Shown piece after piece: positions 1-37,196 of a stretch of DNA of 37,196 nucleotides. Numbering within the stretch: the first letter of the stretch is position 1; each line of letters opens with the position of its first letter. The DNA comes from a virus. Under the pieces are notes generated by a model that was given only the letters and a program-made list of their open reading frames with translations, had not been told where the DNA came from and searched no databases. Location of the stretch: IMG/VR virus record IMGVR_UViG_3300009505_000034, positions 1 through 37,196 of that record; one strand, written 5' to 3'. The position numbers and the translations under genes are program-made.

Positions 1-27
1 ACGATACGGATCATATGTAAAGCACAT

Positions 28-104
28 TGCCTGGTAGTTCAATTGGATAGAACAACAGACTTCTAATCTGTAGGTTGAGAGTTCGAGCCTCTCCCAGGTA
101 ACCA
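28..104 (+). tRNA. tRNA-Arg (anticodon UCU), CCA encoded
   Basis: Full cloverleaf. The acceptor 28-34 pairs with 94-100 (7 bp, one G-U). The D stem is 37-40/50-53. The anticodon stem is 55-59/67-71 with a 7-nt loop that has U33 and anticodon TCT at 62-64. The T stem is 77-81/89-93 with loop TTCGAGC. The discriminator A101 is followed by encoded CCA 102-104. It reads AGA codons, which are very common in the phage genes here, so it probably supplements the host tRNA pool during infection. It stands alone, about 325 nt before the first early gene. Confidence 0.96.
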
Positions 105-126
105 AAATTACCCTTGTTAAATTGAT

Positions 127-154
127 CCAGGTAATACTTACATGTGTTACCTGG
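127..154 (+). other. 11-bp hairpin after the tRNA, repeating its acceptor sequence
   Basis: Positions 127-137 can pair with 144-154 (11 bp with one G-U, 6-nt loop). The arms repeat the tRNA acceptor ends: CCAGGTAA recurs from the tRNA 3' side and CCTGGTAG from its 5' side. There is no T tract behind it, so it is not a standard terminator. It may be a 3'-end processing or stabilising hairpin, or the remnant of a second tRNA. Confidence 0.5.
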
Positions 155-332
155 TAGCACGAACCCTTACCCAATTCATAGTAATTACCCCCCAAAAAAA
201 ATCTCGGGCGGACGAAATAGTGCGAAAATCGTGCGTGATTTACTATCGTGCAAAAAGTTTTTTAAAGTTTTTTTCCTAGCGTTTACAGGTTGTACAGAGG
301 TATTTACTAAAAAAAGTGTTATTCACATTTGG

Positions 333-360
333 TTGTTAATAAAAAAGGTTGTTATATTTG
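333..360 (+). promoter_or_regulatory. Bacteroidota-type promoter for the early operon
   Basis: TATATTTG at 353-360 fits the TAnnTTTG -7 box of Bacteroidota. A TTG at 333-335 lies 17 nt upstream, and an alternative TTTG lies at 328-331. Transcription would start near 366, giving a leader of about 60 nt before the gene at 430 with a small hairpin (374-378/384-388). The box alone is common by chance; the call rests on its place in the gene-free stretch 105-429, directly ahead of a co-directional gene block. A DnaA-box-like TTATTCACA (319-327) and two ATCGTGC copies (228-234, 245-251) lie just upstream. Confidence 0.6.
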
Positions 361-429
361 TACCATCGTTCAACGAGTATGACACTCGAAACGCTTATTA
401 ACTGAATATCAATTATTTAAACTGAAATT

Positions 430-675
430 ATGAATTACTTAAGTACAGAACTGCAAACAGAATACCTTCCAAACTTCATAGGTATCAATGTCCACAACGC
501 TAGAATATCATACAGTAATTGGGGCGAGCATGGTGTTGATTTCAACTACTACAAAGATCCTTCTGATCCATTCAATCAACTATTTCAAGAAGATTTACAT
601 AAGCCTTTTGCAGGCGGTACAGAATTTACTAGCAAAAAAGAAGCCTTAAGATTTATTAACTCTGTAAACCAATAA
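430..675 (+). CDS. Early protein of unknown function, 81 aa
   Basis: First gene of the rightward early block, about 60 nt behind the predicted promoter. The 81-aa product is soluble and rich in aromatic residues and Asn (YSNWGEHGVDFNYY). It ends in a helical stretch that looks like a compact domain (SKKEALRFINSVNQ). I recognise no family. There is no Shine-Dalgarno sequence; the ATG is preceded by the motif ATTTAAACT at 415-423, which recurs before three later early genes. By position it is probably a host-takeover or regulatory factor, but nothing in the sequence proves that. Confidence 0.8.
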   Translation: MNYLSTELQTEYLPNFIGINVHNARISYSNWGEHGVDFNYYKDPSDPFNQLFQEDLHKPFAGGTEFTSKKEALRFINSVNQ

Positions 676-678
676 GCC

Positions 679-747
679 ATGATCTTAATAGCAATCGCAT
701 TACCAATCGGATTAGCCGCAGCCTTCTTAAGAAGCAACAATTATTAA
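679..747 (+). CDS. Possible 22-aa hydrophobic peptide
   Basis: An ATG 3 nt after the previous stop opens a 22-codon frame. It is almost entirely hydrophobic for 15 residues (MILIAIALPIGLAAAF) and ends LRSNNY, as expected of a single-span membrane peptide with a charged tail. It fills the gap before the gene at 784 and is in operon orientation. Its shortness means it could be chance. There is no recognisable ribosome binding site. Confidence 0.4.
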   Translation: MILIAIALPIGLAAAFLRSNNY

Positions 748-783
748 CTACCAATTTAATTTAAACTATTCAATATTATTATT

Positions 784-1059
784 ATGACAAATTCAAATTA
801 CAACACCACAGCAAGATTCGACAGACATTCAAACTTCAATCCAATGATGATGTCTTTCATTCAAACAACGATCAACAACTTACGTAACGGAGGCTTCAGA
901 GCATCTGACCTGGTTAACTCTCTTTACGGAATCTACGATGGTTATTACTACACGAACCTTAGAGCAGAAGCAGATCGTTTATATTCTCATGATATTTTCA
1001 TGCTTAGAGATCTACATGCAATAGCAGACACCCTGGACAACATTACAGCCCAGGCTTAA
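784..1059 (+). CDS. Early protein of unknown function, 91 aa
   Basis: Mainly helical 91-aa protein with a disordered Asn-rich N terminus followed by helices (MMMSFIQTTINNLRNGG, DLHAIADTLDNITAQA). I recognise no family. The leader carries ATTTAAACT at 759-767. The stop codon TAA (1057-1059) is immediately followed by the hammerhead ribozyme at 1060. A ribosome finishing this gene would therefore sit on the 5' part of the ribozyme, and the mRNA 3' end of this segment would be made by ribozyme cleavage. Confidence 0.82.
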   Translation: MTNSNYNTTARFDRHSNFNPMMMSFIQTTINNLRNGGFRASDLVNSLYGIYDGYYYTNLRAEADRLYSHDIFMLRDLHAIADTLDNITAQA

Positions 1060-1113
1060 GATCACTGATGAGCCTGTGAGATCCAGGCGAAACTTCCTCC
1101 GGGAAGTCTGATT
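1060..1113 (+). ncRNA. Type I hammerhead ribozyme, copy 1
   Basis: All core elements are present: CTGATGA (1065-1071), GAA (1089-1091), and the A15.1-U16.1 pair (1092-1107) followed by C17 at 1108, the predicted cleavage site. Stem I is 1060-1064/1109-1113 (5 bp, one G-U, open end, hence type I). Stem II is 1072-1076/1084-1088 with loop TGAGATC. Stem III is 1092-1097/1102-1107 with loop TCCG. Cleavage after 1108 leaves a 28-nt leader before the ATG at 1137. Stem II and its loop match copy 2 exactly, while stems I and III differ but remain paired, which is strong support for the fold. Confidence 0.94.
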
Positions 1114-1136
1114 AATACTAATTTAAACTAAGCAAT

Positions 1137-1472
1137 ATGAATACTGCAACAATTAAAAATGAATTAAAAGAGTACCTAAATGATTTTGTCGCTGACAACA
1201 ACGATGTTAAATGGAATAGCGAAGACAACGATTTACACCAGGAGGCATTTAACCAGGACTATTATTTAATTGGTTACTACAATTGTAATCAATGGCTAGA
1301 GAGTCACGACATCAATATTTTTGATGGTCTCAACTTTGTGCAAGATTACGAAAGAGAGAATTTTGGTGCTGAATCTGTTAGATCTTATCAAGATTCTGAA
1401 GCCCTGGTAAACATGATTACTTACATAATAGGCGAAGAAATAGTAAACGAATTATACACACAAACAATTTAA
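1137..1472 (+). CDS. Highly acidic early protein, 111 aa
   Basis: The 111-aa product has about 22 Asp/Glu against 5 Lys/Arg, spread over its whole length, with many aromatic residues (DYYLIGYYNCNQWLE). This composition resembles phage DNA-mimic and anti-restriction proteins such as ArdA, but I see no diagnostic motif, so that is only a possibility. It is the first gene downstream of hammerhead copy 1; after cleavage its mRNA would begin 28 nt upstream. The ATTTAAACT motif lies at 1121-1129. Confidence 0.82.
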   Translation: MNTATIKNELKEYLNDFVADNNDVKWNSEDNDLHQEAFNQDYYLIGYYNCNQWLESHDINIFDGLNFVQDYERENFGAESVRSYQDSEALVNMITYIIGEEIVNELYTQTI

Positions 1473-1482
1473 ACTCAACAAT

Positions 1483-1740
1483 ATGAAAAACAATAAAATA
1501 TTACAGGAACACAGTACAGGAGACCTAATGGCAGAACTAAAGTCAAGAGGAAAATTTATAGACAATCTTTGGACAACACAAGATGTATTTGGAAGGTATG
1601 ATTGTACTGAAGCCGAAGCACAAGAAGTGCTATACGATGCACTAACCAACGATTCAACAATGGAGCAGATTTGGTTTGCTATAGACTTGGCTGCATACGA
1701 TAATGAATTAACTGAAAGAGAGGAGGCTAACAATGGATAG
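1483..1740 (+). CDS. Conserved-type small phage protein, 85 aa
   Basis: An acidic helical 85-aa protein with the segments STGDLMAELKSRG, DCTEAEAQEVLYDAL and TMEQIWFAIDLAAYD. This looks like a small protein type often seen in phages of marine bacteria and Bacteroidota, but no function is known to me. It starts 10 nt after the previous stop, with ATTTAAACT at 1467-1475. Its last codons carry AGGAGG (1721-1726), which serves as ribosome binding site for the overlapping next gene. Confidence 0.85.
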   Translation: MKNNKILQEHSTGDLMAELKSRGKFIDNLWTTQDVFGRYDCTEAEAQEVLYDALTNDSTMEQIWFAIDLAAYDNELTEREEANNG

Positions 1741-2050
1741 TATTAATATAATTACAGCAAATGATTATTATAACGGATTGATAGCAGAATACATGGATAT
1801 GATTTTTGATGATAACGACAAGTCAATGATGATAGTAAAAACCCCACAAGGTAATGATATCATATACCTTGATGAACTTAAATACCACACCTCTTGGGAT
1901 TGGCTCATGCCTGTAGTAGGAAAAATAAGTCGAGATGAAAGGTTTCTTGATAACGAATACAGAGAGACCCTATTGGATGTCGTTCCTTATGGACGTATTC
2001 AAGATGTCGTAGATGCAGTAGCAAATTTCATTCTACACGTAAAAAAATAA
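1733..2050 (+). CDS. Early protein of unknown function, 105 aa
   Basis: The ATG overlaps the end of the previous gene by 8 nt and has a rare good Shine-Dalgarno sequence, AGGAGG, 6 nt upstream at 1721-1726. The 105-aa product has the stretch YHTSWDWLMPVVGKI, of a kind common in small uncharacterised phage proteins, and a C-terminal amphipathic helix. The function is unknown. Its stop TAA (2048-2050) lies 1 nt before hammerhead copy 2, the same arrangement as at 1059/1060. Confidence 0.85.
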   Translation: MDSINIITANDYYNGLIAEYMDMIFDDNDKSMMIVKTPQGNDIIYLDELKYHTSWDWLMPVVGKISRDERFLDNEYRETLLDVVPYGRIQDVVDAVANFILHVKK

Positions 2051-2051
2051 A

Positions 2052-2103
2052 ACAAACTGACGAGCCTGTGAGATCCAGGCGAAACGCTGAGAAGCGTCTT
2101 TGT
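2052..2103 (+). ncRNA. Type I hammerhead ribozyme, copy 2
   Basis: The core is complete: CTGACGA (2057-2063), GAA (2081-2083), A15.1-U16.1 (2084-2097) and C17 at 2098, the predicted cleavage site. Stem I is 2052-2056/2099-2103 (5 bp, open end). Stem II is 2064-2068/2076-2080 with loop TGAGATC. Stem III is 2084-2088/2093-2097 capped by the GNRA-type loop GAGA. Compared with copy 1, stems I and III have different bases but keep pairing, and N7 changes from T to C, which the consensus allows. Cleavage leaves a 25-nt leader before the ATG at 2124. Confidence 0.95.
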
Positions 2104-2123
2104 ATAACTAAAAAACAATTACA

Positions 2124-2555
2124 ATGCAGACTATTGAAAACCTTAATGCGATTATCAAATTAAACAAAGCCTTAAAAAACCACGATTGGTATTACGAAAG
2201 ATCAGAAGATCCTAGAGTATATAGAAATGGTAGATCACAACGTAACGAGTTAAATATTCTTATGACTGCTATAGGTAATAAGTCTCTTGCTCTCTCCCTA
2301 TACAATAAAGCATGTCCTTGGATTGAGATCATTGAATCTGATGAGGTCACCCCGGATCGTTTCAGCATGAGAGAACAAGCACAGGAATTAATAGACAATG
2401 GAGACTCTACAGAAAAAGCAGAGGGATTTGGAATGATGAGAGTTTTGGATGCGATTATGGATGCTATTGAATATGAAGCAGACAAAGAAGAGGAGCAGCC
2501 AACAGACAGCGATTGTCTTGATCAGATTTACGCAATCTTAAACACCTCAGTATAA
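2124..2555 (+). CDS. Early protein of unknown function, 143 aa
   Basis: First gene of the transcript segment downstream of hammerhead copy 2. The 143-aa protein has a basic N-terminal third (HDWYYERSEDPRVYRNG) and a strongly acidic C-terminal third (EYEADKEEEQPTDSDCLD), both probably helical. No family is recognised. The stop codon TAA shares its last A with the ATG of the next gene at 2555, so the two are probably translationally coupled. Confidence 0.83.
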   Translation: MQTIENLNAIIKLNKALKNHDWYYERSEDPRVYRNGRSQRNELNILMTAIGNKSLALSLYNKACPWIEIIESDEVTPDRFSMREQAQELIDNGDSTEKAEGFGMMRVLDAIMDAIEYEADKEEEQPTDSDCLDQIYAILNTSV

Positions 2556-2863
2556 TGGAAACTTTAAATATTATTAGACAACAGGTAACTACTAGAGGCG
2601 GAGGTATAGAAATATGCCTAGAAAATCAGGGTTATCCAGGAGAAAAAATGACAGCCTACCAAAACTATTTAGGAGGTGGAATTTTAGGTAGAATTGGTAA
2701 CGATTGTACAATTAAAAATTGGGATGAGTCTAAACACCTGGTAGATCTCGCAGACAGTTTAGCAAAGATCATGCACAGGATGACAGCACCAATTTATTTA
2801 CAAGGTGAGGAACTTGAGCAAACATATAGTCAAAATCAATCTATGCCAATAAGTGCATACTAA
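2555..2863 (+). CDS. Early protein of unknown function, 102 aa
   Basis: The start codon overlaps the preceding stop by one base. The 102-aa product is Gly-rich in its centre (YLGGGILGRIGND) and seems to form a mixed alpha/beta domain with a central helix (HLVDLADSLAKIMHRM). No motif or family is recognised. It belongs to the same operon segment as the gene at 2124. Confidence 0.8.
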   Translation: METLNIIRQQVTTRGGGIEICLENQGYPGEKMTAYQNYLGGGILGRIGNDCTIKNWDESKHLVDLADSLAKIMHRMTAPIYLQGEELEQTYSQNQSMPISAY

Positions 2864-2874
2864 AATCAAAAACA

Positions 2875-3021
2875 ATGGCAGTTATAACAAGTAAAAAACT
2901 AACAGAAGTCCAGGATCAATTAATAGATCTTGGATGGGAGACACAGAGAATGTCATCCTCAGGAATAGAATCCTATAATAAATTATGTAGAATATTTAAT
3001 GTTGAAGAAGTAGAATTATGA
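2875..3021 (+). CDS. Small early protein, 48 aa
   Basis: A 48-aa frame from ATG 2875 to TGA 3021, starting 11 nt after the previous stop and overlapping the next gene by 4 nt (ATGA at 3018-3021), typical of a coupled operon. The product MAVITSKKLTEVQDQ... looks like one helix plus a short C-terminal strand and is acidic at its end (NVEEVEL). No family is recognised. Spacing and overlap are the main evidence that it is translated. Confidence 0.7.
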   Translation: MAVITSKKLTEVQDQLIDLGWETQRMSSSGIESYNKLCRIFNVEEVEL

Positions 3022-3383
3022 AACAAGAACAAGAGCAAGTATTTTACAGCGTAACGAAAGCAGTGATCTACGGACAGTTAATGCTTGAAGCGTTAGACGA
3101 TATTAAGGAACTATCAATTTTCAAGCACTCCTTAAAGCATAAGGTGAACCAGGTAGAAAAGGAATTGGAAAAGGAATTGGAAAAGTATATTAATCTGTTC
3201 GCTGAAAACGATGAGCAGTTTTATATGAATATCCAAAACCATATAGACAATTTAGTAACTAAACTTTCAATGCTAGGAGTCGAAGAACTTCCATTGGTAG
3301 CGAAGATCATTGATGAATACATTAACGATAAGGAACATTGGAAAGAGAACTTAACAATACAATTCAAACAATTAAATTCATAA
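3018..3383 (+). CDS. Coiled-coil early protein, 121 aa
   Basis: Almost wholly helical 121-aa protein. Residues about 38-60 are a heptad-rich coiled coil (VEKELEKELEKY) encoded by a tandem 12-bp repeat (GGAATTGGAAAA at 3161-3172 and 3173-3184), so the coil has probably grown by repeat slippage. It overlaps the previous gene by 4 nt (ATGA). The function is unknown; a dimerising adaptor or inhibitor would fit but is not shown. Confidence 0.8.
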   Translation: MKQEQEQVFYSVTKAVIYGQLMLEALDDIKELSIFKHSLKHKVNQVEKELEKELEKYINLFAENDEQFYMNIQNHIDNLVTKLSMLGVEELPLVAKIIDEYINDKEHWKENLTIQFKQLNS

Positions 3384-3385
3384 GC

Positions 3386-3622
3386 ATGGGAACCAATATT
3401 AAAATGGGAAAGTTTATAAAAACGAATGTCCTTGACACGATCTCCAGGAAATATAAATATGATCCGGATCGATCTCTTGTTTATTTAAAAGAGATAACAG
3501 CACAACTTCTAGAGGTTCAAGCCCTGGTAGATGAAACGACAGTGTACATGAATGATGTACTTGACATTAAAGAAAGAATACTAGCACAAGAATTTTTAAC
3601 AAGACAAGGGGATGAGCAGTAA
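3386..3622 (+). CDS. Small early protein, 78 aa
   Basis: I chose ATG 3386, 2 nt after the preceding stop. The frame is open to 3338, but that would overlap the previous gene by 46 nt. The 78-aa product has a basic start (MGTNIKMGKFIKTN) and two helices (SLVYLKEITAQLLEVQALV and VLDIKERILAQEFL). No family is recognised. The next small gene overlaps its end by 11 nt. Confidence 0.7.
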   Translation: MGTNIKMGKFIKTNVLDTISRKYKYDPDRSLVYLKEITAQLLEVQALVDETTVYMNDVLDIKERILAQEFLTRQGDEQ

Positions 3623-3785
3623 AGAAGATCAAGAGTTAAAAGCACAAATAAAAGAGATGTTTCCTAAAGGAACAAGTGAGCAATTTATAAATAATATGTT
3701 TCACAGTTTAAGAGGTAAAAAAATGATATGGGATACTTTTTCTATGAACGATAGTAAAAATATAACAAAGAAGTTCACAGATTAA
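3612..3785 (+). CDS. Small early protein, 57 aa
   Basis: A 57-aa frame, ATG 3612 to TAA 3785, overlapping the previous gene by 11 nt. The product starts with an acidic helix (MSSKEDQELKAQIKEMF) and ends with a basic tail (KNITKKFTD). No family is recognised. Codon use (AAA, AGA, ATA) matches its neighbours. It is the last gene before the leader region of the DnaA-like gene. Confidence 0.65.
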   Translation: MSSKEDQELKAQIKEMFPKGTSEQFINNMFHSLRGKKMIWDTFSMNDSKNITKKFTD

Positions 3786-3793
3786 ATATAAAT

Positions 3794-3821
3794 AATGCTT
3801 AATTTAGCATTGTCAGACGAT
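3794..3821 (+). other. Leader hairpin and 12-bp repeat before the DnaA-like gene
   Basis: AATGCT (3794-3799) pairs with AGCATT (3806-3811). Next to it, TTGTCAGACGAT (3810-3821) recurs identically at 14141-14152 beside the end of the late operon. A 16-codon frame (3795-3845, MLNLALSDDERKLKIN) also runs through this leader and could be a leader peptide. A regulatory or protein-binding role for the region is inferred only. Confidence 0.35.
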
Positions 3822-3852
3822 GAACGAAAGTTAAAAATTAATTAATACTCAA

Positions 3853-4422
3853 ATGAAAAAAGATATGACCACAGTAAACCACGATATAGATATTATTTGC
3901 GATGCAGTAGCAGTAGTAACTAAAGCAGATCCGCACGCTAAAGATAGAGCAAGAGAAAATGTTGATGCCAGGAGAATTGTTTATAAAATATGTAGAGAGA
4001 TGTTGAACCTTACTTATATAAGGATATCAAAATATTTCAACAACAATCACGCTACAGTATTGCATGGTCTTAAACATTTTGATGCTTTATTTGAAACTGA
4101 TAAGGAATTTAGAAGGAATTACAATGCAGTGATGCAAGTAATATCTAGTGTAGAATTTGATAGCAACATCATTGACAGTCAAGATATCCTTGTCGATTTT
4201 GTAAACTTAAAAACAGAGTCAATGGATATTAAACAAAAATATGAGATGCTGTTAAGATCCCTACATTTTAAAGTTACAGATAAAGTAGACGAGTTGCTTT
4301 CCCCAATCGATAATGAATTGTTACATAAGATAATTCAAGACGACAACTGTTCAAAGGATTTACAGCGTACTATTGGTAAAGTCTTGCAAGTAAAAGTAAA
4401 AAACATTATCTTAACACCCTAG
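3853..4422 (+). CDS. Stand-alone DnaA domain IV-like DNA-binding protein, 189 aa
   Basis: Residues about 35-78 match the C-terminal DNA-binding domain of the bacterial initiator DnaA: a helix (ARRIVYKICREM), a second helix (YIRISKYF) and the signature-like recognition helix NNHATVLHGLKHF, where DnaA has RDHTTVLHA. There is no AAA+ ATPase domain; the remaining 110 residues are helical and unassigned. Known DnaA domain IV binds DnaA boxes, so this protein could direct phage replication, compete with host DnaA, or act as a repressor. It follows a leader hairpin and is followed by a structured RNA region. Its stop codon lies inside the hairpin 4419-4425/4431-4437. Confidence 0.8.
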   Translation: MKKDMTTVNHDIDIICDAVAVVTKADPHAKDRARENVDARRIVYKICREMLNLTYIRISKYFNNNHATVLHGLKHFDALFETDKEFRRNYNAVMQVISSVEFDSNIIDSQDILVDFVNLKTESMDIKQKYEMLLRSLHFKVTDKVDELLSPIDNELLHKIIQDDNCSKDLQRTIGKVLQVKVKNIILTP

Positions 4423-4446
4423 TTATCATTTAACTAGCGTACAAGT

Positions 4447-4547
4447 CTGATTACATAGATGTAGTCGGCACATAGAAATACGATTGTAAACAAAATAAAG
4501 ATGATCGGGTCATAAGAAATCCTATGTCTGTCAACTTACAATTGTAT
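4447..4547 (+). ncRNA. Unclassified structured RNA region with a possible pseudoknot
   Basis: Three helices can be drawn. Hairpin P1 is 4447-4454/4461-4468 (8 bp, two G-U). A 12-bp helix is 4478-4489/4536-4547 (one G-U). CTATGT at 4522-4527 can pair with ACATAG at 4470-4475, or with a second copy at 4453-4458 in the P1 loop. The last pairing crosses the 12-bp helix, which makes a pseudoknot. A small hairpin is 4501-4504/4510-4513. It occupies most of the 143-nt gap between the DnaA-like gene and the gene at 4566 and has no open frame of note. It could be a cis-regulatory leader, a small RNA, a ribozyme of a rarer class, or origin DNA. Confidence 0.5.
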
Positions 4548-4565
4548 CATTATTAACTAAACAAA

Positions 4566-4823
4566 ATGAGAAATAAGAAGAAACAACCAAGGAGGCAAAG
4601 ATCGCAAGACATCTTTAGAAAAAAAGCACACGCATTACTTCAAATTCCGGAAATACCAACTACAGAGGTATGTCAGTATATCTACGGAACCAAAGCCAAG
4701 AAGAGTACATTAAACCAAAAGAAAACAGGAGCATCTCCCCTATTTTTTGAGGAGTCATGCAAGATTATAGAATACTATAGTCTTGTAGCCGATAAGATAG
4801 ATGAGATCATCGATGACGATTAG
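4566..4823 (+). CDS. Small basic protein, possible DNA-binding regulator, 85 aa
   Basis: 85 aa with a strongly basic N terminus (MRNKKKQPRRQRSQ) and an acidic end (KIDEIIDDD). The middle (TTEVCQYIYGTKAKKSTL) could be a small helix-turn-helix, but I see no firm family match. It lies behind the structured RNA region, which may be its 5' leader, and 54 nt ahead of a tyrosine recombinase. An excisionase or regulator role is possible but unproven. Confidence 0.7.
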   Translation: MRNKKKQPRRQRSQDIFRKKAHALLQIPEIPTTEVCQYIYGTKAKKSTLNQKKTGASPLFFEESCKIIEYYSLVADKIDEIIDDD

Positions 4824-4877
4824 ATAACTCTAGTTAGTTCTATAACCCACATAACACAATTTTAAAAAAACCTTTCT

Positions 4878-5828
4878 ATGAATACAGGCAGTTTTATCTC
4901 ATTACTTAAGCAAGTCATTACTCTATTAGAGGATGGATCTATTTTAAACTATGGTAAGAAGTTTTCCAATCTTACTATTACCTCTTATAGACAAGTGTAT
5001 AATCAGATGACTGCCTATAAGTTTAACTTTGACATAGAGAGTTTAGATCTTAATAACGTTAACAATAGAAAGGATAGACTTAAGGTCACCCGAAATTTAC
5101 AGTCACATGTAAATAAATATCTAAATCTTATGTTGGACGATTGTAAACACCATAACACTAGAAAAACACACCTTAAGATCATACGAACTACACTTAAGAA
5201 AGCAGAAGCATATTACGGATATATGTTCCCAGGGCTACAAAGTATGAGAGAGTTACAAACAGAAGTCATTGCATTAGATCCAACACAGGTAGAGTTAATA
5301 CATAACAACAACCCGGGAATCGAACTCGAAGATGTTTGGTACTATACCAGGCTAATGCTATACTCTTGCATGAGGGTAAGTGATTTGGTAAACTTCCAGG
5401 CATCATCCGATGGAAGCGAAGTTACTATTATAACTAAAAAAGGAATCGGATCTATATCATCTTTCTATTTACCAAAAGATGTTCGTGATTTCCTGGAGGG
5501 GAAGGGATCTTTTTCTCATTCTCAACAATACTTTAGAGTTCAACTTAAAACGTTGCTTAAATCCTATAAACAATTACACGAAAAGAAAATAGTATATACT
5601 TATGATCACAATGGGAATCCTGTGCATGAGGAAAAATTTCTTTACGACATTATAACTCCACACAAATTAAGAGCAAGCGGAATTACTTACCACTTATCAA
5701 AAGGCTTAAGTGAAATAGAGGCAAGGAATATTAGCGGTCACACAAATGGATCAACAGCATTCTACAGATACGTAAAGCACTCTAATAAATCTTCCATAGA
5801 AAAACAAAAAAAATACTCGACATTATAA
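4878..5828 (+). CDS. Tyrosine recombinase / integrase, 316 aa
   Basis: Phage integrase family with a complete catalytic set: R166 (SCMRVSDLV), K187/188 in the beta-hairpin, H262-x-x-R265 (PHKLRAS), H288 (ISGHTNGS) and a nucleophile at Y296 or Y298. Residues about 1-125 form the core-binding domain (SAM-like), with no separate arm-binding domain, as in Xer-like enzymes. It should catalyse site-specific integration, excision or resolution of the phage DNA. A 17-bp palindrome lies 30 nt behind the gene (5858-5874) and is a candidate binding site. The window has a second, larger recombinase of a different subfamily at 12606-13856. Confidence 0.92.
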   Translation: MNTGSFISLLKQVITLLEDGSILNYGKKFSNLTITSYRQVYNQMTAYKFNFDIESLDLNNVNNRKDRLKVTRNLQSHVNKYLNLMLDDCKHHNTRKTHLKIIRTTLKKAEAYYGYMFPGLQSMRELQTEVIALDPTQVELIHNNNPGIELEDVWYYTRLMLYSCMRVSDLVNFQASSDGSEVTIITKKGIGSISSFYLPKDVRDFLEGKGSFSHSQQYFRVQLKTLLKSYKQLHEKKIVYTYDHNGNPVHEEKFLYDIITPHKLRASGITYHLSKGLSEIEARNISGHTNGSTAFYRYVKHSNKSSIEKQKKYSTL

Positions 5829-5857
5829 TTATCGATATTTAGCACGAATGTTAACAA

Positions 5858-5874
5858 GTTAATAACTTATTAAC
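5858..5874. repeat. 17-bp perfect palindrome next to the recombinase gene
   Basis: GTTAATAA (5858-5865) and TTATTAAC (5867-5874) are perfect inverted repeats around one C. Related GTTAAC/TTAACAA elements flank them (5850-5878). It lies in the 155-nt non-coding gap behind the recombinase. Inverted arms of this size resemble tyrosine-recombinase core sites or a repressor operator. I see no clear promoter box in the rest of the gap (a near match TATAATTG occurs). Confidence 0.55.
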
Positions 5875-5983
5875 AACACTATGGTTCAAGTAGTATATAA
5901 TTGTCATACATTTACCTAAGTATTATATAACTAATCAATATTAGACATTACAATTACCACGACATGAAATACCTATTAAGCAC

Positions 5984-6241
5984 ATGGTCAGATTTGACTA
6001 CGAGAACAAAGAAATTATTCATGATCGTAAGAGATTTTCATTAAGAGATTTCAAAATATTTATGCTTACCTATCACGAACAGATATGCATGGACAGTAGG
6101 ATCAAAGACTGGAAATTTGACTGGGAATCCATCTTATTCCACGCTAGAAAATATTATATAGTAAATTTTTATTTAAACAATTTAAAAAATCAACAAACAA
6201 ATGAAACTGAAACGAAAACTGAAAAAAACATCAATAGGTAG
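5984..6241 (+). CDS. Protein of unknown function, 85 aa
   Basis: 85 aa, charged and aromatic (WKFDWESILFHARKYY), ending in a Thr/Glu/Lys-rich tail. No family is recognised. A 26-codon frame begins just upstream (5965-6045, MKYLLSTWSDL...) in another frame, and which of the two starts is used is unclear. Its last 41 nt overlap the start of the annealing-protein gene, suggesting either coupling or a later start of that gene. Confidence 0.6.
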   Translation: MVRFDYENKEIIHDRKRFSLRDFKIFMLTYHEQICMDSRIKDWKFDWESILFHARKYYIVNFYLNNLKNQQTNETETKTEKNINR

Positions 6242-6734
6242 AGGAGTAGATATCGTGCCATGGATTGAAAGACTAAACTATTTTAATGATTACTTTAGAC
6301 CGGAGGGCTATACCCTACAAACTGAGATAGTTGACATGAACGATAGTATTATTGTTATGACAGGAAAAGTTTATAATTCTGAACAGGTGATAGTGGCAGA
6401 TGGCATAGCACACAAGAAATCCAACGAACCTTTCTCTTATCAGAAATGCCAATCCGGAGCCTTGAATCGTGCATTATTTATACTTGGAATAGTAGATAGC
6501 GGAGAGGATTCTATAATGGATGAAGACGAAGCGAAAGAACTTCAAAGGAACAAAGCATCAAATGGATCAGATATATACCAATCTATGTTGGCATATGTAA
6601 CTGTGGATTACACCGCTGTTGAAAAGCGAATACCTGCTAACAAATCACTCTTAACTAGTGATCAGATCAAGGAATTAAAAGCCCTGATCAATGCCGAGAA
6701 ATCTAAAAAGGCAATAGCACAAGCAAGCAAATAA
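6201..6734 (+). CDS. Probable single-strand annealing protein (Erf/Rad52-like), 177 aa
   Basis: The pattern fits phage annealing proteins. An N-terminal helix (VPWIERLNYFNDYF) is followed by two strands (GYTLQTEIVDMNDSIIVMTG) and the signature-like helix QKCQSGALNRALFILGI, comparable to ETSAvGRALa-LGi in Erf/Rad52-type proteins. The C-terminal third is charged and probably disordered. Such proteins coat 3' single strands and anneal homologous DNA. The partner nuclease, a YqaJ/lambda-exo type enzyme, is encoded just downstream (6968), which is the classic pairing and the strongest argument. The assignment is by pattern, so another OB- or Rad52-fold role is possible. Confidence 0.6.
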   Translation: MKLKRKLKKTSIGRGVDIVPWIERLNYFNDYFRPEGYTLQTEIVDMNDSIIVMTGKVYNSEQVIVADGIAHKKSNEPFSYQKCQSGALNRALFILGIVDSGEDSIMDEDEAKELQRNKASNGSDIYQSMLAYVTVDYTAVEKRIPANKSLLTSDQIKELKALINAEKSKKAIAQASK

Positions 6735-6740
6735 ATATTT

Positions 6741-6805
6741 AGGGAGGCCTCAAGCCAACAAGAATTATTAGTAAGAGCATCCGCACTTACCAGGCCTCCC
6801 TTTTT
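6741..6805 (+). terminator. Intrinsic terminator with a long structured loop
   Basis: AGGGAGGCCT (6741-6750) pairs perfectly with AGGCCTCCCT (6792-6801), and T6801-T6805 forms the T tract. The 41-nt loop holds a second hairpin, GTAAG (6771-6775)/CTTAC (6786-6790). It lies 6 nt behind the annealing-protein stop and just ahead of the ribbon-helix-helix gene, so it would reduce read-through to the exonuclease. Confidence 0.8.
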
Positions 6806-6815
6806 CTAAAATGAA

Positions 6816-6971
6816 ATGATGAAAAGAGGAATTACAGAGAAATTATCAACTAGAATTACTTTTAGACTTACACCAAGAGAGGTTCAGAAACTACACATGG
6901 CATGTGTATCAAAGAACAAAAATATATCTGAAGTAATTAGAGAGTCACTAAAACAAACCTGTGAAATATGA
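6816..6971 (+). CDS. Ribbon-helix-helix protein, 51 aa
   Basis: A 51-aa frame starting with ATGATG at 6816 and overlapping the exonuclease start by 4 nt (ATGA 6968-6971). The layout is that of Arc/CopG-type DNA-binding proteins: a short strand (STRITFRLTP), helix A (REVQKLHMACVSK) and helix B (NISEVIRESLKQ). Such dimers bind operator DNA and often autoregulate. The terminator directly upstream suggests it begins a separately controlled unit with the exonuclease. Confidence 0.75.
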   Translation: MMKRGITEKLSTRITFRLTPREVQKLHMACVSKNKNISEVIRESLKQTCEI

Positions 6972-7993
6972 GCAAGATAACTAGAATACCAACAGCCAAC
7001 TTACCTTACGCAGAGTGGGTTGCATTAAGAAAAACATTAGTATATAAAGGAATGGTCGGAGGATCTGATGCCTCTACCTTATTAGGACTTAATCCCTGGA
7101 CATCCAAGATCACAAGATGGAATCAGTCTGTAGGTACAGCCAACATGAAAAACATAGACAACGAGATTATGTTTCATGGTAGGTTGTTAGAAGATTATGT
7201 GGCTGATCTATGGCAGTATTGGACAGGAGATCCAATTGAAATGATAGATAACTATCAAAGCAAAACTAAATTAAGAAAGTCCATCAGAAGAAATTCAATT
7301 TTCATTAATGAGAAGTACCCTTTCTTGTTTGCTAACATTGATAGACAAATAACAAAGCACGATGAGATGTCCGGTAGAGGTGTATTGGAGATCAAAACAA
7401 TCTCAGGATACAATGCAGATAAATGGGAAGGCGGAATACCTCCTTACTACATAGCACAGATCCAATTATATATGCTTGTTTTAGGATATGACTACGGACA
7501 GTTTGCTTTCCTGAAGGATGGAAGGCATATGGATGTTTTTACTGTTGAGGCTAATCAAAACATACAAGAAACTATTCTTATTGAAGGAGAAAAGTTTTAT
7601 AACAGTGTCCAGGAAGCAAGAGGTATCATTGATATTGAAGGGGTTCAAGGAAACACTAATGATGCTTACAGACTTATATCTCATTTAGAGCCGGATGTTG
7701 AGAATGAGTACAAGGTTGACCTAGATCAGTTCTTATCTTTTAAGCATAAAGCAATGCTAGATAGAGTTAAGATAGACTCTGACGAAGAAATAACCGAACT
7801 GACTCAGAGTTACATTCAATTTAGAGAGGATGAAAAGGTTGCAAAGTCCGGGAAACAATTGGCGATGCAACAGATCAAACAAATATTACTACACAGACAG
7901 GCACAAGAAGTGGATTTTGGTGATAGTGGTAGAATCGTTTGGGGAAAGACCTTTAACGTAAGATACAAGGACGTAAAAAAACTAAACTTTTAA
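6968..7993 (+). CDS. YqaJ / lambda exonuclease-like recombination nuclease, 341 aa
   Basis: PD-(D/E)XK nuclease of the YqaJ viral recombinase type. The N-terminal motif is GGSDASTLLGLNPW (31-44). Catalytic residues are E75 (GRLLEDYVA), D125 (FANIDR), E141-I-K143 (VLEIKT) and the QIQLY motif (164-168). Known relatives degrade one strand of linear duplex 5' to 3', making 3' tails for the partner annealing protein. That partner is likely encoded at 6201-6734. The C-terminal 120 residues are helical. The length fits the family. Confidence 0.93.
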   Translation: MSKITRIPTANLPYAEWVALRKTLVYKGMVGGSDASTLLGLNPWTSKITRWNQSVGTANMKNIDNEIMFHGRLLEDYVADLWQYWTGDPIEMIDNYQSKTKLRKSIRRNSIFINEKYPFLFANIDRQITKHDEMSGRGVLEIKTISGYNADKWEGGIPPYYIAQIQLYMLVLGYDYGQFAFLKDGRHMDVFTVEANQNIQETILIEGEKFYNSVQEARGIIDIEGVQGNTNDAYRLISHLEPDVENEYKVDLDQFLSFKHKAMLDRVKIDSDEEITELTQSYIQFREDEKVAKSGKQLAMQQIKQILLHRQAQEVDFGDSGRIVWGKTFNVRYKDVKKLNF

Positions 7994-7994
7994 G

Positions 7995-8360
7995 ATGAAA
8001 TTACTAGATATTAAAAAAGGAATACTAAATAACCTAGCAGTTAGAAACTCACACACTCTAGAGGTAGATCCTGTATTGGAAGGCAACTCATATTTTGGAC
8101 TATGCATTTTTGTAGGTGTATCAAGGATGTTCAACTTCTCTAAGGAAGAGATCCAGGAGTTTTTGTATGAACCAATGTCTCATGTTGAGTTTTTAGAAGA
8201 AAAGTTTTTGTCAATATTGGATACATACTTTAACACTAAAGAACCTAGTATAACAACTAAAGGTTTTTACACTAAAACTAACTTAATATTAAATCATATC
8301 AGACTTGAGCATCAAAAATCAGTTTCTCTTGCAGATATAATTAAAGATAAAATCAAATGA
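7995..8360 (+). CDS. Protein of unknown function, 121 aa
   Basis: Starts 1 nt after the exonuclease stop and overlaps the next gene by 4 nt, so it is part of the recombination operon. The 121-aa product looks like an alpha/beta domain with a central helix (FSKEEIQEFLYEPMSHVEFL) and a C-terminal helix. The spacing of residues (VRNSHTLEVDPVL..., FGLCIFVGVSRMF) is vaguely like small DnaA- or helix-turn-helix-type domains of phage replication genes, but no firm match is seen. Confidence 0.8.
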   Translation: MKLLDIKKGILNNLAVRNSHTLEVDPVLEGNSYFGLCIFVGVSRMFNFSKEEIQEFLYEPMSHVEFLEEKFLSILDTYFNTKEPSITTKGFYTKTNLILNHIRLEHQKSVSLADIIKDKIK

Positions 8361-8620
8361 ATATAACTGTACTAGGACAAATAAAATTTATGTCCGAACC
8401 TAAAGAAGTAAATGGAACAGATGGAGAAAGACATTCATTTAAAACTATATGGTTAAAAACTTTGGAAGACTCATACATTGCTGTCAACTGTTGGGATGAT
8501 TTTATTAAAAAAACTGATGGGTTTAAGTTATCAGAAATTGTAACACTTGATTGTAAGATAGAGTCACATAGAAATAAGAAAAACCCTTTGCTGTTCTACC
8601 ATAAAATATTACTAAGATGA
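8357..8620 (+). CDS. OB-fold, SSB-like small protein, 87 aa
   Basis: 87 aa of alternating beta strands: MNITVLGQIKFMSEPK, then HSFKTIWLKTLEDSYIAVN, then EIVTLDCKIESHRN. This is the strand pattern of an OB-fold single-strand binding domain, with basic and aromatic residues on the expected faces. It lacks the acidic C-terminal tip that the SSB at 11647 has. It overlaps both neighbours by 4 nt. It may bind ssDNA during replication or assist the annealing protein; the assignment is by pattern only. Confidence 0.65.
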   Translation: MNITVLGQIKFMSEPKEVNGTDGERHSFKTIWLKTLEDSYIAVNCWDDFIKKTDGFKLSEIVTLDCKIESHRNKKNPLLFYHKILLR

Positions 8621-9231
8621 TTAGATCTACAACAATTATATATGAAGTGCTTAGGAAACACGACCTGTCTCCATTAGCATACATGTTGTGCGATCTGATA
8701 TACAAATACACATCAGTAGATGGGTTTTGCGATAAAACACTAACAGATCTAGCGGAGGAGTTAAACTCTTCATCTAGGACTATGAGTAGATATATGACAG
8801 AGTTATCAGAGAAAGGCACTGTTGAGAACATAGGCACTAAAGCACATCCAAAGTTTAGAACTACTCCCCTTTGGTTTGATGTTGCAGTATCCGAGAGCAA
8901 TGCAAAGATATCTCTTGAATATCAGAAGGTATGTAAGGAAGTTATATCCTACCTAAATGAGAGATTTAACCATAAATACAACCCAAGAACTTATGAGAAG
9001 AGATTTAAAAGCATCTTATCTAAAAAGTTTGATGGTGAGTTAGTCACAGGATCACAGATGGTAGATGTATTTGTGTGGTGTAAAGAAAATTGGAGCCAAA
9101 AATATCAGTCCTCTGTTACTCCTGAGGTAATCTTTGGTAACAAATTCGTAGAGAAGTATCTAATACAATATAAAGAGTGGGAGACAACGAGTAAGGTCAC
9201 CCCCAACAGAAGAAACGTAGCAATAATATGA
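8617..9231 (+). CDS. Replisome organiser: winged helix plus phage C-terminal domain, 204 aa
   Basis: Residues 1-80 look like a winged helix-turn-helix (DKTLTDLAEELNSSSRTMSR). Residues about 104-183 match the conserved phage C-terminal domain found in replication organisers (VISYLNERFNHKYNPRT...; VTPEVIFGNKFVEKYL). Known members bind the phage origin and bring in helicase or loader. It overlaps the primase-helicase gene by 4 nt, in line with this role. Any origin sequence inside this gene was not identified. Confidence 0.8.
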   Translation: MIRSTTIIYEVLRKHDLSPLAYMLCDLIYKYTSVDGFCDKTLTDLAEELNSSSRTMSRYMTELSEKGTVENIGTKAHPKFRTTPLWFDVAVSESNAKISLEYQKVCKEVISYLNERFNHKYNPRTYEKRFKSILSKKFDGELVTGSQMVDVFVWCKENWSQKYQSSVTPEVIFGNKFVEKYLIQYKEWETTSKVTPNRRNVAII

Positions 9232-10952
9232 GCGATAATTTATCTAAACTGCAAGACATTGGCATTGAAGTCAATGGAAATAGTAACTCAGAACCTCAAA
9301 AGACTAAATGTCCTAAGTGTTCACACGATAGAAGAAAGAATAAGAATGAAAAATGCCTTAGGGTATGGGTAGAGACAGGAACTTATTACTGTCATCACTG
9401 CGGAGATAACGGATCTGTTGCTGAGTATGAGACTAAGTATGAGATGCCTGTTGTAAAAGCATCTGCATTAAGTGACAAGGTGTTAAAGTTTTTTAAGGAC
9501 AGAGGAATAAACGAAAGCACAATAGAATACTTTGGAGTTACCGAGGGTGTAGAGTATATGCCTCAGGTGTCTGCTGAAAGACCTGTTATACAATTCAATT
9601 ACATAAGAAAAGGTAGAAGGATCAATATTAAATTTAGAGATTCACAGAAGAACTTTAAATTAAATAAAGGATCTGAGTTGATCATGTATGGTCTCGACTT
9701 AATCAAACCGGCTTCCTGGTGTATTATAACTGAAGGAGAGTTTGATGCTATGGCTTTTTATGAGGCCGGATCACAGGAAGGAAGACTTATGTTCGCTTGT
9801 TCTGTACCTAATGGTGCATCAACCGGAAATCAAAACCTCACATACTTAGATAATAGTATTGATGAGTTTGAAAATAAAGAAAAAATATACCTGGCTTTAG
9901 ATAATGATGCTCCAGGTATTAAATTAAGAGATGAATTATCGAGAAGGCTTGGAAAAGAAAGAGTCTGGTTAGTAAGTTTTCCAGATGGATGTAAGGATGC
10001 CAATGATGTTTTACTTAAACATGGATCAAAAGAACTAACTAACTGTATTGATCAAGCAAAACCCTTTCCCCTGGAAGGTGTAAGTAAAGCATCAGATTCT
10101 CGATCTGAAATACACAACTTATATAATCATGGTATGCCTAAGGGAGATACTATTGGATATGAAAAGTTTGACGAGTTAATGTCTTGGAGACCAGGTGAAT
10201 TTACTTTAGTAACAGGAGTCCCTGGACATGGTAAGTCTAGTTTTGTAGATCAAGTTGCTATAGAATTAGCAAAGAAGGGAAGGAAGTTTGGAATATTTTC
10301 TGCTGAGAAACAACCAATTAAAGTACATGTTGCTGAACTTATTGAGAAGTATTCAGGTAAAAGGTTTGGTAAAGGATCTATAGATAATTTACAACCTGAG
10401 GAATTAGATCCGGCTATTGACTTCATAAATGATCACTTCTTTTTTATAAATCTAAAAGACAACGATCTAACTGTTGATGGGATTTTAAACAAAGGAAAGG
10501 AATTAGTCAAAAAACTAGGTATAGACTTTTTAATCATAGATAATTGGGCATTCGTAGAGCATAAGATTGAACGAGGAATGAATGAGCATCAGTATACAGG
10601 TATGCAGTTGTCTAAAATAAAAATATTTAAAGAGTCATTTGATTGTGGTGTAGTGTTAGTTGCTCACCCACAGAAACTTAAGAAGGAAAATGGGAAGGTT
10701 GAAGTCGCTTCAGGTTACAGCGTAAGTGGTTCTTCCCACTTCTTTAACAAAGTAGATAATGGTATTACTGTTTATCGAGATTTTGAAAAAGAACTTGTAG
10801 AGGTACATGTATGGAAAGTCAGGTGGAGGTTTACCGGTAAGACAGGTATGCAGGAATTTAAATATAATTTAACAACAACGTGCTACAATGAATACAGCGA
10901 CAATGGGCAAGAGACAGCACCGGGGCAATTCCCGAAGTTTAGAGGACAATAA
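9228..10952 (+). CDS. Primase-helicase, T7 gp4-like, 574 aa
   Basis: Complete two-domain enzyme. The zinc-binding domain has C28, C31, C55 and C58 (TKCPKC, YYCHHC). TOPRIM has E169/E171/D173 (ITEGEFDAM) and D225/D227 (ALDNDAPG). The RecA-like hexameric helicase has Walker A GVPGHGKS (330-337), catalytic E360 (FSAEK), Walker B LIIDNW (435-440), VLVAHP (476-481) and the C-terminal basic motif WKVRWRF. The length is close to T7 gp4 (566 aa). It unwinds DNA and makes primers at the phage fork. No polymerase is in the window. Confidence 0.96.
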   Translation: MSDNLSKLQDIGIEVNGNSNSEPQKTKCPKCSHDRRKNKNEKCLRVWVETGTYYCHHCGDNGSVAEYETKYEMPVVKASALSDKVLKFFKDRGINESTIEYFGVTEGVEYMPQVSAERPVIQFNYIRKGRRINIKFRDSQKNFKLNKGSELIMYGLDLIKPASWCIITEGEFDAMAFYEAGSQEGRLMFACSVPNGASTGNQNLTYLDNSIDEFENKEKIYLALDNDAPGIKLRDELSRRLGKERVWLVSFPDGCKDANDVLLKHGSKELTNCIDQAKPFPLEGVSKASDSRSEIHNLYNHGMPKGDTIGYEKFDELMSWRPGEFTLVTGVPGHGKSSFVDQVAIELAKKGRKFGIFSAEKQPIKVHVAELIEKYSGKRFGKGSIDNLQPEELDPAIDFINDHFFFINLKDNDLTVDGILNKGKELVKKLGIDFLIIDNWAFVEHKIERGMNEHQYTGMQLSKIKIFKESFDCGVVLVAHPQKLKKENGKVEVASGYSVSGSSHFFNKVDNGITVYRDFEKELVEVHVWKVRWRFTGKTGMQEFKYNLTTTCYNEYSDNGQETAPGQFPKFRGQ

Positions 10953-11232
10953 TCAGAACTTACACCGGGTATCTTGGACCACAAATAAATGGGGCGGCAA
11001 GATCGGTAAGCAAGAAAAGTTTGATAGCGGTCAACTTTTACGTCTTGCTAACATAGATGAGATTGTTCCTGGTAAAGAAGAATACTTCATGAGGCCCAAT
11101 GCACATGGTGAAGATTATTATTTAATCTATAAAGGATTTGATAAATCAACAGAGTACAAGGACATACAAAGTTTTGTAAAGCACAAGATGATTTATGTTT
11201 ATAAGGATTTTAATAAATATGGCAAACACTAA
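10888..11232 (+). CDS. Protein of unknown function, 114 aa
   Basis: The start is uncertain: ATG 10888 or 10903, both within the end of the primase-helicase gene (overlap 50-65 nt). No later in-frame ATG precedes residue 68. The product has a basic, probably disordered N terminus and a folded part (FDSGQLLRLANIDEIVPG, DYYLIYKGFDK). No family is recognised. Its end overlaps the resolvase-like gene by 14 nt. Confidence 0.65.
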   Translation: MNTATMGKRQHRGNSRSLEDNNQNLHRVSWTTNKWGGKIGKQEKFDSGQLLRLANIDEIVPGKEEYFMRPNAHGEDYYLIYKGFDKSTEYKDIQSFVKHKMIYVYKDFNKYGKH

Positions 11233-11566
11233 CAGAAACAAAGGACACAATTACGAAAGACAATTGGTCAAAGACTTTAAAGAATTAGGATTTACAGATT
11301 GCGTTACCTCAAGGTATGGATCTAAGATGTTGGATGATCGTGGTATAGATCTAATGAACACAGGACCATTTGTGATACAAGCAAAATGCTACAAGAGAAA
11401 CCCACAGTATAAAAAAGTATTAGCGGACATGGTTATACAGCCAACAGATGTCCCTATTATTTTTCATAAAGCACCAGGAGGAAAAGAATATTGCATCCTA
11501 CACAAAGAGGATATGATGGAACTTCTACAAATGCTAATTAGTAATAAGATTATAAATACACCATAA
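11219..11566 (+). CDS. Resolvase-like PD-(D/E)XK nuclease, 115 aa
   Basis: Start chosen at ATG 11219 because the protein then begins MANTNRNKGHNYERQL, the usual start of Hjc-type Holliday junction resolvases. Key residues are E13 (NYERQL), S35 (RYGSKM), D44 (DRGIDLM) and Q54-A-K56 (VIQAKCY). The usual E of ExK is Q here, a variant seen in related restriction-type nucleases. It would cut branched DNA before packaging or during recombination. It overlaps the preceding gene by 14 nt. About 80 nt of structured non-coding RNA separates it from ssb. Confidence 0.75.
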   Translation: MANTNRNKGHNYERQLVKDFKELGFTDCVTSRYGSKMLDDRGIDLMNTGPFVIQAKCYKRNPQYKKVLADMVIQPTDVPIIFHKAPGGKEYCILHKEDMMELLQMLISNKIINTP

Positions 11567-11569
11567 TAA

Positions 11570-11620
11570 CTGAAAAAGTCCTGAAATATTTTCAGGCGAG
11601 AAGTGTCAAAACTTCTGAAT
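11570..11620 (+). other. Tandem hairpins in the ssb leader, possible decayed hammerhead
   Basis: CCTGAAA (11580-11586) pairs with TTTCAGG (11590-11596), and AAGT (11601-11604) with its complement (11611-11614). Laid on the hammerheads at 1060 and 2052, the order is the same: CTGA, stem II, C-GA-x-A, stem III, T-C. Two core bases are wrong, however (G8 is A, A14 is G), and stem I hardly pairs. The element begins 3 nt after a stop codon, and its C17 equivalent (11615) would leave a 31-nt leader before ATG 11647, the same geometry as the two intact copies. Probably not active. Confidence 0.4.
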
Positions 11621-11646
11621 ATATATAACACTTTAATTATTTAATT

Positions 11647-12030
11647 ATGTCAAATTCATTAGAATTACAAGGTCGCATCAAAAACATCTCAGATGCAGTA
11701 ACCATTCAAACCCAAAAGGGAGACATTGAAAAAAGAGTATTAACAGTTGAACTTGGTGGAGACACTCAGTATCCTGTAGAGTATCCTGTTGAAGCAATTG
11801 GTGCTAAAGCAAACCTGTTTAGTGCATACAAAGAAGGAGACGAAGTATCAGTTTCTATTAACCTTAGAAGTTACAGAGATCGTAATGGAGAGTTAAGAAC
11901 GGCTAATGCTAATGCATGGAAGATCACTTATGCAGATGGAAACATTCCAAATGGAAAGGCAAAATCTCATGAGCAGAAAGTTGAAAACTTTGTCAACGGA
12001 AAGCAAGAAGGTGCTGATTTACCATTCTAA
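11647..12030 (+). CDS. ssb: Single-strand DNA-binding protein, DUF3127-like, 127 aa
   Basis: OB-fold strand pattern (LELQGRIKNISDAVTI, KRVLTVELG, EVSVSINLRSYRDRNGE, AWKITYAD) of the DUF3127 type common in Bacteroidota. A flexible tail ends in ADLPF, matching the acidic-proline-phenylalanine tip through which SSBs recruit replication partners. It protects single strands at the fork and during recombination. The first codons follow the two-hairpin leader 11570-11620. It probably shares an operon with the next gene, 3 nt downstream. Confidence 0.82.
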   Translation: MSNSLELQGRIKNISDAVTIQTQKGDIEKRVLTVELGGDTQYPVEYPVEAIGAKANLFSAYKEGDEVSVSINLRSYRDRNGELRTANANAWKITYADGNIPNGKAKSHEQKVENFVNGKQEGADLPF

Positions 12031-12033
12031 TTA

Positions 12034-12369
12034 ATGGATACTAGAGAAAAAATTGAGAGGGTTGGTGCTGAAATCATCAGCCTTCTCATCTCTAAAAACG
12101 CTGACTATGGTGATAGTGCTACATCACCGATCAATGTTTTTAGTGAGGGCAATGCAGTAGTTTCCTTATGTGCTAGGATAGATGATAAATTATCTAGAAT
12201 TAAACAGAAAGGAATATATGATAAAACTGAAGATACTGTTAAAGATCTTACAGGATACCTAATACTTTTGTTGATCGCTTTGAAAGATCAAAAACAGCCA
12301 ACAGAGGATATGAAGAATAGAAACAAACCTTTTAGAGATCATTCTGGATGGTTTTCAAATCACACTTAA
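12034..12369 (+). CDS. DUF1599-like protein (nucleotide modification associated domain 1), 111 aa
   Basis: Residues about 20-85 fit the DUF1599/Nmad1 pattern: SKNADYGDSATSP, then ARIDDKLSRIKQKG, then EDTVKDLTGYLILLLIAL. These helical proteins resemble MazG-like all-alpha nucleotide pyrophosphohydrolases (acidic residues in ExxD-type positions) and often sit beside DNA-modification genes in phages. No modification enzyme is in this window. It starts 3 nt after ssb. The substrate is unknown. Confidence 0.75.
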   Translation: MDTREKIERVGAEIISLLISKNADYGDSATSPINVFSEGNAVVSLCARIDDKLSRIKQKGIYDKTEDTVKDLTGYLILLLIALKDQKQPTEDMKNRNKPFRDHSGWFSNHT

Positions 12370-12380
12370 ACCATAAAAAA

Positions 12381-12593
12381 ATGGCACACGATATTCACGC
12401 TATTGAAGAAGCAATTAGTCTATTAAAAAAAGATGGTTACATAGTCTATAAGAGATCTACAAAAAGTCCAAGGATCTACGATACACTTGGTATAAGTAAA
12501 CTTATAAGTATTACAAAGAAAGAAGAAGATCTAAGTGAAAAAAGAATGAATATTATTGGGCAAAATGGGAATGATGGCTTGCATTACAAATAA
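12381..12593 (+). CDS. Small protein at the end of the rightward block, 70 aa
   Basis: I chose ATG 12381 (MAHDIHAIEEAISLLKKDGY), 11 nt after the preceding stop, over the start at 12348 that overlaps the preceding gene. It has a helix followed by GYIVYKRSTK, similar to small phage proteins with an 'LKxxGYxVxK' segment, of unknown function. Its stop overlaps a small hairpin (12583-12588/12594-12599). The convergent recombinase gene ends only 12 nt away. Confidence 0.7.
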   Translation: MAHDIHAIEEAISLLKKDGYIVYKRSTKSPRIYDTLGISKLISITKKEEDLSEKRMNIIGQNGNDGLHYK

Positions 12594-12605
12594 TGTAATC
12601 ATCTC

Positions 12606-13856
12606 CTAGTGCTTCAATTTATCCTTCAGCATTTTAAACATATCATTCACTCTGTATTTTTCTAAAATGTCAGAGTGATATTTTGTATACTTTTCTAGCA
12701 TCTGTGGTGCTTGAGTATCTTTGTAATGTACTGAAATAGTATTGTCGTTTTGATACATGAGTTCTCTCATGTCAGCATCTGGAACACTAAGTATAGATCC
12801 TGTTGTTTGAAATGCTTTTCTTACAGACTTAAAGGGATGCCCAGTAATTACTTTAAACCTGCGTTGTATTTTCGTCCAGAAAGTTAAGTCTTTACCTCCA
12901 CCTAAAGGGAAAATAGACTCACATGTTGGATCAATCATATTATTTAATAAAGATATAATTTCCTCAATAGGATCTAACCCCATGTAAACCAGACCCATTT
13001 TATTAGTTTTTGATCTATTATGTTTGTACACCATGTTCTTTTCACCAAATGAAAATCTTTCTGTATTTTCATAGGTCGAGTCTACAAATCTATCCATTGA
13101 TAACAAAAGAATATCACGAATATAAAGTCCTCTCATTGAGAACAGCAATAAGTAAGTTAAAATAGAGGTAACAGAAAATTCAAATTCATTATTGTTAACG
13201 TCTAGACCATTAATAACCTTGATTAAATCTTCAGACCTCATCCATTTTGGTTCTAGTTTTTTAGAAGCAACAGTTCTGACGTATGAAAAAGAAGTAAATG
13301 TAATCTCATCTTTTACTGCATGGTTATGAACTGCTTTTGCAACTCTCCTGTATGAATTAAATGAAGCAGGACTTCTTTGTAGTTCTTTAAATTTATCTTT
13401 TAGTTTTAACCAATTATTTTTATCAGCCAATTCTTCAAACGTAATTTTTCTAGTACCATTAAAATGTGTTGCAATCGTACACATTTGCCCTCTGTAAGAA
13501 TTAAAAGTATTTTCTTTAATTTGATTTTTAAGATGTTGATCCATGTATGAAACAATATCGTTCAAACGAGACCCACCTAAAAGCCTATTGCGAGCCTCTT
13601 CGTATGTCAAAACAGCGAAAGTATTTTGATCATAGAGTTCATTAACAGTCCTACTTAATTTTTTTAGTTTTTTATTTACTAAGTCATAGTAAGGATGATT
13701 GGGTTTAAGTCTTTTGTTTCTATTATCCCAATGTTTTTTAATTACTTTTATTTTAGTGGGAATTTTTTTATCAAACTGTTTGGTTTTAAAACGAACATGT
13801 AATAATACAGATCCATCTTTATTTGTTTCATTTCTAGTACATATTGTTAATGCCAT
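12606..13856 (-). CDS. Bacteroidota-type tyrosine recombinase, 416 aa
   Basis: ATG at 13856 is preferred; the frame can also start at TTG 13865. The N-terminal arm-type DNA-binding domain (residues 1-85, MALTICTRNETNKDGSVLLH) and SAM-like core-binding domain (about 95-205) are typical of CTn/prophage integrases of Bacteroidota. Catalytic residues are R242 (FSMRGLYIRD), K283 or K286, R346, H377 (ISVHYKD) and Y390 (LEKYTKYH). The box II His is Lys here (K343-x-x-R346), a departure from the HxxR norm. It faces the replication block. Its 5' flank (13857-14154) holds its promoter and several inverted repeats. Confidence 0.9.
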   Translation of the reverse strand: MALTICTRNETNKDGSVLLHVRFKTKQFDKKIPTKIKVIKKHWDNRNKRLKPNHPYYDLVNKKLKKLSRTVNELYDQNTFAVLTYEEARNRLLGGSRLNDIVSYMDQHLKNQIKENTFNSYRGQMCTIATHFNGTRKITFEELADKNNWLKLKDKFKELQRSPASFNSYRRVAKAVHNHAVKDEITFTSFSYVRTVASKKLEPKWMRSEDLIKVINGLDVNNNEFEFSVTSILTYLLLFSMRGLYIRDILLLSMDRFVDSTYENTERFSFGEKNMVYKHNRSKTNKMGLVYMGLDPIEEIISLLNNMIDPTCESIFPLGGGKDLTFWTKIQRRFKVITGHPFKSVRKAFQTTGSILSVPDADMRELMYQNDNTISVHYKDTQAPQMLEKYTKYHSDILEKYRVNDMFKMLKDKLKH

Positions 13857-14154
13857 GGTTCCCAATTTGTTCCCTTAAGTATATTATACTACTTTTAGGT
13901 GGTTGACCACTAAGTTATGCACAATTTAAAAAAACCAGAGAAGATGTTATTAACATTAGGGCAAAGTTATTGTATGTTTGGGGCGATAAAACAACGAAAT
14001 ACTAATTATTAATCATTGTTAATTATAGTCAAATATACGACTTAATTTTAGATATTTACCCTGTTAGAAAGGGTTTAGAAGTATTTTTGATATTTCTTGT
14101 TTGTTCCCTAATTTGGGACACAAGTCTATTGTTAATAAGTTTGTCAGACGATTA
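13857..14154. other. Intergenic region between recombinase and late operon, rich in inverted repeats
   Basis: About 300 nt without genes. It holds a 13-bp palindrome AGTATA-T-TATACT (13878-13890), the inverted repeat GTGGT-TG-ACCAC (13899-13910), TTTGTTCCC at 13866-13874 and 14100-14108 (a third copy at 36120-36128), and TTGTCAGACGAT (14141-14152, also at 3810-3821). A weak hairpin ACCCT/AGGGT lies near 14058-14075. These are candidate attachment-core, arm-type or operator sites for the recombinase. It must also contain the late operon's terminator, but I see no hairpin with a T tract. Confidence 0.5.
13962..13994 (-). promoter_or_regulatory. Promoter for the leftward recombinase gene
   Basis: On the minus strand, TAACTTTG (complement of 13962-13969) fits the TAnnTTTG box. 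TTG (complement of 13992-13994) lies 22 nt upstream, within the loose spacing known for Bacteroidota. It would give a leader of about 100 nt before ATG 13856. A plus-strand box TATGTTTG (13973-13980) overlaps it but has no clear upstream element and no gene to serve, except as antisense to the late operon end. Confidence 0.45.
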
Positions 14155-14589
14155 CTACTTATGTCTGTTATCACCCATCACTTTTTCAATTCCACGAGAA
14201 CCGAAGTATGCTCCAATAATTAAACTGAGGACTCCTGAGATTGCTTCTAATTGATAATCTAGATACCAACCAACAACATAACTGACTGAGAAAAATATAA
14301 GCGTTAGAGGTCTTACATTAGCGGTTAACCATCCAGATGTTGAATCGGCTTCCCATCTTTTTGTAACTTCTTGCATCTCGATAATATCAAGTTCTAAAAG
14401 TTTAAGTGCTGTTTCTTTATCTTCTTTTGGTAGTACTTCAGGACTCTCTTTTTCGATCAAACTTTTAACCATACCTAATACACCGGCATCAGGCAATACA
14501 TCACCTACTATACCTAATATAGATGGCACTTTGTTAATTAAAAATCTCCCCACCTTCGTGTCTTTAAATTTCTTTTTTGGTTTGCTCAT
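14155..14589 (-). CDS. Holin, 3TM/GTA-type, 144 aa
   Basis: ATG 14589 chosen; a GTG at 14598 is also in frame. The pattern of the 3TM holin family is present: a charged middle region ending MQEVTKRWEADSTSGWLT, then RPLTLIFFSVSYVVGWYL (TM, about 93-111), then GVLSLIIGAYFGSRGIEK (TM, about 119-136). A further hydrophobic stretch lies at about 21-41. It should form the membrane lesion that lets the amidase reach the wall. It is the last gene of the leftward late operon, 1 nt after the spanin-like gene. Confidence 0.8.
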   Translation of the reverse strand: MSKPKKKFKDTKVGRFLINKVPSILGIVGDVLPDAGVLGMVKSLIEKESPEVLPKEDKETALKLLELDIIEMQEVTKRWEADSTSGWLTANVRPLTLIFFSVSYVVGWYLDYQLEAISGVLSLIIGAYFGSRGIEKVMGDNRHK

Positions 14590-14590
14590 G

Positions 14591-14893
14591 TCACTCACTT
14601 TTTATTTCTTTAATTAACTGCTGTAACTCCTCAATGTCTTTTTGTAAATACTCAATTCTTAAATCTTGCTTTGCATCATCCGGTAAAGCACCCATTTCAC
14701 CTCTAGGCCACTTAATTCTAAACTCATCATTTAATGTTTGATTATATTCTAACCTTACAAGTGAATTATCTATTTCAGAAATTTTAGCGGTTAAATCAAA
14801 CCATATACCTGCAATTGTTACAATACCTATAACAATACCAACTAACGTCTTGATATCTAATTTAACTTCTGATTTGTCAGATAATTCATTCAT
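14591..14893 (-). CDS. Small membrane protein with coiled coil, spanin- or holin-like, 100 aa
   Basis: One clear N-terminal membrane segment (about 16-32, TLVGIVIGIVTIAGIWF) is followed by a periplasm-sized helical part with heptads (ISEIDNSLVRLEY, then LQKDIEELQQLIKEI). This is the build of an inner-membrane spanin subunit (Rz-like), and it lies in a lysis cassette. No partner lipoprotein is obvious, so an accessory holin role is equally possible. It overlaps the upstream gene by 8 nt. Confidence 0.75.
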   Translation of the reverse strand: MNELSDKSEVKLDIKTLVGIVIGIVTIAGIWFDLTAKISEIDNSLVRLEYNQTLNDEFRIKWPRGEMGALPDDAKQDLRIEYLQKDIEELQQLIKEIKSE

Positions 14894-15053
14894 CGCCTTC
14901 CCACCATTTTATGTGCAGCATTATAAATATAAAGTACACGTTTAACTCATAACAATCTTCAACTTCATCAGGTGTATAGAATGACCAACCTAACATTGGA
15001 CCAATCCTAAACCTTTCTGAAATTGCTACAACATAACCTAAATTATCGAACAT
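14886..15053 (-). CDS. 55-aa protein of the lysis cassette
   Basis: ATG 15053 overlaps the amidase end by 11 nt. The open frame runs further upstream, but there it only shadows the amidase gene. The product has aromatic-rich segments (RIGPMLGWSFYTPDE) and a hydrophobic C-terminal stretch (ELNVYFIFIMLHIKWW), so it probably lies at the membrane surface or spans it once. Small proteins with this GWSFY/ELNxYxxF layout occur near phage lysis and virion genes, function unknown. Confidence 0.7.
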   Translation of the reverse strand: MFDNLGYVVAISERFRIGPMLGWSFYTPDEVEDCYELNVYFIFIMLHIKWWEGDE

Positions 15054-15468
15054 ATTTTTCCTGTATTGATTTGTATTCTTCTTGAGCATTAAAACTAGGA
15101 CAAGCCTTTGAGGAGAAATTACAATGACCAAAAACCTCAGACCCTGGATAACTTGCACAAAGATAACCAACCAAGTATTCTAGGCTGTTAATTTGTGCAT
15201 CCGTTCTAGTGTCTTTAGCATTCATATCAGCGTCTACTCCTCCTACATATGTTATGCCTATAGAAGTCTTATTGTGTCCCTTACAATGTGCCCCTGATAT
15301 CTCTATTGGTCGCCCCGAATTAATCTCACCATCTAATTGTACTACATAATGATATCCGATCTGTGACCAACCTCTTTTCTTATGCCACGAGTCGATATCC
15401 CCCACCGATACGGCTCTTCCTTCAGGAGTTGCTGTACAATGAACTACAATCTTATCTATCTTTCTCAT
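15043..15468 (-). CDS. Endolysin: N-acetylmuramoyl-L-alanine amidase, T7 lysozyme-like, 141 aa
   Basis: ATG 15468, 2 nt after the stop of the giant gene, gives the standard start MRKIDKIVVHCTATPEG. Zinc ligands are H10, H115 (VFGHCNF) and C123 (KACPSF). K121 two residues before the Cys and Tyr in GYHYVV (39/41) match the catalytic Lys and Tyr of T7 lysozyme. It cuts the bond between MurNAc and L-Ala of peptidoglycan. There is no signal peptide, so it needs the holin for access. The length is typical (T7: 151 aa). Confidence 0.94.
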   Translation of the reverse strand: MRKIDKIVVHCTATPEGRAVSVGDIDSWHKKRGWSQIGYHYVVQLDGEINSGRPIEISGAHCKGHNKTSIGITYVGGVDADMNAKDTRTDAQINSLEYLVGYLCASYPGSEVFGHCNFSSKACPSFNAQEEYKSIQEKYVR

Positions 15469-15470
15469 AA

Positions 15471-18400
15471 TTAATCTAGTATTGTTTGTCTCCAAACTTT
15501 TTGGTTTTTTAATTTTGATTTTGCTTGAGCCGCAGTCCACATTTTTGCTATTGCTTTTTTATGTATGCTTTGAGATTTTCCTGTGTGAGTTAAAATCTTA
15601 TCATCCTTTTTACCTCGACCATTCATATACCTAACAAGCATCTTGCTAAACTCTAGCCCTGTTGTTTGTTGGTGTTGGTAAAGTTCTTCCGGCTCTAGGA
15701 CTCTTAAATCTCTACCTACTCTTAGAGGACGATTTTGTATTTTACCAGGGTAAGCATTATATTTATCTAAATATGCCCATCGAGGATCTTCACCTCTTAT
15801 ACCTCTCCAATGAGTATAAGGTATTACAGTTTCTCCCGGGTAACTCTTAGCCTCTTCTCCAAAAGCATCTATCTTAGGTTTACCGAAAACTTGACTTAAT
15901 CCTGCCGCATATAGTAAAGCATTTTTAGCATCACCTGCACTGTATGAATTAGCATCAAATATTTTAGTTGCCTGTCTAAATAGATTTGCATTCTGTGGAA
16001 GTGGTCGTAAAAGCGTACCACCTACAGATCTTATAGAAGACTTACCCATTCTTTGTAAAGTCCTTGTCATGTCATCATCACCAACTTTATTAGGATCGTA
16101 CTGAGTACCTCTACCAGTAAATGATTTAGTTACTGCTTCTGTCATATCTTTTACAGATGTTAACACAGATGAATCCATAATTAAGTTAGCAGAGTTTGCA
16201 TAAGCAATAAGCAATCTATCTTGCATGTCATCAAACACCTCACCTTTTCCTCCTGTCATTTTCATTGTCTCCATATAGTTTCCTATAATTGCAAGAGGTA
16301 TTGATAATGGAATAATATTTCTATAATCCATTGTTGCATCTCCAATCTTTACAGTATAAGGAGGAAGTGGAGCGTTTTTCATATCACTTCTTGTGTATGG
16401 GTTTGAATTGTTATATCCACCACCGCTTACTTCAAAGAAAGGATTCTCATCATCATCTTCATAAGCCATGGCCGCTAATGCCGCTAAACCTAAGAATGAT
16501 GTTGTACCAAAGTATGCTCTAGATAATTGCTCTTCTCTCATCCTAGTACCCTTATCACCCAATCCATCTTTAGTAGCATATGCTCTTGCTAATCCAAATC
16601 CAGGAGTAACATCAATCATGTATTCTCCAATGGACCCGATTATACTTGTAAACGGCACAAAGGATTTTAATACAAGTTTACCTAAGAAACTTCTATCAGG
16701 ATCATTAGATGCTTGTCTTATTTTATTTGCTACAAATGCAATAGGATGTGTATAGAAAGGACCTCCTCTGTTATCAATAAACACTTGAGCATTACTTGCC
16801 AAGTTGGCATCAGTTGCAATACCCTTTATTTCAGCCTCTTTCATGGCTTTCATAAATTCCTTAAACTCTTCTATTGTTCCATCAAACCCATCCTTCTCTT
16901 TCATAACTTCAAGTTCAGCATCAGACTTGTTTACAAAGTCTTCACTATACCTTTTAGCCATTGCCTCATGCATCAGTTCTCTTACTCTTACTACTTCAAT
17001 ATTACTAAAGTCAGTATCAGGATCTGCCTTACGCATTCTATCCATTAAAGCCTCCATCTCCTCTTTAGCATGTGTCTTAACCTCTGTTGCTAAATAAAGA
17101 TCAGCAGCCCTTTGTCTTAACTCGTTTCTTGGAACTCCATCTTTTTGAAGTTGATCCAATAGATAATTATAGTATCTACCTTCATAACCAACCTTACTTA
17201 TGAATCTATCCGTAGAGTTTAAAAGCCTACCTACGAACTTATAATAGTTATAAGGATTCGCTTTACCACCTTTAAATTCTGTAGTCTCAAGAACATTATA
17301 TTGACCAGACTCATTATTTGATTCTGTGCCCTGATACTTATCTACTCTAGCACCATTCTTCATTATATCCATGGCCATATTATAACCTTGAGATAAGCCT
17401 CTTCTATTTGAGCCGTTTCCTATTTTTCTTATAAAATTTAAATACCCTCCAGTAAATATTCTATCAACTCTAGACATATCCATTAATGGCTGTAAAACTA
17501 TATTAGCACTACCTGAAGTAGCATTTAATACCTGAGTAGATGCTCCTGAAAGCATAGCCGCATACTGTAATGCAAAAAATGTGTCTTGCCATGAATATGA
17601 TGGTACTACTGAATCCATATACTTATACATAGATCTCATAGCAACATTAGCCAACTCACTATTCTCTGGAGATTCTTTAATTATTTCATGTAACTCTTGA
17701 ATTTTTGCTCTTTGCTCTGGTGATAGTGTTGTACTTTCTAACTTAGTTTTTCTACCTCCAAACAGCCTATTAATAAAATGTCCAATACTTCCTCTTTTAT
17801 CAAAGGCTTCATTAAACTTCTCCATCGCAATTTCAGTTCTATCTATCAAAGATGCACTAGTTTGTGCGGTCCAAGATCTTAGAGCAGCAGATGCTTGCCC
17901 GGATAAAGTTCCATCCTCTGCTAACTGAAACTCAATAGCCGACATTGTTTCTAATGCGTTGTCAATCTCAGATTGTGATGCTCCTTCAGATCTAAGTTTA
18001 CTAACCTTTAATCCGTAGTGATGAAGTGCTGCTTGTCTAGCAAGTTGAACTCTAGGTAATTCCTTTATAGTTGGATTCTTTTTAAGTAAGTCTTTTATAA
18101 CTCCTTCATTCTCAAACCCTCCTTCTTGTTGATTAACTTGATCTATGATATCCTCCATAGTCTCCTGCATACTCATAGTCTCGTAATAGTTTGGATTTTC
18201 ATTTACCCAATCATATACTTCAGACTTACCTACATCATCGTTCTTTGCTTTGTTAATTGAGTTTTCTTCAAACCCTCTTTGCTTCATGCCTTTAGTTCCC
18301 ATAAATTTATTAAGGACTAAACGTGCTTCTTCGGTAGACAGTTCTTTACCATCTACTCGCTGAGAGTATGTTTTTATACCATAAAGTAATTTGGAAACAG

Positions 18401-21400
18401 ACGCACCCTTATCACTAAGAGTACTTAAGAATGAGGTTAACTGATCCGGAAGACTTTGTTTGTCTATTCTTCGGTGTTGGACCCCTGATATCGATCCGCC
18501 ATCATCTGTCTGTACAGTTCCAGAGAAGCGGGATCCATCTCCTTCGTCTTGTTGTCTTTGTGCATCGATATTTGAATCGCCTTGTCCTGACTCGAATTTT
18601 CTTCCCTTGGACTGGAAGTATTCCTTTGTACGTGTTTTGCTAGTTCCTTTAAATAAGTCTTTTGATCCATTTTCTATATTATTTAAGATTTCGTTGTATT
18701 GATTATTATGAGCAACGAATGTATCTACATAATGGTTGTAAAAGTACAAAACATTCTCGTTGTTTTCCAAATTTAATTTAGTTTCTTGTGCACTATTACT
18801 CCAGTCAGAAACTGCTTGCATTACATTTTCATCTGTAATATCTTCTTCATTTTCAAATACAAACTCTGGAACAAATTGATACTTAACACCTAAGACCTTA
18901 TCTCCTGCTTCATTCGTTATAAAAGTATAACCGGAAATGTCTGTCTTTATTGGCCCTAATTGAACACCTTCCTTGTCTAAATTTTCTCTAGCAAAAGTAG
19001 ATGCTTCTTCAAAACTCATAGGAGTTCTAAATTGCATTTCAACAGCAGGTCGAGCGTTTGGACGTTTAGCCAATTCTCTTTCCACACTTTCAGGATCCAT
19101 TCTCTCATCAATTGGTAACACCTCTGATAAAAACACAGACTCTTGCTCATGTTTCTTTGCTGACTCTAATGCTCTTTTTAAAACAGGAGTCATATCTTGA
19201 CCTGACTTAACAATCATCTCAGCATCAAAACTTCTTTCAGGATATATTAAGTATTGTCCTTGAGTTTTGTTAACCTTTAATGATACTAGGTCACCATCTC
19301 TTAAATCGTTCTGAATTGATTGTCTTTCCTCTTCTATTATATCTAAGTTCTCTTTTGATTCTAATACAGGATCTGTATACTGATCTCTCTCTGTACTTAA
19401 ACCTAAGTAATATCTAGTAATATCGCTCTTGCCTGCTTCTTCTCTGAAATCAGATTTCTTAGCAGCAGTACCTTTTGACCAACCTTTCTTTAACCAAAGA
19501 TCTTTTTCAGCAAACCATAAGTATGCTTGAAGATCATCAGGATCCATTCCTAGTTTTTGAGAAGCATTTATTATTACTCCCTCTGCTAGTTGGTAATCAG
19601 ATACTCCACCTGCATCAGCAGCATAGACTCTCTCATCTACACCCTGTTCTGCTCGCTCTGCGATTCTATATCTATCTACATTACCATCGTAAATCATTCT
19701 TCTAATGGTACGAGCAGCCCACAAATCAATCGTAGGATTGGTTGTCATCCCTACTACATTCTCATAGAAGTTGTTAGTTTTGCTTTGTTGAGTTTGTTTA
19801 AGCCATATACCTGCCAATACTTTAGCAGCAGCAGGACTATTGATGCCGTACAACTTAGTAGGATTGTCTGTTCTAAATAAAGGATTTGCCTTTGGATATA
19901 GGTTTAATAATTTCCTTTTGGTTTCATTAATATCTTTTGGATCAGGCTTTATTCTTGACTCGCTGTATGCTGTCTTGCCTTGTTTTTTTAGAGCATTGAC
20001 TGCTCTTCCTTTATATTCATTGAAAAACTCATTAAGTTCTTCTTCGTTTTCAAACTGTTCAACACGATCTATAAAGTCTTTGTATTCTTCAATGTACTTA
20101 TCATATGCTCCTTTTGAATATGCTTCTAAGGCTTGTGTTGCATACTTATAGTTCTGCTGAACATCAGTCTGACCTGAAGTAGCACCTAACAATCTCCCAA
20201 AGAAATTAGTTCTTCCACCAAAAGTATTTCTCATACTAATATGTAAGTCCTTATACCATCCTAATCCTTTGACTACTTCTGGTACATCTTTATTCGCATT
20301 AAACTCCTCTACAATTTTATCTCCAATCTGATCAACTTTTTCTTCTACACTTCCTTTTAAATGTTTATTAATTCCATTTACTAAAGAATATGATTGACCT
20401 GAAATCTTTACTTGTAACTTACCACTTTTAGTTTTCTTAAACTGATACTTTCCATCCTTCATGACTGGATTTAACTCCGCTAAAGTAGGGTCGCTGCCTA
20501 AAGTTTCTTTTAGGTTATTAAACTCTTTTATTGCCTCACGCTCTGGATTTTTATATCTCTGTGCATCAATAGCATCTATATCTATACTTTCTTTTTTAGA
20601 GTCTGGATCTATATTAGTAGCAGACATAATTTTCTCTGCACTAGAATTTATAACAGCATCTAAACTAGTTGTTTGTATATCAAAGTCTGCTTCCGTTGGT
20701 AGGTTTAAAGCAGATTTAATAATTTCTTTTACCTGGCTTATAATCTTTTCAAACTCTGATTGTCTCTTAGGATCTTTAAATATTTTAGCACTCTTTTCTC
20801 CTATTGCTTGAACTAATGCTTCGTTTAAGGCCCTGTCTCCGTATCCGTTTTTGACAGCATCTTTATGAAATTTAGTTCCCTTGATTAGAGACATTGCTTT
20901 CTTATGTGCCTCCGGATTTAACTCCGCTAACATATCTTCCCATATATGAGCGAACTCATGTATAGGCGTATCTAATGTTGCAAGTTCAGGGTTAATAAAA
21001 ATCTCGTTAGTAGTTCGGTTTCTAAAACCTTTATTTTTACTAGGATCTAATCCATTCTCCCTTGCTTTTTCATTAAAGGCCTCCTGATCTAGAGTGACAG
21101 TAGATCCTTTAAATACTCTTTGAAAATGATTGGCTAACTTTTTAATGTCACTAAAGACATCTCCTGTTTCAGGATCAATACCAGATATTTGAGGTTTTTG
21201 ATCAGTCTTAGTTTTAGAATCCGATTTAGTTTTAGAATCACTTTTAAAACTGTTAGGATCTTGTTTTACCAATTTACCATCTACAACTTTATATATATCA
21301 TAGTTGGACATATCCCTTGCAGGAGTATTAGGTTTTGGTACAACAATACCTCTGCTTTCTTTTCGAGTTGCTTTATTTACTTTATTATTATTAGGTTGCC

Positions 21401-24266
21401 AGTTGTCTGGATCTACTGTTCCAGGCTTAGAAACCACAACATATCCACCTTCAACATTCTTTACAGTGTTTGAATAAATACCTCCTTCTTGAAAGTTTGG
21501 TGCTCCATCTTTACCATTGGCCTTAGCAACGTTAAATGAAGTCTCTCCTTTAGGTGCAACCCCTTCAGTAAAACTACCTTCAGTTTCTCTTTTACCCTTG
21601 ATCTGACCTCCATTAACCCAGTTCTCAACAGCCTCTCGACTTTTTGTTTTGTGAGTAACTACATCAGAACCATATTTTTCAGGAACATTTTCTACTTCTA
21701 TTGTTTCCTCTACAAAAAGTTCAACTTCATTTTCAACTTTTGGTGATAGTGGTTTTAGTATTTGATCTAATTCTTTATCAGCATCAGATTGTTCTTCTTT
21801 TGATACTTGAATCTCCTGTTCATTAAAGACTCTTATTTGTTTCTGACCTCTGTTATATGCAGCGGCCATACGTTTCATTCCATCTAAAACATTTCCTTGT
21901 TCATCAATAACAGCAGGAGCATTCTTTTGCTTGCCATCATATTCCATGTCAGGATTTTCATCTACAAACTTCTTGAATTCTTTATTTGTTTCATAAAGAG
22001 TTTCAAGGGTCACCCTCTTCATTTTAAAAGTTCTGTTCTGTATGTTCTCTAACTTTGATGCTAACTCTTTATCTGTTTTACTGTCTCCTACACTTTCAAT
22101 AACAGAAACAACTTTACTACCATCAACAATAGAACCTGGTTTAGGCATACCACTTTTGATGTCTGCTTTTTTCTCCTCAACTATTGCTTTTGATTCAGGA
22201 GTTTGCGGAGCAGGTGAATTCATTTCATCATACACTAGAGCCGCTTCTTCAACTATCTGATTCATAGGAGTACCGGCATCCTTTAAAGGAGTAACAATAT
22301 TTTCATATTGTCTTGCTTTATCCAACATCCCTTCAGCAGTTTCTTTTGAAAAACTAGGATTCTTTTTCTTTAATTCTTTTTGAACTGATTTCTCAAAGTT
22401 TACAAAATCTAATCCTGCTGTAGTCCAGGCTTCTTTCTCCATTTGAGTTGATGACACACCCAAGTTTGGACTAGCCATTAATGTAGTTGCCGTTGCTGTA
22501 AGAATAAGTGTATTAATAAACTCATCTTTACCCATGAACTTATCTACACCATATATAGGCTCTGGAGATCTTTGATCATACTTGTATTTTTGGTAGTTTT
22601 CAAAACCACCTTGTACTAGTTCTTCTACTTCCTCTGAACTAACTTCTTTTATATATGCTTTACCACCTGCTTTTATAGCCATCTGTCTACTTCCGGAATT
22701 TGCTAATACTTTAACCGCTTCTTTAGTAGCCTTACTACGTACACCCATCATTGCTGAAACACCTCTTCTTGCTAAAGGGTTATTAAATATCGCACCTGTA
22801 GCACCGGTAACCACACCTATACTTAAGGCCATTGCCTCTGCATCTTCTGGATCTACTCCTAATTCTCTTGCTTCTTTGTTTGTTTGGTGATATGATTTAA
22901 AGAATTGGTCACCCCCCATTACAGCACCTGCTGCTAATGATCCACCACCTGTATATGCTGCGGCTACAATTGCCGGAGCCATTTCTCCTACAGTCTTTAA
23001 AGTCATAGGTAAAATATACATTGGATTGTCTGCTAATGATGCACCTGCAACTTGATCTGGGATATAGGCAAACTGCCCAATTGCAGTGTCTTTCCAATTA
23101 TCAGAAGAAAAGAAATGTGAAATATTATCTGCTACATCTTCAATTTGTCTGTCAAATTTTTCGTCTTGAGCCGCTAAGGATGCATTTGTCTCATCTGAAG
23201 CAAGTGAACTTCCAATTGCATCTGCTAATAATACTCCCGGATTCAGTTTATCTCCATGCTTTCCAAAAAATTCAACTGCTCCACCTGCTAAGTCTCCTAA
23301 AGTCGATACAATTGCTCCTAAACCTACCATTACTGACGTGTCTAAGTAACCCGGTCCCATTGCACCACCTAAACCTGGTCCCATTGCACCACTAAGTCTC
23401 ATGGTCTGCAACATATCTTTTGCTTCTGCTGAAACAAAATCTCCGTAATTGTTCTTTAAGTGATTATGATAACTTGTAGCCATGTCCTCGTGGGACTTGT
23501 ACATCTTCATGAACGCTTCGTCTTCACGAAGTTCAGGCATATATTTAAAAAAATCAGCGTTTCTCTCTACATAATCATAAAGATTTGTATCATAGTTTTT
23601 TGCTATATATCTAAGAGCATTAACTTTAAACTTTGTTCCTTGAAAATTTCTTGCCTGTTTAGTAAACTCATAACTAGCCTTAGGATCAGAGAAATAATCT
23701 TCCCCTTCCGCTAAGTCCCCACTATACTTATTTGTAAACTCTGGATCTGTTTGTCTTAAGACTTGACCAAACTGAATAAGGTTTTTCTTAACCGATTCAT
23801 CAGTACCTTCTGGCATTAGGTTAGGGTTTGAAATAACACCATCTACCTCTTGATTATTATACATCTCTGTACCTTTATCAATAGATGCTTGTATCTTAGC
23901 CCACTTGCCTTGTGCGTTTTCCGGATTTACCTGAGAATTCACTACGTTAAGTGCTCCATTATTATTTTCGTATTCAGGAAACTGAACACCCTCTAACTCT
24001 GGAAATAGGTTTGGAAACTTAGAATTTAATTCATCGCCTTCTTCGTAACGTCCTCTATTGAATGTATTACCCCATGTTACAGCATCTTGAAATTGCTCCT
24101 GATTTAAACCAGGAATAACATTTTGAATATCTGCAATTTGAAAGTTAGAAGAACTAGTTCCTCTTGCACGTCTTAATCTGTCTGCAAGAATAGTTAATTG
24201 ATCTTGTTTATCGTCTATACTTAAATCTACAAAAGGATCAACTCCTAAGATATCTTCGTCTTCCAT
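15471..24266 (-). CDS. Giant polyvalent / internal virion protein, 2931 aa
   Basis: A single 8.8 kb frame. Seen in order: an acidic N terminus; Gly/Ala-rich hydrophobic segments (about 290-330 and 405-500, with GGAMGPG repeated); a ParB-like fold (about 740-830, APAVIDEQGNVLDGMKRMAA); a low-complexity SDSKTK linker (about 1010-1025); a zinc metallopeptidase motif HEFAH (1103-1107); long helical regions; and a C-terminal part with two further hydrophobic zones. This is the build of phage 'large polyvalent proteins' and of ejected virion proteins such as T7 gp16. It follows the 192- and 644-aa candidates for gp14/gp15 equivalents. I infer it is packed in the head and enters the cell with the DNA. 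Confidence 0.8.
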   Translation of the reverse strand: MEDEDILGVDPFVDLSIDDKQDQLTILADRLRRARGTSSSNFQIADIQNVIPGLNQEQFQDAVTWGNTFNRGRYEEGDELNSKFPNLFPELEGVQFPEYENNNGALNVVNSQVNPENAQGKWAKIQASIDKGTEMYNNQEVDGVISNPNLMPEGTDESVKKNLIQFGQVLRQTDPEFTNKYSGDLAEGEDYFSDPKASYEFTKQARNFQGTKFKVNALRYIAKNYDTNLYDYVERNADFFKYMPELREDEAFMKMYKSHEDMATSYHNHLKNNYGDFVSAEAKDMLQTMRLSGAMGPGLGGAMGPGYLDTSVMVGLGAIVSTLGDLAGGAVEFFGKHGDKLNPGVLLADAIGSSLASDETNASLAAQDEKFDRQIEDVADNISHFFSSDNWKDTAIGQFAYIPDQVAGASLADNPMYILPMTLKTVGEMAPAIVAAAYTGGGSLAAGAVMGGDQFFKSYHQTNKEARELGVDPEDAEAMALSIGVVTGATGAIFNNPLARRGVSAMMGVRSKATKEAVKVLANSGSRQMAIKAGGKAYIKEVSSEEVEELVQGGFENYQKYKYDQRSPEPIYGVDKFMGKDEFINTLILTATATTLMASPNLGVSSTQMEKEAWTTAGLDFVNFEKSVQKELKKKNPSFSKETAEGMLDKARQYENIVTPLKDAGTPMNQIVEEAALVYDEMNSPAPQTPESKAIVEEKKADIKSGMPKPGSIVDGSKVVSVIESVGDSKTDKELASKLENIQNRTFKMKRVTLETLYETNKEFKKFVDENPDMEYDGKQKNAPAVIDEQGNVLDGMKRMAAAYNRGQKQIRVFNEQEIQVSKEEQSDADKELDQILKPLSPKVENEVELFVEETIEVENVPEKYGSDVVTHKTKSREAVENWVNGGQIKGKRETEGSFTEGVAPKGETSFNVAKANGKDGAPNFQEGGIYSNTVKNVEGGYVVVSKPGTVDPDNWQPNNNKVNKATRKESRGIVVPKPNTPARDMSNYDIYKVVDGKLVKQDPNSFKSDSKTKSDSKTKTDQKPQISGIDPETGDVFSDIKKLANHFQRVFKGSTVTLDQEAFNEKARENGLDPSKNKGFRNRTTNEIFINPELATLDTPIHEFAHIWEDMLAELNPEAHKKAMSLIKGTKFHKDAVKNGYGDRALNEALVQAIGEKSAKIFKDPKRQSEFEKIISQVKEIIKSALNLPTEADFDIQTTSLDAVINSSAEKIMSATNIDPDSKKESIDIDAIDAQRYKNPEREAIKEFNNLKETLGSDPTLAELNPVMKDGKYQFKKTKSGKLQVKISGQSYSLVNGINKHLKGSVEEKVDQIGDKIVEEFNANKDVPEVVKGLGWYKDLHISMRNTFGGRTNFFGRLLGATSGQTDVQQNYKYATQALEAYSKGAYDKYIEEYKDFIDRVEQFENEEELNEFFNEYKGRAVNALKKQGKTAYSESRIKPDPKDINETKRKLLNLYPKANPLFRTDNPTKLYGINSPAAAKVLAGIWLKQTQQSKTNNFYENVVGMTTNPTIDLWAARTIRRMIYDGNVDRYRIAERAEQGVDERVYAADAGGVSDYQLAEGVIINASQKLGMDPDDLQAYLWFAEKDLWLKKGWSKGTAAKKSDFREEAGKSDITRYYLGLSTERDQYTDPVLESKENLDIIEEERQSIQNDLRDGDLVSLKVNKTQGQYLIYPERSFDAEMIVKSGQDMTPVLKRALESAKKHEQESVFLSEVLPIDERMDPESVERELAKRPNARPAVEMQFRTPMSFEEASTFARENLDKEGVQLGPIKTDISGYTFITNEAGDKVLGVKYQFVPEFVFENEEDITDENVMQAVSDWSNSAQETKLNLENNENVLYFYNHYVDTFVAHNNQYNEILNNIENGSKDLFKGTSKTRTKEYFQSKGRKFESGQGDSNIDAQRQQDEGDGSRFSGTVQTDDGGSISGVQHRRIDKQSLPDQLTSFLSTLSDKGASVSKLLYGIKTYSQRVDGKELSTEEARLVLNKFMGTKGMKQRGFEENSINKAKNDDVGKSEVYDWVNENPNYYETMSMQETMEDIIDQVNQQEGGFENEGVIKDLLKKNPTIKELPRVQLARQAALHHYGLKVSKLRSEGASQSEIDNALETMSAIEFQLAEDGTLSGQASAALRSWTAQTSASLIDRTEIAMEKFNEAFDKRGSIGHFINRLFGGRKTKLESTTLSPEQRAKIQELHEIIKESPENSELANVAMRSMYKYMDSVVPSYSWQDTFFALQYAAMLSGASTQVLNATSGSANIVLQPLMDMSRVDRIFTGGYLNFIRKIGNGSNRRGLSQGYNMAMDIMKNGARVDKYQGTESNNESGQYNVLETTEFKGGKANPYNYYKFVGRLLNSTDRFISKVGYEGRYYNYLLDQLQKDGVPRNELRQRAADLYLATEVKTHAKEEMEALMDRMRKADPDTDFSNIEVVRVRELMHEAMAKRYSEDFVNKSDAELEVMKEKDGFDGTIEEFKEFMKAMKEAEIKGIATDANLASNAQVFIDNRGGPFYTHPIAFVANKIRQASNDPDRSFLGKLVLKSFVPFTSIIGSIGEYMIDVTPGFGLARAYATKDGLGDKGTRMREEQLSRAYFGTTSFLGLAALAAMAYEDDDENPFFEVSGGGYNNSNPYTRSDMKNAPLPPYTVKIGDATMDYRNIIPLSIPLAIIGNYMETMKMTGGKGEVFDDMQDRLLIAYANSANLIMDSSVLTSVKDMTEAVTKSFTGRGTQYDPNKVGDDDMTRTLQRMGKSSIRSVGGTLLRPLPQNANLFRQATKIFDANSYSAGDAKNALLYAAGLSQVFGKPKIDAFGEEAKSYPGETVIPYTHWRGIRGEDPRWAYLDKYNAYPGKIQNRPLRVGRDLRVLEPEELYQHQQTTGLEFSKMLVRYMNGRGKKDDKILTHTGKSQSIHKKAIAKMWTAAQAKSKLKNQKVWRQTILD

Positions 24267-24269
24267 GTT

Positions 24270-26204
24270 TTATTTTTCTTGATTAAGATTAAACTCTCCT
24301 TGTCCTCCAGAGATTTCACTAATAAGTGCTGAAACTTTTATATTAGCAGTTTGTACCGGCCCGTATGATCCATCATCTTGCATTGCTCTATAAGACAATA
24401 CTCCATATTTTTTAGAGAATCTTCTTCCGGTATAGTTTCCATCTCTATCAAACTTCACGTACTTAACTTTTCGTTCTGTAACCTGCTTATTGTCTTTATC
24501 TACTAATCCTTTAGACTCATGTCCTGTCTTAGCGAAGAAAGTATTTACAGGCAGTAGTGCTGCGTCAATTGCTTTATTATTATTATCAGCGTTATAAATT
24601 GAGGTTTGTAACTCAGCCTTATCAAATGCACCTGCTTCTTGTGCTTGGTCTTCTGCTTGCTTTTGTTTTACAATTGCTGCTGCTTGACCTTTTTTTGTGA
24701 CTCCAGTCTCCAATATTTGCTTATTGTTACTTGCATCTCTAGACAATACACCTTTCTTTTTTGCTATATGTTGCCAAGCATCATAATACTTCTGACCTCC
24801 TGCTCCTGATCCCCAAACTCCTTTAATATTTTGAACAAACTGATCTGCCGTTTTATCATTATAAACAGTATATTGTGCATCTCCATTTGCATCCGATCCC
24901 TCAAAATACAGTGTTCTTTCTCCTGAATCCGGATCTATCTCCATATATGTTTTCGAAGGATAACCCCAAGTATCTTTCATAGCACCAGTGGCTAAATCTT
25001 CTGTACTAAATCTTCCCAAGTTATATTTTCCTTTTTGGAAACTTGAAATGTCAAGCATTTGAGTCATGTTACCATCACCATTTGTATCAACCTGTGCAAA
25101 AGGAACCGACTCACTACCACCTGGTAACTGAGAAAGGTCTAGGTTTTTAAGTTGATCAACATTGTTAAGTAAGTTATTTACTACTTCTGCTTTAACTTGC
25201 AACTCCACCGCAGCACCACTTCCTGAACTAGGATCTTGTGGTCTATTTCTAAACTCTTTATCAGTCTTACTATCAATAGCCCCTCCAGGAGTTAATTTCT
25301 TCATCTCAGATAAAACAAACTGTTGCTCGTATGTTTCTTTGGCTGTTGCATTAAGTACTTCACCAGGATTAGAGTTTTCTTTATGCTGTTCGTTTACATA
25401 ATCATCCATTAATGTTGCTGCTGCATCATCTATACCTCTATATAATTCTACTATCCCCATAGGAGGTAATTTTGTTTTATCAAAGGCAGGTACATACATT
25501 CGGTTTTTTGCATCATATGTATATCCTGTAACAAATTTCTGACCTCCTGTTGTAGTTGTGAAAGAAGCAAATTCAGAATTTACATTTCCTAAACCACCTG
25601 TGTTTTCTATCTTCTGTACAATCTCTCCTAATTTACTTTGAAAGTCTGTTCTTACTACACCATCTTTAATATTCGTTTTATCGTTTTTAAAACTAGATAG
25701 AGCATCTTGTATATTGGCACTTGATGTGTCAATACCTGTTCCTACTATGCCGTTTTCTTCATCACCATTAATTTGGTCGTGTAATCGTGCACTAAGATTA
25801 GGATCATAGTATTTACTACTAGGATCAGCATCGAAATCAGTAGTAGTCCTTTCCATCTCTGTAGTAATCTTTGCTTGTTTAGCAACCATTACTCCTAACT
25901 TTGCATTTGCCGAAGCCAGAGTAGATGCATAAGCCTTACTATAAGTAGGCATGTCTGTAAGTTGTTCTATATAACCTCCAATTTCATTTGCCATGTCATC
26001 AGAAAAATGACCTGAAACAATACCATCTCTTAATTTTTGAGCCTGTTCAAACTTTTTGTTTTTTGCTTCAGTAACAACTTTTACATTGTTTTGTATAGCC
26101 TGGTTTAATTGAGCCGCACCTGCGTCTATAAAGCCCCCTCCAAAGAATTGACCTACGTTAACTTCTGTGCCTTGACCTAGTAATGTCGGTGTGTATTTTG
26201 CCAT
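24270..26204 (-). CDS. Probable internal virion (ejection) protein, 644 aa
   Basis: A mostly soluble, Ala/Gln/Lys-rich protein with helical N- and C-terminal regions. One EF-hand-like loop, VDTNGDGNMTQ, lies near residue 380 and may bind calcium. No catalytic motif is seen. Size and order (192, 644, then 2931 aa) resemble the T7 ejection set gp14-gp15-gp16 (196, 747, 1318 aa), which form a channel across the envelope. The gene starts 12 nt after its upstream neighbour and ends 3 nt before the giant gene. The role is inferred from context. Confidence 0.7.
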   Translation of the reverse strand: MAKYTPTLLGQGTEVNVGQFFGGGFIDAGAAQLNQAIQNNVKVVTEAKNKKFEQAQKLRDGIVSGHFSDDMANEIGGYIEQLTDMPTYSKAYASTLASANAKLGVMVAKQAKITTEMERTTTDFDADPSSKYYDPNLSARLHDQINGDEENGIVGTGIDTSSANIQDALSSFKNDKTNIKDGVVRTDFQSKLGEIVQKIENTGGLGNVNSEFASFTTTTGGQKFVTGYTYDAKNRMYVPAFDKTKLPPMGIVELYRGIDDAAATLMDDYVNEQHKENSNPGEVLNATAKETYEQQFVLSEMKKLTPGGAIDSKTDKEFRNRPQDPSSGSGAAVELQVKAEVVNNLLNNVDQLKNLDLSQLPGGSESVPFAQVDTNGDGNMTQMLDISSFQKGKYNLGRFSTEDLATGAMKDTWGYPSKTYMEIDPDSGERTLYFEGSDANGDAQYTVYNDKTADQFVQNIKGVWGSGAGGQKYYDAWQHIAKKKGVLSRDASNNKQILETGVTKKGQAAAIVKQKQAEDQAQEAGAFDKAELQTSIYNADNNNKAIDAALLPVNTFFAKTGHESKGLVDKDNKQVTERKVKYVKFDRDGNYTGRRFSKKYGVLSYRAMQDDGSYGPVQTANIKVSALISEISGGQGEFNLNQEK

Positions 26205-26216
26205 AGTATGTTTTGT

Positions 26217-26795
26217 TTATGCTATACCTTCTGCTGTTGCAGCAGACCCCATGTTGGCTAGACCTGCTCCTGCCTGGTTTAATCCACCAAAAGTCATCTG
26301 TCTAGACATAGCGTCATTTGCTAAAGTTCCTTGTAGTTTCATTTTAAAAGGATCTAACTTATTTAATTTAAATGCTTGATCTTTTGCTTGGGCCATATTA
26401 GTACCGGCCTCACGCATGTTAGATAATCTGTTTGCCCTTTCTTGTGCTCCAGACATTCTGTTTTTAATTAAAGCATCGTTTGTTCCTGCTTCTGCACTCA
26501 TACCAATTGCTAACTGATCCTCTAAAGAACCGGATGCTGATTGTGCTCTAGCAACAGAATTTTGTGCATTCGTAAACAAAGCGTTTTTCATGTCTTGTTG
26601 TTCTGACAATCTTCCATCTTTCATGTTACGAGTAAGTTCTAAATCTTGACTTATTTCTTTTGGAATTTCATACTGTGGTCTTTTAGCAAGTAAACTTTCC
26701 AATCTTCTTTGTCTCTTTTTTTTTCCAAATATTCCTGAGGCTGCTTGTGCTAAACCTCCAAGGGCTTGTATACCCCCTCCAATCATTCCTAACAT
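26217..26795 (-). CDS. Probable small internal virion protein, 192 aa
   Basis: Begins with a Gly/Ala hydrophobic helix (MLGMIGGGIQALGGLAQAASGIFG) followed at once by basic residues (KKKRQRR), then a long Ala/Gln/Met helical region and a Gly/Ala-rich end. A membrane-active start of this sort and this length are typical of gp14-like ejection proteins of podoviruses. It lies just downstream of the tail genes and ahead of the 644- and 2931-aa genes. Function is inferred from build and order. Confidence 0.7.
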   Translation of the reverse strand: MLGMIGGGIQALGGLAQAASGIFGKKKRQRRLESLLAKRPQYEIPKEISQDLELTRNMKDGRLSEQQDMKNALFTNAQNSVARAQSASGSLEDQLAIGMSAEAGTNDALIKNRMSGAQERANRLSNMREAGTNMAQAKDQAFKLNKLDPFKMKLQGTLANDAMSRQMTFGGLNQAGAGLANMGSAATAEGIA

Positions 26796-26802
26796 ATCTT
26801 TA

Positions 26803-28350
26803 TTATTTTTTTGTTCTTGGTTGTCTATACTGTGGGATTGGCTCTTGTGTTGTGTGACCTTTACTTGTTATGTATCCTATATTAGAATGCTTAACCTCTA
26901 AGTCTTCCTGTCTAAAAGCCATAAATACTTTTATATATTGCCCCCTTAATTTTGTTCCTCTCATTAATCTATCTCCGTATGTAGAATTATCTCCTACATT
27001 TGGATCATTAGTATCTCCAAACATTTCTGAATAATAAGTTCCTTCTTTAAGAACATAATCTTTAGCATTAAGGTCACTATTCATAGTCCAGTTATCTATC
27101 GTCTCAAATCTCGTAATCGTTGGTTTTGCGTTACCTTCCACAGCGTGTGTCATAAACACCTTAGGCTGAGATGATTGAACGTTTTCTACATACGATACTT
27201 GCGTAGGATATCTACCATTGTAAAAGTAATTCTTCTTAGTGGAATCATCATGAATATATAACTGTCCATTTACAAAGGATGCAAATTCTGTTTTGTACGT
27301 ACAAAAATATTCAGGAGTAAAAGAATACCTAGTAGTCCATCTTTGTGCTCCCTCACTCCATGCTAGTGACGTTCTACTTCCTTCTTTTACAACTTCAGTT
27401 ATCTCTTCAATCTTCTTAAATACCTGAACGTTCGTTTGCCAGGTATAACTACCGGCATTACTATTTTCATAAGTAAATTCTATTTGAGGGTTTGAGCCAT
27501 GTGCACTAGTTATTGTTAACTCAAGCCCAGAATTAGAATATCCACTAGCCAAATCATTTTGTGAAAATATATTTGATTTTTGAAACCCTATTGCTACGTC
27601 TAAATCAACCTTAGGTGTTATAGCAGTTCCTGCATCTATTATTTTAAAAATAACACCACCACCAAACACATCTCCAACGGAAACATTATCTGTTGTTGTT
27701 TGAGATCTAACTGCTCTTACTCTAAACGGATGATGTTTTGCTCTACCAAAATTACCACCTCCACCTGAATTAGGATTAAAAGACATGCTCTTAACAGGGG
27801 TTTTAGAGGAAAGAGTACTGGTTTCATATGATGCCCAGTAATTTTTAACTATAGCATAGGTATTATCTTTTCTTAATTTAGACCCTCCTTGTGATATTAT
27901 TACAGGATCCAGTTCAGCCATTAGGTTATATAGATTACCCAATTCAGTTGCACTTGGTAAAAACCAATCGTTATATGTTACTCCTGAAACAGTCCTTGTT
28001 ATATCCGATGCTACTTTAGCCGCAGACGTTTCATGACCTGTTTGGTTTATAATTGCTGCTGTATTTAATTCTCCACTTGCATTAGTAGCACCTGCATAAT
28101 ATTCTCCGTTTGGCTCATTATATGGTGCTCTAACATTACTCCAATGTATGTTCTCACTTTGAGCAATATTATATTCTGGACCCACACCTGTCATAGGAAC
28201 AGTTACGCTATGCGGAGTTCCTTCATGTAAGTCAACTATATACACAGTCTTTCCTGTAGAGGTAGGCACATCATTGCTTATATCAAAAACTATTTTGATT
28301 TCATCTCCGGGATTAAAGTCTGTGTCTAATATAAAACTACTACTTATCAT
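26803..28350 (-). CDS. Tail protein: C-type-lectin/DUF1566-like domain plus muzzle C-terminal part, 515 aa
   Basis: Residues about 65-220 match the DUF1566/Lcl-C domain of Bacteroidota surface proteins (NTAAIINQTG, YNDWFLPSATELGNLY, YWASYETS, HPFRVRAVRS), which has a C-type-lectin-like fold used for ligand binding. Residues about 325-400 (SLAWSEGAQRWTTRYSF, FASFVNGQLYIHDD, NYFYNG, VENVQSSQPKVFMT) look like the C-terminal part of gp10-like muzzle proteins of crAss-like phages. It starts 5 nt after the 1741-aa gene, which lacks that part. It is probably a receptor-binding tail component. The assignment of the C-terminal part is from memory of family patterns. Confidence 0.72.
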   Translation of the reverse strand: MISSSFILDTDFNPGDEIKIVFDISNDVPTSTGKTVYIVDLHEGTPHSVTVPMTGVGPEYNIAQSENIHWSNVRAPYNEPNGEYYAGATNASGELNTAAIINQTGHETSAAKVASDITRTVSGVTYNDWFLPSATELGNLYNLMAELDPVIISQGGSKLRKDNTYAIVKNYWASYETSTLSSKTPVKSMSFNPNSGGGGNFGRAKHHPFRVRAVRSQTTTDNVSVGDVFGGGVIFKIIDAGTAITPKVDLDVAIGFQKSNIFSQNDLASGYSNSGLELTITSAHGSNPQIEFTYENSNAGSYTWQTNVQVFKKIEEITEVVKEGSRTSLAWSEGAQRWTTRYSFTPEYFCTYKTEFASFVNGQLYIHDDSTKKNYFYNGRYPTQVSYVENVQSSQPKVFMTHAVEGNAKPTITRFETIDNWTMNSDLNAKDYVLKEGTYYSEMFGDTNDPNVGDNSTYGDRLMRGTKLRGQYIKVFMAFRQEDLEVKHSNIGYITSKGHTTQEPIPQYRQPRTKK

Positions 28351-28355
28351 ATTTC

Positions 28356-31300
28356 TTAAGTTTTAATAATTGAAGCGGCTTGATAAACTTGACCAAATAC
28401 ACTTACTGGTTCTGATGATCCTGTAAGATTAGGTATGCTAGCAAACGAACTTACTTTAAATGTTATATATCTAGAGTTCCTATAATTAGCAGGTATATAT
28501 ACTTGGATTGTATCAGATGCCTGATTATTTGTAAAAGAAACTGATACATTTTCCGACTCAATTAATGAATTATTTGAATCAGCAGTAACTTGTATCGAAC
28601 CTGCTGCTATTCCTGTCTTTACATTTTTAGTAACATCTATACTCACATAACCTCCATCAGCAGAAACGCTACTAGAGTTTAATCTAAAACCTCCAATACC
28701 AATACTTGAACTACCAGTCGCTAATGTCTCTACAGTTCCATAAGATGTTCCTGCATCATTTTTAGCATATGCTCTCCAGTAATAAGTTGTATTCTCCACT
28801 AACAACACAGAACTACTTTCAAATAAATATGGGAAAGTACTTATAGTAGACTGAGGATTGGTGATAGTGATTACACCGCTTAGACCTATTGTAGGTGTAG
28901 CCTGAGTAGAACTGTATACAAATCCTCTCTGTGTTATACCATTAGTTCCTGCTGAAGATCCACCATTATCTGATATTACCCCACCAAAGGTATTTCTAAG
29001 TTGACTGTAAGACTTTGACTCTACTGTTGGTGATTTTGTGCTTGATGCTCCTGTTGAAGTCGCATTACATATACCATATTGAGTTCCGAAATCGGAAATC
29101 AAATACGTTTTAGAATATACTATTGTATCTGCACTTATTCCAGTTATAGAATGATCTATGTCTGTTATAGCATCCGATGACACTACTTTGGTCACCCCGG
29201 ATCCTCCGATAGTAGGACTAGTATTAGATGTTGAATAAACAAATCCATACTCCGATGCTGATGCTCTATTTAATGTGATGCTTGAATTTAAATCAAGACC
29301 ACTTGCAGTTATGTTGTCAACAATAATAACATCCACCTCAGGTCTTTTAAGAGGCCTGGTGTCGATAACGATAGAATCTATATCTTCACTTACTGATGTT
29401 ATTTTAATATCAAAACCTCCTGATTGATAACCTATTGAGCCAATCACATTTCCAACTACAGATATTCTGTTTGATGGTATTGCTGTGCATACACCTAATG
29501 AGCATTCTGTGAAATTAGCAGTATTATTATTTCCGCTTCCTAATTGCCATGGGAAGTTAGATTCTCCTGGTATTGTTAAATTACCATTTGATATATCAAA
29601 TTCTTTTTCCTCAAGAAATAAGGACTCTGATAGTGTTGCACCTGTTATTCTAAATGGTGTTGAGCCATTTAATACATTTCCATATAAATAACTAGAATCG
29701 TTAGTGTAGTCAGTTACATTTGACACATTAACCTTCCCTGTAGATCCTTTAATTTCTCTATTTAATGCAATTTCAATAGTATCGATACTATCGCCAAAGA
29801 CATTTGAAAATACAATTGATCCAGTTCCTGCTGTGAAATGACTATCAGAGTCTTGACTAAAACCTCCTGAACTAGCGTTTACCACAGTAATACCACTTCC
29901 TATTGGAGATGCAATAACATCTGAGGGTATAGTAAATGAATAAGGACTAGTAAAATTAAATGTCCCTACTCCATCTATAACTGTCATTTGTCCTGTTATA
30001 TTCCATGGAGACTTTACGATAACACTAACTACCTTGGTAGTAGGCTCTTCGCCTACGTTTATAATATCTATAACAGGAGTGTCTGGGTAATAAGCATCTT
30101 CTTGTAGTGTTACAGTTGTTTCTCCTGTCTTAGGTAAACTTAAAATATATTCTGAATTATAATCGTCATATGTTCCTATAACAAAATTAGGCAGACTGTC
30201 TTGGACTATAATTTTAGACTTCTCTTTAAAAAATGTTTTCATTTTAACATCTCCAATTGCTAACAAACCATTAGCGTCATATTTAACTACAGTGTGATTT
30301 TTAACATCAAACCAAAAAGCACTTCCTTCATTAATTGCAACTGACTCAGGGTGCATTGTTCCATAAGATCCTTTTAAGGTATTTATAGTTCCTATAACAC
30401 CAGATGAAACCGCTAAAAACTGTCCACCACTTGATGCTTGTTGTAATTGTTGTTCTCCTAGATATATTCCAGAAGTTTCGTTTTCTGATATCGCTAACAT
30501 TAAAGATCCGGTAGACTGTGTTTTACTAGTAACCTTTAAAGATCTTAATGGTCCAGTAGCATCATCTAATCTTTTCTCGTCTAAAGCACTAAACTTTGAT
30601 AAGCCGTTTATTTTACCTCCTGGGATTTTTGTTTCGCTAAAAACAATACCTGTAGTTTTTATTTGACTACTAACCTCGGATGGCACTAAGTTTGGTTTAC
30701 CTGTAATTTGAGTCCAGTTTAAAAAATAATCAGTACTAGGATTCATAGATTCTGCTGCATATGAATACTCATCAGGTAAGTCTACTCTAAAATCATGGTT
30801 AGTATCTACCTTTGCTTCTCCATCCCAGTTTTGCTCTAGATTACTTTTAATAATCATATGAACCAAGGTTCCATCCGATGTACTTACTTGAGTTGAAGTA
30901 TTGTTATTTGTCTCTGAGTCAAGTATGTATATTTTATTCTTACCATTGTCCCCTGCTAAATCGATTGTACCTCTTCTAAAGAATATACGATGATCAGGAT
31001 GAACAGCACATATTTTTTGACCAAAGTCAGATTCCCAAAAGAACTCTTCTATTGTAGGGTAATTCTGAGTTATTTCTGATGGTGACATCTCTACAGTCCA
31101 TTCACGATTTTCATCGCCAAATGTCTTATTCTGATGCTCTTTCTGATGTAATTTAACATCACTGCCTTCCGCTATAGTTCCATTAGGAGGTGAAGTAATT
31201 GTTGAATATGTAAAACTATTTACATTTCCTAGACCATCCCCTAAAGTTTTTCCATGAACTGCCCATTTTTCACCAACTGTATGTCCAGTCGTTGAAGCAA

Positions 31301-33581
31301 AAGTGATTTGAACTCCATATGCTAAAACTTGAGCACTACCTGTTATTGTAGTGGTATTCCCAAAAGGAGTATTTGTCATCCTTTCACTAGACTTTCTTGC
31401 CCTCCATTGAAATTGATCTGCACTACCTGAAGTTGAAGTTATCTTAATCTCAAATCTTCTGTCATTCGACCCTGAATAAACACCTAGTCCAGTGTTTGCG
31501 GTCATATCATTTAAACCCTGTCCATGAAAATATGAAAATCCTATATATGCTGTTCTTCCTTCAATAGGATCGTTATAGTCATTCGATGAGTATGCTGAAC
31601 CCTCTGCAAAGTGCGGCTCTACATCAGATGTGTCAGCCTTTAAAGATCTTAAATAAACATCTCCAATTAGATTTCCTGTTGGCTCTGAGAATTCAGGCCT
31701 TTGATTGGGTTGTCTAAGAATTCTACCATTAAAACATTCATAATAAAATTCATTTGGTTGTATTTTATGTGGACTGTATATTTCATATACAATTGAATAA
31801 TCAACGTTTGCTAGTGATGTTTGAGATAAGTAGTTACCATCATTTAAATTAACTAAATTTGATTTTACATACTTACCTTCTTGTCCTGTTATTGCAAACT
31901 CAACTACGTTGCTAGGTGTTATGAGTTTTATTCGGTCACCCTCTTGATAACTATATCCTTGCTTGTAAGATGTTAAATCTCCAAGACCAATCGCTACACC
32001 TTCATGTTTACCTGAGTAAGAAACAAATTCGTTCTGAGAAAAAGTTCCATTAGGACTGTTTGATATTCCCTGACTATCATTTTGAGTGTTTTCAGGAAAT
32101 TCTTTTTCTATATTTACAGAAAACCCACCTGTAGAAGCAGTATTATAATATCTTACTTTATCAGAAAGATTTGATATTGTAAAGTCTTTTGTTAAGTTTT
32201 TAGTTCTAACTATAGCATAATATTCTGCCCAGTCTGGAATTTTATCTTTTAATGAATCGTTTAAAGTAAATCCTACAGATGAATTGTAAGTACTTAATTG
32301 TATACCTCTTTCTGGAGTTATAACTTTTAACGTATCATCAGTCAAAACCCCTCCAGTTCTTCCTGCAAAATCAAAAAAAGCGATCCCTACCTGATAAGCA
32401 GATGAATGAGCAAAACCAACTTTTCCACCTCTATTTCTGTCGTATTGAGAAAAACTATCGGTAAAGTTTTGGCTTATTGTTTCTAAAGTAATATCCTCAG
32501 AGGTTATCTGGCTTGGATTTAACCTTCCTTCTTTAATGTTTCCTAAGAACAATCTATTTCTAGCAATACTTAGGGCCTCAGCCTCATAAGGAACTGTATC
32601 GTATAATTTTATAGAGGAGACATCATCTACCGCAAATCCTAAAACATCGTTATAAAAATCTGCTGTAATAACACCTTGAGTACCAATTGTTTGTGCTGAA
32701 AAAACTGTAGCATGTGTTATGCTATCAAATTCCTTCCATATAAAATAAGATGTGTCATTATCAAATTTTACAGCAAACTGTACTTTATGTACATCTTGTG
32801 ATACTCCATAACCTTCTGCCTCAAACCGAGGAAATTCTACCTTTATTTTCTTTGATACTTTATGATCCGTATCGTCCATATCTTGATTAGGATAATGGTG
32901 TGAAGCAGGTGAAAAGACACTTGTCTCACCATCCTTATATATGTATCTATATGCAAAAGTATGTGCTCTAGATTTTAAAAAGGATGTATCTCTTGTGCTA
33001 TCTTCTTGAACTATTATGTTCAAAGGAAGCATTGGAGGCTTACGAATTAAAGTAATTATTGGTTTTTCAATTGGCTGTTGATATGCCTCTTCTGAAGTTA
33101 CGTAGTCTATATTGTTTGTCGCAATACCTCTCTCTACATTTATTCTAAATGGCTCTCTTCCATCAACACCGGTCCAATATAATAAATCATCTATATATGC
33201 TATACCTGTTATAGGCTTGTCTTTATTAAAGTTTAATCTATAAGCAGAAGACAAATTAGAATCAGTCAGAACCTTGTATATTGTCTCTAACTTAGACTTA
33301 TAACAATATATAGCACTTACTCCATAAGCCGCAACTAAAAAATAAAATATATCATTAGTAGTTGGATCTTCATAAGAACCAATAACTTTTGTGTCTTGTG
33401 AAAAACTCTGATTGTTAATTATTCGTCTTGTGCCATCTACATTAGAAAGAGACCCTGCTTTTCCTTCAGCGGAGGATACAACTCTTGCGTTTAACGCATC
33501 TAAATTATCTTGGCCAGTTTGGGCAAATATAGAGTCATCAGTATTTAAACCTGCAATAAATGTTTTTTTTGTGTTCTCCAT
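28356..33581 (-). CDS. Muzzle / tail stabilisation protein (P22 gp10-like, crAss type) with adhesin domains, 1741 aa
   Basis: The start (KTFIAGLNTDDSIFAQTG, then DNLDALNARVV) is typical of crAss-like muzzle proteins. Residues 1 to about 1150 are beta-rich propeller-like sequence ending at TYDDYNSEYILSL. After that come about 590 residues of surface-type modules: a Gly/Ser/Asn-rich beta region, two FN3-like repeats with EYGFVYST... and QRGFVYSS... / TYYWRAYAKNDAGTSYG (about 1420-1620), and a BACON-like domain (about 1625-1741, SVSADGGYVSIDVTKN to VYQAA). Known muzzle proteins close the short tail. The added modules probably bind glycans on the host surface. It starts 2 nt after the adaptor gene. 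Confidence 0.8.
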   Translation of the reverse strand: MENTKKTFIAGLNTDDSIFAQTGQDNLDALNARVVSSAEGKAGSLSNVDGTRRIINNQSFSQDTKVIGSYEDPTTNDIFYFLVAAYGVSAIYCYKSKLETIYKVLTDSNLSSAYRLNFNKDKPITGIAYIDDLLYWTGVDGREPFRINVERGIATNNIDYVTSEEAYQQPIEKPIITLIRKPPMLPLNIIVQEDSTRDTSFLKSRAHTFAYRYIYKDGETSVFSPASHHYPNQDMDDTDHKVSKKIKVEFPRFEAEGYGVSQDVHKVQFAVKFDNDTSYFIWKEFDSITHATVFSAQTIGTQGVITADFYNDVLGFAVDDVSSIKLYDTVPYEAEALSIARNRLFLGNIKEGRLNPSQITSEDITLETISQNFTDSFSQYDRNRGGKVGFAHSSAYQVGIAFFDFAGRTGGVLTDDTLKVITPERGIQLSTYNSSVGFTLNDSLKDKIPDWAEYYAIVRTKNLTKDFTISNLSDKVRYYNTASTGGFSVNIEKEFPENTQNDSQGISNSPNGTFSQNEFVSYSGKHEGVAIGLGDLTSYKQGYSYQEGDRIKLITPSNVVEFAITGQEGKYVKSNLVNLNDGNYLSQTSLANVDYSIVYEIYSPHKIQPNEFYYECFNGRILRQPNQRPEFSEPTGNLIGDVYLRSLKADTSDVEPHFAEGSAYSSNDYNDPIEGRTAYIGFSYFHGQGLNDMTANTGLGVYSGSNDRRFEIKITSTSGSADQFQWRARKSSERMTNTPFGNTTTITGSAQVLAYGVQITFASTTGHTVGEKWAVHGKTLGDGLGNVNSFTYSTITSPPNGTIAEGSDVKLHQKEHQNKTFGDENREWTVEMSPSEITQNYPTIEEFFWESDFGQKICAVHPDHRIFFRRGTIDLAGDNGKNKIYILDSETNNNTSTQVSTSDGTLVHMIIKSNLEQNWDGEAKVDTNHDFRVDLPDEYSYAAESMNPSTDYFLNWTQITGKPNLVPSEVSSQIKTTGIVFSETKIPGGKINGLSKFSALDEKRLDDATGPLRSLKVTSKTQSTGSLMLAISENETSGIYLGEQQLQQASSGGQFLAVSSGVIGTINTLKGSYGTMHPESVAINEGSAFWFDVKNHTVVKYDANGLLAIGDVKMKTFFKEKSKIIVQDSLPNFVIGTYDDYNSEYILSLPKTGETTVTLQEDAYYPDTPVIDIINVGEEPTTKVVSVIVKSPWNITGQMTVIDGVGTFNFTSPYSFTIPSDVIASPIGSGITVVNASSGGFSQDSDSHFTAGTGSIVFSNVFGDSIDTIEIALNREIKGSTGKVNVSNVTDYTNDSSYLYGNVLNGSTPFRITGATLSESLFLEEKEFDISNGNLTIPGESNFPWQLGSGNNNTANFTECSLGVCTAIPSNRISVVGNVIGSIGYQSGGFDIKITSVSEDIDSIVIDTRPLKRPEVDVIIVDNITASGLDLNSSITLNRASASEYGFVYSTSNTSPTIGGSGVTKVVSSDAITDIDHSITGISADTIVYSKTYLISDFGTQYGICNATSTGASSTKSPTVESKSYSQLRNTFGGVISDNGGSSAGTNGITQRGFVYSSTQATPTIGLSGVITITNPQSTISTFPYLFESSSVLLVENTTYYWRAYAKNDAGTSYGTVETLATGSSSIGIGGFRLNSSSVSADGGYVSIDVTKNVKTGIAAGSIQVTADSNNSLIESENVSVSFTNNQASDTIQVYIPANYRNSRYITFKVSSFASIPNLTGSSEPVSVFGQVYQAASIIKT

Positions 33582-33583
33582 CC

Positions 33584-34336
33584 TTAAGATTTGACAGCAG
33601 CATTCGTATGAGATCTTAAAGACTTAAGAACGTCATCCATAGTCAACTGATAATTTCTACTTCTATATCTTTTGTGAGAATGTATCCATTCTTCTTTAGC
33701 CATTAATTTATGATTCATAGGAATAGTTCTATCATGTTCTGAGAACCTCCATAAAATATATCTCTCAACTGCTTCTGCGGCATAAGCCGGCATTGTTGTA
33801 GCGTCTGAACTATTATCAGAAAAACCTGTAGTAACATAATCTAAAACAATTTCTTTGCATGTTCCAAGTGAAGGATCAAGCATAATTTTTTGTCTCTCAG
33901 GAATTACCATAAAGGAATTCTTGTAAGTATGTTTATGACCAAAATGTCTTCCTACATGCTCGCCTTTGTCATTTGCACGATGTACATATCCCTCTGAATT
34001 TATGATGCCTTCTCCTTCTACATCTGGAAAAGGTATTTGGTTACCATCACTATCCAAATTCATTAATCTATTAAAAGAGTGTTTTTCTATTAATTTTATT
34101 ACATACTGTCCATTTTCCCAACCTAATCTTATATAATCTACGTAGTCATCTGGTAAGGTTACTTCATTATTAGCATCCACTGCTAACCTTATAGACTTGG
34201 TTTTAAGCGAAGAATCATAATTAATTTCTTTTACAGCCTTTAAAGCATAATGTAAATAATGCATATAATAATGTATAGGCTTACCTGCTGTTAATAGAGC
34301 CGAACGTACTATCTCATTTACTGTGTATACTTTCAT
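33584..34336 (-). CDS. Head-tail adaptor / tail tubular protein, P22 gp4-like, 250 aa
   Basis: Typical start MKVYTVNEIVRSALLTAGKP and the pattern LHYALKAVKEINYDSS, then VTLPDDYVDYIRLGWENGQY, as in the tail tubular (P22 gp4 / T7 gp11-like) proteins of crAss-like phages. Known members form a dodecameric ring under the portal or its ring proteins. A C-terminal helical part (AEAVERYILWRFSEHDR) fits. The gene overlaps its upstream neighbour by 4 nt and directly precedes the muzzle gene, the order known from crAss-like genomes. Confidence 0.78.
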   Translation of the reverse strand: MKVYTVNEIVRSALLTAGKPIHYYMHYLHYALKAVKEINYDSSLKTKSIRLAVDANNEVTLPDDYVDYIRLGWENGQYVIKLIEKHSFNRLMNLDSDGNQIPFPDVEGEGIINSEGYVHRANDKGEHVGRHFGHKHTYKNSFMVIPERQKIMLDPSLGTCKEIVLDYVTTGFSDNSSDATTMPAYAAEAVERYILWRFSEHDRTIPMNHKLMAKEEWIHSHKRYRSRNYQLTMDDVLKSLRSHTNAAVKS

Positions 34337-34965
34337 ATCTGACTATTTGAATCTGATGTCTTATCTACTTGCTTTGGTAGAGCACCAATTAATGTTAAGA
34401 CTTCTTTTACCACAGCCTCTTCCATTTCAGCAGGAAGTGCGAGGTAATCGTATTCTCCTTGAATACTTGGATCTACAATTAATAATTGAATCCTTACTTG
34501 AGACTTCTCATTCGTGGGTACGTCTGGAGTGAAATAAACATAACCTCCTTCTGCCCAATAACCTGAGTGAGTCTCTAAATATTGTAATTGATCTTGTTGA
34601 CTTATTAAATTATACTGACCTGTTTGAAATGGTATATATTCTCTACTACAACTTAAATCAGTGACAGACCAAACCCCCATATTTCTAGGTAGTGATATAG
34701 GAAAAACAGGTAGAATAGCATGTGAATAAGGCATGTTTGAATTAGGCGGATTAACGCTTACTATATATGTTGTAACTAAGGTGTGCGGAGGAAACATTTC
34801 GCCTCCTGCCATATTCATACTTAAGTGCTCAGTCTTTAGTAATCTATTAATTACTTGACCAACCAATAAATTTATATCGTCTCTTGTTATATCTTTTTCA
34901 TCATTTGGACTACCGCCTGAGTATAATCTTAATATTTGATCTGTTAACTTTCCTTTCGTTATCAT
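34333..34965 (-). CDS. Tail/connector structural protein, 210 aa
   Basis: 210 aa with an N-terminal helix (MITKGKLTDQILRLYSGG) of the kind found in ring and adaptor proteins, a beta-rich middle (LVTTYIVSVNPPNSNMPYS, GYWAEGGYVYFTPDVP) and a C-terminal helix (PAEMEEAVVKEVLTLIGAL). It overlaps both neighbours by 4 nt, so it is translated with the connector genes. It is probably one of the ring proteins between portal and muzzle. I have no specific family name. Confidence 0.7.
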   Translation of the reverse strand: MITKGKLTDQILRLYSGGSPNDEKDITRDDINLLVGQVINRLLKTEHLSMNMAGGEMFPPHTLVTTYIVSVNPPNSNMPYSHAILPVFPISLPRNMGVWSVTDLSCSREYIPFQTGQYNLISQQDQLQYLETHSGYWAEGGYVYFTPDVPTNEKSQVRIQLLIVDPSIQGEYDYLALPAEMEEAVVKEVLTLIGALPKQVDKTSDSNSQI

Positions 34966-35834
34966 AGTCCTGTTTGATTTTTAACCTCAGTATATTGAGT
35001 TACATTTAAATCCTCTAAGTGAACACCTAAAGCATTTAATGCTTTGTTAATGATGTCGTTTATACAGTCTTCTGGCCAATCCAAATTCCTACTACCAGGT
35101 AAAGTGTAGGTCGCCCCTGCATTAACTATTGTTCCATTGGGTAGGGTAAGTGTTGATCCTGCTGTAAATGTTGCTACAGTATTAGTAGGATTATGTACTA
35201 TTTTTCTTCCATCTACTACATGACTAAATAAAGGTGTTGTAGGTCTAGTTAAATACATTATATATCCTGAGTGTTCTATTTCTGGAAACAATTGTATTTT
35301 TCTACCGGCATCTCCTAATATAGCGATTGGTGATAGTGCACTTGGTGCGGAAACTTGAGAAACAAGTCTATCTGCTAACTGATCTTCACTAACAACCTGT
35401 ACAGGCTTAGAATAGGTTCTGTCTAATGTTCCTTGTGAATATGTTACAGCACCATCTGCAACAACATAACTGTTGTTTGTTGTATTATTTAAAGTTCCAA
35501 CAACATACAATCCTAGTAGATGTAAATATTCTGGATTATTACCACCACCTGAGTTTGTGAAGTTACCTAAATCTAAAACACCATTAGCGTTTGCGGTAAA
35601 TTGTCTTCGCATTTTAAAGTACCTAAGATCATCAGATATTTTCTGTGTCTGACCATAGGCAACTGGTGGAATAGGTCTACCGGGCTGATATTGTTTAGGA
35701 TTGCCATACAATTCCATAAACTTAGACATCTGTCCTCGGTCTATAGCGGCATCAATATCATTATGCGATACATACCCGGTAGTTTCTTTATTTAGAATAA
35801 AGACTATGTAATCATGAATCTCCTTTATCGTCAT
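34962..35834 (-). CDS. Structural connector (ring) protein, 290 aa
   Basis: Helical N terminus (IKEIHDYIVFILNKETTGYV), beta-rich middle, and a C terminus NLDWPEDCINDIINKALNALG as often seen in head-tail connector components of Bacteroidota podoviruses. It overlaps the upstream coiled-coil gene by 23 nt and the downstream connector gene by 4 nt. By order it should lie between portal and adaptor. The exact identity is not established. Confidence 0.68.
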   Translation of the reverse strand: MTIKEIHDYIVFILNKETTGYVSHNDIDAAIDRGQMSKFMELYGNPKQYQPGRPIPPVAYGQTQKISDDLRYFKMRRQFTANANGVLDLGNFTNSGGGNNPEYLHLLGLYVVGTLNNTTNNSYVVADGAVTYSQGTLDRTYSKPVQVVSEDQLADRLVSQVSAPSALSPIAILGDAGRKIQLFPEIEHSGYIMYLTRPTTPLFSHVVDGRKIVHNPTNTVATFTAGSTLTLPNGTIVNAGATYTLPGSRNLDWPEDCINDIINKALNALGVHLEDLNVTQYTEVKNQTGL

Positions 35835-36096
35835 CTTTTTCTACATTAGCAGAAGGTTGATCGACTATTTCTCCAGTTGTAACATCAATTTGAACTTCTC
35901 CATGTTCCTCTTTCAATTCTTCGGATAATTCTTGCATTTCCTTAGACACTTCACTAAAAGAATCTTGTAATTCCTTTACTCTGTTATCTACATTTTGCTG
36001 CATTAATTGTGTTTCACCAAGAGCGATTTTAATGTCAACCTGCTTCTTGTTAAGTTCTTGGATTTTATCCAAGTGTTCTGTGCTCACTTTTTTCAT
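35812..36096 (-). CDS. Coiled-coil virion-operon protein, 94 aa
   Basis: Residues 1-65 are a nearly continuous coiled coil (LDKIQELNKKQVDIKIAL, VKELQDSFSEVSKEMQEL). The tail is acidic and probably disordered (EKDDDKGDS). The build recalls small scaffold or assembly factors, but no family is recognised. About 100 nt of non-coding DNA precede it (36097-36200), with one TTTGTTCCC element (36120-36128) and only a poor promoter match (TTTATTTG on the minus strand). Confidence 0.75.
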   Translation of the reverse strand: MKKVSTEHLDKIQELNKKQVDIKIALGETQLMQQNVDNRVKELQDSFSEVSKEMQELSEELKEEHGEVQIDVTTGEIVDQPSANVEKDDDKGDS

Positions 36097-36200
36097 CTGT
36101 TAAATATTTATTGTTAATGTTTGTTCCCACAAATAAAGGGGATATATACCAGTAAGTATACATTATTTATAATCGGAAGTTGAGTTGGGAGTATAGAGAA

Positions 36201-36497
36201 TTATTTCCTGATACCAGGGTCTTTTGGATCCTCTGGTTCTTCTTTACCACCTGCATCATGGTCATAATTATACCATTGAGAAAACCTATCTGGTTTTGGC
36301 CCATGACCTGGATATTCAGGACTGTTTACGTTTGTACGTTCGTAAGAAACTTGGCTACCGGCTTCATTACCTCCATCAATAATATCCCTAAGAGATACTA
36401 CACCATATTCTTTTATAGAGGTTGAAAAATAGTCGTTCACTTCTTTTTCGTTAGATATACCCCTTAAACTTATTGGTCCTTCAAATGGTACTGCCAT
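36201..36497 (-). CDS. Small virion-associated protein, 98 aa
   Basis: The start MAVPFEGPISLRGISNEKEV carries the GPISL segment, with VVSLRDIIDGG again further on. This motif is common in small proteins encoded beside phage tail-fibre genes. The C-terminal half is Gly/Pro/Glu-rich and looks disordered. It starts 2 nt after its upstream neighbour ends. The function is unknown; a minor tail or fibre-associated part is likely from context. Confidence 0.7.
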   Translation of the reverse strand: MAVPFEGPISLRGISNEKEVNDYFSTSIKEYGVVSLRDIIDGGNEAGSQVSYERTNVNSPEYPGHGPKPDRFSQWYNYDHDAGGKEEPEDPKDPGIRK

Positions 36498-36499
36498 TT

Positions 36500-36856
36500 T
36501 TAAATAGTTGTTTGAGGCTCTAATTTAACTATCCAAGGTGCTGAAGTTTGCTGAAATTTATTCTCTTCGGCTACTATGATTTGCTTATCAATAATTGTAA
36601 TAGCAATCGATCTCTCGTCTGTATCACTAACCCAAGGCTTGATGTTAGCCTCAACTAAATCATCAAATACAATGTAATCATCTCCAGGTAGATCCAGATC
36701 CTTAGTATATCTAAGAGATGCTTTTGTTCCTGATTCAGAAGTTCCTACCCATTCATACTCAACTCTAGTGACTAGATTTTCATAATCTTTATCACCATCC
36801 TTAAGAGTTGGAGCACAATACAATTCTACTATTTTTAATTCATAATTATTTGCCAT
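36500..36856 (-). CDS. Small structural-region protein, 118 aa
   Basis: A beta-rich 118-aa protein: MANNYELKIVELYCAP, then YENLVTRVEYEWVGTSESG, then AITIIDKQIIVAEEN. The strand pattern and small size suggest a single compact domain, perhaps a fibre or tail accessory. No firm family is recognised. It overlaps the S74 gene by 11 nt and precedes the GPISL protein in the late operon. Confidence 0.72.
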   Translation of the reverse strand: MANNYELKIVELYCAPTLKDGDKDYENLVTRVEYEWVGTSESGTKASLRYTKDLDLPGDDYIVFDDLVEANIKPWVSDTDERSIAITIIDKQIIVAEENKFQQTSAPWIVKLEPQTTI

Positions 36857-37196
36857 GACACGTACACATTTTGAGTTTTAAATTATTTATTTGTTCTTGT
36901 TGTTCTTGAACTGCTCCTATTAATACTGAGACTAAGTGTTCGTAATCAACTGTTTTGTAAGTGGTTGTGGAACTATCCTCTAATCTTTCTTGATCTCTTA
37001 CAACTTCTGGTACAATTTCTTCTACCTCTTGTGCAATAAGTCCAATATTAGTTTTTCCTTTTCGTTCACCCGATTTCCATTGGTAACTTACAGGATGTAA
37101 TGACATCACTTTTTCTAAGTTGTTTTCTAAAGGCTTTATATTGGTTTTTAATCTTCTATCTGAAAAATCCCAAAATCCAACAATATCTGAGGCCAT
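36846..37196 (-). CDS. Peptidase S74 intramolecular chaperone domain, at least 116 aa
   Basis: Matches the S74 chaperone of tail spikes and fibres: SDRRLKTNIKPLENNLEKV, then HPVSYQWKSG, then NIGLIAQEVEEIVPEVV, then YEHLVSVLIGAVQEQQEQI with a C-terminal coil. S74 domains trimerise the fibre, then cut themselves off. An ATG falls exactly on the last base of the window, so either this is a short stand-alone chaperone or the gene continues upstream into a fibre; the sequence here cannot tell. Four residues from the end, CTC is a Cys pair. Confidence 0.85.
   Translation of the reverse strand: MASDIVGFWDFSDRRLKTNIKPLENNLEKVMSLHPVSYQWKSGERKGKTNIGLIAQEVEEIVPEVVRDQERLEDSSTTTYKTVDYEHLVSVLIGAVQEQQEQINNLKLKMCTCHGK

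Follow-up and report, generated by a model that had tools for sequence, protein, structure and literature searches.

Two hammerhead ribozymes predicted to segment the early transcript of an uncultured, probably Flavobacteriia-infecting phage

Introduction

What do self-cleaving ribozymes accomplish between the protein genes of a phage early operon? The locus that raises this question lies in a linear virus record from IMG/VR, 37,196 bases long, the whole of which was analysed and is here called the window. A tRNA-Arg gene (28-104) is followed by a rightward early block in which short ORFs without known function precede DnaA-C-like, integrase-like, RecE-like exonuclease and primase/helicase genes, in that order. 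A sequence-only reading had proposed that a single promoter serves this block and that two ribozymes cut its transcript into three pieces. The purpose of intergenic phage hammerheads has been in question since 2011, when Perreault et al. described clustered prophage hammerheads and proposed the cutting of long transcripts into operon- or gene-length mRNAs (PMC3088659); hammerhead gene associations were still described in 2023 as having no known biological reason (PMC10085705).

Ribozyme structure and detection

Both elements lie on the plus strand and show the type I topology, with loops closing stems II and III and an open-ended stem I. HH1 (1060-1113), predicted to cut between C1108 and U1109, is built from stem I (1060-1064/1109-1113, GAUCA/UGAUU), the core CUGAUGA (1065-1071), stem II (1072-1088), GAA (1089-1091) and stem III (1092-1107), the last closed by a C(UCCG)G tetraloop. 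The corresponding parts of HH2 (2052-2103, predicted cut between C2098 and U2099) are stem I at 2052-2056/2099-2103 (ACAAA/UUUGU), the core at 2057-2063, stem II at 2064-2080, GAA at 2081-2083 and stem III at 2084-2097 with the loop GAGA. A 5-bp stem I, a 5-bp stem II and the loop II UGAGAUC are common to the two, and in each the type I core (C3 U4 G5 A6 N7 G8 A9, G12 A13 A14, A15.1-U16.1 and H17, here C) is intact.

The hammerhead core pattern was present in none of 100 shuffled windows, and a covariance model matched the window twice, with scores of 72.9 and 69.5 bits (E-values 1.4e-22 and 2e-21), and at no third place; chance is thus excluded, and the scores themselves are high by construction because HH1 and HH2 were both in the training set of the model, of which the shuffle test and the stem I pairing test are independent. 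Scanning IMG/VR with core and loop II fixed and few constraints on the stems gave at least 119 stretches. Among the 86 distinct matches listed, stem II pairs in 85 and stem III forms a hairpin in 83, while the 5-bp pairing of stem I, under selection on core and loop II only, is found in 78 of 83 matches listed, compared with an average of 13.7, and never more than 24, in shuffles. An alignment of 59 related sequences shows pairing in 96.6% of pair cells (20-36% for slid structures) and 173 double-sided changes compared to 39.5 in shuffles; all three helices are backed by covariation. Judged by structure and covariation, HH1 and HH2 are real type I hammerhead ribozymes for which self-cleavage is predicted, and the sequence-only reading is borne out in calling them ribozymes. 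Conservation extends to the loop UGAGAU (loop II itself being fixed in the search pattern) and to A residues at positions -1 and -2 before stem I; the stem I flank may contact loop II.

At the gathering threshold, Rfam makes no hammerhead call in the window. The families RAGATH-1-hammerhead (RF03152) and Hammerhead_3 (RF00008) have the same catalytic core as HH1 and HH2, and the latter has a similar consensus loop II (UGAaAu), yet they score far below threshold (24.4 bits against 56.3, and 19.3 against 48.5, respectively). Across 12 loci, 11 of them holding such ribozymes, there were likewise no calls at threshold. Since structure and covariation are unambiguous, we interpret the miss as a sensitivity gap and not as counter-evidence, and annotated phage genomes probably under-report hammerheads of this subclass.

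Folded within about 130 nt of native context, the ribozyme structure lies ~3 kcal/mol above the best alternative for HH1 and HH2 alike, tertiary contacts being uncounted, so that cleavage could be partial. The alternative fold of HH1 with the end of the upstream gene g2 is probably incidental; relatives do not keep it, and the penalty there is 0-1.3 kcal/mol. Stem III of HH2, flagged as terminator-like, was rejected as a terminator given that other members have no T run at this place.

The early promoter

With TTTG / TAnnTTTG taken to be the Bacteroidetes promoter consensus, P1 (328-360, plus strand) is typed as a Bacteroidetes-type early promoter composed of TTTG at 328-331, a 21-nt spacer and TATATTTG at 353-360. 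From it, transcription would start at about 366. The promoter had originally been placed at 333-360; conservation supports its presence but moves the -33 element to 328-331, because relatives conserve TTTG and not the TTG at 333. Nearly every relative with sequence at this site has the stretch TATATTTGTACCATCGTTCA (353-372), one mismatch being allowed, and the segment TACCATCGTTCA around the transcript start (361-372, plus strand), identical or with one mismatch in most relatives, is a possible operator. In relatives the P1 block precedes the first ribozyme by 320-712 nt, and TTTG at -33 is conserved in most. Support for P1 comes from this conservation and not from the motif match itself, TAnnTTTG being short enough for ~50 chance copies per window.

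Promoters directly downstream of each ribozyme would have offered another source of separate 5' ends, and none of Bacteroidetes type was found at HH1 or HH2. On the plus strand between 361 and 5023 the only other TAnnTTTG (1316-1323) lies inside a gene and is not conserved, and no conserved copy occurs at or just after any ribozyme. A scan for E. coli-type promoters gave 29 hits where 22 were expected and was uninformative. Primase similarity to phages of Tenacibaculum, Cellulophaga and Flavobacterium (31-37%) is the sole pointer to Flavobacteriia phages from the cultured-relative search, in which the ribozymes had no meaningful match and g6 and g14 had none; combined with the promoter type, it makes Flavobacteriia the likely host.

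Two further promoter-like features were seen. On the minus strand at 3745-3768, at the end of the early block, is a near copy (22/24) of the -7 box and start region of P1, possibly an antisense promoter or operator; in some relatives a minus-strand copy lies at another place, between g14 and g15. In L020, L028, L031, L112 and L043, another promoter-like block that is conserved (such as TTTCTTATATTTGCTCAGAACGTCA) is found ~1.1-1.3 kb upstream of P1, a position beyond the left end of the window.

Placement between stop codon and start codon

The early ORFs g1-g7 and g9 are all on the plus strand. Upstream of HH1 are g1 (430-675, 81 aa, no known family) and g2 (784-1059, 91 aa), the stop codon of which (1057-1059) is flush with the ribozyme; between them, a 22-aa hydrophobic ORF (MILIAIALPIGLAAAFLRSNNY) at 679-747 is closely matched in L052 and other relatives. 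The middle segment opens with a 28-nt leader (1109-1136) and holds g3 (1137-1472, 111 aa, phrog_10208 of unknown function), g4 (1483-1740, 85 aa) and g5 (1733-2050, 105 aa), whose stop (2048-2050) ends one base before stem I of HH2. After a 25-nt leader (2099-2123) follow g6 (2124-2555, 143 aa), g7 (2555-2863, 102 aa) and g9 (3018-3383, 121 aa). A defence role for the early ORFs was considered and dropped: there was no PADLOC match, and the sole Pfam match was DnaA_C in 3853-4422.

The near-equality of the two leaders, remarked on in the sequence-only reading, turns out to be more than a two-point coincidence. Among the matches listed, grouped into 84 flank clusters, the distance from cut to first ATG has a median of 31 nt and its commonest value at 27 nt; for ordinary same-strand gaps (range -60 to 200) the share under 20 nt is 58%. 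The ribozyme is co-directional with both neighbouring genes in 71 of these 84 clusters and with neither in one, and no instance among the 128 listed falls within a sense ORF. Of the 65 clusters among the matches listed in which an upstream ORF was detectable, 39 have its stop ending at 0 or +1 relative to stem I, and in six the stop is the UGA of the CUGANGA core itself. These numbers are descriptive, in that flank clustering drops close copies but leaves some shared ancestry, the ORF calls came from a simple script and the measures were chosen after seeing the data. Bacterial and archaeal genome records supplied 17 stretches that were not used in seeing the rule; there, where a downstream ORF was detected, the leader mostly measures 24-37 nt, and stops are flush in most bacterial and Bathyarchaeota cases and 5-10 nt upstream in Thaumarchaeota (seven cases). 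Such strict placement, across many phages and the out-of-sample set, argues that the cutting serves mRNA maturation. Within the open-access literature searched, neither the placement rule nor the subclass below Rfam thresholds appears to have been reported, and the rule may be new.

In the Thaumarchaeota records (L135, L139, L141, L143, L145, L148 and L149), hammerheads of the same loop II type lie 24-29 nt upstream of proteins that resemble each other and are apparently secreted, and AGGAGGTGA is located directly 3' of the cut.

Stops so close to stem I could be understood as a gate. A terminating ribosome generally covers mRNA 3' of the stop codon, here stem I and the core, and cutting would then occur only when the upstream gene is not translated, with the ribozyme reporting translation state. 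The flush stops, and those inside the core, are what such gating would give, but genome compaction and re-use of the stop's AA explain them as well: A residues occupy -1 and -2 in 45 and 44 of the 56 cases with the stop codon elsewhere, which suggests that a TAA stop also serves in the stem I flank. Fast co-transcriptional folding could moreover cut ahead of the ribosome's arrival, and the seven thaumarchaeal cases have their stops too far upstream to be flush. We therefore consider gating by translation unlikely. Equally unlikely is a general intergenic mRNA-processing module in which the stop would contribute to the ribozyme, with the cut ~49 nt further on, and the ~27-nt leader would let a ribosome load beside the folded ribozyme, with cutting coordinated with translation and possibly gated by the terminating ribosome.

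Conservation in related phages

Related IMG/VR phages have the early operon in common, with two to four ribozymes at matching junctions. The sites are that following g2, the stretch from g3 to g6 (with one or two) and that preceding g9. In whole relative records, covariance-model matches are confined to the early block, with two or three in each. Orthologues of HH1 show compensatory changes in stems I and III, and those of HH2 show them in stem I together with variable length of stem III. The HH1 RNA is ~95% identical among relatives, and the g3 protein 72-74%. In relatives holding g6, the ribozyme is kept in front of this gene. Adjoining genes are exchanged while the ribozyme stays, as illustrated by g5 before HH2 here and a 47-aa ORF at its place in several relatives. 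Segmentation is not essential everywhere, considering that the junctions after g3 and before g9 have a ribozyme in some relatives and none in the present phage. More distant contigs with g3 homologues (L129-L134) have no ribozyme beside g3.

The ribozyme upstream of g9 in L020, L029, L031, L047, L050, L078 and L184 contains a conserved stem III insert of ~30 nt (UUUGAACGA...CAUGAUUUU), which could be a binding site. As a widespread aptamer the insert was rejected, since a pattern scan finds it within a hammerhead in the present phage group only.

Gene exchange beside the ribozymes, the RecE-like exonuclease encoded by the phage and the 29 of 30 bases that HH1 and HH2 share around the core would all be compatible with neutral or selfish passengers spread by recombination at the conserved 29-nt core. 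However, no larger repeat unit surrounds HH1 and HH2, their stems I and III are unlike while keeping the pairing in both, and orthologous positions persist with compensatory change under strict orientation and spacing, which leaves passengers a very improbable account. The chance that HH1 and HH2 excise the 990-nt middle RNA (1109-2098) for ligation into a circle appears slimmest of all: 5'-OH and 2',3'-cyclic phosphate ends are those joined by RtcB-type ligation, but the segment holds ordinary ORFs, ribozyme number varies from two to four among relatives, and the distance from HH1 to HH2 is not kept (992, 1051, 783 and 705 in relatives), on which ground this reading was rejected. Circle-forming hammerhead elements do exist (PMC7761336, PMC4918200), but Perreault et al. 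sought circles and spliced products in their own cases and found none (PMC3088659).

Proposed processing of the early transcript

The segmentation of one early transcript is favoured by the combination of intact cores, covariation, orthologous junctions, a single promoter with none at the cuts, intergenic co-directional placement, the leader rule, the loops, confinement to the early block and the precedent in PMC3088659. Ribozyme structure, orthologous conservation, promoter and intergenic position are evident at the sequence level, and the simplest reading of them is that separate, translation-competent mRNAs arise from one promoter. We consider it probable that one early polycistronic RNA is cleaved by the ribozymes and that the resulting mRNAs can be translated separately and end in 3' hairpins. 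Transcription from P1 would yield this RNA, in which HH1 and HH2 would fold during transcription and cut after C1108 and C2098, releasing 366-1108, 1109-2098 and 2099-onward with every ORF whole. A 2',3'-cyclic phosphate is the product of hammerhead chemistry, and the two upstream pieces would thus end in ribozyme stems II and III with this group and a tetraloop hairpin, while the two downstream pieces would carry a 5'-OH and begin with a brief AU-rich leader whose length just suffices for ribosome initiation. One promoter would thereby give separate mRNAs whose decay and translation are uncoupled; as the sequence-only reading has it, the segments may differ in stability and translation, set without an RNase. 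From these features we infer the activity of HH1 and HH2, its co-transcriptional timing and the effects on stability and translation. The suggestion that the new 3' hairpins are stabilising receives indirect support from the four-base stem III loops, 33 of 49 of which are UNCG or GNRA.

Anatomy, conservation and lack of a promoter at the cuts uphold segmentation as originally suggested, but not the added suggestion that the layout is possibly undescribed; it belongs to a known phage-hammerhead type: Perreault et al. (PMC3088659) described the clusters and proposed the same processing role for prophages. Tandem arrays of theirs cleave in vitro, and one triple array does so in E. coli. Like those clusters, the present one consists of two or more same-strand hammerheads in close series flanking single genes or short phage gene blocks. 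It differs in its phage, which is uncultured and probably infects Flavobacteriia, in the conserved early promoter and the group-wide orthologous conservation, and in the stop-ribozyme-leader spacing measured here; the text of PMC3088659 makes no mention of stop codons. In haloviruses HF1/HF2, the HHphage hammerhead lies 13 nt upstream of an early gene, and a mapped early-transcript 5' end is ≤3 nt from the cut (PMC3088659); distinct from HH1 and HH2 are its variant catalytic core, the archaeal virus and the single ribozyme at the transcript 5' end. Theta ribozymes of gut phages (PMC10879173) are also self-cleaving elements of phage genomes with an RNA-processing role, but have an HDV-like fold and are associated with tRNAs and not placed between protein genes.

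The regular placement after a stop codon and ~27 bases before the next gene makes the transcript-cutting idea easily testable, and the rule indicates what to alter in doing so. Other hammerhead arrangements were noticed in passing: L014 has eight in ~5.6 kb (1333-6898) of a 92.7-kb viral contig unrelated to the present phage, and in L023, L036, L061 and L085 hammerheads with other large stem III inserts lie mostly upstream of genes of ~320-360 aa.
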